Below, in pieces: positions 1 to 64,000 of a DNA stretch of 64,000 bases. The stretch is from Pedosphaera sp. (GTDB lineage: Bacteria > Verrucomicrobiota > Verrucomicrobiia > Limisphaerales > SXQI01). The notes under the pieces are model-generated. The model did no database searches and was not told the origin of the DNA. It saw nothing but the letters and a program-made list of their open reading frames with translations. The stretch is taken from positions 62,001 through 126,000 of the forward strand of contig JANYDC010000107.1 in the NCBI GenBank assembly GCA_025359965.1. Reading direction: 5' to 3'. A program made the translations under genes and the position numbers. Positions within the stretch are counted from its first letter, which is position 1; the number at the start of each line of letters is the position of its first letter.

Positions 1-1
1 G

Positions 2-187
2 ATGGATTTACTCGCCAAATGCCGCTCGGAACAGCCGGACCTTAAGTCCATTGTGATCAGCGGAGTTGTCGATGAATCGGCATTGAGCAATCTCGCATCG
101 AAGTCCGACCGGTTTATCAGCAAGCCCTTTGCGGTGTCCAACCTGTTGGACACGCTTCACGACACCTTGGCCGAGGCGCGTAATTAA
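2..187 (+). CDS. Response regulator receiver domain, C-terminal fragment (gene starts before window)
   Basis: ORF runs from window edge; 'IVISGVVDESALSNLASKSDRFISKPFAVSNLLDTL' resembles the CheY-like C-terminal half with the conserved K-P. Confidence 0.6.
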   Translation: MDLLAKCRSEQPDLKSIVISGVVDESALSNLASKSDRFISKPFAVSNLLDTLHDTLAEARN

Positions 188-217
188 AACGCCATTTGGT
201 TCAAAGTGATTTGTTTC

Positions 218-248
218 GGCCGTTCCGATTTTCGGAACGGCCTTTTTT
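218..248 (+). terminator. Rho-independent terminator
   Basis: Perfect 11-bp stem GGCCGTTCCGA/TCGGAACGGCC, 3-nt loop, followed by a T run, just after the stop of the first ORF. Confidence 0.85.
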
Positions 249-288
249 GGAACTGGATTATTTGCTAACCCTAAGTCACTTTACAGAT

Positions 289-648
289 ATGAAGTTGATT
301 CTGATGACTCACAACGTCACGCTGACCAATGCCATTGAGCAGCACATTCTCTCAAAGATTGACAAACTCGAACACCTTGACCGCTGGGCGATCAATGCCC
401 GGGTTTGTATCGAAAATGACCAGACAAAAGCAGTGGAGAAGCAGTTTAAGTGCTCGATGAGGCTCGCTGTTCCCGGACCGGATTTATTTGCCGAGGACAG
501 CGAAACCAACCTGTATGCCGCGATTGACTTGGTCACCAAAAAAATCGAGCAGCAAATCCGCAAACGTCACAGCAAGGCAAAAGCCCTCAAACACACAGAC
601 GCTGCGGCTGGCAAACGTCGCCGTCAGAGCGCTGAGATTGCTGATTAA
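289..648 (+). CDS. hpf: Ribosome hibernation promoting factor / RaiA family
   Basis: Internal ATG at 289 of ORF 196-648; 'MKLILMTHNVTLTNAIEQHILSKIDKLEHL...DLFAEDSETNLYAAIDLVTKKIEQQIRKRHSK' is HPF-like. Confidence 0.8.
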   Translation: MKLILMTHNVTLTNAIEQHILSKIDKLEHLDRWAINARVCIENDQTKAVEKQFKCSMRLAVPGPDLFAEDSETNLYAAIDLVTKKIEQQIRKRHSKAKALKHTDAAAGKRRRQSAEIAD

Positions 649-708
649 CTCAAGCCAGGGCTTGAATTTTCCCGTTCGCTATTTTTCCTCCTCCATGCGC
701 CAGGGCGT

Positions 709-1992
709 GTGGAGGATGTTTTGTTGGGTGAAATGCGCTTGATCCTTCGGGCAAGAATCGCCCTGCCTGTGGTGGGCCCGCCCATCGAAAACGCCGCCGT
801 TTTAATAGAACGCGGCCGGGTGATCAAACTTGGATTCTGGCCCGAGATAAGTAGGCAGGCAGCGGCGGATGATCGAATGATCGATCTCGGCAGTCGGGTC
901 CTTCTCCCCGGCCTTATTAACGCACACTGCCATCTTGATTACACTTGGATGGCAGGAAAAATCCCCCCACCCCGTAGTTTTGCCGATTGGATCAAATCCA
1001 TACTCGTTCTTAAGGGCCACGCCGGATTTTCTGAATATGCCCAGTCCTGGATTGTCGGGGCGCGACAAGCCTTGCTTAGTGGCACCACTACAGTGGGAGA
1101 CATCGAAGCCGTGCCAGAGTTGCTGCCTGAAGTCTGGGGAACTGTTCCGATCCGGATTTTGTCCTATCTCGAGATGACCGGTGTAAGGAGCCGCAATGAT
1201 CCCCAACGGATTCTCAGGGATGCTTTGGAAGTGGCTGCGATGCTTCCTCGAAACAGCCGCCATGACGTGGGCCTCTCGCCTCATGCACCCTACTCTACGC
1301 CCCCCAACCTCCTACTCCTGACCGGGGCGTTCGCCCGGCGCACCAAAATGCGGATTTCCATGCACGTTGCCGAGTCCTCCGAGGAGTTCGAGATGTTCAT
1401 GAACCGCAGCGGAGCGTTACACGACTGGCTTCGGGAACAGAGGGATATGAGTGATTGCGGCGCGATGAGCCCGGTCAGGCACCTGCACCGACATGGCTTG
1501 CTTTCAGAAAACCTGCTCGCGGTTCATGCCAATTATCTGGCCAAGGGTGACATCGACCTCCTCGCGGAAAGCATGGCTTCGGTCGCCCACTGCCCGCGTT
1601 CACATCTTTACTTCTCACACCAGCGGTTTGATTTCGAGGCCCTCAGTCGTGCCGGGATCAATATCTGCCTGGGAACGGACAGCCTGGCCAGCATGCTCAC
1701 CCGCCAAAAGGTGCTGCCAACCCTTGACTTGCGTGAGGACATGAAGGTGTTTGCCCAAGCCCATCCCGACTTGGACCCGGCAGTCATTCTTCGCTTGGCC
1801 ACGATCAACCCGGCGCGCGCTCTGGGGCGACACTTTGATTTGGGGCAAATCTCACCAGGCTCATGCGCCGACATTATGGGGCTGCCATACTTTGGCCCTC
1901 TCAAAGCGGTCCATGATCATGTGGTCAACTCGCACGCCGTGCCCGAATTCATCATGGTCAACGGCGTGCCAACGATCCTACCTCAGGACTGA
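709..1992 (+). CDS. Amidohydrolase family protein (cytosine deaminase/TRZ-ATZ-like)
   Basis: 'LLPGLINAHCHLDYT', 'SPHAPYSTPP', 'HVAESSEE', 'LGTDSLAS' metal-binding motifs. Start may be 709 or 733. Confidence 0.8.
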   Translation: MEDVLLGEMRLILRARIALPVVGPPIENAAVLIERGRVIKLGFWPEISRQAAADDRMIDLGSRVLLPGLINAHCHLDYTWMAGKIPPPRSFADWIKSILVLKGHAGFSEYAQSWIVGARQALLSGTTTVGDIEAVPELLPEVWGTVPIRILSYLEMTGVRSRNDPQRILRDALEVAAMLPRNSRHDVGLSPHAPYSTPPNLLLLTGAFARRTKMRISMHVAESSEEFEMFMNRSGALHDWLREQRDMSDCGAMSPVRHLHRHGLLSENLLAVHANYLAKGDIDLLAESMASVAHCPRSHLYFSHQRFDFEALSRAGINICLGTDSLASMLTRQKVLPTLDLREDMKVFAQAHPDLDPAVILRLATINPARALGRHFDLGQISPGSCADIMGLPYFGPLKAVHDHVVNSHAVPEFIMVNGVPTILPQD

Positions 1993-2002
1993 GCGGCGCC
2001 GG

Positions 2003-3571
2003 TCAGAGCCGGATGCAGACGGCTTTGGTCTCGGTATAAAGCTCCAACGCCTCGGCCCCCATCTCGCGCCCCCAGCCGGATTGTTTGTAGCCGCCGAAAG
2101 GCATCGCGGCATCAAAGATGTTGTAACAGTTGACCCACACCGTTCCAGCTCGGAGCTGCGAGGCGATTCGATGAGCCTTGCTGACGTCCTTCGTCCACAC
2201 CGCGGATGCCAGTCCATAGACATTGTTGTTGGCGTGGGACACCACTTCTTCAACCGAGCTGAAGGGTACCGCGCAGACCACCGGCCCAAATATTTCCTCT
2301 TCCATAACCTTCATGCCGGGTTTGGTGTTCACTAGCAAAGTGGGTTGAACAAAGTATCCCTTTTTGCCAACGCGTGCTCCGCCCGCCAAGGATTTGGCTC
2401 CTTCGTCCTGGCCGGCCTGCAAAAAGCCCATGACACGGTTGAGTTGCTCCTCCGAAACAAGTGGTCCCATTTCGGTCTCCGGCTCATGCCCAGGACCAAC
2501 CTTGATTTTTTTGGCTGCCGCAGCGACACCTTCGACCACTTTGTCGAAGTGCTTTTTGTGAACGTACAACCGCGAACCTGCGCAACAGCACTGGCCATGG
2601 TTGAAATAAATGGCACTGGCAGCACCCGGAATCGCGATATCCAGATCAGCATCCTCCAAAACAAGGTTGGGCGATTTTCCTCCCAGTTCGAGAGACACCT
2701 TTTTCAAATCACGCGAGGCCGCCTGGACAATCAGCTTCCCTACTTCGGTGGATCCAGTGAAAGCGATCTTATCGATGCCAGGATGAGCAGCCAGTGCAGC
2801 CCCGGCGGTTTCGCCCAGACCGGTGACAATGTTCACCACGCCAGGGGGAAAGCCTGCCTCAATGATGAGTTCACCAAGACGGAGTGCGGTGAGCGGGGTT
2901 TGCTCCGCAGGCTTAAGCACCACGGTGCAACCAGTAGCGAGGGCAGGTCCAAGCTTCCACGCGGCCATAAGCAGAGGGAAATTCCAAGGAATGATCTGAC
3001 CGACTACGCCAATAGGCTCGCGCTGTGTGTAGGCAAAAAACTGTGCGCCGGGGGCGTAAGGCACGGAAATGGGGAACGTGCTGCCATGAATTTTCGTGGT
3101 CCAGCCTGCCATGTAGCGAAAGAGATCAATAGCGAGCGGCACATCCGCTGCACGGGCCACAGCGAGCGGCTTTCCGTTGTCCAGCGATTCAAGGACGGCG
3201 AACTCCTCAAGGTTTTTTTCCAATAAATCAGCAAGCCGCCATAATATCCGCCCCCGCTCTGACGCGGTCATCTTGCGCCAAGGCCCAGACTCGAAAGCTG
3301 CACGGGCAGCCTTGACTGCGCGATCCACATCAACGCTGCCGCCGGCAGCAACCTCGCAGATGACCTCACCCGTGGCGGGGTTGTAGGTCGAGAATGTTTC
3401 ACCCGAATTGGCATAAAGCCATTCGCCGTCGATAAGCATGCGGCGGGGCTTCGGGGCGGCAGTGGATTTGGTGGCGGGACGCGCTTTGCGTGCGGGAGGA
3501 AGTTTGGTTTTCATCCAGAGAATATGTTTAAGGGAGTGTGTGGATGTGATACACCCACTCAAACGAAACAC
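2003..3571 (-). CDS. Aldehyde dehydrogenase (NAD(P)+)
   Basis: 'VSLELGGKSPNLVLEDADLD' and 'FNHGQCCCAGSRLYVH' catalytic motifs, full ALDH length with a basic Pro/Ala-rich N-terminal extension; start uncertain. Confidence 0.92.
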   Translation of the reverse strand: MFRLSGCITSTHSLKHILWMKTKLPPARKARPATKSTAAPKPRRMLIDGEWLYANSGETFSTYNPATGEVICEVAAGGSVDVDRAVKAARAAFESGPWRKMTASERGRILWRLADLLEKNLEEFAVLESLDNGKPLAVARAADVPLAIDLFRYMAGWTTKIHGSTFPISVPYAPGAQFFAYTQREPIGVVGQIIPWNFPLLMAAWKLGPALATGCTVVLKPAEQTPLTALRLGELIIEAGFPPGVVNIVTGLGETAGAALAAHPGIDKIAFTGSTEVGKLIVQAASRDLKKVSLELGGKSPNLVLEDADLDIAIPGAASAIYFNHGQCCCAGSRLYVHKKHFDKVVEGVAAAAKKIKVGPGHEPETEMGPLVSEEQLNRVMGFLQAGQDEGAKSLAGGARVGKKGYFVQPTLLVNTKPGMKVMEEEIFGPVVCAVPFSSVEEVVSHANNNVYGLASAVWTKDVSKAHRIASQLRAGTVWVNCYNIFDAAMPFGGYKQSGWGREMGAEALELYTETKAVCIRL

Positions 3572-3735
3572 AACCCCAAAAATTCAAATATACTTTTTAA
3601 AAAGCAGACGAATTGTTCATAACGTAAGGCAACTGATGGTTTTGGCTCATTCCTAAAAACCAAGGGGGGGGCTAAACGAACGGCAGGATTGTTCGCGTGA
3701 CCTTCTCAGAAGTGCGGTGTATCAAGTACTTAATC

Positions 3736-5139
3736 ATGCTAAGCACTCGGCGAAGTTTTCTAAAAATGGCCGGCACTATGACGCTGGCATCAGGCGTCCT
3801 CGTTATTGCCGCGGAGCGTGATCCCAACGCGCCATCGTTCTCCCATCGTGCCTTGAATGGTTGGATCACCGATTTGGCTTCGGATGCCGACCCGCAGGCG
3901 GCATGGCCTTCGATCAGGCTCGATGAGCACTTACTACGCGACTATCGCGAGACATTTGCGATCATGAAACGGCTCGGCATGAACGAGATGGTGGTGTGGG
4001 GGCTGTACACTGCAAATAATTGGCCGGTTGATCTGAAAAGCGCCGTTTCAGAGGAGCGCGGACTGATGGTGGAACAACTCATCCGCGACGCCCATAAGTT
4101 TGGCATAAAAATCATAAGCAGGCTGGGGACCTACAGCTGGGGGTTTGCTGAAATCATCAAAGCAAACCCAAAGCTCAATGGCGGCAATGCAAACGCCATG
4201 TGCGGCAGCGAGGCGGAATCCCACCAGTGGATGGAGCGTGTTGTTGAGTTCATGTTTGATCGGTTCGCCATTGATGGGGTCTCCATGCAATCGGCGGATC
4301 AAGGCCGTTGCTCTTGTGCGCGCTGCATCAAAAGGAGTGATGCCGAATATCACTCAGAACTTTTGAGTCGAACCGCCAAATTCATCCGCTCAAAACATCA
4401 GCATAAAGTGATTGGAATGAGTAACTGGGGAGTGCCTTTCAACCACCCAGAGGACAAATCCCATCTGGCAAGACTAAGTCGATCGCTGGATTACATGATC
4501 GACTGCAACGACAGCTCTCATACCGTGTCGAATGGCTATCGGAAAGAATTAATCCATAGCATCAACTGTGCCTTTGGCACCACAGGGGGGCCAGTGGCGG
4601 AACCTCCGCAGCATTGGGCTCGCGACCGGTGGTTTTTGCCTACCTGCCAACGAGTTTACCAGCATTTGGTAAAACTTCATGCTGACGGGGGCCGGGCCGC
4701 AGAATTTTTCTTCCAAATCACGGCCAATCCCGGCAGCGAAATGACCCAGCATGTGGCTGGGCGGACATTGCTGAACGTCGAAGCTCCTTTGGATAAGCAG
4801 ATGCAGGCGATTCTCAAGGAACTTTATCGGCCCGCCAACACAGAAGCCGGGGCTGAACTGGCCCAATTATTCTTCGACGCGGAGGACGCCTATTTTCAGT
4901 TCCTTGATCCAGAGCTGTGCGGGACCGTTTCGCTGGAACCACTGGTGGGCAACAAGGCGGGGCCTCCCATTTATCTGATCGAGCGTCTGAAGCCTGAACA
5001 GCGTGTGACCTATGCCTCCGTGCTATTAAAAATACGGGAGAGGTTTGCGGATGTGCGAAACCGAGTGGCGGATGTCATCCGCGTGGACACCTGTTTGAAA
5101 TGCATCGACGGGGCAATAAAAGACACGAAACAGGGTTGA
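3736..5139 (+). CDS. Tat-exported hypothetical protein, glycoside-hydrolase-like TIM barrel
   Basis: Internal ATG at 3736 gives 'MLSTRRSFLKMAGTMTLASG', a twin-arginine signal; body resembles family-10-like/DUF4838-type barrels ('GRCSCARC'). Confidence 0.6.
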   Translation: MLSTRRSFLKMAGTMTLASGVLVIAAERDPNAPSFSHRALNGWITDLASDADPQAAWPSIRLDEHLLRDYRETFAIMKRLGMNEMVVWGLYTANNWPVDLKSAVSEERGLMVEQLIRDAHKFGIKIISRLGTYSWGFAEIIKANPKLNGGNANAMCGSEAESHQWMERVVEFMFDRFAIDGVSMQSADQGRCSCARCIKRSDAEYHSELLSRTAKFIRSKHQHKVIGMSNWGVPFNHPEDKSHLARLSRSLDYMIDCNDSSHTVSNGYRKELIHSINCAFGTTGGPVAEPPQHWARDRWFLPTCQRVYQHLVKLHADGGRAAEFFFQITANPGSEMTQHVAGRTLLNVEAPLDKQMQAILKELYRPANTEAGAELAQLFFDAEDAYFQFLDPELCGTVSLEPLVGNKAGPPIYLIERLKPEQRVTYASVLLKIRERFADVRNRVADVIRVDTCLKCIDGAIKDTKQG

Positions 5140-5251
5140 TAGGCAAACCCCAGGTTCAAATCAATAGATTGAATCCTTAACGGGAGGCATTTTGGCATAA
5201 GAATCGCTGCCGTGAACGCCTTATCCAAGGAGCGATGAGAAAATCAGCAAT

Positions 5252-7564
5252 ATGAGGTTAGGAATTATGTTCGGCATGGGGCTGATTCTCAGCCAATCGT
5301 GGATGGCACAGGGGCAACCGTTGAAAGTGCCTCAAACGTCCTACCAACCCAACGACCCCTACTTTGGCGAGCAATGGCACTTGGACGGGCATGACACGAA
5401 CGGCGTGCGTCAGACAATTGATCTGGGAGTGCGCAATGCTTGGTCCCAGACCTTGGGCGAAGGCGTGACTATCGCCATTGTGGACGACGGAGTGGAGGTG
5501 GATCATCCCGATCTCAAAGCCAACACAACAGGTGCGCCTCATTTCAATTTTCAAACCAGCCAGACCAACGGACTGCATCCCACGACAGTCCTGAGACATG
5601 GCACGGCCGTGGCCGGATTGGCCGGGGCGGCCTTGAACAACGGGGTTGGTAGCGCTGGCGTGGCACCGGGCGCCAAACTGGCCAGTTGGGTGGTTTACGC
5701 CACCAACGTGGTATTCACCACTAACAGATTCGGGACTGTCACGCGAAGCACGAACGCCGTGTTGAGCACGAACATGTCGGCAGCTTTTACCTATAAAAAT
5801 CAGGAGGTCCCAGTCCAAAACCACAGCTGGGCCAGGGAAGGCCTTAATTTGATAGGCCCTTCTGCCGCGGAGCAAACAGCGCTCGCTCAAGCGTGGTCTT
5901 TTGGACGAAATGGACTGGGCGTGGTCATGGTGCGCGGGGCCGGGAATAAACGGACGGATCTGCGCGATGTGAACGAGGACGGATATATGAACAATCCCAA
6001 CGTGGTCACGGTGGCAGCGGTTCGCGCCGATGGACGTGCAGCGAGCTACAGCTCGCCCGGGGCGGCAATTTTGGTTTCAGCACCGAGTGGGGACCTTGAT
6101 CAGGGCTTTCCCAACCTGTGGACCACCGACCGTGTAGGATCGCTGGGCTACAACCAAATTTCCTTTGACAACGACTTGGCTGATTACGTTTTTTATTCCT
6201 TTGGTTTCTCAGGAACCTCAGCCGCTGCACCGGAAATCTCGGGGCTAGTCGCATTGATGTTAAGCGTTAGACCAACGTTGACCATTCGTGATGTGCAACA
6301 GATTCTAATTCTGTCGAGCCGCCAGGTTGACAGCGGAGACCCAGATCTAAGCCAGAACAAAGCGGGTTTCTTCTTCAGTCACAACACCGGATTCGGCCTG
6401 CCCGACGCAGGGCTGGCTGTTTCGATAGCGAAAGTCTGGCCGGGACTGCCCCCCCCGCAGACCGTGATTGTGTCTCTGACCAACACCGTCCCAATCCCGG
6501 ATGCCGGACTCCGCCTGGCCGTGGGAAATACAAACGGCTCTTCAAATCTGTACTACTGCCTGCCCTCCCAGACCATTTATCCCGATGATGGTCTCGCGGC
6601 ATTCCCATTGGTGGATTTAGGATTGGCCACCAACGCGCCCGCATCACGCATTGATGGCATGGCGGCACTCATTGAACGTGGAGAAATTCCTTTCAGGCAA
6701 AAAATCCAGACAGCCATGGACGCCGGAGCCAAAATGGTGGTCATTTTTAACAATCAAGGAGCCAACGATATTCAGTTTATGTTCGAGACGGGTTACCTTC
6801 CCATACCAGCCATTTCGATAGCCAGGAATGACGGTCTGACGGTAAGGCAGATCTTGGCCTCCGACGCCGCAACACATGCGACCATTGCCGTGAATCCAAT
6901 CATCCAAACTTTCAGTGTCGCAAAAAGCTTGAGGTGTGAGAGTGTTGGTTTAAGAGTGAAATCAACCCACGTGGCCCGCGGCGACCTCCGCATCGCGCTG
7001 GTATCTCCTTCGGGCACTCGCACAATTCTCCAAGCCTACAATAAAGATTCAACCCCGGGCCCGGTGGATTGGACCTATTATTCTTGGAAGTTTTTCGGTG
7101 AACAAGCTTTTGGAACATGGACGGCCGAAGTGACGGATGAGGCACCGGATTTGACCGGGGCATTGACGGGCTTGGATCTGATCGTCACGGGGGTGGCTAT
7201 TGATGATGTGGATCGCGATGGATTGGACGACGCGTGGGAACTGGAACATTTTGGCGGATTATCCCAAGACGGTAAGGTTGACACCGATGAGGATGGGTAC
7301 ACCAACGCCGAGGAGCAATTGCTGGCCAGCGATCCCAATCTCAAACCAGAGCTTAGCCCGATCACAATCTCCCGGTGGAATGATCGTCTTTTGAGACTGA
7401 CTTGGTTCGGGCCTTCCGGAGCGGTAAACAACCTGGTGAAATCCTCACGAGTGGATGGCAGCTACGTAACGGTGGGCACGCTCACCAATTTGGACGTGAT
7501 CACCGAACGTTTTATCCCGTTTAAGGAAACGCCGAATGCCTTTTATCAATTGAACGCAAAATAA
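5252..7564 (+). CDS. Kexin-like S8 serine protease with PA and P domains (copy 1)
   Basis: Triad motifs 'AIVDDGVEVDHPDL', 'HGTAVAGLAG', 'GTSAAAPEISG'; PA-like 'ALIERGEIPFRQKIQTAMDAGAKMVVIFNN'; P-domain; C-terminal 'DVDRDGLDDAWE'. Confidence 0.88.
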   Translation: MRLGIMFGMGLILSQSWMAQGQPLKVPQTSYQPNDPYFGEQWHLDGHDTNGVRQTIDLGVRNAWSQTLGEGVTIAIVDDGVEVDHPDLKANTTGAPHFNFQTSQTNGLHPTTVLRHGTAVAGLAGAALNNGVGSAGVAPGAKLASWVVYATNVVFTTNRFGTVTRSTNAVLSTNMSAAFTYKNQEVPVQNHSWAREGLNLIGPSAAEQTALAQAWSFGRNGLGVVMVRGAGNKRTDLRDVNEDGYMNNPNVVTVAAVRADGRAASYSSPGAAILVSAPSGDLDQGFPNLWTTDRVGSLGYNQISFDNDLADYVFYSFGFSGTSAAAPEISGLVALMLSVRPTLTIRDVQQILILSSRQVDSGDPDLSQNKAGFFFSHNTGFGLPDAGLAVSIAKVWPGLPPPQTVIVSLTNTVPIPDAGLRLAVGNTNGSSNLYYCLPSQTIYPDDGLAAFPLVDLGLATNAPASRIDGMAALIERGEIPFRQKIQTAMDAGAKMVVIFNNQGANDIQFMFETGYLPIPAISIARNDGLTVRQILASDAATHATIAVNPIIQTFSVAKSLRCESVGLRVKSTHVARGDLRIALVSPSGTRTILQAYNKDSTPGPVDWTYYSWKFFGEQAFGTWTAEVTDEAPDLTGALTGLDLIVTGVAIDDVDRDGLDDAWELEHFGGLSQDGKVDTDEDGYTNAEEQLLASDPNLKPELSPITISRWNDRLLRLTWFGPSGAVNNLVKSSRVDGSYVTVGTLTNLDVITERFIPFKETPNAFYQLNAK

Positions 7565-7575
7565 GAGGACTACAA

Positions 7576-10245
7576 TTGATCAAAACTAAATACTTGCTCG
7601 GCGTTCTGGCTGTTTTAACCGTCACCTTCCCTGACCTTTCCTCAGCGGAGGTGGTCCGAACTGTGCGAGAGGCGCACCCGGTTCAGTATCAAGTCGTAAC
7701 AGCGGTGTCTCCCCTTCGAGCAAGCTCCTCACCAGAGTGGCTGACCGTTCACCGAGTGGGTCACGCCAAAGCTCGATTCGAGGTGGGCAATCGGATAGTG
7801 GTCGGACTAGCCGACGAATCAATCTGGCCCACTTTGGAGGGCATATTTGGAGTGCAACGATCACGTCAAATTGAGCCTGGTTTGTGGGTGGTACAGGCGG
7901 AGTCGGCCACTGCGGCATTGGATATTGCGGCCCAACTGGCCGGGTGGCCCGGTATCAATTTGAGTTATCCCGTGCAACGCCGGAAGAAGGCGAAACGTGA
8001 GGCCTACGCGCCCCTGCCCAATGACCCTTATTTCCCACAACAAGCACATTTGGACCAACGGGATTCTAGCGGCAATATCAGCGGCCCAAGTCTTAATGTT
8101 CGTTCGGCGTGGCCCTTCGCCACGGGCAAGGGAGTTGTTGTGGCGGTGGGCGATGAGGGAGTTGATTTGGGGCATCCCGACCTGGCCGCGCACGCCACAG
8201 GACCACACTTCAACTTTTTCACCGACTTGGAGGATGGCAACCCATACGGCGATAATGCCGACCATGGAACAGCCGTAGCAGGCCTGGCCTTGGCCGTAGG
8301 ATTCAACAAGGTTGGCGTCACCGGTGCCGCGCCCGAGGCTTCGCTCGCCAGTTGGGTGGTTCTGGGCGATGTCAGCCTGACCGATCAGCAAACCATGCAG
8401 ATGTACCAATACAAGTCCAACTTGGTATCGGTGCAAAACCACAGTTGGGGCTTTGTGGGCCAAGGACAATTCGACGTGAGTCCGCTGGAGGATCTAGGGG
8501 TTGAGAATGCATACCAACACGGGCGCCAAGGCCGGGGCGTGGTGTTGGTGCGTGCCGGTGGCAATAGTCGGCTTTCGGTGGATACTGACTTCGGTAGCGA
8601 AACGGCGGCAGTTGATGCCAACGACGAGGCGGAGACCTCCGACAGGAGAGTAATTGCGGTGGCAGCCGTTCGCCAGGATGGACAGGTGGCCAGTTATAGC
8701 ACAAGGGGCGCCTGCCTCTTGGTCGCAGCACCTGGTGGCGAGGGGCCGAGCGATCCCATTCTGGGATTGGTTACAACGGACCGCAGGGGCTCGGACGGAT
8801 ACAACATTGCCCAAGGTGCCGACGATCCCGCTGATTACCTCAATTATACTCTCAATGTGACGGATCAGTTTGGCGCTTTCGCTGGCACTTCCGCTTCCAG
8901 TCCCCTGATTGCAGGCGTCGTTGCACTTATACTTCAAGCGAACCCTTTGCTGACCGTTCGAGATGTGCAGCAGGTTCTGGTGCTCTCAGCGAAGCCCAGC
9001 TTCGCCAACGATCCCGACATGAGCACAAATGGAGCGGGCTTGCGAGTGAGTCACAATCTGGGATTCGGCGTCCCTGACGCCGGAGACGCCGTCCGGCTGG
9101 CTCGACAGTGGACCAACCGTCCGGCCCAAATGATGGTGACGCGGATCAACAATACCACTCGCAATGTGCCAGAGGTTCCACTGGTGCGCGTAGAAGGCGT
9201 CGCCGGGCTCGTGTCAACCCCTGCATTTCCTTCGATAGGCAAGGACAACAATGTGAGCACGCCCTCTTTGGATCTAGTGGATTTGGGCTTTGCCATGCAA
9301 ACTGATGCGAGGAATCTCGCAGGTAAAATTGCCTTGATCGAGCGCGGCACCAATTTCTTCCGCGAGAAGCTGGCCAACGCGGCAGCCATGGGCGCGCAGG
9401 CGGCGATTATTTTCAACAACCGTACCGACACCAATCTGCTCAATATGGGGCTGGTCGATGACGCCAGCATCCCGGCGGTGTTTATTTCCCGCAGCCCCGG
9501 GTTGGCCATGCGCGAGGCCATTAACCAGGGCCAATCCCCTAAAGTTCGCTTGGCCGGCATTGACGAAACCAACGCTCTCGTCACCGAATTCACCATCACC
9601 GAGCAGATGATATGCGAACATGTAGGAATCTATGTGGATGCCAATTTTCCTCGTAGAGGTGACTTGCGAATCTCCGTGGTTTCACCGGCGGGCACAGTCA
9701 GCAGGATGCAGAATTTGAACTACGATGATGACTCCGGTCCCACTGCATGGACCTACTATTCGACACACCACTTTTTCGAGGGCACACCCGGCAAGTGGAA
9801 AGTGCTCATCCACGACCAGCAACCCGGCCACACCGGACAAATTCGTTCAGTGGGCCTGACTCTTTATGGCACACCCATTATGGACAGCGATGGAGACGGA
9901 CTTGATGACAATTGGGAGCAAGCCCATTTCCACTCGCTCAGCCAGGGGCCAAAAGATGACCCCGATAAGGACGGAACCAGCAACATGCGTGAACAACTCC
10001 TCGGGACCGATCCTCTCAAACCTGACACCACCCTGGAACTTAGCCTCGCGGCATTCGACAACGACACAGCACGTCTCAGTTGGCCGGGCCGCAACGGAGT
10101 GAAATATGAAGTCTGGACATCCCCAAGCATCGACCAGCCATTGACCAAATTAACGCAAGTAACCGGCGCATTTCCCTACACAGAATGGGTCAGCCCTTGG
10201 AACAATGCGGCAGAACGAATCTATCAAGTGCGCGTGGGGCAGTAG
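7576..10245 (+). CDS. Kexin-like S8 serine protease with prodomain, PA and P domains (copy 2)
   Basis: TTG start with signal peptide; triad 'VGDEGVDLGHPDL', 'HGTAVAGLAL', 'GTSASSPLIAG'; PA and P domains; extra ~130-aa N-terminal prodomain. Confidence 0.88.
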   Translation: MIKTKYLLGVLAVLTVTFPDLSSAEVVRTVREAHPVQYQVVTAVSPLRASSSPEWLTVHRVGHAKARFEVGNRIVVGLADESIWPTLEGIFGVQRSRQIEPGLWVVQAESATAALDIAAQLAGWPGINLSYPVQRRKKAKREAYAPLPNDPYFPQQAHLDQRDSSGNISGPSLNVRSAWPFATGKGVVVAVGDEGVDLGHPDLAAHATGPHFNFFTDLEDGNPYGDNADHGTAVAGLALAVGFNKVGVTGAAPEASLASWVVLGDVSLTDQQTMQMYQYKSNLVSVQNHSWGFVGQGQFDVSPLEDLGVENAYQHGRQGRGVVLVRAGGNSRLSVDTDFGSETAAVDANDEAETSDRRVIAVAAVRQDGQVASYSTRGACLLVAAPGGEGPSDPILGLVTTDRRGSDGYNIAQGADDPADYLNYTLNVTDQFGAFAGTSASSPLIAGVVALILQANPLLTVRDVQQVLVLSAKPSFANDPDMSTNGAGLRVSHNLGFGVPDAGDAVRLARQWTNRPAQMMVTRINNTTRNVPEVPLVRVEGVAGLVSTPAFPSIGKDNNVSTPSLDLVDLGFAMQTDARNLAGKIALIERGTNFFREKLANAAAMGAQAAIIFNNRTDTNLLNMGLVDDASIPAVFISRSPGLAMREAINQGQSPKVRLAGIDETNALVTEFTITEQMICEHVGIYVDANFPRRGDLRISVVSPAGTVSRMQNLNYDDDSGPTAWTYYSTHHFFEGTPGKWKVLIHDQQPGHTGQIRSVGLTLYGTPIMDSDGDGLDDNWEQAHFHSLSQGPKDDPDKDGTSNMREQLLGTDPLKPDTTLELSLAAFDNDTARLSWPGRNGVKYEVWTSPSIDQPLTKLTQVTGAFPYTEWVSPWNNAAERIYQVRVGQ

Positions 10246-10266
10246 GTTCAAAAAAAACGGCACATT

Positions 10267-10650
10267 TTGAAACAGTACGTAGGGCAATCCGTGATGAAAT
10301 ATCGATTACCAAACGAGCAGTCCCGGAAAATTCATGGGCGAAACTCAGAATCTCAACTCCCCACTCCTCTGTTTGTATTCCTGATTTCTTCTCCCATCGC
10401 AGGTTGTTTTTATCAAGGAGTGGTTTACGAATGTTGGGTCCGGAGTCTGGCGGGCTTGGTTATGGGCGTTATAGCGGGATATTTTTTGTGGCACGCATTG
10501 ATTGCAGGCCAGTCGACTTCAGCCCAAGGCAGTATCCATGACCGGAGAGCGGAACCATTTGATTTTTGGGTCGTCCTTCTGATTACCTCGGGAATATATC
10601 TCACAAACGTCGCCGCGTTGTTCCTTTTTCCATGGCGCCCCGCGTGGTGA
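10267..10650 (+). CDS. Small hypothetical membrane protein
   Basis: Two or three hydrophobic segments ('SLAGLVMGVIAGYFLWHALIAG', 'WVVLLITSGIYLTNVAALFLF'); no recognised family. Confidence 0.4.
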   Translation: MKQYVGQSVMKYRLPNEQSRKIHGRNSESQLPTPLFVFLISSPIAGCFYQGVVYECWVRSLAGLVMGVIAGYFLWHALIAGQSTSAQGSIHDRRAEPFDFWVVLLITSGIYLTNVAALFLFPWRPAW

Positions 10651-10811
10651 ACTTGAAACCTTTGGTCACATGAACAAGTATCAACTTGCGGAGAAATTAC
10701 TCTGGCATCAGACCAGCACTGGCACCGCGATACAAAAGCCTTTCAGGTGACTATATCTGAGAGGCCTACGGCAAGGTTCCCTGAGCGTCGGGAGTTTTAA
10801 CTTGAAAACCG

Positions 10812-11195
10812 TTAACCATGAATCTGCGCGCCGTAAGCGGCAGGATCAAGCAGGGCGGCTGCCTCAGAGGCAGCGGATAACTTAATCTTGTAGAACCAGC
10901 CGCTACCGTAGGGATCAGTGTTCACCAAACTGGGGTTGTTCGCGACGGCACTGTTCACTTCGATAATCGTGCCGCTCACAGGGGAATAAATATCGCTGGC
11001 GGTTTTGACCGATTCCACCACGGCGCAGGCCTCGCCGGCCTTCACCACACGGTTGGCCTGGGGCAATTCCACAAAAACCACATCAGTCAATTCGTGCTGG
11101 GCGTGGTCGGTGATACCCACCACCGCAGTGTCGCCCGAGACACGGACCCACTCGTGGGATTTTGCGTAGCGAAGATCGGATGGTACGTTCGTCAT
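10812..11195 (-). CDS. gcvH: Glycine cleavage system H protein
   Basis: Internal ATG at 11195; lipoyl motif 'VESVKTASDIYSPVSG', 'DPYGSGWFYKIKL'. Confidence 0.95.
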   Translation of the reverse strand: MTNVPSDLRYAKSHEWVRVSGDTAVVGITDHAQHELTDVVFVELPQANRVVKAGEACAVVESVKTASDIYSPVSGTIIEVNSAVANNPSLVNTDPYGSGWFYKIKLSAASEAAALLDPAAYGAQIHG

Positions 11196-11226
11196 ATTGA
11201 GAGTAAAAAGAGCAATGAAGCTGAGG

Positions 11227-12351
11227 TCAACTGGCTTTTCGATAGAAAGGCTTTTTGACCACCTCAGCGGGAAAACGGCGGCCACGTATTTCGATCTCAA
11301 TTTTCGTGCCCGGCTGGGCCAGGGCAATCGGCAGATAAGTCATCCCAATGCCCATTGAAAGAGTGGGACTAAGAGTGCCGCTCACCACTTCACCCAGCAA
11401 GGCAGCATCGGGGCCGACTGACCAAACGGGATAATGCGGACGCGGAGGGGCGGATTTGTCGGTCATTTTGAAGGCAGCACATCGACGAAGCACACCGTGC
11501 GACAATTGTGCCGCCATGGTGTCACGACCATTGAAACCACCTTTGTCGAAGCTGACAAAATAACCCAACCCTGCTTCCAATGGAGTGGTGGTTTCGTCCA
11601 ATTCGTGGCCGTACAGGGGATAACAAACCTCCGTGCGCAAAGTATCACGCGCGCCCAAGCCGGCGGGCTTGCATCCGTAGGAGGCTCCTGCTTCCAGAAC
11701 CCTTTTCCACATAGGCGCGAGCAATGCCGAAGGCGCCACAATTTCAAACCCGTCCTCTCCAGTGTAACCAGTGCGCGCAACGTAGACCGTTTCGTCACCC
11801 AACTTGGCCGAGGTGATTTGATTTTTCACCAAAGTCGAGGGTTGAGTAGTGACCGAGTCAAAACACCCATCGATGAAAGCCTGGGAGGCAGGGCCCTGCA
11901 GCGCGATCGCACCCAAGGCATTGGAAAGATTTTCCACTTCCAGCGGAGTTCCGCGATGCCTTGCGGCCTCCTGACTGATCCAGGCAAAATCGACCTCAAC
12001 ACGGGAGGCGTTGACGATCAGCAGATACTCATGCTCACCGATTCGGTACACGTACAGATCATCAATCACCCCTCCCAAATCATTGCACATCAGGGTGTAT
12101 TGACCTTCCCATACGCTCAATTTATGGATGTTGTTGGTAAGTAACTGGTTCAGAAAAGCCGCTGAGCCGGCTCCGCGAACAGCAACCTCGCCCATATGAG
12201 CGATGTCGAAAAGCCCCGCCTTGGTGCGGACCATCTGGTGCTCTTCCATGATGCTGGTGTATTGCACCGGCATTTCCCACCCGCCAAATTCAACCAAACG
12301 CGCACCATGCGCCTGATGGACCTCAAATAGCTCTGTTCGCTGCAACATCAA
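11227..12351 (-). CDS. gcvT: Aminomethyltransferase (glycine cleavage system T protein)
   Basis: '[23 protein letters not shown]', '[11 protein letters not shown]', 'YTGEDGFEI', 'ARDTLRTE' GcvT signatures. Confidence 0.95.
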
Positions 12352-12401
12352 CTAGATTTCCGGCTTGCGGGCCGGGAAGTCAAGGTCGCCATGCAAAGAT
12401 G

Positions 12402-13118
12402 TCATCCCCACTTCTCGGTGCGCATTTGGGCTTTGGGAATGCCCAGTTGCTCCAGCACCAACGATTCAGTGTTTTCCACCAGTTCGTTGGGGCCGCAGGC
12501 GTAGAAGAAAGTGTTGGCGGCATCGTGAACATGCGAGCGCACCCAATCAGCATTAATACGCCCTCGACGACCCGGCCATGGGTCTTCGGCTGAAAGGCGT
12601 GTGCAGGTGACGTAGAAGAAGAAATTGGGATTCTCCTGCTGCAACTGCTGGAATTCCTCGTTAAAAATGATGTCGTTGGTGGTGCGAACACTGTAGAGGA
12701 TGGTGATTCTCACGGGGTGTTTTAAGCGGGTGGCCTCACGGACGAATCCCCGGAACGGTGTCACTCCGGAACCGCCCGCAATGCAGACCAGATGCTTCCC
12801 AGACTCGTAGACCGGCAGAAAACGGCCGGTCGGAGGAAGGACGGTCAGCTTGTCGCCCGGTTTGGCCCAGTCGACGATGCGCGTTCCCATCTTTCCATCG
12901 CGCTTCACCGTGACTTCGTAAGCGCCCCGGTCCAAGGCGCAGCTTGATAGCGAATAAGCCCGCTTGTAACCCGGGGTATCCGGCCAGGCCACGGTGATGA
13001 AATGGCCGGTCTTAAAATCCACCTCGTAACCTTCAGGCCAGGCCAGCCGGATGGTCTTCGTGTCCGTCAGCTCCATCTTGACGGAGTCAATCGTCATATC
13101 GGCAATGATTTTAGCCAT
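12402..13118 (-). CDS. FAD/NAD(P)-binding ferredoxin reductase-like oxidoreductase
   Basis: 'KRAYSLSS' FAD motif, 'GGSGVTPFRGF', 'FFYACGPNELVENT' NAD-binding motif. Confidence 0.85.
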   Translation of the reverse strand: MAKIIADMTIDSVKMELTDTKTIRLAWPEGYEVDFKTGHFITVAWPDTPGYKRAYSLSSCALDRGAYEVTVKRDGKMGTRIVDWAKPGDKLTVLPPTGRFLPVYESGKHLVCIAGGSGVTPFRGFVREATRLKHPVRITILYSVRTTNDIIFNEEFQQLQQENPNFFFYVTCTRLSAEDPWPGRRGRINADWVRSHVHDAANTFFYACGPNELVENTESLVLEQLGIPKAQMRTEKWG

Positions 13119-13142
13119 GATGGGTTTAGGTGGGTTTTCGCC

Positions 13143-14426
13143 TTAGCGGCTGGTCAATTTGCCGGAAACGTCGACACATGCAGCCTGCTTGGTGCTACGC
13201 GCAAAGATATGTCCATCACTCAAAGTAGGGGTGGACCAGCACTTTCCTTCAACCAACTTGGCTCGGGCGATTTCCTCGTAAGCAGTGGGGGATGCCTTGG
13301 CCAACACCAGTTCACCGCGGTCGCTGAGGATGACCAGATGATCATTGGCCATGATCAGCTGACCGGGACCAAAATTGGGCTTGGACCACACTTCCTTGCC
13401 CGTCGCCAACTCCACGCATTTGACAGCGCCGGTGCCATATTCCTTGAATTGGAACATCCCGTAGAGATACCCATCCTTAAGCACCGGTGTGCTCCAATGG
13501 TTGGCAATGGTGTTCCCGGTCACTCGCCAAATCTCCTTGGCCTCGAAAGCATCTCCGTTTTTGGTAATTTTGGCCGCGCCTGAGCCCACACCATAACCTG
13601 CAGAGCAATAAACCACGTCGCCGCCAACGATGGGCGAGGCGGCGGTGGACACATTAAACTTAAAAGGATAGCGCCACAGTACCTTGCCCGACCCGGTTTC
13701 TGTGGAAACCAAACCGGACTGGGTGAAGAACACGACCTGTTTAACACCGTGAATGGTCGCGAGCGTCGGTGTGGCGTGGGTCGGCTTGTCGCTTTCGCCC
13801 TTCCACGCGAGAGAGCCGTCTTTCACGTTTAGGGCCAAAAGCGACTGACCCTCCCCTCCGGCACAAACATAGATCTTTCCGTCCACAACCAAGGGCGAGG
13901 CAGCGTTCTGCCAGTAAATCACTTTACCGCCGTATTCCTTGGTCAAATCCTTCGTCCAAATCTGTTTCCCGGTGCCAGCCTCAAAGGCGCTGAGATTGAT
14001 CCGCCCATCAAGCACGTAAACAAAATCCCCCGCCACGGTGGGGGTGGATCGGGGGCCATCGCCGCCCTTGTTGTCCTTCTCGCCATCATCACCGCCGCCG
14101 TCGTACTTGGCCACAGCAACCGGCGCGGCCCAAAGCTCTTTTCCTGAGTCCGTATCCAGTGCGAGGCAGACCTCACGCGGTGCGCCGTCAACCTCGCGCT
14201 TGATCAAGGTGAAAGCCCGGTGTCCAGCGATGGAAAAGGAACTAAACCCATCCTCGGTCGCCACTTTCCAAAGTACCTTGGGGCCGCTGCTGGGCCAAGC
14301 CGTCACTTTTTCAGTGGAATGGCCATCAAACTGAGGTCCGCGAATAAAAGGCCAATCAGCCCGAGCGGAGAAAAGCGTCGATCCGAGGGCAAGGGACGCA
14401 AGAAAGAGTTTTGAATGACGGTTCAT
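13143..14426 (-). CDS. Secreted PQQ-like beta-propeller (outer membrane protein assembly BamB-like) protein
   Basis: Signal peptide; repeated 'LDTDSGKELWAA', 'FEAGTGKQIWTKD', 'ATGKEVWSKP' blades. Confidence 0.85.
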   Translation of the reverse strand: MNRHSKLFLASLALGSTLFSARADWPFIRGPQFDGHSTEKVTAWPSSGPKVLWKVATEDGFSSFSIAGHRAFTLIKREVDGAPREVCLALDTDSGKELWAAPVAVAKYDGGGDDGEKDNKGGDGPRSTPTVAGDFVYVLDGRINLSAFEAGTGKQIWTKDLTKEYGGKVIYWQNAASPLVVDGKIYVCAGGEGQSLLALNVKDGSLAWKGESDKPTHATPTLATIHGVKQVVFFTQSGLVSTETGSGKVLWRYPFKFNVSTAASPIVGGDVVYCSAGYGVGSGAAKITKNGDAFEAKEIWRVTGNTIANHWSTPVLKDGYLYGMFQFKEYGTGAVKCVELATGKEVWSKPNFGPGQLIMANDHLVILSDRGELVLAKASPTAYEEIARAKLVEGKCWSTPTLSDGHIFARSTKQAACVDVSGKLTSR

Positions 14427-14513
14427 GATCTTAGGTGTTAAACAGCCCAGAAAATACGTCACCCTCAACAGAATGCAAGATCAGGCCTGCGTTGAACGCG
14501 ATTCGGGCAAACC

Positions 14514-15122
14514 TTAGGGAAAATGAAACCGGTAAACTCGGCTGGGATGATCGGCCCACTCTGAATCACTGAATGACGAAGCTCCCCCCGCGAGGACGTT
14601 GGTGGCCGTTGGAATCCACAAGGAGTGTGAAAGATCATCACATGCCTCCACTAAAACCTTGATGCCGTTGTTACCTTTGATGTTAAACCCAAATTTCCCG
14701 TCCTTAATCCCAAAGTCCGAGTCGGAAATCGAAACCTGTGGATTCCAAAGCACGGTCGGACGCCCTGAAAAGGTCGCTTCCCAGCCAGTAGTTCCAGCCA
14801 GGTAATAAACCGTTACCGCGTCGGCCCCGTCAAAAATGATTGGCGCGTATTCCAATGGGCGATCCCCTTCAAAGTAGGCACTTTTGAGATTCCGACAAAC
14901 GGCGAACGCCTCGTATCCGATGCTAGTAACACTCATGGGAATCGAAATACTTTGCAGACTGGTACTCCAGGTAAACGCATTGTCGCCAATGCTAGTCACT
15001 GAACTTGGAATGACGATGTTCGTAAGTCCGGAGTCAGCAAATGCAGATTGTGCAATGTGCGTCAGGCCTTTGGGAATGGTGATGCTCTTCAGCCCAAAGC
15101 AGTAAGAGAACGCCCATGTCAA
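14514..15122 (-). pseudogene. 5'-truncated BspA-like (LRR_5) leucine-rich repeat protein
   Basis: 'FGLKSITIPKGLTHIAQSAFADSGLTNIVIPSSVTSIGDNAFTWSTSLQSISIP' repeats, but no ATG or signal peptide; in-frame TGA two codons upstream of the first possible (TTG) start. Confidence 0.65.
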
Positions 15123-15153
15123 TGTTCATGACAAAAAGTAAAGATTGAAACCG

Positions 15154-16005
15154 TCAGCGGGGAGACAGCATAAAACCGGCGGAATCCGCAGTATTGCACC
15201 AATGGCCCATATCCTGCATACCGACCAACCCCAGCAATTGGGCATGCCCATCCATCATGGACGTTACTGATCTCAGATTGAAGCGCGGGGCGACAAAACC
15301 CCAATCCTTGGGGGGGCATTGCGGATCCCATTTGTCCGTCCACATCCTGTCCTTCAAGGAGGGGGGTGTCACCTGATAATACCCGTTGGCGTCGTTCCCA
15401 GAGACAGAGGAGCGTGCGGAGGCAAAACCCATGAGTTCGGTGGGCTTACGAATTTCGCTCATTTTTTTAACAACTGTTCCCGAGCCAAAGCGGTCATTGA
15501 CCAATTCAGCCGGAAATTCAGTCTCATTGCCGCCTACAAAATAAGAATTAATGCCCAGCGAAGGGAAAACACTGACAGAGTAAACGTAACCAGCCCGATC
15601 CAACTTGCGCAACTCATCCAGCTTGCGCCGATTATCCGAGCAATAAATGGTCTCAAATGATTGGGACAAGTAAGGCGAGAGCCTCCAAGGATATCGAGCG
15701 TTGGCTGGGAAGGAGAGAGGAATTCCCTGATCATCCTTGGCATTAATATCGCGGGCGTAGCCTTGAAAAACCAAATCGCTGTTGTCCGCCGAATACATCT
15801 GCACGGCAAACATTAACTGCCGAGAGGCGGACAATTCCTCCATCATGCGGGCCTTGCGCCGAGCCTTGGCCACCACTGGCAAAAGGAGGGAAGAAAGCAT
15901 TGCGATGACAGCAACCACCACCAAAAGCTCCACCAAGGTGAACCCAACCCTGTACTTTCCCTTACGATTTGGATCATTCTCTCCCACCCCCGCTTGTTTT
16001 TTCAT
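15154..16005 (-). CDS. Prepilin-type N-terminal methylation/H-X9-DG pseudopilin
   Basis: 'GFTLVELLVVVAVIAMLSSLLLPVVAKARRKA' class III-type prepilin helix; internal ATG at 16005. Confidence 0.88.
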   Translation of the reverse strand: MKKQAGVGENDPNRKGKYRVGFTLVELLVVVAVIAMLSSLLLPVVAKARRKARMMEELSASRQLMFAVQMYSADNSDLVFQGYARDINAKDDQGIPLSFPANARYPWRLSPYLSQSFETIYCSDNRRKLDELRKLDRAGYVYSVSVFPSLGINSYFVGGNETEFPAELVNDRFGSGTVVKKMSEIRKPTELMGFASARSSVSGNDANGYYQVTPPSLKDRMWTDKWDPQCPPKDWGFVAPRFNLRSVTSMMDGHAQLLGLVGMQDMGHWCNTADSAGFMLSPR

Positions 16006-17306
16006 TTTATCACCACCCTGTAAAAGTGGAGTGCTCCGGCAGGCTCGGATTGATCCCGCCATTCGACCGCCCCCTCCCACTCGTAGAAATGCAAGGCCGA
16101 GTTCTCCACAGCGGACCAGTTGTTTAGGTCATCCGAGGCCTGGATCTCATAGTGTTGACTGGCCGAGTGCATAAATCGGACCACAACGGATCCATCAGGC
16201 TGCCGCCCCGTCATTAGAATGCGAAGGACGCTTCCAGTTTGGTTGGGGTTCGTCCCCGCCACCCACTCGTTGGCGTTGGTCACTCCATCACCGTCGGTGT
16301 CTTCGTCACCCCTGTGCAATAGGTTGCCAAAATAGAATTGCTCCCAGTCATCAGGAAGCCCGTCTGCGTCGCTATCCACCGCAGAGACAGAGGTGCCTTC
16401 CAGTTCGAGCGTGGGCGGATTGCCGAACAGGCTGTCACGAGTGAAAAACTCCGGGTAAGCAGGCTCCGCTCCGCGTTCCGATGCCTGAAGAGAGCTCAAC
16501 ATGAGCCGTAGTCGGCCGGAGTTAAGTGCCTGCTGCAAGTATTGAAGCACGAGCGGATCTGACAGGTTCAGGTCGAAGCTAAATTCGCTGCCGGCGGGAA
16601 CCCATTCGCCAGGGGCAACGCTTTCAGTTTGGCCGATGCTGAAAGGGTGGACCTCGAAGTTTGGGAACATTTGGTTTGTTTTCCCCACGTTGTTGCTCAC
16701 ATCAACGGGAACGCCGTCGGTATTGTAGCTCATGGCGTAGCAGTTCCTTTCTCCTGGAACGATTGGCCCAAAAGGCGAAGCCTCCAAGAAGCTCGATTCG
16801 GAAAAGCCGTTGCGATAACCGACTCCAAACAATTCTATGGGACGACCCGCATCCAGGTCAGGTGCGTAGGATGGGGAATCCGTGGGAAAATAGGTCTGCA
16901 ACGCATCCTGACTGGCATCGTATTTGAAGATCTGATCCCGGCTGATGGTCGCCCTCACTCGCGCACGACTTATGAGATAATGGGAAGACCCCAGATTCGT
17001 CGCCACTTGGGAGAAGGTGTCGAACCCCAAAAGGAACTGGGCGTGCCGGGTGTCCATCCCGGAATCGTCACCAAACGCAGCAAACAACGCGGCAACCGGA
17101 CGCGTACCCGGGCTGGCGTTGAACGGGTACATCCAGCGGTCAAGACTCGGCTGGTTAAAATGCAGCACAAATGGCTTAGCCCTGATCCGGCTGGTGTCGA
17201 GCAACATTGCGCAAACGATCAGCATGGCGCACTGCAGAAAGCGGACAGTATTCAAGTTTGCCCCCTGGATGCGGTTTGGCGCCCGCTCGAACGAACCCTG
17301 CGCCAA
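16002..17306 (-). CDS. Hypothetical secreted protein with C-terminal calcium-motif segment
   Basis: 'DSDADGLPDDWEQFYFGNLLHRGDEDTDGDGVTNANEWVAGTNP' segment; overlaps next gene by 4 nt. Confidence 0.7.
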   Translation of the reverse strand: MAQGSFERAPNRIQGANLNTVRFLQCAMLIVCAMLLDTSRIRAKPFVLHFNQPSLDRWMYPFNASPGTRPVAALFAAFGDDSGMDTRHAQFLLGFDTFSQVATNLGSSHYLISRARVRATISRDQIFKYDASQDALQTYFPTDSPSYAPDLDAGRPIELFGVGYRNGFSESSFLEASPFGPIVPGERNCYAMSYNTDGVPVDVSNNVGKTNQMFPNFEVHPFSIGQTESVAPGEWVPAGSEFSFDLNLSDPLVLQYLQQALNSGRLRLMLSSLQASERGAEPAYPEFFTRDSLFGNPPTLELEGTSVSAVDSDADGLPDDWEQFYFGNLLHRGDEDTDGDGVTNANEWVAGTNPNQTGSVLRILMTGRQPDGSVVVRFMHSASQHYEIQASDDLNNWSAVENSALHFYEWEGAVEWRDQSEPAGALHFYRVVIK

Positions 17307-17953
17307 CCGAGCCAGACCAGACTAAGTCCGAGCAATGCCATCGGAGTCGGCTCCGGCACTGTCTCGAAGTTCTTGGACACGTCCAAAGTCATCGAATCAA
17401 AGCTCATGCTGGGGTTAGCCGCCTCGAAAGAAACGGTGTAATCCTCGACCTCTAGACCGCGAAGATCCCATTCCCAAAGGGAGGAGACACCGGCTCCGCG
17501 GTCCAATTCCAGCCGGAACATTGGCAACGCAATGTGGCTGCCCGCGCCATCGGTGTAGGAAAGGCTTACTGCCGAGTAGTCAATTTCAAAAGCCACAGTG
17601 CGAGTCTGCAACACCAAGCTGGCCACGGTAAAAGGAGCACTGTCCTCTAAGGTGAAAGCTGTTGGGGCAGCGTTGTCGTAAATATTATGGGTTCCTGTAA
17701 GGAAAGCGGTGGGGCTACCGACTTGCGTGAGCACTGCGTCTGAGGTGTAGCCCGATGCACTGGGACGATTGCCCGGCGCGCCATAAGCCACCGAAAATTC
17801 CTCCCAATAGCCCACAGTGCTATCCAACGAACCCCGGAACTGGGGAACAACGAAATTATTGGTGGCGCCAAGTACGGTTTGGCCGGCACAAGCCAGCATG
17901 AAGAAAGCAATGGTGGGTTTGTAATCGCGACGAATTTTCATATTTCGACTCAT
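17252..17953 (-). CDS. PEP-CTERM sorting domain-containing protein
   Basis: Signal peptide plus C-terminal 'VPEPTPMALLGLSLVWLGWRRVR' (PEP motif, TM helix, basic tail). Confidence 0.85.
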   Translation of the reverse strand: MSRNMKIRRDYKPTIAFFMLACAGQTVLGATNNFVVPQFRGSLDSTVGYWEEFSVAYGAPGNRPSASGYTSDAVLTQVGSPTAFLTGTHNIYDNAAPTAFTLEDSAPFTVASLVLQTRTVAFEIDYSAVSLSYTDGAGSHIALPMFRLELDRGAGVSSLWEWDLRGLEVEDYTVSFEAANPSMSFDSMTLDVSKNFETVPEPTPMALLGLSLVWLGWRRVRSSGRQTASRGQT

Positions 17954-18171
17954 TCAGGGCCAGCGGGACGCGTTCAGAGGAACAATGGGCCAGTGCTGGC
18001 GGCTCGAACCTGAATCCATAAAACAGAAGCGTGAACCCCTCCGCTTTGTAAGAATTGCTCAAGGCTCACCATAAACTGGTTCTCCATCTTGCCATTCTGG
18101 AGCATAAAACTTTCATCCCAAGATTCGGTTGCCTTAGTCACGACCTTTCGATATTCATCAAGCCACAGCCT

Positions 18172-19101
18172 ATGAACCAACTCGCCTTTTCCCTGATACG
18201 GATATGCCGTCGCAAAGTCCTTACTGCCATGCTCCTAGGTGCGTTGACGTTTTGTGCCGCATTGGCGGCTCAAGGCGAAACCGCGACATACACCCGCAGT
18301 GAAGATGTGATTTATGCCCGCAAATTTGGCACAGCGCTGACGCTCGATGTTTTCCAACCACAGAAACCCAATGGTTGCAGTGTCATTTTTATGGTAAGCG
18401 GCGGATTTTTCTCCAGCCACGAAGGGATCAACCCGACCTTTTACCAACACTTTCTGGAGAGGGGTTACACGGTGTTTGCTGTGGTACACGGATCACAACC
18501 GCGCTTCATCATTCCTGAAATTGAAGAGGACATCCATCGCGCGGTCCGGTTTATCCGACACAACGCGGCGAAGTACGGCGTTGATCCCATGAAATTCGGA
18601 ATCACCGGTGCGAGCGCCGGAGGCCACCTCTCCCTGACCATGGGAACTCAAGGCAAACCCGGAGCAACAGACGCCAAAGATCCAATTGATCGTGAAAGCA
18701 GCGAGGTACAAGCTGTCGCCTGTTTCTTCCCCCCTACGGATTTTTCCAACTGGGGTTCACAGGGTGATGATGGAGTGGGTTTTGGCACCACCATTCAATT
18801 CAAACCCGCCTTCGGACCTAGATCCGATACAGCCGAGAGCCGCAAGGAATTGGGCAGAGAAATTTCCCCTCTCAACTTTCTCTCCGCAAAAACCGCGCCG
18901 ACCTTAATCATCCACGGCGACTCGGATAAATTGGTGCCCATTTATCAGGCACATCTATTTGAGGCGCGGGCAAAGAAAGTGGGTGCGAAATTCAAGTTGG
19001 TTATCCGAGAAGGAATGGACCACGGCTGGCCCACCATGCTGGACGACACCAAAATTTTGGCCGACTGGTTTGACGAGCATCTGCGCCCCACGGCCAAGTA
19101 A
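18172..19101 (+). CDS. Secreted alpha/beta hydrolase (esterase/dienelactone hydrolase-like)
   Basis: 'ITGASAGGHLSLTMG' nucleophile elbow, 'IIHGDSDKLVPIYQA', 'GMDHGW'; signal peptide. Confidence 0.85.
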   Translation: MNQLAFSLIRICRRKVLTAMLLGALTFCAALAAQGETATYTRSEDVIYARKFGTALTLDVFQPQKPNGCSVIFMVSGGFFSSHEGINPTFYQHFLERGYTVFAVVHGSQPRFIIPEIEEDIHRAVRFIRHNAAKYGVDPMKFGITGASAGGHLSLTMGTQGKPGATDAKDPIDRESSEVQAVACFFPPTDFSNWGSQGDDGVGFGTTIQFKPAFGPRSDTAESRKELGREISPLNFLSAKTAPTLIIHGDSDKLVPIYQAHLFEARAKKVGAKFKLVIREGMDHGWPTMLDDTKILADWFDEHLRPTAK

Positions 19102-19253
19102 TCCATGGTCATGGATTCTCCAGCCGCAGAAAATTGTTCAAAAGCCGCTTTCCTTGTGCCCAAAGACGCACACTTGGCAATAGTCGCGCCATCAAGCATG
19201 GTTACGCCGACCCACAACTTGTTGCCCACGCCACGCTAGAAGTGGAATAGAGC

Positions 19254-20138
19254 ATGTTTTCGCTCGCGCCACCAATACTGATCGAGAAGCCTATGCACCA
19301 CCCAAGAATCAAACATTTGAAGAGCAAAGCCCAAAAAGGCTTCACACTCATTGAACTGTTGGTGGTCATAGCCATCATCGCCATTCTGGCCAGCATGCTC
19401 CTGCCCGCACTGGCCACCGCCAAAGCCAAGACCTTGGGCATCACTTGCATGAACAACTGCAAGCAACTGGCCCTGGCTTGGAACATGTACGCCACTGACA
19501 ACAACGAACAGATCCCGCCCAATAACGGTAATGATCAGGGCGGCTTTACTGCGGCCAAAGGAATTTATCCCAATACATGGATGGCGGGATGGCTTGATCT
19601 TCCTTCTGCCTCAGACAACACGAATACCACCTACCTGACTCGCAGTCATCTTTGGCCCTAGGTTAAATCCTTGGCCGTTTTCAAGTGCCCCGCCGATAAG
19701 AGCATCGACAGAGCCACCAAAAAGACAAGAGTCCGCAGCATGTCCATGAACAATTGGCTTAACTCTGCCACGCCGTGGAATGGAAATACCAAGTGGCTGA
19801 CTCTCAAGAAGACCACAGATATGAAATCACCCAGCCCATCCATGACTTGGATATTGCTGGATGAACGCGAGGATAGCATCAATGATGGGTTCTTTGTGGT
19901 GGATATGGCAGGATACCCCAGCGCGCCCGGAAGCGTGGTGCTGGTGGATTATCCTGCAAGTTACCATAATAGGGCCGCAGGCATTAATTTTGGGGATGGC
20001 CATGCTGAGATCAAAAAATGGCTGGATCCACGGACCGTTCCAAAACTGCAGCCCGGTCAACACTTAGGCCTAAACGTGGGGTCAGCGAACAACAAAGACA
20101 TCGTTTGGTTGCAGGCACGTTCCACGAATCCGAAATGA
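19254..20138 (+). pseudogene. Prepilin-type (type II secretion G-like) pseudopilin interrupted by an in-frame amber codon at 19659-19661
   Basis: ORF 19254-19661 ('[25 protein letters not shown]') and ORF 19671-20138 ('FKCPADKS...FGDGHAE') share one frame; only a TAG separates them ('SHLWP*VKSLAVFKCPADK'). Confidence 0.85.
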
Positions 20139-20300
20139 GTGGTCGAATATCTCGCTTTGGCAGAAGCGGGATCAGCCCAACATCCAGGCTGGGCTGAAAG
20201 TATTCGGCCAACGGTAAAAGCCAGTCGTATCGGTTTGCCCGACATTCTGCTTGGCGCAAGGTGGGCTTCTTGAGTTATCCTCCGATGACTTTCGAAACTT

Positions 20301-21548
20301 ATGAAGATTGTTTTAGCGTACTCGGGCGGTTTGGACACCTCGGTGCTCCTTTCTTGGATTAAGGAAACCTACGGCAACGCCGAGATGATCGCGTTTTGCG
20401 CGAACATCGGCCAGGAGGATGAGTTGAAGGGCCTTGAGAAAAAGGCCAAGAAGACCGGTGCCTCCAAAATTTACATAGACGATCTTCAGGCGGAATTTGC
20501 CTCGGATTTCATTTATCCGATGTTGCGTGCAGGCGCTATTTACGAGGGACAATATTTTCTCGGAACTTCCATCGCCCGCCCCCTGATCGCCAAGCGCATG
20601 GTGGAAATTGCCAAGGCTGAAGGCGCGGATGCCATTGCCCACGGAGCCACCGGCAAGGGCAATGACCAGGTCCGTTTTGAACTCACCGCCGCCGCGCTTG
20701 CCCCGGAGTTGGACATTATCGCACCTTGGCGCGATGACCGGTATCGCAACGAATTCCCCGGCCGTCAGGCCATGATCGATTACTGCACAGCCAAAGGCAT
20801 CCCGGTCCAGGCCAGCGCCAAGAAGCCCTACTCCATGGATCGCAATCTTTTGCACATCTCCTACGAGGCCGGTATTCTGGAAGATCCCTGGTACAACTCC
20901 TTCGATCTGAAGAATCGTGAGTATTTCACCACACTTTCAGTCTTGCCCGAGGACGCACCCGATAAATCCGAGTACGTCGAATTGGAGTTCGAAAAAGGCG
21001 ATTGCGTTGCCGTCAACGGCAAGAAGCTGACTCCGTTGCAGGTCATGAAGACGCTGAACAAAATCGGCGGCAAGCACGGCGTGGGCCGTGTGGACATGGT
21101 GGAAAACCGCTTCGTCGGCATGAAAAGCCGCGGCGTCTACGAGACCCCCGGCGGAAGCATCCTGCACTTTGCCCATCGCCAGATCGAGTCGCTCACAATG
21201 GACCGCGAGGTCATGCACCTGCGTGATTCACTGATCCCAAAATACGCCGAACTCGTCTATTACGGTTTCTGGTTCGCACCTGAACGGCTCGCCTTGCAGG
21301 CTCTGGTCGAGGAATCCCAGCGCAACGTCAGCGGTACAGTCAAAGTGAAGCTATACAAGGGTGGGATCTACGTGGCCGGCCGCAAATCAAAAGTCAGTCT
21401 GTACAACCCGCACATCGCAACCATGGAAGCCGACCCAACCAAGGCCTACAACCAAAACGACGCCACCGGTTTCATCCGCCTCAACGGCCTGCGCCTACGG
21501 GTGAACTCCACCGTCAACGGCCCGGCCAATATGTCCAAAATCAAATAG
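20301..21548 (+). CDS. argG: Argininosuccinate synthase
   Basis: '[17 protein letters not shown]' N-type ATP pyrophosphatase motif, '[13 protein letters not shown]', '[15 protein letters not shown]'. Confidence 0.96.
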
Positions 21549-21603
21549 CCCCCTCACCACGTGGTTTGACATTTAACGGGGGTGCGGGAACCATCTCTTC
21601 CAT

Positions 21604-22614
21604 ATGGAGGAGCATGCGATTGTCCCGCCCCCAGATGAAGCCTCGGTGTTGGACCGTTTTTTGGCCAACCGGCACAGGCTTCAGACCGAACTTGAGAAAG
21701 CCATTGTGGGGCAGAAGGAATCGGTTGAGCAGATTCTCATAGGACTGATCGCTGGTGGCCATTCGCTCATCACGGGCGCACCCGGCTTGGCCAAGACTCT
21801 TCTAGTCAAATCCATCGCCCAGGTTTTCAGCCTTCACTTCCAGCGCATTCAGTTCACACCCGACCTGATGCCGGCCGACATCACGGGCACCGAGATATTG
21901 ACGGAGACCGAGACGGGCCGCCGCTTGAAATTCATGCCCGGCCCTGTATTTGGCAACTTGATTCTGGCGGACGAAATCAACCGCACCCCGCCCAAAACAC
22001 AAGCTGCGTTACTTGAGGCCATGCAAGAGCGGCAGGTCACGGCCGCAGGGGTGCGTTATCCTTTACCTGCTCCATTCTTTGTCCTGGCCACGCAAAACCC
22101 CATCGAAATGGAGGGCACCTATCCCCTGCCCGAGGCGCAGCTTGACCGTTTCATGTTCAATGTGGTGATGGATTACCTCCCTGAAGAAGAGGAGCTATCT
22201 GTGGTCACTCGCACAACAGGGGTGGCTGGACCAGCACCCGGCGCAGTGATGAGCGGAGAGGATTTGCAGGCCATCCACCAGCTCGCGCGACGTGTCCCAA
22301 TGGCCGAGGACGTTGCTCGCTATGCGGTGAGATTGGTCGCGGCAACGCGGCCAGGCCGACCCGAAGCGCTGGCGCAGGTGAATGATTATTTAAGCTGGGG
22401 CGCAGGACTGCGGGCAAGCCAGTTTCTGGTTCTGGGCGCTAAAGCCCGCGCATTATGGCAGGGCAGGACCCATGCGACCGTGCAGGATATTCAAAAGCTG
22501 GCCTACCCGGTGTTGCGTCACCGTCTGCTGACCAATTATCGCGCCGAAGCCGAGGGCATGACCACCGAGCGCATTATTGGGCAGCTTCTCGAAGCGGTCA
22601 AACCCGCCAGATAA
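21604..22614 (+). CDS. MoxR family AAA+ ATPase
   Basis: 'GAPGLAKTLLVKSIA', 'RIQFTPDLMPADITG', 'LADEINRTPPKTQAALLEAMQE'. Confidence 0.93.
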   Translation: MEEHAIVPPPDEASVLDRFLANRHRLQTELEKAIVGQKESVEQILIGLIAGGHSLITGAPGLAKTLLVKSIAQVFSLHFQRIQFTPDLMPADITGTEILTETETGRRLKFMPGPVFGNLILADEINRTPPKTQAALLEAMQERQVTAAGVRYPLPAPFFVLATQNPIEMEGTYPLPEAQLDRFMFNVVMDYLPEEEELSVVTRTTGVAGPAPGAVMSGEDLQAIHQLARRVPMAEDVARYAVRLVAATRPGRPEALAQVNDYLSWGAGLRASQFLVLGAKARALWQGRTHATVQDIQKLAYPVLRHRLLTNYRAEAEGMTTERIIGQLLEAVKPAR

Positions 22615-23564
22615 TGAATCCATCCCAGCGCAACCCCGCAGGGACCAGCATCGATCCCAAGGCACTCATTGCCTTGGGTGACATCGAGTGGCGCGCGAGG
22701 GTGGTGCTGGAAGGCTTTCGTCATGGATTGCACCGCAGCCCGGTCCGCGGTTTCTCCGCAGAATTCACCGAGTATCGGCCTTACGTGCCCGGGGATGACA
22801 CGCGACGTCTGGATTGGAAACTGGCCGCGCGCACAGACCGCTGGCACATGAAACAGTTTGAGGAGGAAACCAACACGGCAGCCTACCTTTTGGTGGATCA
22901 GAGCAGGTCCATGCAATATGGCTCGCTGGGTTATTCCAAACAGCAATACGGCAACACTTTTGCGGCAACCTTGGCCCAGTTTTTTCACGATCAGGGTGAC
23001 GCCATTGGATTGCTGACCTTTTCCGACAGCCCCTTATCTTTCACGCCAGCCCGGAGGCGGCGAGGGCATTTGCGCACGCTTTTCCGACAACTTGACACGC
23101 CCGCCGAAGGTCGGCTCACCGCCTTACACGCCCCCATTAATCGCCTTTACCAATTGGTGCGTCGTCGAAGCCTTATTTTGATCCTGTCGGACTTTCTCGC
23201 CCCATTGGATGATTTTGCGGCCGAGCTCAAGAGGATCGGCGCGGCAGGACACCAGCTAATCCTCGTGCGTCTGCTGGACCCAGCCGAAATCAACCTTCCT
23301 TTTGATAAAACCATCCTGCTCGAAGACCTTGAAACAGGCCGCCCGCTGTTTGTCAACGCACCCACCTCCCGGAGCTCTTACTTGGAGGCGATGGGAAACC
23401 ATTTCGGTATTTTGAAAAAGCTCTGCGACCAGCACGGATTCAGTTGGTGTGAGGCCTCGACGTCAGAGCCATTCGATGGGTTGCTGAGGAAATGCCTTGA
23501 AGGAGCAAGAGGGCACGGCGTGAGGGGAAGAAGGGCCACGGGTCAATCAACAGGCCGACGCTAA
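22614..23564 (+). CDS. DUF58 domain-containing protein
   Basis: Start ATG overlaps moxR stop; 'GFRHGLHRSPVRGFSAEFTEYRPYVPGDDTRRLDWKLAART' is the DUF58 core. Confidence 0.92.
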   Translation: MNPSQRNPAGTSIDPKALIALGDIEWRARVVLEGFRHGLHRSPVRGFSAEFTEYRPYVPGDDTRRLDWKLAARTDRWHMKQFEEETNTAAYLLVDQSRSMQYGSLGYSKQQYGNTFAATLAQFFHDQGDAIGLLTFSDSPLSFTPARRRRGHLRTLFRQLDTPAEGRLTALHAPINRLYQLVRRRSLILILSDFLAPLDDFAAELKRIGAAGHQLILVRLLDPAEINLPFDKTILLEDLETGRPLFVNAPTSRSSYLEAMGNHFGILKKLCDQHGFSWCEASTSEPFDGLLRKCLEGARGHGVRGRRATGQSTGRR

Positions 23565-23577
23565 ATTAACGGAGGAA

Positions 23578-24636
23578 TCAAAACTTGCGTCTTGGCACTT
23601 CAAGCACAAATGGCTTTTGGGGAGTCTTAAAGGTGCTGGTGACTGTTGAAAAAGCTGATGAAGGCTTTTGAACCACCGGCCCCTGACCTCCTGAACCAAA
23701 GACAGAAGCATCGGAAGAATAGGGATTGGCCGACGACAAAGCACTGGATGATCCCACAGGATTTAAGCGAGCTGTTTCGGGCAGCTTGTCCAACGAAGGC
23801 GGGGCAAAGGGTTGGACTGCCTGCCGATTCAGATCACGAAAGCTTCCGATAGGGTCGATTAAAGAAAGCGTGGCACCCTCCGGTAATTTCGGCTGGAGCA
23901 TCTTCAGGAATTCAGAATCGTGGGTCTGCTGTTGAAGAAGGCGTTCAGCCCTCTTCGCCGGATCAAGCTCCCCCATATTCAAAGGAACGCCAATACGGTC
24001 AAAACTTTGCAGTGAGTTTTTCTGGTCCGCAAAGCGGCTGTCCCGCAAAAAAGATTTCCCGGCGGGGTTAAGATAATCCTGCACGGTCCGTTCCGTCTGT
24101 CGCTCAGAAGCTCCCCGATCCGATTGACGGTCATGGCCCGTGGATGAGTTGAAATCGTTGTCTTGAGCAGGATTCAACTGATCGGGGCGGCCCTTGGTTT
24201 GCGTTCGACCTTTGATGCCTGAATCCGATTTATCATCACCATCGGCACCCCATTCGGATCGGCCCCCGATTGAACGGGTTGTTGAACGATCATTATCCGC
24301 GAAGGGATCCTGCTTTTTGAGCAGCTCATTTTCCGATTGGAACATCCAATTCTTTTTTCGGTCAAGAAACCCTTCCAGCTTACGACTCAGATTTGGACTT
24401 ATTGGCTGGACGCTGGGGGAAGCAGAAATAAAGGCTTCCGAAGCTAAACCCGAAGAAGGGGCCACATTAAGCCTCCGAGCAATGTCGTCGGTATTAAGGC
24501 TGGGCTTGGCCGGAGCGACTGAATTGGTGCTATCCGAGAAAATGATGCGATCCGCAGCCTTGATATTTGAAGAAAGGCAATAGGAGGCCGCTGCCAAAAT
24601 GGCCACAAAACGATGTGCTGAATAAACCGAACCCAT
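23578..24636 (-). CDS. Hypothetical secreted, low-complexity protein
   Basis: Signal-like N-terminus 'MGSVYSAHRFVAILAAASYCLSSNIKAA' then a Ser/Pro/Asp-rich probably disordered body; no recognised domain. Confidence 0.5.
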   Translation of the reverse strand: MGSVYSAHRFVAILAAASYCLSSNIKAADRIIFSDSTNSVAPAKPSLNTDDIARRLNVAPSSGLASEAFISASPSVQPISPNLSRKLEGFLDRKKNWMFQSENELLKKQDPFADNDRSTTRSIGGRSEWGADGDDKSDSGIKGRTQTKGRPDQLNPAQDNDFNSSTGHDRQSDRGASERQTERTVQDYLNPAGKSFLRDSRFADQKNSLQSFDRIGVPLNMGELDPAKRAERLLQQQTHDSEFLKMLQPKLPEGATLSLIDPIGSFRDLNRQAVQPFAPPSLDKLPETARLNPVGSSSALSSANPYSSDASVFGSGGQGPVVQKPSSAFSTVTSTFKTPQKPFVLEVPRRKF

Positions 24637-24731
24637 GCTCACACGAAAACCTATCGGCATAATGCCTTTTCGTCAAAAGAAACAAAATGAAATTCTCAGA
24701 ACACCTTATCAACCAAAAGCTTGGATCCTAT

Positions 24732-25130
24732 TTATTGCTGTTGATGGCGGGCATTTTTCCAGATGGGGACTTTTTGTTTCATTTGGTCGATGAGGAATTG
24801 GCAGGCGGCGAAGGCTTCGGCTCGGTGGGAGGCGACCACCTCAACCCACAGGGAAGCTTCATTGACCGGGACGAGGCCGGTGCGGTGGATCAGGCGGATG
24901 CTTTCAATGGGCCAGCGACGGGCGATTTCATCAAAGAGCAGTTGAAACTGATGGCGGGCCATGGCATCGAATGATTCATAATCAATGGCGGTGATAATCG
25001 AGCCGGATTCCTCAGCGCGAACCACACCGCAGAATGTGACTACGGCGCCAGCCTTGGGTGAGACCGAGCGGGAAAGGAGTTGCGCGGCTTCATCAATGAA
25101 ATCCTGGCTGAGATGGAGTTCAGTTTTCAT
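24732..25130 (-). CDS. moaE: Molybdopterin synthase catalytic subunit
   Basis: 'GAVVTFCGVVR', 'IDYESFDAMA', 'HRTGLVPVNEASLWVEVVASHRAEAFAACQFLIDQMKQKVPIWK'. Confidence 0.93.
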   Translation of the reverse strand: MKTELHLSQDFIDEAAQLLSRSVSPKAGAVVTFCGVVRAEESGSIITAIDYESFDAMARHQFQLLFDEIARRWPIESIRLIHRTGLVPVNEASLWVEVVASHRAEAFAACQFLIDQMKQKVPIWKNARHQQQ

Positions 25131-25134
25131 GATT

Positions 25135-25380
25135 TCAGCCTCCTTGCACCGGCGGAAAAAACGAAACCATGTCACCCGCCTGCAAGAGATGGGAACGCGG
25201 TTGATAATCCACACCCACAGCTAATAGTGTGGAACGCTCAAAGGGCTTGAGGGCAGGAAACCGTTGGTGAATTAAATCAATTAGATCGCCCAAAGTCGCA
25301 CCGTGAGGGACTTCTATTTGGGTATCCGCGCAACCCGTTTTCTCACGAAAGAAGGAATAAAAATGGACTTGGATGGTCAT
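25135..25380 (-). CDS. moaD: Molybdopterin synthase sulfur carrier subunit
   Basis: Beta-grasp-length protein ending 'SFFPPVQGG' (C-terminal GG) adjacent to moaE. Confidence 0.9.
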   Translation of the reverse strand: MTIQVHFYSFFREKTGCADTQIEVPHGATLGDLIDLIHQRFPALKPFERSTLLAVGVDYQPRSHLLQAGDMVSFFPPVQGG

Positions 25381-25943
25381 GGTTCAATTGGCTTGCCGTT
25401 GACCATTTTGGGTATGCCAATGAAAGGAAGTTGGCGAAAGTGCCCGGCATAGTCCATTCCATAACCAACGACAAAGGCATCAGGAATAACGAAGCCCACG
25501 TAGTCAGGTTTAATTTTCACAGTGCGCCGGGCTGGTTTGTTTAGCAGAACGCATGTTCTTAGTGAACGAGGACGCTGTTCCCGCACCAAGGCTTGGACAG
25601 CGTGAAGCGTGCGACCAGTATCAAGAATATCATCCACGATCAGGACGTCGCGGCCTTTGAGATTCAGGGAAGGAGCGCGCCTCACCTCCAACTCACCCGA
25701 AACAGTACCAGCGCCGTAGCTGGAGACTTTGAGCAGGCCGATCTGCAAAGGATGGTCAATCGCCCGCATGAGATCAGCCAAAAACACGATGGTCCCATCC
25801 AACAAAGCCACAATAGTGATGCGCTTGCCGGTGTAATCCCGGGAGATCAAAAATCCCAGCTCGTCAACACGGCGGCGTATGGCCACAGCAGAAATTAGCT
25901 GGCCCTCAAGTTGAGACCGCCACGCAGCAGGCGGTTTGGTCAA
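25377..25943 (-). CDS. hpt: Hypoxanthine phosphoribosyltransferase
   Basis: 'VLIVDDILDTGRTLHAV' PRPP loop, 'YVGFVIPDAFVVGYGMDY'. Supplied ORF extends to 26069 but that overlaps the next gene; a TTG start near 25943 is an alternative. Confidence 0.85.
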   Translation of the reverse strand: MTKPPAAWRSQLEGQLISAVAIRRRVDELGFLISRDYTGKRITIVALLDGTIVFLADLMRAIDHPLQIGLLKVSSYGAGTVSGELEVRRAPSLNLKGRDVLIVDDILDTGRTLHAVQALVREQRPRSLRTCVLLNKPARRTVKIKPDYVGFVIPDAFVVGYGMDYAGHFRQLPFIGIPKMVNGKPIEP

Positions 25944-25968
25944 CCGCCCGCTGATAACGACCGAAGCC

Positions 25969-26349
25969 TCAGATATGCTTGGAGTCGTTGTGGTCTTTGG
26001 CGACGTAGCCGGTCTCCTGACGTTGGAGGTTGACCTCATTCTTTTTGCGGTAGGCTTCAAACACGTCATCGGCGCTCATGCCGAGGACCTGGGCGGAACT
26101 GATCAGGAAATGAAATAGATCAACCACTTCAACGCGCGCATTCTGTTCATCAAAGTTTTGGTACTTGGCCCACCATTTCCAGGGCACGCTGTCGGTAAGC
26201 TCGGCGAGCTCCTGCGTCATGGCGCGGCAATAATTGAGAATCCAGCGCGTCTTTTCCTCCGGCGTCATAGCATCGGTATTGACGCCAATCCGCTGGTTGA
26301 GCGCTTTTTGCATGCGAAACAATTCGCGAAGTTGGTCTGGTGTTTCCAT
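25969..26349 (-). CDS. dUTPase/MazG-like all-alpha NTP pyrophosphohydrolase
   Basis: 'QELAELTDSVPWKWWAKYQNFDEQNARVEVVDLFHFLISSA' matches dimeric dUTPase-like ExxE/ExxD pattern. Confidence 0.75.
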   Translation of the reverse strand: METPDQLRELFRMQKALNQRIGVNTDAMTPEEKTRWILNYCRAMTQELAELTDSVPWKWWAKYQNFDEQNARVEVVDLFHFLISSAQVLGMSADDVFEAYRKKNEVNLQRQETGYVAKDHNDSKHI

Positions 26350-26360
26350 AGGAATGATAA

Positions 26361-27899
26361 TTATTTTGAGGGCGTGACCAGTGCGCGATGCGCATCAAAA
26401 ACGGGGCGCAATTGTGTCGAGGCCAAGTCCTGCAACTTCTGCAGGTCCTCGTAAAGCCCACGATGCTCAGCCTTCGGCGTGGCAGTCTTTTTTGCGTCAA
26501 GGGTGACAAATTGATCGGTGATTTCGCTAATGGTGACCTTCTCGCCCTTTTGCAGGTGCCAGCACCACATGGCTTGAAGCGCCGCTCCATAAGCCGCGCC
26601 TTCGCCGACTTTTAATGAGACCACTTCGGCCTGGAAAATATCCGCCATGATCTGGCGCCAGAGCTTGGAATGCGCCCCGCCGCCGGTTGCCCGAATCTGT
26701 TTGGGCGCGACGCCCAACTCGGCAAGGCGACGCAGGCCGTAGTTCATGCCCAAAGTGACACCTTCCATGGCGGCGCGCGCAAAATGAGGGGCGGTGAAAG
26801 TCTTGGGAGTGACACCAATAAACACGCCGGTGCCGTTGGGCACATTCGGGGTCCGTTCGCCCTCAAGGTAAGGCACGAGCAGCAGCCCATCGCTGCCGGC
26901 AGGGGCCTGACGGGCGGCCTGTTCGAAACCGGCGTGATCCACGCCGAAATCACGGCGCACCATTTCGGTCGCCACCGTGACGTTCATGGTGCAAAGAAGC
27001 GGCAGCCACTGATTGGTTGAATCGCAGAACGCCGCAATCTCACCACGCGGATCAACCACCGGTTTGTCGGCGCAGGCGTAAATGGTGCCACTGGTGCCAA
27101 AGCTGGCGGTGATTACACCCGGACGGGTGTTGCCCGTGCCAATTGCGCCCATCATATTGTCTCCGCCCCCTGCGCTCACCAGTGTGCCCACGGGCAGCCC
27201 CAGTTCGGCAGCAGTAGATGTATGGAGGTGGCCGGACGGTTCATCGCTCGAAATAAGGCGAGGCATTTTGGATGCAAGTCCGGCATCAATGGCATTCAGA
27301 GCCGCCTCGCTCCAGCGACGTTTGCGAACATCAAGCAATGCGGTGCCCGAGGCGTCGCCAAACTCCATGGTCTTCTCGCCGGTCAACCAGAAATTGAGGT
27401 AATCGTGAGGCAGAAGGACTGAAGCGAGTTTTTTGAAATTCTTCGGCTCGTGATTTTTCAACCAGAGAATTTTGGGGGCGGTAAACCCGGGGAGCACGCT
27501 GTTGCCAAGCGCTTTGATGGTCGCTTTGGCACCGCCGAGCGCGGTCGTGATTTGCGCGCACTCGGCACTGGTGGTGGTATCGCACCAAAGTTTGGCCGCG
27601 CGAATCACTTCCCCCTTGGCGTCGAGCGGCACAAAACCATGTTGCTGACCGCTCACTCCAATGGCCACCACGTCCGAGGCACGGACCTTCGCGGCCTTGA
27701 GTGCGGCGCGAATCCCTTTGGCAGTGGCGACACGCCAGGAATCGGGGTGTTGCTCCTTGGCACCTGGAGCCAGTCCTTCTATAAGGCCGTATGCTTCCGA
27801 GGCACTTGCAAGGACGCGGCCGCTCTTGCCATCAACCACCAACACTTTGGTGGATTGAGTGCCGCTATCAATTCCAATGAATAGGGGTCGTTTGATCAC
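26361..27899 (-). CDS. xylB: Xylulokinase (FGGY family)
   Basis: 'IGIDSGTQSTKVLVVD', 'GVSGQQHGFV', 'RATGGGAHSKLWRQIMADIFQAEV'. Confidence 0.93.
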   Translation of the reverse strand: MIKRPLFIGIDSGTQSTKVLVVDGKSGRVLASASEAYGLIEGLAPGAKEQHPDSWRVATAKGIRAALKAAKVRASDVVAIGVSGQQHGFVPLDAKGEVIRAAKLWCDTTTSAECAQITTALGGAKATIKALGNSVLPGFTAPKILWLKNHEPKNFKKLASVLLPHDYLNFWLTGEKTMEFGDASGTALLDVRKRRWSEAALNAIDAGLASKMPRLISSDEPSGHLHTSTAAELGLPVGTLVSAGGGDNMMGAIGTGNTRPGVITASFGTSGTIYACADKPVVDPRGEIAAFCDSTNQWLPLLCTMNVTVATEMVRRDFGVDHAGFEQAARQAPAGSDGLLLVPYLEGERTPNVPNGTGVFIGVTPKTFTAPHFARAAMEGVTLGMNYGLRRLAELGVAPKQIRATGGGAHSKLWRQIMADIFQAEVVSLKVGEGAAYGAALQAMWCWHLQKGEKVTISEITDQFVTLDAKKTATPKAEHRGLYEDLQKLQDLASTQLRPVFDAHRALVTPSK

Positions 27900-28112
27900 C
27901 CACTAATCATCCAAGGAATAGGCTTAGTTTCAAGCGCGCAGTTTTGAGCGTTGGGCTTGGCCTTGAGGAGGCAGAATACTATCACAGAACAGTGCAGCTG
28001 ACTTTAACTCAACCCAAGCTGATGGAGTTCCACTAGAAGCTCGGAGCCAAAGCCCGTACGGAAGGTCGATGCTACCTGACCGGCGGGATTGGAAAATCCA
28101 ACAAGCTTGAGG

Positions 28113-28257
28113 GTGCTCCACTACGATTTTATCGGCCAGGCGCTCGCTAAAATATCACGGGGCCATCCGTGCCAGCCTCATCTACTTTCCTGCCCTTGAT
28201 GAGGATGCTTATCTCGCCGCGCTGGAAGCCTATTTGAAAGGCGCGCAAAATGTTTGA
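28113..28257 (+). pseudogene. Possible frameshifted small gene of unknown family
   Basis: 'VLHYDFIGQALAK' and 'YHGAIRASLIYFPALDEDAYLAALEAYLKGAQNV' lie in frames that join if one A is removed from AAAA at 28149-28152; the second frame has no start. Confidence 0.35.
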
Positions 28258-28552
28258 GCACCTTCCCGGAGGAGAAATACTAGAGGACGGATTAAGAGAT
28301 CTTGCCGAAGCTCGACAAAGTCATTGCACTTTGCTCCTCATGATCGCCGGGCCGCGTCTGCGAGCGCATGGGTTTCCGATTCCTGAACCGCCTTTTGGAA
28401 GTCGCGCGGGCGGGGAGGTTTTGTACCTCGGATTATATGCGGAGCATGGAAAAGATGCCTACCCTCGCTACAACGGATTAATCCAACGATTGGTGAGCTT
28501 GGAAAACGCCTTGGATGCGACAACACCTCCTGCCTCCACTCCTCAAAATTAG
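28250..28552 (+). CDS. Hypothetical protein (100 aa)
   Basis: ATG overlaps the previous frame's TGA; GAAAGG-like RBS about 8 nt upstream; protein 'MFEHLPGGEILEDGLRDLAEARQS...'. Confidence 0.45.
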   Translation: MFEHLPGGEILEDGLRDLAEARQSHCTLLLMIAGPRLRAHGFPIPEPPFGSRAGGEVLYLGLYAEHGKDAYPRYNGLIQRLVSLENALDATTPPASTPQN

Positions 28553-28573
28553 CATCTTTCGCGTGAGAGCAGG

Positions 28574-30163
28574 TCACGCTCTTTTTGGTCGTTTCTGCGG
28601 AACCGGCAACTCTGATTTGACATATACCTCAAGCCGGGCATCGAACCCTGCAAAATCCACCACTTGGCGGGAGTGCATTCTAAGTGAGGCGTGCTGGCTC
28701 ATAAGCTGCAAGGGATTGGCGAAAACAAGCCTTCCACCGGGCCGAAGCACGGCATTGGCCACGGAGAATAAATCCTCGATCAAACGGCGCAAATCAGCCA
28801 CCGCCACTCTTCGCCCCATGGGTGGGTTGGTGATGATAAGGCTGGCGGTGTTATGCCCCAAGCCTTTGACTTTGATAAAATCCCGAAAATCCAAGCAGGT
28901 GAACGAAGGCACGATGGAAAGAACCGGCGCGGCTTCAAAATTGGCTTTGGCGATGTCGAGGGCTTCCTGGCTGCGGTCGGTGGCATACATTTCGCAGACT
29001 CCGCCCAGCATGGCTTTTTCAATAAGCTCCAAGCCTGAACCGCAAAACGGATCCCACACGATCTCGTTTTCCATGCTGCCCGCAAGGCGGGCCATACAGG
29101 CGGCCAAAGGAGGATGGGAAGCGGCTGGCACATCTTTTTGCCGATAGGCAAAACGCGGGTCAGGCGACAGTTTTGGACGCAATTCGACAGTCTCCCCTTG
29201 ATCAGTGGTCTCGATGGAAATACACCATGGAGCCTCGCTGGCATCATTGAGAAGCTCTGGGCACATTTCATAGGCGCGATTGGCGAGAAGACGCACCGCA
29301 CCGCGCTGGTGGCCTTTGGAAATGAAATCCAGCCGGTAACGGACCGGCCCATCGGTGAAAGTTTTCAGCAGCTTCCAGGAAGGAATGGAGGTGATGATTT
29401 TCGCCAGAGCCTCGATGGCCCCGGCTTCGTCCCCAACATTGACTGCGCCCAAAACAAAGCCAAGTGTTCCGAAGCAGCGCAGAGCATAGATATCGGCCAG
29501 AGTGAAGGCTTTGACGGGTATGAGTACCACCAGTCCGCTGCGAACTTCCGACATGCGGAATTGCCCTTTGGCGCGGACATGTTCTTCAACCTCGCTGCGT
29601 ACAATCTGTTCAAGGCCATAGCGGCCATGCAGATGAATGCGCAAGCCCACAAAATCGGTCAGCGCGCGGTCCATTCTGATGGAGCTGGGCGTCTGGCTTC
29701 GGGCGAGACTGGCTTTAACCTTCTGCTCGGTTTGCAGGGAGAAACCACCGCCCATGCCGCCCATTTCTTCCAAGGTGGCTGTGCCGCCGATCTTTTCCAG
29801 AGCCTGGCCTAAAAACTTTTTCTCGCGCTGATTTTGAGTGGTGCGGAGCAAGGCCAACAAGTCAGTCTCCTCGCCCTGCCCCGCGCCCAGTTTGGGCATC
29901 GCAGTCATGGCGTAACGGCGGATCTTCTCATCAGGATCGTTGAGCAAATTGCGGAGCCACGGACGCACTCGGGCTTTCTGTTCTGGATTGCCGATTTCGG
30001 AGAAAACTACGCCCACCGCTCGTATGAGGCCCACCCTCTCGCTTCGCTCCTTGGGCGTGGCTTTGTCGAAACGCGCAACTTCATTCTCCCACAGCTGTTC
30101 GCAGGTGAGGACGCGCAATTGTTCGTAAAGCTCCTTGGCGGGTTTCTTGTCGGTCTTTTTCAT
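28574..30163 (-). CDS. HEAT-like repeat plus THUMP-type RNA N-methyltransferase (RlmL/Trm14-like)
   Basis: C-terminal 'WDPFCGSGLELIEKAML', 'IITNPPMGRRV' methylase motifs; middle THUMP-like region; N-terminal helical HEAT-like repeat ('LRNLLNDPDEKIRRYAMTAMPKLG'). Confidence 0.75.
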   Translation of the reverse strand: MKKTDKKPAKELYEQLRVLTCEQLWENEVARFDKATPKERSERVGLIRAVGVVFSEIGNPEQKARVRPWLRNLLNDPDEKIRRYAMTAMPKLGAGQGEETDLLALLRTTQNQREKKFLGQALEKIGGTATLEEMGGMGGGFSLQTEQKVKASLARSQTPSSIRMDRALTDFVGLRIHLHGRYGLEQIVRSEVEEHVRAKGQFRMSEVRSGLVVLIPVKAFTLADIYALRCFGTLGFVLGAVNVGDEAGAIEALAKIITSIPSWKLLKTFTDGPVRYRLDFISKGHQRGAVRLLANRAYEMCPELLNDASEAPWCISIETTDQGETVELRPKLSPDPRFAYRQKDVPAASHPPLAACMARLAGSMENEIVWDPFCGSGLELIEKAMLGGVCEMYATDRSQEALDIAKANFEAAPVLSIVPSFTCLDFRDFIKVKGLGHNTASLIITNPPMGRRVAVADLRRLIEDLFSVANAVLRPGGRLVFANPLQLMSQHASLRMHSRQVVDFAGFDARLEVYVKSELPVPQKRPKRA

Positions 30164-30245
30164 GTTGGGATGGGTAGTGAATGTCTCCACTCGAATCCGA
30201 ATGGATACCCTACCTTAAATGCGGGGCAAAAGGACACCCCTTCCT

Positions 30246-31349
30246 TCAAAGGGGGAAAGAAGTGCTTTGCCAGGATTTTTCGGAGGCGGCAATCAAGCCT
30301 CTCACCAGAGAACTCGCAAGGCCGGGCCCCTCGTAAACTAATCCAGAGTATACTTGCACCAAAGTGGCGCCTGCCTGGAGTTTTTCCAGGGCATCGGCGG
30401 CTGAAAAAATACCACCAACACCAATGAGCGGCACTTTACCTTTGGTTTGGCGGTGGAGGTGACGGATCACCTCAGTGCTGCGATGGCGCAGAGGGCGACC
30501 ACTCAAGCCTCCCTGCTGATCGTAAATGGAACGAGTGGCAGCATCAGTTGTGGGCGGACGATCTATGGTGGTATTGGTCGCGATGATGCCGGAAAGCTCT
30601 CGTGGGGCGACCAATTCGAGAATTTCATCAAGAGCATCAAAAGAAAGGTCGGGCGCGACTTTTACCAAAAGCGGCTTGGCCGCACGCCCAGAGAGCAGGG
30701 CTTGTTGTCGATTGACTGCCTGCGCTTCGGTCAAAATCTCATCCAAAGCGGCACGATCCTGCAATTGGCGCAGATTGGGAGTATTGGGAGAGCTGACGTT
30801 AATCACGAAAAAATCAGCATGCGGCCAGACGGCCCGCAAGGATTCGGCGTAATCTTCGGCTGCTTTGTCCAGAGGGGTGATTTTGGATTTGCCGAGGTTT
30901 ACCCCCACTGGATGCTTAGGCCAAAGGCCTGAGCACCGCCACTTGGCGAGGTTGGCCGCGAAGACCTCCGCTCCTGGATTGTTAAAACCCATGCGATTGA
31001 CCAGCGATTCACTGCGCAAAGCACGGAACATGCGCGGAGCGGGATTGCCCGGTTGGGCATGCCATGTAACGCCGCCCAACTCACAAAAACCAAAGCCCAT
31101 CGCTTCCCAAACCGGCACAGCCGCGGCTTGTTTGTCCATTCCGGCAGCGAGTCCCACTGGGTTTGGAAAAGTAAAATCCCAAAGTTTAACCGGCAGAGGA
31201 TCAGCACCATAAATGGCGCGCATGGCTTTCAGTAAAAACTGCGATTGCGAAATCAGGCGCAGACCTTCCAGCGTCGCATTATGCACAACTTCCGATTCAA
31301 ACCGGAACAAACATGGACGCACTAACTCTCGATAAAACCCGCTCATCAA
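30246..31349 (-). CDS. pyrD: Dihydroorotate dehydrogenase (quinone), class 2
   Basis: 'NPVGLAAGMDKQAAAVP', 'VNVSSPNTPNLRQLQ', 'IGVGGIFSAADALEKLQAGATLVQVYSGLVYEGP'. Confidence 0.95.
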   Translation of the reverse strand: MMSGFYRELVRPCLFRFESEVVHNATLEGLRLISQSQFLLKAMRAIYGADPLPVKLWDFTFPNPVGLAAGMDKQAAAVPVWEAMGFGFCELGGVTWHAQPGNPAPRMFRALRSESLVNRMGFNNPGAEVFAANLAKWRCSGLWPKHPVGVNLGKSKITPLDKAAEDYAESLRAVWPHADFFVINVSSPNTPNLRQLQDRAALDEILTEAQAVNRQQALLSGRAAKPLLVKVAPDLSFDALDEILELVAPRELSGIIATNTTIDRPPTTDAATRSIYDQQGGLSGRPLRHRSTEVIRHLHRQTKGKVPLIGVGGIFSAADALEKLQAGATLVQVYSGLVYEGPGLASSLVRGLIAASEKSWQSTSFPL

Positions 31350-31404
31350 GCCTTATGATGCCTGAAACAGAAGACTGCGGGCAAAAAGATTCCAACGAGT
31401 GCCG

Positions 31405-31803
31405 TCAGGGAAGAACCTTAAAGATCAGCCAAATTTCAACAGCGACACTTAAACCCAATAAAAGCCATGTCAGACCTTCGGACAAAACAAGTCCCGGTTG
31501 ACGAACTGGCGAGAGCCAAAATCTAAACCTCACAGCCCCCAGATCGATGAGATCACCCTGCCTAAGCCGAGCACATTGTACAGCGGCTTGGTTCAAGTAC
31601 ACCCCTGCCCCATCCAGTGCTTCGATATGATAGCCGTCTGGCGCGGAAACAAGACGGGCATGGGTGCCGCAGACACCAGTCTCCTCCATGCGCAGACAGC
31701 ACTCAACAGAACGGCCAATCAAAAAAGGAAAACGGCTGGCCGTAATCACTTGGCCAGCCGAATTCCCGCGCAAAAGCTGGAGGGAGATCATTACCAAGAC
31801 CAA
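31405..31803 (-). CDS. FHA domain protein with C-terminal TM helix
   Basis: 'FPFLIGRSVECCLRMEETGVCGTHARLVSAPDGYHIEAL' FHA-like; C-terminus 'LTWLLLGLSVAVEIWLIFKVL' hydrophobic. Confidence 0.75.
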   Translation of the reverse strand: MVLVMISLQLLRGNSAGQVITASRFPFLIGRSVECCLRMEETGVCGTHARLVSAPDGYHIEALDGAGVYLNQAAVQCARLRQGDLIDLGAVRFRFWLSPVRQPGLVLSEGLTWLLLGLSVAVEIWLIFKVLP

Positions 31804-32429
31804 ACGGCCCTAGGAACATGAATGATGTCCCCTGGATAAACCGGCAGGTCCAGCTTGGCGTCCTTCCGGGCTTTCTTGCAATTAATCGTGGCTTTTTGTC
31901 CGTTAAGCCGCGTTAGTTGGACATTGGTCTTGTCAGCAAAATCAGTGAAATCTCCAGCGGACTGGATGGCTTTCAACACCGTAACTTCACCGGCATACAC
32001 AATGCGGTCCGGCCGCTTGACCTCGCCGCCAACAAAGAAGACGCGGTCTTCGGTTTTAACAATCACCGTAATCCCCCGATAATACTTGGGCACAAGAAGA
32101 TCCCGCGACTCGGCCGCGAGCTGACCCTTGGTCTTCCCGGCAGCGGAAACGGTCAGGTTAAAGGGCAGACTCAATGTGCCATCTTCGCGAATTACTTGTG
32201 TGATCGGGGAAATCGGCGCTGTGGTGTCGGTAAACTCCATCGTGATTTTTTCACCCACTTGCAGGATATCGGAACTCACTTTGGCGGGCGCGCCTGCGGC
32301 AGCAACCGCAGATTGATCGACAGGCAGTCCCGTGGTTACAGAGTTGGCACCGGTAGTCTCACAACCCGTCAGGGCCATGACCAGCAAAAGACAAGAGACA
32401 ATAGGCAGCAGAATTCGCAACTGTTTCAT
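31791..32429 (-). CDS. Polysaccharide biosynthesis/export lipoprotein (Wza-like)
   Basis: Lipobox 'LLLVMALTGCETT'; 'VGEKITMEFTDTTAPISPITQVIREDGTLSLPF', SLBB-like C-terminal region, 'YPGDIIHVPRAVWSW'. Confidence 0.88.
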   Translation of the reverse strand: MKQLRILLPIVSCLLLVMALTGCETTGANSVTTGLPVDQSAVAAAGAPAKVSSDILQVGEKITMEFTDTTAPISPITQVIREDGTLSLPFNLTVSAAGKTKGQLAAESRDLLVPKYYRGITVIVKTEDRVFFVGGEVKRPDRIVYAGEVTVLKAIQSAGDFTDFADKTNVQLTRLNGQKATINCKKARKDAKLDLPVYPGDIIHVPRAVWSW

Positions 32430-32466
32430 TATAGAGGGCAGAGGTTGTGTGTGGGACTGTGGCAAA

Positions 32467-34671
32467 TCAATACTTTGGCTTGATGTCGAGAGCGGCACGA
32501 TCGGTCGATTTGGCTGATTTGCCATCTTTGGACCCTTTAGCCCCACCTTTCCCGCCGCCAGATGTCGGATCATTGTCATCCTGCTTGGAGTAATAATCGT
32601 AATAATAACCGCTGTAATAGTAGTAGTACGAATCCTGAGAGATGTTGATGTTGTTCAGCACCACCCCCAGCAGATTGCCCCCGACTTTTTCGACCATCTG
32701 TTTGGCACGGATGGTCATGGCTTGCGGGTATTTGCGGTATTGGATGACCAGAATGGAGATATCCACTTCGCTGGCCAAAACGGAGGCGTCGCTCACGCCC
32801 ATGATGGGAGGTGAATCAAAAAACACGTAGTCGTAGCGCTCTTTGGCTTTGACCATAAAATCGCGCATTTGCACAGAATTCAGAACGCCCAATGAACTTG
32901 AGGGCAGCTTGCCGCTGGGCAGGAAATCCAGCAGAGGCACCGGCGTGCGCTGCACCACTTCCTCGATGGTATTCTGTTTCATCAGGAAGTTGGTGAGCCC
33001 CATGGAGTTGGAGACATTCAAAATCTTGTGCAAGCTTGGGCGTCGCAAGTCGGAGTCGACCAGAAGAACTCGCGAACCATTTTGAGCGAAAATCGTGGCC
33101 AGATTGAAGATGGTGGTGGATTTACCCTCACCTGCTCCACCGCTAACCACAGTGATAGTGCTGGCCTTGTCCGTTTTGCGACTAAACAGGATATTGGTGC
33201 GTAGCACGCGGTACGCTTCGGCATGTGGGCTGTCGACACCCTCTTCCAAAAGCGACCCAACGTTTTGGGGGATAACTCCCAGCACGGGGGATTGCAAGGC
33301 GCGCTCGACGTCATCAATGGTCTTAACACTAGTGTCGAGATACTCGATGAAGAATGCCAAACCGAAACCCATTACCAAACCAACAACCACGCCAAGGATA
33401 ATATTAAGAGTAACGTTGGGGCGCACCGGTTTACTGATCGGCAGCGCGGGATCATGAATTTCCACCATGCCCGTTCTGGGAATCTTTGAATCGATCGTTT
33501 CCTGCATGATACGGGCAGACATTTGCTCGTTCATCCGTTGCTTATTTTCCAAATCACGCTTCGCGGCGAAGTAGGGGCGGTACTTCTCCATCATGTCCGT
33601 ATCCTTTTTCTTGGCCGCCTCAAGGTGGGCCGCCAGCTCGTCCACCACAGCTTTGGCACTCTTAACACGAACTTCCAAGCCACTAAGCACCCCATCAACC
33701 CGATCTTCGATCTGTCGGTCCACGGTTTTAATCATGGCCATAAGCTGCTTCACCTGAGGGTGTTCTTCGCCGTATTCCTTAAGCGCTTGAGAAAGCATCT
33801 GCTCGGCCTTGCCCAAGTCCTGGGTATAACGAGTCAAAGCCTCATCCGGCCATGCGACGGGAATGGCACGGCGTTGGTCAACTCGGTTCATTTCCTTCAG
33901 GCCCTTATAAAGTGTGCTTAGCTGCGCATAAGTTTGATCTGCCTGGATACGATCACGCTCAATAGCCCGCACGGTCTCCGGCTCGAGGGTGGTTTGTGAC
34001 AAGCTGTCTCCCATATCCGAGATTTGATACTGCTTGCGAAGCTTATCTACTTCAACCTGAGCCAATAGCACCACGTTTGATTGCTTCGAGTACTCCGCTT
34101 TAAATGCTTCGATGCCAGATTGGGAAAGCTTGCGGCTCTTTTCCAAGCGTTGACGTTGGTAAACCTCAGCCACTTTATTGGCGATGGCAGCGGCTTCCTT
34201 GGGATCCTCGCTAAAAGCCCTGATTTCAATAAGGCTGGTATTGCGGGTTTCCTGGGTATCGATGACCTTTTTGAGAATGTCGATGGTCTCCTGCGTGGTC
34301 AGCCGTACAGAAGTGGCGTAAGTTTTGGACCAAATATCGGCCAACCCTAGCTCAACAACCACATTGCTCAGCACAGACTGGGCCTTGATTTTCTCAAACT
34401 CAGTACGGATGAAGAATGGATCGTAGTGTGATGCCGTCTGCCCGCCTTGCATCAAAAGCGCGATATCGCCCATGTCCTGCCCGACTTCGATACGAGCAGT
34501 GCTCATATAAGTCTTCTTCAGAACCAAAGTCATCACTGTGGTGGTGATGACAACCAGCAAAAACACGGCTAAAATAACTGTTTTGCGGATCCGGATGATC
34601 CGCCAATAATCCAAAAAATGCAGTTTCGACTCAGGCGACTGACCGACAGGGGAAGTACTCGTAACATCCAT
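32467..34671 (-). CDS. Polysaccharide co-polymerase / BY-type tyrosine kinase (Wzc-like)
   Basis: Wzz region, GNVR region, Walker A 'SGGAGEGKSTTIFNLA', 'VLLVDSDLRRPSLH', C-terminal tyrosine cluster 'YYYYYSGYYYDYY'. Confidence 0.93.
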   Translation of the reverse strand: MDVTSTSPVGQSPESKLHFLDYWRIIRIRKTVILAVFLLVVITTTVMTLVLKKTYMSTARIEVGQDMGDIALLMQGGQTASHYDPFFIRTEFEKIKAQSVLSNVVVELGLADIWSKTYATSVRLTTQETIDILKKVIDTQETRNTSLIEIRAFSEDPKEAAAIANKVAEVYQRQRLEKSRKLSQSGIEAFKAEYSKQSNVVLLAQVEVDKLRKQYQISDMGDSLSQTTLEPETVRAIERDRIQADQTYAQLSTLYKGLKEMNRVDQRRAIPVAWPDEALTRYTQDLGKAEQMLSQALKEYGEEHPQVKQLMAMIKTVDRQIEDRVDGVLSGLEVRVKSAKAVVDELAAHLEAAKKKDTDMMEKYRPYFAAKRDLENKQRMNEQMSARIMQETIDSKIPRTGMVEIHDPALPISKPVRPNVTLNIILGVVVGLVMGFGLAFFIEYLDTSVKTIDDVERALQSPVLGVIPQNVGSLLEEGVDSPHAEAYRVLRTNILFSRKTDKASTITVVSGGAGEGKSTTIFNLATIFAQNGSRVLLVDSDLRRPSLHKILNVSNSMGLTNFLMKQNTIEEVVQRTPVPLLDFLPSGKLPSSSLGVLNSVQMRDFMVKAKERYDYVFFDSPPIMGVSDASVLASEVDISILVIQYRKYPQAMTIRAKQMVEKVGGNLLGVVLNNINISQDSYYYYYSGYYYDYYSKQDDNDPTSGGGKGGAKGSKDGKSAKSTDRAALDIKPKY

Positions 34672-34709
34672 AAAGCAAAAGGAGGCTGAGAGTTATGATC
34701 TCAGCCTCC
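34672..34709 (-). terminator. Hairpin followed by T-rich tract on minus strand, between outer-membrane protein gene and Wzc-like gene
   Basis: Perfect 11-bp stem GGAGGCTGAGA/TCTCAGCCTCC, 7-nt loop; minus-strand 3' flank TTTTGCTTT. Confidence 0.7.
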
Positions 34710-34732
34710 GTGGAAATGTTCAAACTGAATCT

Positions 34733-36058
34733 TTAGTAAGTGGCACGAACACCGATGTAAACGCGGTTACGATCGTAGCTGCGAGGCTGGGGGTTCGAGA
34801 AAGTTTCCAATTCAGAATCAAGCTTGTCGTAAGTGTAACCTGCTTCAGCAGACAACCATTTGGTGAACTGATAATCCAAGCTGACGCTTGCATTATAGAA
34901 GTCGTCACCGAGACCATCCAAGGTGCTGCCCTGATACTTGGCGTGCTGGTACTGACCCAATGCGGTGAGAGTGAGCTTCTCAGTCAACTTATGGGTGACT
35001 TGGACGTAGAAAAGAACGGATTCAGTATCTGTGACTGGGTTTTTCCCATCAATCGCACCCACATCAGAAGCAGCGTGGTCCACTTTGATACCCGCTTGAA
35101 TCAAAGAACCAGGAGCATAAGTATATGTCATGCTGGCATCCACATAGGGGCTGGTTTTGTTATCATCAGCACCAGGCATCGCGTTGGAGTACTCGGTAAA
35201 CCTCGCGCCAACACGGACGCTCGCACTGAATTGTGAGCTGAAGTCATGGTCAACCCCCACATAGACTTTGTGATTGGTCTGGTCGCGTGAGTCGGACGGA
35301 ATGAGCAGGGAACCTGCTACAGTTGGAAAATTGGGGTTGATGTTGTCAGAGTTGTCATACTCGGTTATGCCGTACGCATAACCCAACACGCCAAAAGTCT
35401 TAGGCTGAATGAGGTAACGAGCATCCAAGCTAAAGCTCTGCTCCATCCGGTTTAGCAGCGCTTTGCGGCTGAGGTCGCCGGGATTCAGATCTTTGTCGCT
35501 GTAGTCGTAAATGGTATTGGTGTATGTGGGAACAAACTCAAGCTCCTCAGTGACACCCACGTTCAAACCAATTTTTCCTGTGTTACGAATATTGTCGCCA
35601 TTCGAACGGATCGGGCTGGGTGTAAACCCATTTGGTTCCGCGATGAGGAGGGGCTCTTGGGCGGAAACAAAAGAATCACTGACATTCAGTTTGAGGCGTG
35701 AATTGAAAGTGTGCTCCAATTTTGCGTTGAAAGAGTGAGATTGATCAGCCTTGTTTTCAGGGCGGTTCTCATAATAGCGGTAGCTGTAGACGTAGCCCAA
35801 ACTAATGGTCGTCTGCTCCAACTGCAAATTCAGATTGGCACCAGGGGTAATTTCATAGCCAAAACTCTCCTGCTTGCGATTGACACCGGCGACAGCACTG
35901 TTGGGCGCGGTAGCGTAGTTATCATCATAAAAACCGCGAAGAGCGGCTGACACACTCCACGGCTTGGAACTGTCAGTTGCTACCATCTGTGCCTGAGCAG
36001 AGTGGACGCTTGCAATTCCAATTACAGCCAAACCAGCGATCTTAATCATTTCGTTCAT
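34733..36058 (-). CDS. Outer membrane beta-barrel protein of exopolysaccharide locus
   Basis: Signal peptide, alternating aromatic beta-strand pattern, C-terminal 'RVYIGVRATY'; located beside wza/wzc-like genes. Confidence 0.75.
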   Translation of the reverse strand: MNEMIKIAGLAVIGIASVHSAQAQMVATDSSKPWSVSAALRGFYDDNYATAPNSAVAGVNRKQESFGYEITPGANLNLQLEQTTISLGYVYSYRYYENRPENKADQSHSFNAKLEHTFNSRLKLNVSDSFVSAQEPLLIAEPNGFTPSPIRSNGDNIRNTGKIGLNVGVTEELEFVPTYTNTIYDYSDKDLNPGDLSRKALLNRMEQSFSLDARYLIQPKTFGVLGYAYGITEYDNSDNINPNFPTVAGSLLIPSDSRDQTNHKVYVGVDHDFSSQFSASVRVGARFTEYSNAMPGADDNKTSPYVDASMTYTYAPGSLIQAGIKVDHAASDVGAIDGKNPVTDTESVLFYVQVTHKLTEKLTLTALGQYQHAKYQGSTLDGLGDDFYNASVSLDYQFTKWLSAEAGYTYDKLDSELETFSNPQPRSYDRNRVYIGVRATY

Positions 36059-36243
36059 ACACTTAAATCCTGTTCAACGAGTTTCCCCCCAAAACCTTCC
36101 GAGTTGATTTTGAGCAGGTTGTACGGCTTATCCGATTAGGATGTCAAATATTAAAAAAGTTCACCAGCACAATCTGGCACATCTTTACGGCCAACAGGTT
36201 AACACACTTCAGCAGTTGAGCAAACTCTTCGATGAATGACCCA

Positions 36244-38031
36244 CTACTGGCCGCTTTTCCAACGCACCCGGTCGCTTAAAAAGACCTGATCAGGGAAAAA
36301 TACTCTGGATGAGTTCTTGAGAGGAAAGCCCGCAGGCACCGCCCCCTTCAAACCATCCGCAGCAAATCGGCCCCAAGCATGATCCGGCGACTTGAGTATA
36401 TCCGTCAAGAACCTCACATCGGTTGAAATCGGGCTAAGGTAAAGCGCATTAATTGGTTTCATGAAATCATTCACCCTGAAAAAATCCCCCCCACGTTCGG
36501 CTCCGGCATCCAAACTAAGCCACATGGCAGGGCGGTCTCCATACCATGAAGTGGCCCAGGGCATATCAGTCATGAGTAGTTCTTTCGGATTCAGCCATTG
36601 CGAGCACTCTTGAATAATAGGAGGAAAGTACGGTGGATAGACCACGGGGGATTTTTTTGGAGGAAGCAGACCCAGAATTAATGGCAGTGAGCAAAAACAC
36701 CAAAATGCAGCAATCGCAACAGGACGCAACTGCGGAAAGGGAAACTGAACCTGGTCCAAAAGCATAAAGAAAATCGCACTTATAAAGACCAAAAGGAGGG
36801 GTGCGGCCAGGATTAGCCAATTTTCTGGATTGATGATGGGTGACAAGCTTCCCATGCCTGTGCGCCCGAGAGCCTGAACCACTAACAGAACAACAATTGA
36901 TCCCAAAAGGAACCAACGCAATCGTTTGAGGGCAGGATTGCTGAAGGAAATCATCATCGCAGGAACAAACAACAACGTGGCGAGGGATCCACCCAGAGAG
37001 AGAATATCCTTTGCGATGATGGAATTGGCTTCAACGACCAGTTTACGTACGTAATGAGCGGGAACCATTGGTTTTAGAAAGGAACCTAAATCCTGAGGCA
37101 TGCTGCGCAAAAGCCGTGTGCCAGGGAATTGCTCGGTCGCCTCTTGAATCGTGAATCCCGCCGTGCCAAAAAATGCCCCTGACCAATGGTAATTCCTCAT
37201 CAACCACGGGGAAACAATCAGAAGCATGAAAATTGCGGTCGTCAGTGTGGCAGGCCTACGATTCACCCCGGCTACCCAAACCATGTAGCCTAAAACCGGA
37301 ATAATCAACCAACCGAAGGAGTACTTTGTCAGTGTTCCAAGGGCCAAAAGGAGGCCGATTGCGGCAGCGAGGCCGAAAATGCGCCGACGATCAGGCACCT
37401 CGGCCCGTGCCTCTTCCTCCAAGCTGATTAATCGTTGGATGATGCCCATGAAAAGCACCATGATTAGCATGGTGGAAAGACCGGAAGTCGCGTACTGCCA
37501 GATTAAATCGGCCCCTACCAAAAGGAAAACCGACATCCAAGCCACCGGACCATCAAAAAGCCGGAGACCAACGGAAAACACCTGACAGAGGAGGACAAAA
37601 AAGAGCAGTTGGTTGAAAATATTTATGAAAAACTCCGGCTGGTATCGCGTGAATGGATCCTGCTCACGAATCTCGTACTTGAATGGCAGTACTTTCATGA
37701 GTCCCGCCAGAATCAAGGGGTAAACTGGAGCATTAGAAATGTCGGGGTGATCCGTATTCAAAAGAACTGCGCCATCCATTGCCTTGTGGCGAAGGATCAT
37801 GGCGACACTCAGCGGCCGGATGAACCGGGTGGTAAACCCCCTGCCCTGCGACAGATTGCGCGCCAGTTGAGCTTGATCCATGGCTTCCGGAGCGGAAAAA
37901 TTCCGCATTTGGCGCAGATCATAGACCGCAGTAAAGCCAACCAGCAAAATCCAAAGCAACCCAATCTTGAGGGTGCGAACGCCGCTGCCTTCCTCAAACT
38001 TGTGAATCCATTCCTGAAGTCCAGGCCTCAT
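36244..38031 (-). CDS. Multi-pass membrane glycosyltransferase-like protein (GT39/ArnT-like)
   Basis: Many TM segments, N-terminal 'DQAQLARNLSQGRGFTTRFIRPL' and 'PVYPLILAGLM' typical of GT-C family. Confidence 0.65.
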   Translation of the reverse strand: MRPGLQEWIHKFEEGSGVRTLKIGLLWILLVGFTAVYDLRQMRNFSAPEAMDQAQLARNLSQGRGFTTRFIRPLSVAMILRHKAMDGAVLLNTDHPDISNAPVYPLILAGLMKVLPFKYEIREQDPFTRYQPEFFINIFNQLLFFVLLCQVFSVGLRLFDGPVAWMSVFLLVGADLIWQYATSGLSTMLIMVLFMGIIQRLISLEEEARAEVPDRRRIFGLAAAIGLLLALGTLTKYSFGWLIIPVLGYMVWVAGVNRRPATLTTAIFMLLIVSPWLMRNYHWSGAFFGTAGFTIQEATEQFPGTRLLRSMPQDLGSFLKPMVPAHYVRKLVVEANSIIAKDILSLGGSLATLLFVPAMMISFSNPALKRLRWFLLGSIVVLLVVQALGRTGMGSLSPIINPENWLILAAPLLLVFISAIFFMLLDQVQFPFPQLRPVAIAAFWCFCSLPLILGLLPPKKSPVVYPPYFPPIIQECSQWLNPKELLMTDMPWATSWYGDRPAMWLSLDAGAERGGDFFRVNDFMKPINALYLSPISTDVRFLTDILKSPDHAWGRFAADGLKGAVPAGFPLKNSSRVFFPDQVFLSDRVRWKSGQ

Positions 38032-38035
38032 TCAA

Positions 38036-39412
38036 TTAAAATCCTTCCAGATGGTAAACATGCAATTTTCGATGGAGAGTGCGTCGGCTCATGCCCAGCA
38101 TCTTGGCGGCGATTGTCCGGTTGCCGCCGCATTCCTGCAAGGCTCGAATCATGAGCTGTTTCTCTGCCTCTTGGACCGTGAGTGATGGGGAGGCGGGAAT
38201 TGACGGCTCCAGGATAGAATTTAACGGTTGCATGGGCGCGGCCTCCCGCACAGAAGCCGGCAGATCACGCAGGGCAATCCTATCTCGACGACATAATACA
38301 ACAGCATGTTCCAGCGCAGCCCTGAGCTCCCTAACGTTTCCTGGCCAGTTGTATTTCAGTATGGCGTCGATGGCTTCCGGCTCGAAATCAGCGATGATCT
38401 TCGCGTTTTCGGCTGCGAATTCCTTAAGGAAAGCGCGCGCGATCAAAGGAACATCGCCACGCCTTTCCCTCAGTGCCGGGAGGGGTATCTGAATCACACG
38501 CAGCCGATAGAATAGATCCTCACGAAAGGTGCCTGCCTTGACCATCTGCTCAAGGTTTTTATTGGTGGCAGACACCAACCTGATGTCCGCAGACAGCGTG
38601 CGCCCCGAACCCACTCGCTCGAAGGTGCGTTCACCCAACACTCGCAGCAGTTTTACTTGTGTGACTGGGTCGATCTCGCCGATTTCATCCAAAAACAACG
38701 TGCCGCCCTGGGCCTGTTCCACCCTTCCAATTCGGCGCTCATGGGCTCCTGTGAATGAACCCTTCTCATGGCCAAAGAGTTCACTTTCCAGCAGGTTTGC
38801 CGGCAAGGCTCCACAATGGACGGTGACCAGCGGCCCCTTGGAGCGGCTGCTGAGCTGGTGGATCGCTTTGGCAATGAGTTCCTTGCCTGTACCGCTCTCG
38901 CCGGTGATCAGGATGGTGGCCTGACTGGGGGCCACTTGTTTGACAATATCGAAGACCTCCAACATCGGTGGCGACTGGCCGATGATGTTTTCCAATCCAA
39001 ATTTAGTGTCCAACTGCTGGCGTAACGACGTATTTTCGGTCTCTAGTTTTCGGGAACGCAGTGCCCTGTTGATGCGAAATTCCAACTCCTCAATCTGCAT
39101 CTTGGCCTTCGGCACGTAATCATCAGCACCTCTCTTAATAGCTTCCACAGCAAGCTCTTCCGAACCGTAAGCCGTCATGAGAATGCACACCGGCGGCTTG
39201 GGTAATGATTTGGCTCTTGCGATAAGCTTAAGACCATCCTCATTAGCCATGCGGAAATCAGTTAACAGCACATCAAAATGTTCTTTTTCTAATAACTCAA
39301 GCGCCGAAGAAGCAGCGTCGGCAAGGTACACGTCAAAGTGATCCTCCAAAGCGGCACGTAAACCTTCGCGTTGGTTTTTCTCATCATCGACGATTAGCAA
39401 TTGTGGATTCAT
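38036..39412 (-). CDS. Sigma-54-dependent response regulator (NtrC family)
   Basis: REC domain, 'ITGESGTGKELIAKAIH', 'GSFTGAHERRIGR', Fis-type HTH 'GGNRTIAAKMLGMSRRTLHRKL'. Confidence 0.95.
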   Translation of the reverse strand: MNPQLLIVDDEKNQREGLRAALEDHFDVYLADAASSALELLEKEHFDVLLTDFRMANEDGLKLIARAKSLPKPPVCILMTAYGSEELAVEAIKRGADDYVPKAKMQIEELEFRINRALRSRKLETENTSLRQQLDTKFGLENIIGQSPPMLEVFDIVKQVAPSQATILITGESGTGKELIAKAIHQLSSRSKGPLVTVHCGALPANLLESELFGHEKGSFTGAHERRIGRVEQAQGGTLFLDEIGEIDPVTQVKLLRVLGERTFERVGSGRTLSADIRLVSATNKNLEQMVKAGTFREDLFYRLRVIQIPLPALRERRGDVPLIARAFLKEFAAENAKIIADFEPEAIDAILKYNWPGNVRELRAALEHAVVLCRRDRIALRDLPASVREAAPMQPLNSILEPSIPASPSLTVQEAEKQLMIRALQECGGNRTIAAKMLGMSRRTLHRKLHVYHLEGF

Positions 39413-40686
39413 GTCGTTTCTTCCCCAGCCAAGCCGGTATTCGAAGCAAGCAGCGGCGTTCGTTTTTCACCTGTTGGGAACCAAATACGGAAAGTTGTCC
39501 CCACATTGGCATGGCTCTCAAGATCAATCCGGCCATTGTGCTCCCTCACGATGCGTTGGACTATCATCAGACCCAAACCGCTGCCCTTGGCTTTGGTCGT
39601 ATAAAACGGCTCAAAAATACGATTGAGCATCTCTTGAGGGATGCCTGAACCCGTGTCCGAAATGGCAACCCAAACGCCTGCTGAAGATGTCCCGGTCTGC
39701 AAAGTAAGGCACCCATCCTGGGCCATTGCCTGCATGGCGTTTTTAATCAAATTAACCAAAACCTGTTTGATTTGGCTGCGATCCAAGGGGGCCAGGGGGA
39801 GGTTAGGGGATGGCTTCTCGATCAATTTCTGTCCGCGATTCTCGATCTCGGGCCGCAAGAGATCAGCCGTTTCCCGCACAATTTCATTCAGCGAGGTCAT
39901 GGCGGTCTGAAGCGGACGCGGGCGCAATGCCTCCAGAAACTGAGTAATGATGTAATCAAGCCGGGTAATCTCGCCTTTGGCAACGCGGATGTATTCGTCC
40001 AGCTTGTCCAGACTTTCCGCGCTGCGATCAACCTCCGGCTCAGTGCGCATGCCAAGGGCCACTCGCCGGAATCTCCCCGGTTTGACCGGAGCGACGGGTT
40101 TGATTCTCAGTTTACGCGCCTCGCGCTCCATTAATTGAAGATGAATATGCAAGGCGTGCAAAGGGTTGCCAATTTCATGGGCCACGCTGGCCGCCAACAA
40201 AGTCAAGGCCTGCACCCGCTCGGATTCAATGGCTTCAAAGGTCTTCTGGCGCGCTTCCGTGGCATCGCGCAAGATAAGGGCTACGCCGGCTGAACCACTG
40301 CGCTCCCCATCCAAGGGGGCGGCATAGAGGTGAATGAACCTTAATTGAGGATAGTGAACCTCAAATTCCTGACGGATAACGCGCGTCCCTCCCTGGGCAT
40401 CAAGGCGCGATAATGTTTCCCAGTCCAGCTCTGGGAAATGTTTCTGAACCGGTTCCCCTTCCGAGCCTGATGGGAGGCCTAGCAGACGGGTTGAAGCCTC
40501 GTTGAAATAAAGAATGCGACCCTGCTCATCCACCACTAGCACGCCATCCTCAATCGTGTTAAAAAGCGTTTCAAGAAAGCTGCGCTCGCGGGCCAGGCGA
40601 TGGACCACAGCCTGCAAGCCTTGGGCATCAAGGCGCCCGATTTGGCCGAGCACTTTATCCAGGAAAGTGGATTTAACGGGAGGCAT
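39409..40686 (-). CDS. PAS-containing soluble histidine kinase (NtrB-like)
   Basis: 'SVAHEIGNPLHALHIHL' H-box, 'LVNLIKNAMQAM', 'GSGIPQEMLNRIFEPFYTTKAKGSGLGL'; overlaps regulator by 4 nt. Confidence 0.93.
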   Translation of the reverse strand: MPPVKSTFLDKVLGQIGRLDAQGLQAVVHRLARERSFLETLFNTIEDGVLVVDEQGRILYFNEASTRLLGLPSGSEGEPVQKHFPELDWETLSRLDAQGGTRVIRQEFEVHYPQLRFIHLYAAPLDGERSGSAGVALILRDATEARQKTFEAIESERVQALTLLAASVAHEIGNPLHALHIHLQLMEREARKLRIKPVAPVKPGRFRRVALGMRTEPEVDRSAESLDKLDEYIRVAKGEITRLDYIITQFLEALRPRPLQTAMTSLNEIVRETADLLRPEIENRGQKLIEKPSPNLPLAPLDRSQIKQVLVNLIKNAMQAMAQDGCLTLQTGTSSAGVWVAISDTGSGIPQEMLNRIFEPFYTTKAKGSGLGLMIVQRIVREHNGRIDLESHANVGTTFRIWFPTGEKRTPLLASNTGLAGEETT

Positions 40687-40713
40687 GGTGATTGTTAATT
40701 CCCGAAAAGCAAT

Positions 40714-41748
40714 TCACATCCACCGCCGTTTCTTAAAATACCAAAAAGTCAGCCCGGTGGTGACCACCATGATCGACGTGGCGATTAAATACCCATGCTT
40801 TGAATGCAATTCCGGCATTCCCTCGAAATTCATCCCATACCAAGTGCCAATCACCATGAGCGGCGTGGTGATTACAGTGATCAGTGTCAGCAGTTTGACC
40901 ACTTCACCCGTTTGATTTGAGCTCATGCTAAGGTAGACATGCAACAAACCGGTGATGCTGTCCGTATAGCTCTGGGCAAGCGTTGAGATGTTGAACAACC
41001 CGTCGTACACCCCCCGGTAATAGGGAACCATGTGGGCGCGGATCAATTTGAACTCTCCTGCGGCAAACCTTGCCAAAACCTCCCGCTGGGGGCCGATGAT
41101 TTGCCGCAAATGCAGCACTTCTTTTTTTAACTGCACGATCCGCGTGAGTTGCTTTGGGTGCGAGGCTTGGACAACTTCCTCCTCCAAGGCGGCGATTTCC
41201 AGCGATAACTCTTCCAGAGCAGGTTTGTAGTTGTCCACGATCGCGTCCAAAAGGCTGTGAGCCACTCGATCAGGAGCCCTGGCAATGTGTACGGTGCTGC
41301 GCAGGCAGCGGTCTTCCACATGATGCACCGATTTTAGAGGAACCTCGTGGAAGGTGACCAAGAAGTTTTTCCCGAGAAAAAAATTCAGCTCGCTCGTGGC
41401 AAATACTCCGTCGGACCGGCTGTAATCCACAGCATGGATCACAATAAACAGGTAGGGCGCAAATTGATCACCTTCTTTGGGGGAATACTCATCGACCTTG
41501 GGTGAGGAGGATGCGCTTACGCAATCCTCAACCGACAACGGGTGAAAATGGAAAACACCCTCTAAAATCCGGCGGGCCTCAGGATCAGTGGGCTTTTCCA
41601 GATCCACCCAGAGGAACAGATTGGTATCCGCCAAAAGGGTGGGCATCAGGAATAGGTCGATATCCTGCGAATGCAAGCGACCCTGAGTGGTGAAAGCGAA
41701 TGAGCGGATCATAGTGCGTCCCACCTCCAAAATGAGACAATCTGACAC
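40714..41748 (-). CDS. corA: CorA family magnesium/cobalt transporter
   Basis: C-terminal 'VITTPLMVIGTWYGMNFEGMPE' with the GMN motif and two TM helices. Confidence 0.95.
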   Translation of the reverse strand: MSDCLILEVGRTMIRSFAFTTQGRLHSQDIDLFLMPTLLADTNLFLWVDLEKPTDPEARRILEGVFHFHPLSVEDCVSASSSPKVDEYSPKEGDQFAPYLFIVIHAVDYSRSDGVFATSELNFFLGKNFLVTFHEVPLKSVHHVEDRCLRSTVHIARAPDRVAHSLLDAIVDNYKPALEELSLEIAALEEEVVQASHPKQLTRIVQLKKEVLHLRQIIGPQREVLARFAAGEFKLIRAHMVPYYRGVYDGLFNISTLAQSYTDSITGLLHVYLSMSSNQTGEVVKLLTLITVITTPLMVIGTWYGMNFEGMPELHSKHGYLIATSIMVVTTGLTFWYFKKRRWM

Positions 41749-41835
41749 ACAATGATGCTTGAGCGTCTGAACGTCAAGAACTCTCGAGTATTTGAACTGG
41801 ATTACAACTGCGCGCCGCCGCAGCCGGTTTCCAAG

Positions 41836-43242
41836 TTATCGCATAAGGACGCGTTCCAATTGCTGAACCGCTTTACGAACTTCAGGGCTGACTTCCATTC
41901 TGTCCTGAACTTTGCGGCATGCGTGCATGACCGTGCCATGATCACGCCCGCCAAAAGCATCACCGATGGAGTGGAGGGACCGATCGGTAAGCCGACGGGA
42001 AAGATACATGGCGATCTGACGGGGAAAGGCAATGTTCTCCGGGCGACGCTTGCCGGTCATGTCCGCCATGCGGATGTCGTAGTGCTCCGCCACCTTTTTC
42101 TGAATGATGTCTATGCTTAAGGTGACGCGCCCATCCTCAGCCAGGACACCACGGAGCAAATCTTCGGCGATCTCGACCGTCATGGGCTTGCCGGAAAGAA
42201 TGGCAAAAGTCGCCACCCTGATCAGCGCGCCTTCCAAACGGCGAACATTGGCACGCACACGAGAAGCGATGAGATTAATGACACCATCTGGCAGGGTGAC
42301 CCCCATGGTCCGTTCCTTTTTGCGAAGAATGGCCGTGCGGGTCTCAATGTCGGGCGGCTGCAAATCAGTAACCAGACCCCATTCAAAACGAGAGACAAGG
42401 CGGTGTTCCAAATTTTTCAATTCGCCCACGGGGCAGTCGCAGGTCAGCACGATTTGTTTGTGGGCTTCGTGCAAAGTGTTGAAAGTATGGAAAAACTCCT
42501 CCTGAATCCGCTCTTTCCCGGCCAAAAATTGAATATCGTCGATCAACAGCAAGTCCGGCTGGCGGTAACGCCGACGAAATTTGGCCAATTGATTGTTCTG
42601 AATGGCGTCGATGTATTCGTTGGTGAATTTCTCACTTGAGACGTAGGCCACCTTGAGGCTTTTACGCAAGCTCATGGCATGCTGGCCGATGGCGTGTAGA
42701 AGGTGGGTTTTACCTAAACCCACTCCACCATACAAAAAGAGAGGGTTGTACGATTTGCCCGGGGCTTGGGAAACTGCTAGAGCGGCCGCATGAGCAAAAC
42801 TGCTGTTCTCTCCGACCACGAAGGTCTCAAAGGTATTCTTCGGGTTGAAAATAGCATCGCGGTGAGTGGGCGTGCCACGTTCAGCGACGACTTCCGTGAT
42901 CGTGGCATCCTCAAACAAATTTGCATTGCCTGAAAGAGCTGGGACGGTTTGTCCGTCGCGGCTGGCCACTTTGAACTCGATTTCGATGGGCTTGGAGGCA
43001 GCGTGGCAGAGGGAATCCTTCAGCAGCCCCATATAATTGTCGGCCAACCACATTTTCCAAAAGTCGTTTTCGACTTCGAGCACGATTTTATCGGCGGTGG
43101 ACTCAGAAACACGAATAGGGGCAAACCAAAGCTTATAAATCTCTTCAGACAACAAACTTTGTAACAATTGCTGGGCACTGGCCCAAATTTTTGCTCCTGC
43201 AAGTTCCATGTCGGTTTGTTCCAGAAAGGCTGTTTTATTCAC
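41836..43242 (-). CDS. dnaA: Chromosomal replication initiator protein DnaA
   Basis: 'NPLFLYGGVGLGKTHLLHAIG', 'LLLIDDIQFLAGKERIQEEFFHTFN', DnaA-box-binding 'RDHGTVMHACRKV'. GTG start. Confidence 0.96.
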   Translation of the reverse strand: MNKTAFLEQTDMELAGAKIWASAQQLLQSLLSEEIYKLWFAPIRVSESTADKIVLEVENDFWKMWLADNYMGLLKDSLCHAASKPIEIEFKVASRDGQTVPALSGNANLFEDATITEVVAERGTPTHRDAIFNPKNTFETFVVGENSSFAHAAALAVSQAPGKSYNPLFLYGGVGLGKTHLLHAIGQHAMSLRKSLKVAYVSSEKFTNEYIDAIQNNQLAKFRRRYRQPDLLLIDDIQFLAGKERIQEEFFHTFNTLHEAHKQIVLTCDCPVGELKNLEHRLVSRFEWGLVTDLQPPDIETRTAILRKKERTMGVTLPDGVINLIASRVRANVRRLEGALIRVATFAILSGKPMTVEIAEDLLRGVLAEDGRVTLSIDIIQKKVAEHYDIRMADMTGKRRPENIAFPRQIAMYLSRRLTDRSLHSIGDAFGGRDHGTVMHACRKVQDRMEVSPEVRKAVQQLERVLMR

Positions 43243-43513
43243 TGGTTAAAGTAACGGGTTTGTCACGCTGTTTTGCTGTGCAAAACCGTCCCGCCCAACC
43301 CGACAAAACCCTGTGCCGATGCTCGGCATGACAGATGCTTGATCCCCCAACAAATAAACTGTGCAAGTATCTTCATTTCAACGTATTACAAAATATTCGA
43401 CCACTCAACCAGACCCAGAGCCGAGTATTCATCCTGCTATCGGCATCTCACTATCGGTATGCGCCAAGTAGTAGGGGAGTTCGGCCCCTCTGGCTAGGGA
43501 AACCTATTCAAAG

Positions 43514-43533
43514 TTATTCGCGAGTTATTCACA
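43514..43533 (+). promoter_or_regulatory. Candidate DnaA boxes in a dnaA-adjacent intergenic region (possible oriC)
   Basis: TTATTCACA (exact TTATNCACA) at 43525-43533, degenerate TTATTCGCG at 43514, in a 487-bp gap upstream of dnaA. Confidence 0.4.
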
Positions 43534-43729
43534 GCCTCAAAACCCCAGTAAAATAGGGCTTTTGTTACGATTTTGAGGAGAAAAAAGAGTTAAGCTTTCG
43601 CCCATTATTCCGATAACAGCTGTCAATCTATTTCACAAACCAGGTCAGGAAAAAGACGAACAACTTTCAGCGCGCCATCAAAGCATGCTTGCCGTGCGCG
43701 GTTTTGCGGAGAAATTGGGTTGGCGTGGC

Positions 43730-44134
<405 letters not shown>

Positions 44135-44180
44135 TCAAAAACACCTGCTGAATTCGACGAATAATAGAACCGCATGCCTT

Positions 44181-44762
44181 TCAAGAAGGATTGGATGGAG
44201 ATCGGCGGAACTTGGTCAACAGCCAATCAAGCACAGCCTGCTGGTCTTGAATGGTGGCCCTTCGTATCTGCGAGAGCAGAAGTATGCGATCAGGCTTGGG
44301 CGGAGCAGCGTTTTGAAGACCCTCATTGCAATTCGAGCAGACCGCCCGCAAATTGCCGGGCGTGTCCTCCCCACCCTTTGATTTATCAATGATATGACCC
44401 ATCACCAGTCGAATTTTGCGGGATTCGTTGAAAGGATCGATATCGCTGGCAGCGATGCCACACATCTGACATGTGTAGCCGTTCCTTTCGAGAACATAGG
44501 CCATGGTCTCTTTTGAAATGCCACGCTTGAAAGCAGGTCGACGCTTATCTGTTTCGACCAGATATTGGCCAGGTTTTAAGTCGGAACGATCTTTATGAGA
44601 GAGAATTTGGTAGCCCTCTTCGTCTCTCAACTCACGTAAACGCCGCCCCCACTCTGCCCGCCAACCTGATGCTTCCTGAAGCTCGTTTCTGTCGATGACT
44701 CTCCCGATGTTCGCCATCAAATAATCGAGAATTAATTGTTTGGAGCCTTTTTGTTTTGGCAT
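44181..44762 (-). CDS. HNH endonuclease, putative type II restriction enzyme
   Basis: 'YTCQMCG', 'IRLVMGHIIDKSKGGEDTPGNLRAVCSNCNEG' zinc-bound HNH; overlaps the adjacent DNA methyltransferase gene. Confidence 0.8.
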   Translation of the reverse strand: MPKQKGSKQLILDYLMANIGRVIDRNELQEASGWRAEWGRRLRELRDEEGYQILSHKDRSDLKPGQYLVETDKRRPAFKRGISKETMAYVLERNGYTCQMCGIAASDIDPFNESRKIRLVMGHIIDKSKGGEDTPGNLRAVCSNCNEGLQNAAPPKPDRILLLSQIRRATIQDQQAVLDWLLTKFRRSPSNPS

Positions 44763-45772
44763 GATTTACGGGAATTCGAAGCGTTGTCCAACAATCTTAA
44801 CTGAGCGGCATCCTGATCCGAGCGCAAGGAAATCCTCTGACGAAGCAGCGCTCTGTGAATAGAGATCCCGACCGCCTTTGCAACCAAGGGGGGGAAAGCG
44901 TTGCCGACTTGTCTGTAAGCGGCGGTTTTGCCACCCATAAATTCCCATTCATCGGGGAAGCTCTGAATCCGGGCAACCATGCGCACAGTCAGACGCGGCA
45001 AGCCATCTTCCGCGAAATTCTCCGCAGGGGCTTCATTGGCTATGCCCATGCCGTCTACTCCAAGCTCGCGCCACTGTTTCTTCGCGCGAGTAGGTCCTAA
45101 GTCCGGCCCCCCATGTTTTTTCGAACCACCCACCACAGTTGGGGCAATGCGGTTGGCACGAGCAGCCCAGCCCTCCGCACCTGCCCAGCCACTGGTTCCC
45201 ATAAGGTCAACCAACGTGGAACCAACTGTTGCGATTCGATTTGAAACTGTAGGCCACTCAAAAAACTCAGCATCCCGAGGTTTGAGAGCAATCAAGACAA
45301 AACGGGGCCTGAGTTGTGGCACACCGAAGTTAGCTGACTGAAGTATTTGCCATTCAGGCTGATAACCAAGCCTGGCTAACTGCGCCATCAGGGTATTGCG
45401 GTATTGTTCAAACCGGGCGCCAGCCAAACCCGGAACATTCTCCAGCATAACCGCGCGTGGTTTCAGTCTTTGAATGATGGATAATGCCGTAGGAAACATA
45501 TCACGATCATCTCCCGCCCCGAGCTGCTTGCCAGCGATGCTGAATGGTGGACAAGGAACACCGCCCGCAAGAAGGTCGATGCCAGAAAAATCCTGTGGTC
45601 TAAAATTTCTAATGTCCTGCTGCAAAACATTCCAGTGAGGCCGGTTCTTTCTCAGTGTCGCGCAGAAGTGAGGTTCGTATTCCACGGCTGCGGCATGGCT
45701 AAACCCAGCCATTTCCAAGCCGATGGCCTGTCCTCCTCCGCCAGCACAAAGTTCGACGGCGGTGAGACTCAT
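44732..45772 (-). CDS. DNA (cytosine-5-)-methyltransferase
   Basis: 'ELCAGGGGQAIGLEMAGF' (motif I), 'GVPCPPFS' (motif IV), 'MLENVPG' (motif VI), 'QVGNAFPP' (motif X). ATG at 45772. Confidence 0.93.
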   Translation of the reverse strand: MSLTAVELCAGGGGQAIGLEMAGFSHAAAVEYEPHFCATLRKNRPHWNVLQQDIRNFRPQDFSGIDLLAGGVPCPPFSIAGKQLGAGDDRDMFPTALSIIQRLKPRAVMLENVPGLAGARFEQYRNTLMAQLARLGYQPEWQILQSANFGVPQLRPRFVLIALKPRDAEFFEWPTVSNRIATVGSTLVDLMGTSGWAGAEGWAARANRIAPTVVGGSKKHGGPDLGPTRAKKQWRELGVDGMGIANEAPAENFAEDGLPRLTVRMVARIQSFPDEWEFMGGKTAAYRQVGNAFPPLVAKAVGISIHRALLRQRISLRSDQDAAQLRLLDNASNSRKSCQNKKAPNN

Positions 45773-45806
45773 AGCGTGACCCGAACGTGGTGGAAGCTTG
45801 GCCAGC

Positions 45807-47294
45807 TCAGACCGGTTCCTCCGTCTCGGCCAGTTTGCGATAGAGGGTGGCGAGGCTGATGCCAAGCATTTCCGCCGCTTTTTCCTTGTCGCCGGAGGTA
45901 TGGGCGAGGGCGCGATGCAGGTAGGTACCCTCCTGGTCACGCATAAAATTTTTGAGGGAACCCACCGGACGCACCGCATCCCTGTTGAGCGGAACCCCAG
46001 CCGTGGAAGGCTGGCCGTTGGCCTCGCCGGAGGCATAACCCTTGGCGGCGGGTCCAGAAGTTCTTCCAATTTGTAGAGGATAGAGCGCAGAAGGGGTGCT
46101 CTCGATTTCCAAACCCTTTTTACCACGAATAACCGGGGGCAAATCCTTGACCGTGATCAAGGCATCATCGCAAAGCACGCAGGCGCGTTCGATGGCATTC
46201 TGGAGTTCTCGGACATTGCCGGGCCAGTCGTAGTCCTGCATGGCCTCCATGGCTCCTTGAGTGACCTGAAACTCGCGGCCGCTTCGCGCATGGACCTTGT
46301 CTCGGAGGAAATGTGACACCAGGAGGGGAATGTCGTCCTTCCGCTCGCCGAGACTGGGCAGCGAAATTTCGATTACATTCAGCCGGTAAAACAAATCCTC
46401 GCGAAAGGTGCCGTCCTTGATCCGCTCTTCAAGATTCTCATTGGTCGCCGCCAGAACACGCACATTCACGGTGAACGGGATGTTATCGCCCACCCGGCGA
46501 ATCTCCTTTTCCTGCAAAACCCGCAGTAGGCGGCTTTGCAGCATCATCGGCATGGTGCCTATTTCATCAAGGAAGATAGTCCCGCCATCAGCTTCCTGGA
46601 AAAGCCCCTTTTTGTCGTTCAGCGCGCCTGTGAAAGATCCTTTGCGATGACCAAAAAGCTCTGATTCAAGAAGATTCTCCGGCAAGGCGCTGCAATTAAT
46701 GGGGATAAATGGGGCAAATTGTCGGCGGCTATTGAAATGCAGGGCGCGTGCAACAAGCTCCTTGCCGGTGCCACTCTCCCCCAGAATCAACACCGTGCTA
46801 TCAGTGTCCGCCACGCGTTCGATCAATTTGAACACGTCGTGCATCCGGGGCGAAGTGCCGATTAACTGGCTAAACTGGTATTTGGTCCTCAGCTGCTTGC
46901 GGAGGTAAACATTCTCCGAAACGGCGTCGTTGTAAGAAAGCGCCCTTTGGAGGCAGAGTTTTAGCTCATCAATTTTGAAGGGCTTCTCCAAATAATCGAA
47001 TGCGCCGCGCTTCATGGCCTCGACAGCGGTCTCGATGGAACCAAAGCCAGTGATAACAATAACGACTGGGGGCGGGTTCAGCGAACGGGCTTTTTGAAGG
47101 ATCTCAAGGCCGTGCGCCTTGCTCTTGTCGAGATAAAGATCCGTGATGACCAACTCAGGCACAACGGTTTCGAGGGATTCCAGAGCGCGCTGGGCGCTAT
47201 TGCACGGAAAAACCTCGTGTCCTTCGGCACGCAGCAACTCAGTCACCATTTGAACCATGGTGATCTCGTCATCTACCAACAAAACTCTGGCCAT
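45807..47294 (-). CDS. Sigma-54-dependent response regulator (NtrC family)
   Basis: REC 'LVITDLYLDKS', 'ILGESGTGKELVARALH', 'GSFTGALNDKKG', HTH 'GDKEKAAEMLGISLATLYRKL'. Confidence 0.95.
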   Translation of the reverse strand: MARVLLVDDEITMVQMVTELLRAEGHEVFPCNSAQRALESLETVVPELVITDLYLDKSKAHGLEILQKARSLNPPPVVIVITGFGSIETAVEAMKRGAFDYLEKPFKIDELKLCLQRALSYNDAVSENVYLRKQLRTKYQFSQLIGTSPRMHDVFKLIERVADTDSTVLILGESGTGKELVARALHFNSRRQFAPFIPINCSALPENLLESELFGHRKGSFTGALNDKKGLFQEADGGTIFLDEIGTMPMMLQSRLLRVLQEKEIRRVGDNIPFTVNVRVLAATNENLEERIKDGTFREDLFYRLNVIEISLPSLGERKDDIPLLVSHFLRDKVHARSGREFQVTQGAMEAMQDYDWPGNVRELQNAIERACVLCDDALITVKDLPPVIRGKKGLEIESTPSALYPLQIGRTSGPAAKGYASGEANGQPSTAGVPLNRDAVRPVGSLKNFMRDQEGTYLHRALAHTSGDKEKAAEMLGISLATLYRKLAETEEPV

Positions 47295-47381
47295 GGCACA
47301 GGTTAGGTCTGCTCAACTTTTGCATCAAGCCCTCTTTCAGGCAGGAACAAAAGACCGCCGCTCCCAATGGCCAAGTTGTCA

Positions 47382-50300
47382 TCAGGGATAAAGCGGGGCA
47401 GACGATTCCACTCGGACAGGACCATCGTACAACGTTCCATCGTGGTTGTGACTTGTGATGTCCGTAGCGAAAAGTCCTTGGCTTTCGTCAAAAGGCCAGC
47501 ATCCCACCAAACCCGGTTCTGCACCAGTCAAAGCGTGATGCATCACCGTCTGAACCTCGGCGTCGGTTAATGCGCGATTCCAAATGGCGACTTCATCAAG
47601 GCTGCCGATCAAGCCTTCCCCATAACTGGCATAACGGCCAAACTGTAAAGGGGCGGAGGTTGTTGGTCCGGCGGGCAACCCGGTCCAAGACAAGGAAGAT
47701 ACTGTTGAACCATCGACCAGCAGACGCCCACCCTCCGGGGCTGCCACAAGCGCGATATGGTGCCATTGTCCATCAGCTACGTAACCACCATCGAAGCCCA
47801 ATCCTCCGTCGTAAAGGTGATTCAGACCATCTCCGAAAAACCAACCATGCACTTTACCTTCGGACAAGAAGACTGAGTAACCGTTGAAGGATGCGTCCAC
47901 GTATTTGCTCACCAATCCATGAGCTTGGAGTCCCTCATCGCTGCTTCGCATCCAAAATGAGGCGGTGAAGGGAAAAGGGTTCAGAGCAGCCTCATGAGGA
48001 ACCTCCACTCGGCTGACGCCCCCATCAAATTCCAACGCCATGCCTGCAGTGGATGGCACATCAGCACCTGAGGAAACCGCACGGTAAAAACGGAAGGGAT
48101 ACGAAGCCGCTTCAAGATCGACATCGAGAAGAGCGTTAAGAAAAGTGACCGTATTGGTGGCAAGGCTGATCCAGCTCACCAAATCGGTCGACCCCTGAAT
48201 CACCCCCCGGTCGCCGACCGGGCCGGGCCAACGAAGCTGCACTTTCGCGGAGCCGTCCGGATTCATGGCCGTCGTCGCATTCGCACCATTCTCGCTTTGT
48301 GCAGCGGGACCTACAGGCACAATCGTGAGAGAAACCACGGCTGGAACGCTGTCAATTTGTGAGTCATTCACAATGAGTTGGAAAGTGACTGTTGCTGCCG
48401 AAGCAAGACTTGGGGTGACGAAGGACGGGGTGATTGCGGCCGAATCATTTAGAGTAATGGCAGGGCCTCCCGTTTGGAGCCATCGATAGGACAGCGCATC
48501 GCCGTTCAAATCGTAGCTACCCGCCCCGTTTAACCCGACGGTCCTAGGTTCGCTCACAGCCACCACGCCCAAACCGGAGGTAACAGCAACCGGAGCCAGG
48601 TTGGACAGCGCCGCAGGAGACCCGAATCGTGCGGACGCCCAACTCGCCGGCCGATATACGCTGGATGCCGTCGGCCAGGCGACAGCAGGATCCGCAACCT
48701 CAAGACAGCCAACGAGGGGAATACTTAGGCAGGTGTTGCGCAAATAAAGGATGGTGAGCTTTGCATCGTGATTCCATCCACCGATAAGTGCCTCAGGGAC
48801 TAGAAACTCAGCGCTCCAAGTATCAATGTTTTGCATAATGTTCACACTGAAATCCTGCGGCAGTTGCGCGGCCAGCCCTACCCCATCACCACGCGATTCG
48901 TAAGGAACTCCGTTTTCATCAACTCCAAAACCGTAATCATCCGCTTGAGGGCTGGCATCTGGCGCACCGTCCGCGTTCACGTAAAAATTAATACTAGCCG
49001 GACTGGTCCCGTCGTCGGAGCGACGCAAACCATTGAAGCAAACATAGAGGGCTCCTCCGGCATGCACAAAATGAACCGATGGTTCGGGCAGGTCGGGAGC
49101 CAACCGCACCGCAGATGCAGTGGCATATCCAACATCCGCACAAAGGCCATCGAGAACCGGTGTTGCAGAGTCTCGAACGACCAAGGGCAGTATGCCAAAA
49201 AGCATTGAGGTCCGCCCAATATTGCCATCTGAATCGGCGCAGGATACGTCCAGAACATAGTCACCTGGAGCCAAATTCAACATGCCGAAAGCGTTTCCCA
49301 CCCCCGCTCTCGATTCAGGTCCGCTCAGCAACCAATGGATGGAAGAGGCATCAAGCGAACCTTCCTCCGCATCGTAAGCGAAGCCCCGCACAAGCAAATT
49401 GGTTCCATAGGGCAGCTTCTGTCCGTCGCGGAGTCCGGCAAGTGTGATGAGAGGAGCCTGCTTCGGCATGGCGAAAGTCGATGTCATTTCCATCGTGGAC
49501 AGGAACCCGTCGCTGGCAAGGACGCGCATTCTACATTTGTCGCCCTCACCTAGAAATTTCGTACTAACCGCAACGCCTGAAGCAGGTTCGTGAATCGCCA
49601 GGGTTTGCCAAGTGACGCCATCGTCATCGGTAAACTGAACAGTAAAAAAAAGAGTCTCGCTATCAGCATCCGAAGCGGACCAACCCAAGGAAAGCATTTG
49701 ATTGACCGAGTCAACAACCGGCGCGGCGAGTATCAAAGCAGGAGCGTGCGGACTCGCGGCTCTTTCGGCCAGAACACGTCCCTTGCTCAACAGTTGCAAA
49801 CGAACCACTGTGGGATCAAGCGGAACGAACTGGGAAAGTTGACGATGCTCCGAGGGACCATCGGTATAGCCTGTAGGGACGGCAGCCATATCAACTACCA
49901 GCTCGTTCGCGGCGTTGAGCAGATGCAAACGATAAGGAGAATCAGCGGCAAGAGCCTGAGAGGCAGAAATGGAGTCGTCGATTTTGGAAGCATCGAAATC
50001 TCCAGGCCCGCCTTTGATCAGGGGAAAGAGTATCCCTGAGTCGCTGGCACTGTTTAAGAGACCTTGAACGAAGAATACAGGGCCGTCAGAGGGTTGGGCA
50101 GAAGCGAAAACCTTGTGCTTGATTGAAGCGGCCTTTGCGGCATCCCCGGGAATGGAATCAATATTCCTTTGCCAGGTCTGAGGGGTTATCCAAGTGTTGG
50201 TGGCGTAGGTCATGAGGTCTGCCGCCTTCCAAGGCAGAATCAGCGTCCCTGTCCGATAATCATAACCGATGGGAGCCGCAGCGTCGGTGAGATTGGTGGT

Positions 50301-52550
50301 GACGCCAAGGGTGCAAAGGTTTCCTACGAAGCTGTCGTAAGGGCTTGCAGGAATCTGTGTTGCGCAATTGGTGGGGGTGCTGATGTGGTTGCGCCCAAAG
50401 TTATGGGAAAGTTCATGCGCCAAGGAAAATCCCCCCTGAGGTCCGCCCTGGTAACCAGCCAGATTTGCGCCCATCCGCATCACCAGGGCATTGCCAAAGG
50501 TCGTCCCGAAAGTAGCATCCCTTGTGTTACCCACACCGTTAAATTTGGTAACTTCCGTGGGAAACATCCCCACCCAGTGCGTGTCGGAACAGCCGGGAGG
50601 ATCCGAGGAAAGCAATCGGCCTGCAACAAGAAGATTCAACGCAAAATCCTGATCATCGGGCATGGTGAAGGATCGTCCTTTGACGCCCAGAGAGGTTAAC
50701 TCCGGCTTGGTGATACTGCCCGAGCGAATCCACAATTTGAAACCCGGCACCGGCAGCAGACTCAGAGCACGATCTACGATGTCACCGAACAGCGAATCGG
50801 CCGCGCCGGGGTCATAATTTGGAAAGGTGCTGCTCATTACATTGAAAACCAGGCAGGGTTCAATTCTGTGGATAACGGTCACACTTGAGCTTGCCGTGTT
50901 GTTCTGCAAAGGGGTTTCACCTGTTTCAGGGACCGTGCCGTTTGGGTTAACTGTAAACTCAAGACGAACCGCACCTTCCCGATTCAACCATTCTGCCGGC
51001 AGATCAAAAAGGAAACTGCGATTCAGATCGCCGCGCAGCGTGGCGAGGTCGGCGGATCCATCAATGAGTGGAACATTTTGCGACCATGCCTCACCGGGCA
51101 GTTGTGCTGCGCCAATGAATGCACGGAGGCGCCCAGCCAATCGAAACGCGCTTAGACCGGTGGTATTTTGCAGCAATTGAGCGTAAGCGCGGACCAAGGT
51201 TGGTTTGCCCGCTACCAGCTTGACTGAGTTGTTGAAATCTTGGACGGCTTGAATGGCTTCGAGCCCAACGGCTCGATAATCCAAGGCCAAAGCGGGTGCC
51301 TCGGTTGTGATTTTTCTGATCTCATTCTGGTGAGTATAGTAAAGCCAGCGACCGTCGGACCGAAGGTTTCCACCCTCCTGCAGAACGGCAATGCTCACAA
51401 AACCAGGGTCGGTGACAAGGGATCCTCCCGCTGGATGATTTTTACGAAGCAGCTGGGCATTCGCTTTGTCATAGGACCAACCGGAAAAGGTGCCCTGGTT
51501 GAAGCGGAGCGGTGTGCGGGTGATAAAAATACGGTCCGAATCAAGCACAACGCCGGTGATCTGAAGATTTACATCCTGCGAATCATAGAAATTAGATGAC
51601 GTGCCATCAGTAAGATTGAACGAGACCACGCGGCCTGAAAGTCGATCGCTCCCCAAGTTCACGCCCGTTGCAGCATAAAGTCGAGTGGCGTTGACCAAGT
51701 GAAATCCGATGGGGGAAACCACCAAGGTTGATTCCTGACGGGTGTCAAAATCAGTCACACCGTAAGCGAGCATGGAAGGTGCACTGATCAAGGGAAAGCC
51801 GAAGGAGCTCAGACCAATCCGCCACACTTGGCCCGCAGTGTTGAGAAAATACAGATAACTGCGAAAAATCGTTCCATCCTGCTTGAGCACCGTGACTATT
51901 TGCATTTTTTTGACCAAACCAACGCCAGTACCAAGGCTGAGAACACCAACGCTACCTGCTCCACCAGCTAAAGACTTAAGCCAAACCTGCCCGTCTGCTG
52001 CAGCAGCACCACCGCGTGCTGACCAGTAAAGCTCGGAACCCTCGACCAAGACCGATCCAACCTCCTGATAATTGATCCCGCTGAAATCCTTTCCCGGATC
52101 TGTCGAGGCGGCGCCAAATATCGGCCGCCTGTAGATCCTCTGACCTCCCCCAAAATCACCAAAGTAAAAAAGCGATGTTTCGGTGCGGGCCGCACTTTGC
52201 CAAGGGGCCCGGACAGAATCGGACTGAACGGAAAAAACCGTTGCGGTATTGTTGTGTGCGAGAAATCGTGCCGCAACCAGGGTCTTGATGCCGACCTGTC
52301 CAAGTACAGCAGCTTGGACTTCAGAACGGGGATTGCCGGTGTTCCACCAGTACAATCCATTTTGGTACAATTCGAATCCGCTAACCGGTCCTTGGATAGA
52401 GGACTCCACCTTGAGGGGCGGGGAAGCTTGGACAACAGGCCAGCCAAGAAGCATGGCCCCATTTGCGCCCAGCATCAGAAGTAAGAGTGAGAACGCCTTG
52501 GAGAAAAGTCTGGTAATTATTTTCACTGTCCGGAGCTGGTAAAACTGCAT
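47382..52550 (-). CDS. Large secreted protein: metzincin-like metallopeptidase region, Ig/PKD-like and C-terminal LamG domain
   Basis: 'HELSHNFGRNH' (HExxHxxGxxH) with 'ADLMTYA' Met-turn-like segment; C-terminal 'PFPFTASFWMRSSDEG...GSLDEVAIWNRALTDAEV' LamG; signal peptide. Confidence 0.8.
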   Translation of the reverse strand: MQFYQLRTVKIITRLFSKAFSLLLLMLGANGAMLLGWPVVQASPPLKVESSIQGPVSGFELYQNGLYWWNTGNPRSEVQAAVLGQVGIKTLVAARFLAHNNTATVFSVQSDSVRAPWQSAARTETSLFYFGDFGGGQRIYRRPIFGAASTDPGKDFSGINYQEVGSVLVEGSELYWSARGGAAAADGQVWLKSLAGGAGSVGVLSLGTGVGLVKKMQIVTVLKQDGTIFRSYLYFLNTAGQVWRIGLSSFGFPLISAPSMLAYGVTDFDTRQESTLVVSPIGFHLVNATRLYAATGVNLGSDRLSGRVVSFNLTDGTSSNFYDSQDVNLQITGVVLDSDRIFITRTPLRFNQGTFSGWSYDKANAQLLRKNHPAGGSLVTDPGFVSIAVLQEGGNLRSDGRWLYYTHQNEIRKITTEAPALALDYRAVGLEAIQAVQDFNNSVKLVAGKPTLVRAYAQLLQNTTGLSAFRLAGRLRAFIGAAQLPGEAWSQNVPLIDGSADLATLRGDLNRSFLFDLPAEWLNREGAVRLEFTVNPNGTVPETGETPLQNNTASSSVTVIHRIEPCLVFNVMSSTFPNYDPGAADSLFGDIVDRALSLLPVPGFKLWIRSGSITKPELTSLGVKGRSFTMPDDQDFALNLLVAGRLLSSDPPGCSDTHWVGMFPTEVTKFNGVGNTRDATFGTTFGNALVMRMGANLAGYQGGPQGGFSLAHELSHNFGRNHISTPTNCATQIPASPYDSFVGNLCTLGVTTNLTDAAAPIGYDYRTGTLILPWKAADLMTYATNTWITPQTWQRNIDSIPGDAAKAASIKHKVFASAQPSDGPVFFVQGLLNSASDSGILFPLIKGGPGDFDASKIDDSISASQALAADSPYRLHLLNAANELVVDMAAVPTGYTDGPSEHRQLSQFVPLDPTVVRLQLLSKGRVLAERAASPHAPALILAAPVVDSVNQMLSLGWSASDADSETLFFTVQFTDDDGVTWQTLAIHEPASGVAVSTKFLGEGDKCRMRVLASDGFLSTMEMTSTFAMPKQAPLITLAGLRDGQKLPYGTNLLVRGFAYDAEEGSLDASSIHWLLSGPESRAGVGNAFGMLNLAPGDYVLDVSCADSDGNIGRTSMLFGILPLVVRDSATPVLDGLCADVGYATASAVRLAPDLPEPSVHFVHAGGALYVCFNGLRRSDDGTSPASINFYVNADGAPDASPQADDYGFGVDENGVPYESRGDGVGLAAQLPQDFSVNIMQNIDTWSAEFLVPEALIGGWNHDAKLTILYLRNTCLSIPLVGCLEVADPAVAWPTASSVYRPASWASARFGSPAALSNLAPVAVTSGLGVVAVSEPRTVGLNGAGSYDLNGDALSYRWLQTGGPAITLNDSAAITPSFVTPSLASAATVTFQLIVNDSQIDSVPAVVSLTIVPVGPAAQSENGANATTAMNPDGSAKVQLRWPGPVGDRGVIQGSTDLVSWISLATNTVTFLNALLDVDLEAASYPFRFYRAVSSGADVPSTAGMALEFDGGVSRVEVPHEAALNPFPFTASFWMRSSDEGLQAHGLVSKYVDASFNGYSVFLSEGKVHGWFFGDGLNHLYDGGLGFDGGYVADGQWHHIALVAAPEGGRLLVDGSTVSSLSWTGLPAGPTTSAPLQFGRYASYGEGLIGSLDEVAIWNRALTDAEVQTVMHHALTGAEPGLVGCWPFDESQGLFATDITSHNHDGTLYDGPVRVESSAPLYP

Positions 52551-52729
52551 GAAACAACCTTACAAAATGACGCAGTCTGCTCCGGGGATAAGCGTAAACT
52601 ACGACCAATTCTAGGATACTGAAGTTGCCGGACTTGCCTGTAAAGCTTCTTTTCCACTGAAGTATGCAACATAATCAATTTGACGTCCGAGGGTTGGAAG
52701 GGTGAGATTCTCCAAACAATTCAGTCACC

Positions 52730-53542
52730 ATGATTAAACTCCGTTCTTTTCTGGCGGGCCTGCTGATGCTGGCCGCTTGCAACCTCTCTGCCGGGGCGCA
52801 GGATTACCAATTGAACCTTGGAATCCAAAGCTGGACGCTTCGAAACCTGAACTTCGATCAAGTGGTCGAGTTTGCCGTCAAACACAAGATCAAGTATCTG
52901 GAGTTGATAGGTGCTCACATGAATCCCAACGCGCCGATGCAGGAGACTGCACGCAAAAAAGAGATTTTGGAAAAGAACGGACTGATAGCCTATACCTTCG
53001 GCGTGCAGGGCACATCCATGAACAAGGACGAAAACCGCAAACTGTTCGAGTTTGCCAAGTTCATGGGCATGAAACTGATCGTGGTGGAGCCGGGTGATTT
53101 CAAAATCCTCGATAACCTTGAGGAACTGGTCAAGGAATACGACATCAAAATCGCCATCCACAACCACGGAATCAAGTCCATGTATGGAAACCCGGCTGTC
53201 GTGAAAAACCTGCTTCAGCATCGCGATAAGCGCATGGGGGTCTGCCTAGATGCAGGCTGGATCACCAGCTCACGCTTTGAGGCGGCCAAAGTGTTCAAGG
53301 AATACGACGGCCGAGTGTTCGACATCCATCTTAAGGACAAAAAGGTTAATCACACCGACAACGGCGATGTGGCCACAGACACATTCATAGGAATGGGCGA
53401 CACCAATTTCAAAACTTTCTTCGCGGCCCTCAAGGAAGCTAAGTACAGCGGAATTCTCGCCATCGAGACCGATAACGATTTGAAAGATCCCACCGAACAC
53501 GTCGCTAAGGCTCTTGAGTACGTCGCACAGAACAAACCTTAA
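52730..53542 (+). CDS. Secreted sugar phosphate isomerase/epimerase (AP endonuclease 2 TIM barrel)
   Basis: Signal peptide; 'LGIQSWTLRNLNFDQVVEFA', 'KIAIHNHG', 'VCLDAGW', 'IHLKDKK', 'GILAIETDND'. Confidence 0.88.
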   Translation: MIKLRSFLAGLLMLAACNLSAGAQDYQLNLGIQSWTLRNLNFDQVVEFAVKHKIKYLELIGAHMNPNAPMQETARKKEILEKNGLIAYTFGVQGTSMNKDENRKLFEFAKFMGMKLIVVEPGDFKILDNLEELVKEYDIKIAIHNHGIKSMYGNPAVVKNLLQHRDKRMGVCLDAGWITSSRFEAAKVFKEYDGRVFDIHLKDKKVNHTDNGDVATDTFIGMGDTNFKTFFAALKEAKYSGILAIETDNDLKDPTEHVAKALEYVAQNKP

Positions 53543-53585
53543 TGAGGGGCCAAGACAGTAACGTAAATTCTTTTCACTTCACCAC

Positions 53586-53620
53586 GAGGCACGGACTAAA
53601 AATCCGTGCCTCCTTTTTTT
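53586..53620 (+). terminator. Rho-independent terminator
   Basis: Perfect 10-bp stem GAGGCACGGA/TCCGTGCCTC, 7-nt loop, T run; follows the isomerase gene. Confidence 0.85.
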
Positions 53621-53655
53621 GGACACGGTGGATGTGAAAGTTTTCCTTGGCATAT

Positions 53656-53679
53656 ACATATCGGTTTTTTACGATATGT
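53656..53679 (+). promoter_or_regulatory. Inverted repeat ACATATCG-N8-CGATATGT, candidate ArsR operator
   Basis: Perfect 8-bp inverted repeat ending 13 nt upstream of the arsR-like start codon. Confidence 0.7.
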
Positions 53680-53692
53680 TCAGTCATTGGAT

Positions 53693-54088
53693 ATGAAAAC
53701 CCTATTGCGCACAGCCAAGGTTCTGAGCGATCCCACCCGCGTGCGGATTCTTGTCTTGTTACGTGGGCGGGAGTTGTGTGTTTGCGAACTGATGGATGTG
53801 CTTGGAACGAGCCAGTCAACGCTGAGCACCCATCTCCAAGTGATTCGCCAGGCGGATTTGGTGTCGGTTCGACGCCAAGGCAAATGGCTATACTACGCGT
53901 TGGAGCCTGAGACAAAGACCCTGCTGGAGTTCATAGCGGACAGGTTTGAGCTGGGAAAAAACACCGACCCAGCTCTGCGAAGAGATGCGGCCAAGCTTGA
54001 AAAGCGGTTAAGCCTGCGGGATGGAGGTTTGTGTTGTGTGGGTGTGGAATCCTGTTCGCCAAAAACAAAAAAGGCGACCCGTGAATAA
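53693..54088 (+). CDS. arsR: ArsR family transcriptional regulator
   Basis: 'LSDPTRVRILVLLRGRELCVCELMDVLGTSQSTLSTHLQVIRQADLVSVRRQGKWLYYAL' including ELCVCEL metal site. Confidence 0.93.
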   Translation: MKTLLRTAKVLSDPTRVRILVLLRGRELCVCELMDVLGTSQSTLSTHLQVIRQADLVSVRRQGKWLYYALEPETKTLLEFIADRFELGKNTDPALRRDAAKLEKRLSLRDGGLCCVGVESCSPKTKKATRE

Positions 54089-54740
54089 ATTACTGGCCGA
54101 AGCCTTGGGTACCTTTGGGATCGTTTTCGCGGGCACGGGGGCCATTGTGGTGGACCAACTGACCCATCAGGCCATTGGTCATGCCGGGATCGCGCTGACG
54201 TTCGGGCTGATTGTTGCAGCCATGATTTATGCGTTTGGCGATATCAGCGGGGCGCACCTCAATCCTGCAGTCACAATGGCTTTTGCCTTGGCAGGGCGGT
54301 TTGAGTGGCAGTATGTGGTTCGCTTCATCCTCGCCCAGCTGGCAGGTGCGCTCGCCGGCAGTTTGCTTCTGCGCTTTCTTTTCCCATCTGCTCTCACTTT
54401 GGGAGGAACGCTTCCACTGGGGCCTGCCTACCAATCGTTCGTATTGGAGCTGGTGCTGACCTTTTTGCTCATGTTGGTGATCTTGCGGGTTTCAACAGGC
54501 GCACGCGAGAAAGGGATTACGGCAGGGCTGGCCATCGGCGCGGTGGTGGCCTTGGAAGCCATGTTTGCGGGGCCGATTTGTGGTGCCTCGATGAACCCGG
54601 CGCGTTCGTTGGCACCGGCAGCTGTGTGCGGACAGTGGGCGTCACTGTGGATTTATCTGATCGCACCCACCCTGGGAGCGGCCTTGGCGGCACCAGTCAG
54701 CGCAGCCTTACATTCCGGACCCACTCCTCACAAATTGTGA
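54081..54740 (+). CDS. aqpS: MIP family channel (aquaglyceroporin, AqpS-like)
   Basis: 'GAHLNPAVTMAFAL' and 'GASMNPARSLAPA' NPA motifs, six TM segments; GTG start overlaps arsR. Confidence 0.88.
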   Translation: MNKLLAEALGTFGIVFAGTGAIVVDQLTHQAIGHAGIALTFGLIVAAMIYAFGDISGAHLNPAVTMAFALAGRFEWQYVVRFILAQLAGALAGSLLLRFLFPSALTLGGTLPLGPAYQSFVLELVLTFLLMLVILRVSTGAREKGITAGLAIGAVVALEAMFAGPICGASMNPARSLAPAAVCGQWASLWIYLIAPTLGAALAAPVSAALHSGPTPHKL

Positions 54741-54765
54741 AGGTGCCGACACAAATCATTTACTT

Positions 54766-55229
54766 ATGAAACTCAATCAGTTCCAAGCAGGGCTGGCAGA
54801 GGCTCCCGATGCGGAAATGAAGCGGATCCTGCCGGGTGGCACGCAGGTGCAGCCTCATGCGCATGTCACGGAGGTGGCACGCATCAACAAAGGGTTTGCT
54901 GATTCTGGGGGAAAATTTCGCGAGGAATCGCTCTGGCGCTTGCACACTTGGGTGGCGGAGGACTTTGAACACCGGCCAACTGCGGGAAAGCTGCGACCAT
55001 CAATAGCGATGCGACGGCGACAATCGGCGCAGGTGACTTTGATATTGAGGCGGAGCACGAGGAGGGGGTGATTAGTCAGCACCCGATCGTTACGACCGAA
55101 ATCCAAGGACGCAAATTAGCTGTGCAACTCACCTCGCGCCACACCGATTGCCTGGCCCGTGACTTGTGTTGCCCGCCCCAGCCTGTGAAGAAAATCCTTT
55201 CACCTCAAACCCTGGCCCATTTTTCATGA
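54766..55229 (+). pseudogene. DUF6428-like arsenic-operon protein with a -1 frameshift near 54985-54990
   Basis: First frame 'HVTEVARINKGFADSGGKFREESLWRLHTWVAEDFEHRPTAGK', second frame 'AATINSDATATIGAGDFDIEAEHEEGVISQHPIVTTEIQGRKLAVQLTSRHTDCLARDLCCPPQP', joined if one A is added to GGGAAAG. Confidence 0.75.
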
Positions 55230-55681
55230 AACCCCTTTCCGACTCACCCTTGGTTCTGGTGCTTTGCACTGGCAATTCATGTCGCAGCCACATCGCCGAA
55301 GGGATTTTGCGCGCGGCAGCCAAAGGCACTTTCCGCGTGGCCAGTGCAGGGAGCAAACCGGCAGGATACGTGCATCCCCTCTCGATCAAGGCGCTGGCAG
55401 AGATCGGGATCGATATCTCGCAGCATCACTCCAAGCACATGAATGAGTTTCTCACGCAGCCCGTCGAGACAGTGATCACGGTTTGCGGCAATGCGGACCA
55501 GGCGTGCCCTGTGTTTCCCGGCCAGCTCAACAGGCATCACTGGCCGTTTGAGGACCCGGCCCATGCTTCAGGCAACGCGGAGGAAAAGATGGCCGTTTTC
55601 CGGCGAGTGCGGGATGAAATCCGCAAGGTGTTTGAGGCCTACGCCGATGGACGTCAAGATGTGACGTCACAACGTTCCTGA
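55226..55681 (+). CDS. arsC: Arsenate reductase, LMW-PTP (thioredoxin-type) family
   Basis: 'LVLCTGNSCRSHIAEGIL' P-loop, 'VITVCGNADQACPVFPG' Cys pair, 'HWPFEDPA'. Confidence 0.93.
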   Translation: MKPLSDSPLVLVLCTGNSCRSHIAEGILRAAAKGTFRVASAGSKPAGYVHPLSIKALAEIGIDISQHHSKHMNEFLTQPVETVITVCGNADQACPVFPGQLNRHHWPFEDPAHASGNAEEKMAVFRRVRDEIRKVFEAYADGRQDVTSQRS

Positions 55682-55761
55682 TCAAAAAGAAAGGATGAAC
55701 CGGCCAAAACCGAGTCCATCCCAAATCTGAGGAGCACAGACCAAACTCGGCGCTCTGCGAA

Positions 55762-57702
55762 TCAACCCAAGTTCATGGTGAGCAGGAACTCAATGTTGCT
55801 GCGCGTCTTTTTCAATTTGCCGAGCAGCAGTTCCATGGCTTCGACAGGCGGCACACCGGTAAGCGCTCGGCGAAGCATGACTACTTTGCCATATTCCTGC
55901 GGATGGTAGAGCAGCTCTTCTTTGCGCGTGCCGGAAAGCTCGACATTGATGGAAGGGAAAATGCGGCGATCCACCAGATGGCGATCGAGATGGACTTCCA
56001 TGTTGCCGGTTCCCTTGAACTCTTCGAAAATAACCTCGTCCATACGCGATCCGGTATCGACCAGAGCGGTGGCGATGATGGTTAGTGAGCCACCCTCTTC
56101 GATGTTGCGAGCCGCTCCGAAAAACCGCTTAGGTTTGTGGAGCGCGTTGGCATCGACACCGCCGGAAAGAATTTTTCCGGAGTGGGGCTGGACCGTGTTG
56201 TAGGCTCGGGCCAAACGAGTGATTGAATCGAGCAGGATGACTACATCCTTCTTGTGCTCAACCATGCGGCGGGCTTTTTCAATAACCATCTCGGCCACTT
56301 GAACGTGACGCTCAGGCGGCTCGTCAAAGGTCGAACTAATGACCTCGGCCGGTTTGCAGGAGCGTTCCATGTCCGTGACTTCCTCAGGACGCTCGTCGAT
56401 CAGGAGGATGAAGAGGTAGCTGTCCGGGCTGTTCTTGAGGATGGCGTTCGCCAGCTTTTGCATGAGCACCGTTTTTCCGGTGCGGGGAGGAGCCACGATC
56501 AAACCGCGAGTGCCCTTGCCAATTGGGCAGACCAAATCCAAAACGCGGGTGGAGAGTTCGTCCGCAGTGGTTTCCAGAATAAAACGACGATCCGGAAAAA
56601 GAGGCGTAAGGTTATCGAAATGGGTTTTGTCCTTCGCTTTCTCTGGGTCATCGGTACCCACTTTTTCGACCTTTAAGAGCGCGTAAAAACGTTCTTTTTC
56701 CTTCGGCGGACGGATTTGCCCCTCGATCAAATCACCTGTTTGAAGGTCAAAACGGCGAATCTGAGAAGGCGAAACATAAATATCCTCAGGGCAGGGCAGA
56801 TAATTGAAGGCCTGAGAACGGAGGAATCCGAAACCCTCGGGCATGATCTCCAAGACCCCCTCGGTATAAAGCATGCCTCGGCGTTCCGCGTTCTTCTTCA
56901 GAATCTCGTAAATCACCTCCGGCTTTTTCATGGTGCCGAAGTTCTCGATGGCCATCTCTTTGGCCATCGCGTTGACTTCGACCATCGACATATTCTGCAG
57001 CTCGGCCAAATTGATCTTCGGGGCGTTGGGATCAATGTTGGGGATGTAATCCTCGTCGTGCTCAATGATCACGCGAGATTTGGGCTGATGCTTTACGTGG
57101 TGCGGCTGAGGTTTCTTCGCGTGCTGTTGGTGCGGGCGGTGAGTTGGTTGAGGCCGTTGCGGCTGCTGATGCCGGGGCTTGTTATTGGGCGCTCCGCCCC
57201 GGGCGTTCGGTTGACGCGGGCGAAGCGGTTGGTTCCCGCCACCACCATGCGAGCCATCGGGACCAGGGCTGCGATCCAGAACGGGGTCAGGCGGCAGCGG
57301 AGCACTGGAAATTTGAGGCGCGGATTCGACTTCTGCGCCAGGCTCACTCTCAACAGGCTCAGAATAAACAGCGACTGGCTCTGGTGCCGGCGGGCGGGCT
57401 TGCTCAGGAACTGCCGGGGGCTGGGCGGCTTCGGCGACGACGGGCTGGGGCTGCACACGAGGTGCGGCAGTTCTCACAGATGCACGTGAAGGTGCTCGGG
57501 GCGCTGGAGTCGGCTTGGTAACGGGCTCAAACATCGGCTCGTGGACAGGAGGAGCCATTGGAACGGCAGCGGCCGGAGCAGTAGGCAAATCGCCGCCGGT
57601 CAAAGGCAGAACAGCCTCATCACTCGGCTCAGTGGAGACTTTCTTGGCACGGGCTCGGGGTTTGGCGGGAGCAGCCTTCTTCACGGGGGTTGGTTTCGAC
57701 AT
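55762..57702 (-). CDS. rho: Transcription termination factor Rho with long N-terminal extension
   Basis: '[25 protein letters not shown]', '[13 protein letters not shown]', '[30 protein letters not shown]'. Confidence 0.95.
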
Positions 57703-57856
57703 ACTAAATAGGTTTCGAGGAGGTCTTACGACTTACCCGGTTGGATCAGGGGAAATAAATTGATGCGGGCGCTGCAGGGTTAATGCTGTGGGCTAAAATT
57801 TGTAACAACGCCATCCCTTCAACCCGTGTCGCGATCAAAAGCAAGACTATCTTGAC

Positions 57857-60010
57857 TTAATAAGGCAGGGGGAATTGCGCAGTCAGAGCATGCACACGTT
57901 CTCGCACCTGATGTGCTGCGTCAAGGTTTTTAATATCGAGCAGCACCTCGCTGATCATGTCTGCGATGGCCGCCATCTCCGCTTCCTTCATGCCGCGAGT
58001 GGTTACGGCAGGTGTGCCGACGCGCACTCCGCTTCCTTGGAACGGTGAACGAGTCTCGAACGGAATGGTGTTTTTGTTGACGGTAATGCCCGCCTCATCG
58101 AGAACAAGTTGGCAATCTTTGCCACTCAGGCCGCGAGCCCCCACATCAACCAGCATCAGGTGGTTGTCTGTGCCTCCGCTGACAATGCGGAAACCGTTGC
58201 GTTTCAACCCCTCACACAACGCCTTGGCATTGCGCACCAATTGATTTTGATATCCCTTAAAGGACGGCTGCATCGCTTCCAGAAAACAAACAGCCTTGGC
58301 TGCAATCACGTGCATCAAAGGACCGCCTTGGATACCAGGGAAAGTCTGGGAATCAATCTCTTTGGCGTACTGCGCTTTGCAAAGGACCAAGCCACCTCGG
58401 GGTCCGCGCAGCGTCTTGTGGGTAGTGGTCGTGACGAAATCGGCATGTCCGATGGGGCTTGGATGTTCGCCCGCCACCACCAAACCCGCGATGTGTGCGA
58501 TATCGGCCAGCAGTAAAGCCCCGTTTTCTCGTGCGATTTCGCCCATGCGAGCAAAATCAATCACGCGGGAATAGGCACTGGCCCCCACGGTGATCATTTT
58601 GGGCTTGTGCTCTTTGGCCATGCTTGCGAGCTGGTCGTAATCAATCAACTCGTTTTCCTTACCCACTCCGTAATGGACAATCTCAAAAAATTTGCCAGAA
58701 AAATTGGCTTTATTGCCATGGGTAAGATGTCCGCCATGGCTGAGATCCATGGTAAGCATTTTGTCGCCCGGCTTCAGCATCGAAAAATAGACCGCCATGT
58801 TGGCGCCGCTGCCCGAGTGCGGCTGGACGTTTGCATGCTCGGCTCCAAAGAGCTTTTTGGCTCGGTCGATGGCCAACTGCTCCACTCCATCAACGTGTTC
58901 GCATCCGCCATACCACCGCTTTGCGGGGTAACCTTCGGCATATTTATTGGTCAGTACGGAGCCTTGGGCCTCCATCACAGCGGGGCTGGTGAAGTTTTCG
59001 CTGGCGATCAGCTCAATATTTTCCTGCTGACGCTGGCGTTCAAGCTCAACCAGATTGAAAATTTCGGGATCGACAGAGCGAAGTCGAAGGGTGGGTGAAA
59101 CAAGTCGGTTTTCCATTTTGCGAACTCGGCGGTCATGACGGCCACCTTGAAAGTGTGATTGTAGAAATATTTCAATGAAACGGACGGCTTGATCGGGAGA
59201 CGTCATCTGGCTGCCAAAACAAATGACATTTGCGTCATTGTGCTCCCGTGCGAGAGCCGCCATCGCCTCTGTAACCACCAAGGCCGCACGAATGCCGGGA
59301 ACTTTATTGGCTGCAATGCTCATACCAACCCCGGTTGAGCACACCAGCACACCTAAGTCGCTTCGACCGGAAACCACGGCTTCCGAAACCGCCTGAGCGT
59401 AATCGGGATAATCTGTGGATTCTGAGGAATTGGTCCCCAAGTCAACAAACGATATTTTCTGGGTCTGCAAATAGCCTTTGATGGCTTCTTTGAGTTGGAA
59501 TCCCGCGTGATCCGACCCAATGGTCAGGACTGCGTGCTTGGCGGACTGAGAGGTCGTTTGATCGATGAATTTCAACATGGTGACGATGCCTTGCTCAATT
59601 TGATCGCGGCAATTTCGGTAAACATCCAGAGACCCTCCGATTGGGTCCGAGATATCTTTCTCGTAGATGTCTAGTGTTTCGTCAAATTCACGTAAAAGGA
59701 AAGTTTTTTCCGTGGCCTGAGGGAAAAGCAATTGAATGGCATCCACATGTCCGTGGGTCATGCCGAAGATGAAATCGGCTTGCTTGACCAGTTCCCGCGT
59801 CAGCATGCGGCTGCGCTGACGTGAGATATCTATGTCCAACTCCCGCAACGCTTTAACAGCGTGAGTGCTCGGGGCCTGGCCATCGATGGCTCCCACTCCC
59901 GCTGAAATCACCTTAAAATTGCCCCGACCTTCCATTGCATGACGAAACAAGCCCTCCGCCATGGGGCTTCGACACACATTACCGGTACAAACGAACAAAA
60001 TTGTCTTCAT
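57857..60010 (-). CDS. Triple fusion: LMW protein phosphatase - ribose-5-phosphate isomerase B - serine hydroxymethyltransferase
   Basis: '[22 protein letters not shown]...[18 protein letters not shown]' (LMW-PTP), '[18 protein letters not shown]...[22 protein letters not shown]' (RpiB), '[33 protein letters not shown]...[14 protein letters not shown]' (GlyA) in one frame. Confidence 0.92.
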
Positions 60011-60224
60011 CGCTATTCGCGTCCATAAAAGTGTGGTGAGGGTGGCAATCCGTCAATCGTAATTGAGAATGACTTGATTGGTCGAGCGACCGTAGCGGGA
60101 GCAAAAGGCCTAGTCCAGCCCTGAGACTTGGGCGCAAAAGGGAATGCAAGAATGCATGAGATGGTGCCTTGCCCTTGACCCCAAGGCAAACCAGCCTGAT
60201 ATTGAACCAACGAAAGTGAATTTT

Positions 60225-60854
60225 ATGAAATCGGGGACTTATCGAATGCCACTTCTGGCGGTGGCAGGGGTGGCCTTGTGCAGCAGTTTAACTTCAGCCG
60301 TTACCGCACAAAGCACTGCCGTGCCCAACTCTTCCGTTGCCGCCACACAGCCAGCTTCCCAGCCTCGGTTATCATTTGGCGTGGCGGAGGTGATGAAACT
60401 TTCCCATGCCAAGCTCAGCGACGACGCGATAGTCGCCTTCATCCAAAATTCCCAAAAGCTCTATGAAATGAGCGCGGCGGACATCGTTTACATGCATGAG
60501 GATGGGGTAACTGACCGCGTGATCACGGCTATGCTTGAAAAGCATCGGAAAGTGACGGAAAACGCGGCCATTGCCGTTGCCGCGACGGTGCCCCCAGTGC
60601 CTTCTCCCCAACCTGCGCCGCTGCCAACGGTAACCCAGCCAGCCCCTCAAGTGGTGGTTCAGTCACAGCCGAACTACGTCCAAACCGTCCAACCCGCGCC
60701 CGTTTATGTCTATTCCTCCCCTGCCCCCGTCATTTACGAGCCCTATCCCTACTACCGGCCATATTACGGGTATCCCGCCCTGTCCCTTAGTTTCGGTTTC
60801 GGGCGCGGTTATTACGGCGGTTATCGTGGTGGCTTTCACGGCCATCACCACTAA
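60225..60854 (+). CDS. Hypothetical secreted protein with Pro/Tyr/Gly-rich C-terminus
   Basis: Signal peptide; helical core 'VAEVMKLSHAKLSDDAIVAFIQNSQKLYEMSAADIVYMHEDGVTDRVITAMLE'; tail 'PYPYYRPYYGYPALSLSFGFGRGYYGGYRGGFHGHHH'. Confidence 0.65.
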   Translation: MKSGTYRMPLLAVAGVALCSSLTSAVTAQSTAVPNSSVAATQPASQPRLSFGVAEVMKLSHAKLSDDAIVAFIQNSQKLYEMSAADIVYMHEDGVTDRVITAMLEKHRKVTENAAIAVAATVPPVPSPQPAPLPTVTQPAPQVVVQSQPNYVQTVQPAPVYVYSSPAPVIYEPYPYYRPYYGYPALSLSFGFGRGYYGGYRGGFHGHHH

Positions 60855-60980
60855 ATAGAACCCAATCGCCTTCAGCAGAAGTTGAAAGTTCTTTGGCCGG
60901 TTTAGCGAGGGTAAAGCCTTGAGCCCGCCCCTAGCCAGATGATGGATATCTGGCGTGAATCTGAAAACCTCAAGTGAATT

Positions 60981-61505
60981 CTACTGTGTCACACGTTTGA
61001 GGACGGTGGGTTTTTCAGCCATTTCTTTCCCGTCCATGATGGCTTTGCAACTGGCGATAATAGTGTTCGCGTCGTCGAAACGCATGCTCAGAGCGTGCAT
61101 GTGCGATTCCTTCTGAGGATTGATGCCACACGAATCATCGAAGGCAAAAATCAGAGACTTTTCGTCCGAGGATTTGAGGACCATTCCGGGACGGTTGCCC
61201 ATAACGCAATAATGGGTCAGAGCCAAGTGGCCATCCTTGTTGTAGAACATGGTGACCATCTCGTGAGGAGTGCCAGGGAAAGAGCGTTCCTCCACCACAG
61301 AGCCTGAGGCTAAGAGACGATACTGGACTTTCATATCTATGGGGCCTTGCCCCATATCCGCCTTACCCTGCCAGGTGCCGACCAGGGTTTTCAATTTTTC
61401 GAACTCGGCTGAGGTTTGGGGTGCTTTGGCTGTTTCGCCTGCATTCAGGCTTAACACAGCAGCCGCAAACAGAAACGCACTCACTGAAATCATCTTCGTT
61501 TTCAT
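60981..61505 (-). CDS. Secreted DUF1579-like protein
   Basis: Signal peptide; 'LKTLVGTWQGKADMGQGPIDMKVQYRLLASGSVVEERSFPGTPHEMVTMFYNKDGHLALTHYC'. Confidence 0.7.
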   Translation of the reverse strand: MKTKMISVSAFLFAAAVLSLNAGETAKAPQTSAEFEKLKTLVGTWQGKADMGQGPIDMKVQYRLLASGSVVEERSFPGTPHEMVTMFYNKDGHLALTHYCVMGNRPGMVLKSSDEKSLIFAFDDSCGINPQKESHMHALSMRFDDANTIIASCKAIMDGKEMAEKPTVLKRVTQ

Positions 61506-61711
61506 CTTATTCCTTCGTTTTCAATTTTGGGTCGGAAGGATTTCCGACTTTCATTGGTATGACGAATGGGTGGAACGGCGCAGGACAAAAGTTTTGCAAG
61601 TATTTAAAGGTTGCTGGAAGTGCGCAAATCGCAAAAAGCCAGATGAGGTACCCGGCCCTATTGGGAGGTATAAAACGGAAACGTGAAAGTCCTTAGGTGG
61701 AACGACATTTT

Positions 61712-61733
61712 CTATGGGGTGAACACCCCATAG
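61712..61733. promoter_or_regulatory. Perfect 22-bp palindrome CTATGGGGTG-AA-CACCCCATAG in a divergent intergenic region
   Basis: 10-bp arms, 2-nt centre; between the DUF1579-like gene (minus) and the repeat-protein gene (plus). Confidence 0.5.
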
Positions 61734-61849
61734 CGGAGGTTTTGGAGTTGGGTTCATGATTCGCTGTTACCCCAGTCATACGATGGAAAGTCGGCCTGTT
61801 TCTTTTCTGTGGCGGAGGGAAGGACAAAACTGACGGACCGTTACAGATC

Positions 61850-64000
61850 ATGAACACTTCAGCACCGCAATCGGAGCCCATGGGCTTTTCTCGGAGGTCG
61901 TCCCTATTATCCGATCGCAGGGGGCTATTCAGCTTTGGAAAACAGACGGCGACCTTGGCATTAGGTCTGTGGGCGGCAATGTGCGCCCTATTGTGGCTGG
62001 CTATTCCTGAGGCTCGTGCTGCGACGTTGCCGAATAATTTATGGACGAATCCGACCTTTGAACTCGGCACTGACCTGGACCAGACGGATGGCCTATTGGA
62101 GAACTGGAATCGCGGCGGCAACACTCCAGCCATCTGCCAGGTGATCACGAATAATTCGGTGAGTTCGGGGCACAGTTTAGCGGTGATGGATTTGGACGAG
62201 GGTGATTTGTACGGCGAATGGTACTCGGATGTGGTGCTCGGTTCGCAGGCTTCGGCAGGCGATACGCTCGATATCCAATGGTATGAAATGTACAACGTCG
62301 CCGGGGCTGAGATGCGTTTGACGGTGTTATTCTTCAACGCCAGCGATGGTGTGGTGGGTGAAATGCACTTCGTCACGAGTGGAACAGCCAGTGAAGGCTG
62401 GGTAAGCACGATTGAGGATTCGACCTTTACGAAGCGCAACGAAGTTCTGTCGGTGCCGCTTGGGGCAGTGAAAATGCGGTGTTCTTTGGTGTCGGGCGGT
62501 TCAGGCACGCTTACGGGCATGATGGTGATCGACGATCTTTCGGTGGCGCGCGCGGCTGTGCCCAATCTTTTGTTCGGCAATTTCTGGGTCAACCCATCCT
62601 TCGAACTGGGTACGGATCTGGAGCAAACGAGCGGCACAGTGTCCAACTGGAATCGTGGCGGCAATACTCCGTCAATCTGTCAGGTGATCACGGACAATTA
62701 CACCAGCTCAAGCCATGCGCTGGCACTCATTGACAACAATGCCGGGGATTTCTACGGTGAATGGTATTCCGATGTGCTTCTGAGCGGCAACGCCAGTCCC
62801 GGGGATACTTTGAACCTGCAATGGTTCGAGATGTACAACCTCAGCGGCACTGAAATGCGTCTGACAGTGCTGTTTTTCAATGCTACCGATGGTGTGGTTG
62901 GAGAAACGCATTTCGTGACTGCCGGCACCACCAATGACGGATGGAAGGGCACTATTCAGAGTTCGACATTCACCAAGCGCAACACATCTGTATCGGTGCC
63001 CGTGGGTGCGGTAAAGATACGCTGTTCCTTAGTATCGGGCGGACCGGGCACGCTTACGGGAGTGTTCATTATTGATGATTTATCAGTGGCACGGGTGGTT
63101 CCGCTGGTGTCGGGAAATTTCTGGGCGAATTCGACTTTCGAGACTGGCGCCGAGCTGGACAAAACGAACGGCACACCGGCCAACTGGAATCGGGGTGGCA
63201 GTGATGCTTCCATCGATCAGGTCACCACGAACGCTTTCACAAGTTCGAGTCATGCTTTGGCTTTGGTGGACCCCAGCGCGACAGGTTACGGGGAGTGGTA
63301 TTCTGATGGCCTATTGAGCAGCAATGCGACCGCCGGTGTCTTGCTGGATGTTAAATGGTCTGAGCAGTACGGCATCACCAATGGCGAGATGCGCGTGACG
63401 GTGGGGTTCTTTACGGCAGGAGGCAATTTCATTTCGGAGACGCACTTCGTCGCGTCGGGTAATAGCGCGGGTTGGGTGGGCACAATGGCGGGCTCTCCTT
63501 TTGTGAAGAGGCAGCAAGAAGTTACGGTTCCGGTGGGTGCGGGTAAGATCCGGGTGGCTTTAGCATCGGCAGGACCGGTCGAAACGGTGGGATCAATGGT
63601 GATCGACGATCTGACGGTGGCGGTCCATCCCACGACTGTTCTGACAGGGAATTTTTTCCCGAACCCAACTTTTGAGGAAGGTGACCAATTGGAAAATCCC
63701 ACAGGAGGGACGCCCGCTGGCATTTGGGCACGTGGCGGTGGTGACGGCTCAATTGACCAGATCAGCACGGCCAATTCCCTCAGCTCCTCACACTCGCTCG
63801 CCCTAGTGGATAATAATGAAAACGGATATGGCGAATGGTATGGATTCCTTGTGTTGCCCGGCGTGGTGGCTGGAGATTCGATTGATATCCAATGGTATCA
63901 ATTGTACAGCGTAACCAACGGCAACATGCGTTTGACCTTTGCTTTCACGGACGGCAACAACGCACAATTGGAGGCTCACGACTTCAACGTGTCGGGCCAA
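61850..64000 (+). CDS. Secreted repeat protein, at least four ~180-aa units; truncated by window end
   Basis: Manual translation from ATG 61850 stays open for 717 codons to the edge; units begin 'LWTNPTFELGTDLDQTDG', 'FWVNPSFELGTDLEQTSG', 'FWANSTFETGAELDKTNG', 'FFPNPTFEEGDQLENPTG'. Confidence 0.85.
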   Translation, partial: MNTSAPQSEPMGFSRRSSLLSDRRGLFSFGKQTATLALGLWAAMCALLWLAIPEARAATLPNNLWTNPTFELGTDLDQTDGLLENWNRGGNTPAICQVITNNSVSSGHSLAVMDLDEGDLYGEWYSDVVLGSQASAGDTLDIQWYEMYNVAGAEMRLTVLFFNASDGVVGEMHFVTSGTASEGWVSTIEDSTFTKRNEVLSVPLGAVKMRCSLVSGGSGTLTGMMVIDDLSVARAAVPNLLFGNFWVNPSFELGTDLEQTSGTVSNWNRGGNTPSICQVITDNYTSSSHALALIDNNAGDFYGEWYSDVLLSGNASPGDTLNLQWFEMYNLSGTEMRLTVLFFNATDGVVGETHFVTAGTTNDGWKGTIQSSTFTKRNTSVSVPVGAVKIRCSLVSGGPGTLTGVFIIDDLSVARVVPLVSGNFWANSTFETGAELDKTNGTPANWNRGGSDASIDQVTTNAFTSSSHALALVDPSATGYGEWYSDGLLSSNATAGVLLDVKWSEQYGITNGEMRVTVGFFTAGGNFISETHFVASGNSAGWVGTMAGSPFVKRQQEVTVPVGAGKIRVALASAGPVETVGSMVIDDLTVAVHPTTVLTGNFFPNPTFEEGDQLENPTGGTPAGIWARGGGDGSIDQISTANSLSSSHSLALVDNNENGYGEWYGFLVLPGVVAGDSIDIQWYQLYSVTNGNMRLTFAFTDGNNAQLEAHDFNVSGQ
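62039..64000 (+). repeat. Tandem protein-domain repeats (~534-543 nt spacing), coding
   Basis: Equivalent codons at 62042, 62585, 63122, 63656 (spacings 543, 537, 534 nt); recurring 'GEWYSD', 'NWNRGG', 'SSHALAL', 'FTKRN..VSVPVGA'. Confidence 0.85.

Follow-up and report, generated by a model that had tools for sequence, protein, structure and literature searches.

Introduction

The combination of an LMW phosphatase, an RpiB and an SHMT in one protein was described for Minf_1669 of Methylacidiphilum infernorum V4, and in the passage concerned a tie between the serine and the pentose phosphate pathways was proposed from it (Hou et al. 2008, PMC2474590). The architecture has been known since then, at least as a remark, thus the novelty that a first-pass annotation of the locus studied here had implied does not hold. 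A literature search on the LMW-RpiB-SHMT fusion beyond that paper revealed no further study, survey or assay. Among the solved structures, PDB 4egs, which bears the name 'Ribose 5-phosphate isomerase RpiB', is an LMW-PTP-like chain that matches the LMW domain of the present protein at 2e-23; the name of the deposit hints that LMW and RpiB may be fused in some other bacterium too, and a literature search on the 4egs protein yielded no paper.

In Bacillota the same three enzymes are encoded in the same order in the cluster ywlE-rpiB(ywlF)-ywlG-glyA(-upp). Arginine phosphorylation, the field of the YwlE and PtpB arginine phosphatases, is best known in Gram-positive bacteria. The residue at the PX5 position of the P-loop bears on specificity: according to the passages on Thr and Ile in PMC8001253, Thr favours pArg and Ile favours pTyr, and a Thr-to-Ile exchange lowers the pArg activity of YwlE and raises its pTyr activity.

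The sequence analysed here, referred to as the window, is a stretch of 64,000 nt of Pedosphaera sp. GCA_025359965.1 (contig JANYDC010000107.1, positions 62,001-126,000 of the forward strand). New in this work are the presumed intermediate states of the fusion, with at least 7-11 fusion or fission changes, the co-occurrence of YwlE-like phosphatases with McsB, and the distribution of the PX5 residue.

Results

The fusion gene and its surroundings

The source genome (G000) is a 5.14 Mb draft of 162 contigs, approx. 92% complete, and the window lies on its contig C110. As the first-pass annotation had stated, one uninterrupted frame of 717 residues carries three complete enzyme signatures; the reading frame and the Pfam and NCBIfam searches agree on this (Table 1). 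The domain search that had been proposed returned LMWPc, LacAB_rpiB and SHMT within this frame, all with scores far above the curated cut-offs and with concordant NCBIfam results: the RpiB part reached 166.6 bits with TIGR01120 (equivalog cut-off 138.65) and the SHMT part 631.7 bits with NF000586 (cut-off 335). The LMW domain has the CX5R(S/T) signature and contains the P-loop CTGNVCRSP, in which Val replaces the Thr of YwlE as noted before, and the general-acid motif DPIGGS. In the AlphaFold model (mean pLDDT 79.7) the chain folds in three parts and a linker is disordered, with low confidence around residues 153-158. With a pTM of 0.55 the model hardly informs on the arrangement of the domains, one reason being the homodimers that RpiB and SHMT are likely to form.

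Table 1. Features of the window discussed in the text. Positions are those of the window; aa numbers refer to the fusion protein.
Feature	Position	Strand	Basis
LMW phosphatase - RpiB - SHMT fusion gene, 717 aa	57857..60010	-	single ORF, Pfam + NCBIfam
LMW phosphatase domain, aa 4-143, most likely YwlE-type	59582..60001	-	Pfam PF01451 LMWPc, E 3.8e-32
P-loop CTGNVCRS, aa 8-15	59966..59989	-	sequence
Val12, the PX5 position (Thr in YwlE), GTG codon	59975..59977	-	sequence
LMW-RpiB linker, aa 144-162	59525..59581	-	comparable stretch 13-48 aa across the family
RpiB domain, aa 163-299	59114..59524	-	PF02502 LacAB_rpiB, E 1.2e-54
Short RpiB-SHMT linker, aa 300-310	59081..59113	-	alignment of fusions
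SHMT domain, aa 311-686; homology runs to the C-terminus	57953..59080	-	PF00464, E 2.7e-165
Rho (transcription terminator) gene, outside the fusion	55762..57702	-	ORF; name given by eye from the sequence
Further LMW-fold protein, similar to thioredoxin-type arsenate reductases (ArsC)	55166..55681	+	TIGR02691, E 5e-39, below cut-off
Wzc-like BY-kinase frame (stop to stop), Tyr-rich C-terminal tail	32470..34692	-	PF02706 match + sequence

The Rho-like gene lies 154 bp downstream of the fusion in the same orientation, and of the members of the order that were sampled most likewise have a co-oriented rho behind the fusion; the Pedosphaera copy has a long Pro/Ala-rich N-terminal part. Elsewhere in the window, at 61850-64000, a frame runs off the window that contains several repeat units, each approx. 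190 aa long, with the pattern N(P/S)(T/S)FE.G..L...NWNRGG.

Active sites and probable metabolic role of the fusion protein

The residues generally taken to be catalytic in LMW phosphatases, RpiB and SHMT were compared in 100 full or nearly full fusions, which had been collected from class and phylum surveys and from fetched sequences. Cys8, Cys13, Arg14, Ser15, Asp122, Pro123 and Tyr131 of the phosphatase and Asp167, His168, Cys224, His257, Asn258, Arg291 and Arg295 of RpiB were invariant, and RpiB position 226 was either Thr or Ser. The PLP lysine of SHMT, Lys532, was kept in all 98 rows reaching it, and the other SHMT residues checked were also unchanged, gaps being confined to two partial rows that end early. 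Since every active-site residue checked is kept, the idea that one of the domains is decayed or has only a structural function was rejected.

Searches of the source genome, given its completeness, found neither a second SHMT nor a second RpiB. RpiA was found in 0/58 genomes of the order by a search which was positive in E. coli and other controls; about 20 other members of the order possess a second, separate RpiB. Since the Pedosphaera genome appears to have a sole SHMT, a sole RpiB and no RpiA, it is probably the fusion that carries out both reactions as the housekeeping enzyme. RpiB leads to ribose-5-phosphate and SHMT to glycine and one-carbon units, all of which are used in purine synthesis.

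Distribution and origin of the fusion

A survey of the kind that the first-pass annotation had suggested was carried out on 58 genomes of the same order by an RpiB family profile search, after which the sequences were read. The RpiB matches lay in open frames of approx. 720-1050 aa in nearly all genomes, and the fusion was present in 56 of the 58. Three of these copies end at contig ends: those in G004 and G028 stop just after the start of SHMT, and in G040 only LMW-RpiB is visible before the contig ends. The phosphatase of G036 is a separate, overlapping gene, and the frame of G014 is broken by a stop. The three-domain form spans about 50 families of the order and, according to the class and phylum surveys, is met again in further families of the phylum.

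The first-pass annotation had seen in the fusion a collapsed ancestral neighbourhood, and this view gains from the comparison of gene orders: besides the separate Bacillota genes in the order of the fusion domains, intermediate states exist inside the phylum. Three separate abutting genes for LMW phosphatase, RpiB and SHMT were found in one genome (G144, loci L279 and L305). In 37 genomes of the phylum an unfused LMW gene immediately precedes a gene for joined RpiB and SHMT, and about 100 have the full fusion. These states presumably form an intermediate series. On a quick FastTree tree of the RpiB and SHMT sequences, which does not tell gains from losses of the fusion, the fused or unfused state changed at least 11 times, 7 of the changes being forced by well-supported branches.

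Other arrangements were also seen. At two loci (L119, 2812-4615; L121, 3964-5803) the LMW phosphatase is joined straight to SHMT with no RpiB between, in frames of 601 and 613 aa, respectively; a separate RpiB is present in the genome of the former (G469), and none was found in that of the latter (G470). At six further loci (L109, L123, L140, L230, L266 and L271) the LMW phosphatase lies inside frames of 360-378 aa adjoining rpiB, where it is perhaps joined to another N-terminal domain.

The recurrence of fusion or fission (a minimum of 11 changes, 7 of them forced), the presence of separate and fused forms in related genomes, and the few lineages in which the middle domain is missing would all be expected if the stop codons between three housekeeping genes of an operon had been lost by chance and the joining had not been selected against, with no regulatory meaning and with a phosphatase acting on unrelated substrates. 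This is a possible course of events, which we would not favour: retention of the three-domain form in 56/58 genomes and about 50 families, with every active site kept, suggests that selection maintains the joined state, or at any rate co-expression.

Kinship of the phosphatase and the McsB system

Among solved structures, the LMW domain was nearest to YwlE (1zgg/4kk3) at 9e-28, followed by Wzb at 5e-15, and other LMW-PTPs were weaker. An LMWPc search of the source genome gave no match besides the fusion and the ArsC-like gene. The latter belongs to an apparent arsenic cluster (window 53606-55681) with an ArsR-like regulator and an aquaporin-like channel; these were recognized as ORFs, ArsC alone having a family match.

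Adjacent McsA-, McsB- and ClpC-like genes were found on another contig of the genome (C141, locus L093, 1494-5665, minus strand). McsB passed the NCBIfam cut-off for 'protein arginine kinase' and was closest to solved protein-arginine kinases (1.5e-90), while McsA matched its own model below the cut-off, and the ClpC-like label follows from size, place in the operon and Clp-family matches, among which there was no ClpC model. This cluster suggests that protein-arginine phosphorylation may occur outside the Gram-positive bacteria. The McsB family PF00217, a search with which can miss a true McsB since its control was silent even in B. subtilis, was detected in 58/58 genomes of the order, whatever the PX5 residue, and in 275/289 genomes of the phylum, in some of them weakly.

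In order to compare the two partners, McsB was scored as strong at E<1e-40 and YwlE-like phosphatase at E<1e-28, any YwlE-like protein of the genome being counted and not the fused one alone. Both were strong in 209 of the 289 genomes and both weak or absent in 60, with 6 + 14 discordant cases. This is a concordance of 269/289 with a Fisher p of 4e-41, which is not to be taken literally because the cut-offs were chosen after the values had been seen and the genomes are related. Concordant changes also occurred inside single families (f57, including one genus, f96, f105 and f108). The 60 genomes with both weak or absent comprise, among others, some nine species belonging to a single genus (g68).

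On the evidence of kinship and co-occurrence, the N-terminal domain is most likely a YwlE-type phosphatase and probably one component of a protein-arginine phosphorylation system. Of the features by which a YwlE-type enzyme was recognized, nearest kinship to YwlE and the presence of McsB in the same genome were found and Thr at PX5 was not; because of Val12 the domain is called YwlE-like and is not filed as an arginine phosphatase.

The PX5 residue

The 100 fusions had Ile in 52 cases, Val in 26, Thr in 18, Leu in 2 and Ala and Ser in one each at PX5, i.e. Ile or Val in 78. Both pArg and pTyr are possible substrates of the fused phosphatase. The first-pass annotation had tied Val and Ile at this position to tyrosine phosphatase activity; for Ile this agrees with the passages of PMC8001253, which cover Thr and Ile, and Val lies outside them.

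It had also suggested that the specificity may be for pTyr, with the Wzc-like tyrosine kinase of the same window as a possible partner. The kinase is present, approx. 23 kb from the fusion, and its partnership with the phosphatase is possible but unsupported. In an extended form of this reading the fused enzyme would be a protein-tyrosine phosphatase reversing the BY-kinase, the lineage having shifted from arginine to tyrosine chemistry. The Val of the Pedosphaera protein, the reported effect of Ile (PMC8001253), the Tyr-rich tail of the kinase together with the failure of a search of the source genome to find a separate Wzb-like gene, and the Val at PX5 in both G367 and G381, where an LMW gene is kept and McsB was not detected, are all in line with it. 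So is the rarity of Thr in fused proteins (18/100, against 31/45 separate LMW genes, outgroups included; Fisher p 7e-9). However, strong as the raw bias is, it does not hold independently of descent: 7 pairs gave a median sign-test p of 0.5, so that a link between fusion and loss of Thr is only tentative. Moreover, Thr and Val coexist within one genus in proteins approx. 80% identical, three congeners of the Pedosphaera source genome keep Thr, the nearest relatives by sequence are YwlE proteins (1e-27 against 5e-15 for Wzb), the genome has the McsA-McsB-ClpC operon, and McsB accompanies every PX5 residue throughout the order. A switch to tyrosine thus seems doubtful to us, and a YwlE-type enzyme serving McsB is preferred.

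Integrity of the gene and of its product

The gene could give rise to separate enzymes through internal starts or proteolysis, and the fusion would then be only apparent at the protein level. The Pedosphaera copy does have a Met at the RpiB-SHMT junction, and in approx. 65% of the alignment rows a Met stands somewhere near each junction. Across the family, however, the junction reads K-M/L/F/I/V-E, on which ground a conserved internal start for SHMT was rejected, and the linkers vary in length and sequence. Since the junction Met is not conserved, an internal start that the protein needs is unlikely, and separate products are improbable as a whole.

An assembly error or chance joining in the source genome, for which its draft state in 162 contigs could be cited, is rejected with near certainty, since about 100 genomes assembled independently of one another share this frame and a published complete genome has the fusion; a one-off join is excluded by the 56/58 genomes of the order, and the absence from all close relatives that would have spoken against the fusion is not what was found.

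Discussion

The best explanation of these results, to which we would assign a probability of roughly 60%, is a single trifunctional enzyme that would derive from an old YwlE-RpiB-GlyA operon by fusion of neighbouring genes in Verrucomicrobiota. Judged from the domains, the intact active sites and the sole copies, each domain is probably active in the reaction typical of its family, so that ribose-5-phosphate from RpiB and glycine and methylene-tetrahydrofolate from SHMT would be provided as purine precursors by one chain. The fusion would act as a hard-wired operon with fixed stoichiometry. Its N-terminal YwlE-type phosphatase most likely serves the protein-arginine kinase McsB, and Val at PX5 may broaden or shift its specificity in Pedosphaera sp. 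The phosphatase may be linked in function to the purine-precursor enzymes.

A further-reaching idea, which must be regarded as speculative and rather unlikely, is that a phosphatase of the McsB system was wired onto the sole ribose-5-phosphate isomerase and the sole SHMT and drifted at PX5 to other substrates after the fusion, so that dephosphorylation and the supply of nucleotide precursors would be united on one regulated particle. Why ywlE should stand next to genes of pentose-phosphate and one-carbon metabolism in many bacteria is puzzling, the more so where a single chain holds all three enzymes in about 50 families of an order. The natural set of separate and fused enzymes with Thr, Ile, Val, Ala, Ser and Leu at PX5 offers a ready test of the pArg/pTyr rule, and it bears also on the question whether arginine phosphorylation operates in Verrucomicrobiota.

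Comparison with known systems

Minf_1669, likened here from its published description, has the same three domains in one polypeptide as the Pedosphaera fusion. It belongs to a different lineage, that of a methanotroph, and the passage concerned mentions it as a remark and does not state the domain order (PMC2474590). The 4egs protein differs in that no SHMT part is known for it. The Bacillota cluster of Priestia megaterium has an overall identity of approx. 53% over 98% of the fusion query; in contrast with the fusion, the Bacillota genes are separate, ywlG (TIGR01440) sits between rpiB and glyA, and the phosphatase has Thr at PX5. The YwlE/PtpB arginine phosphatases, the closest solved relatives of the N-terminal domain, share with it the motif DP(I/F)GGS, whereas the fusion has Val instead of Thr at PX5 and is joined to two metabolic enzymes. 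A sister state with the same gene and domain order is seen in those RpiB-SHMT proteins of the phylum that are preceded by an LMW gene of its own; it differs from the fusion in that the phosphatase is unjoined and has mostly Thr at PX5.
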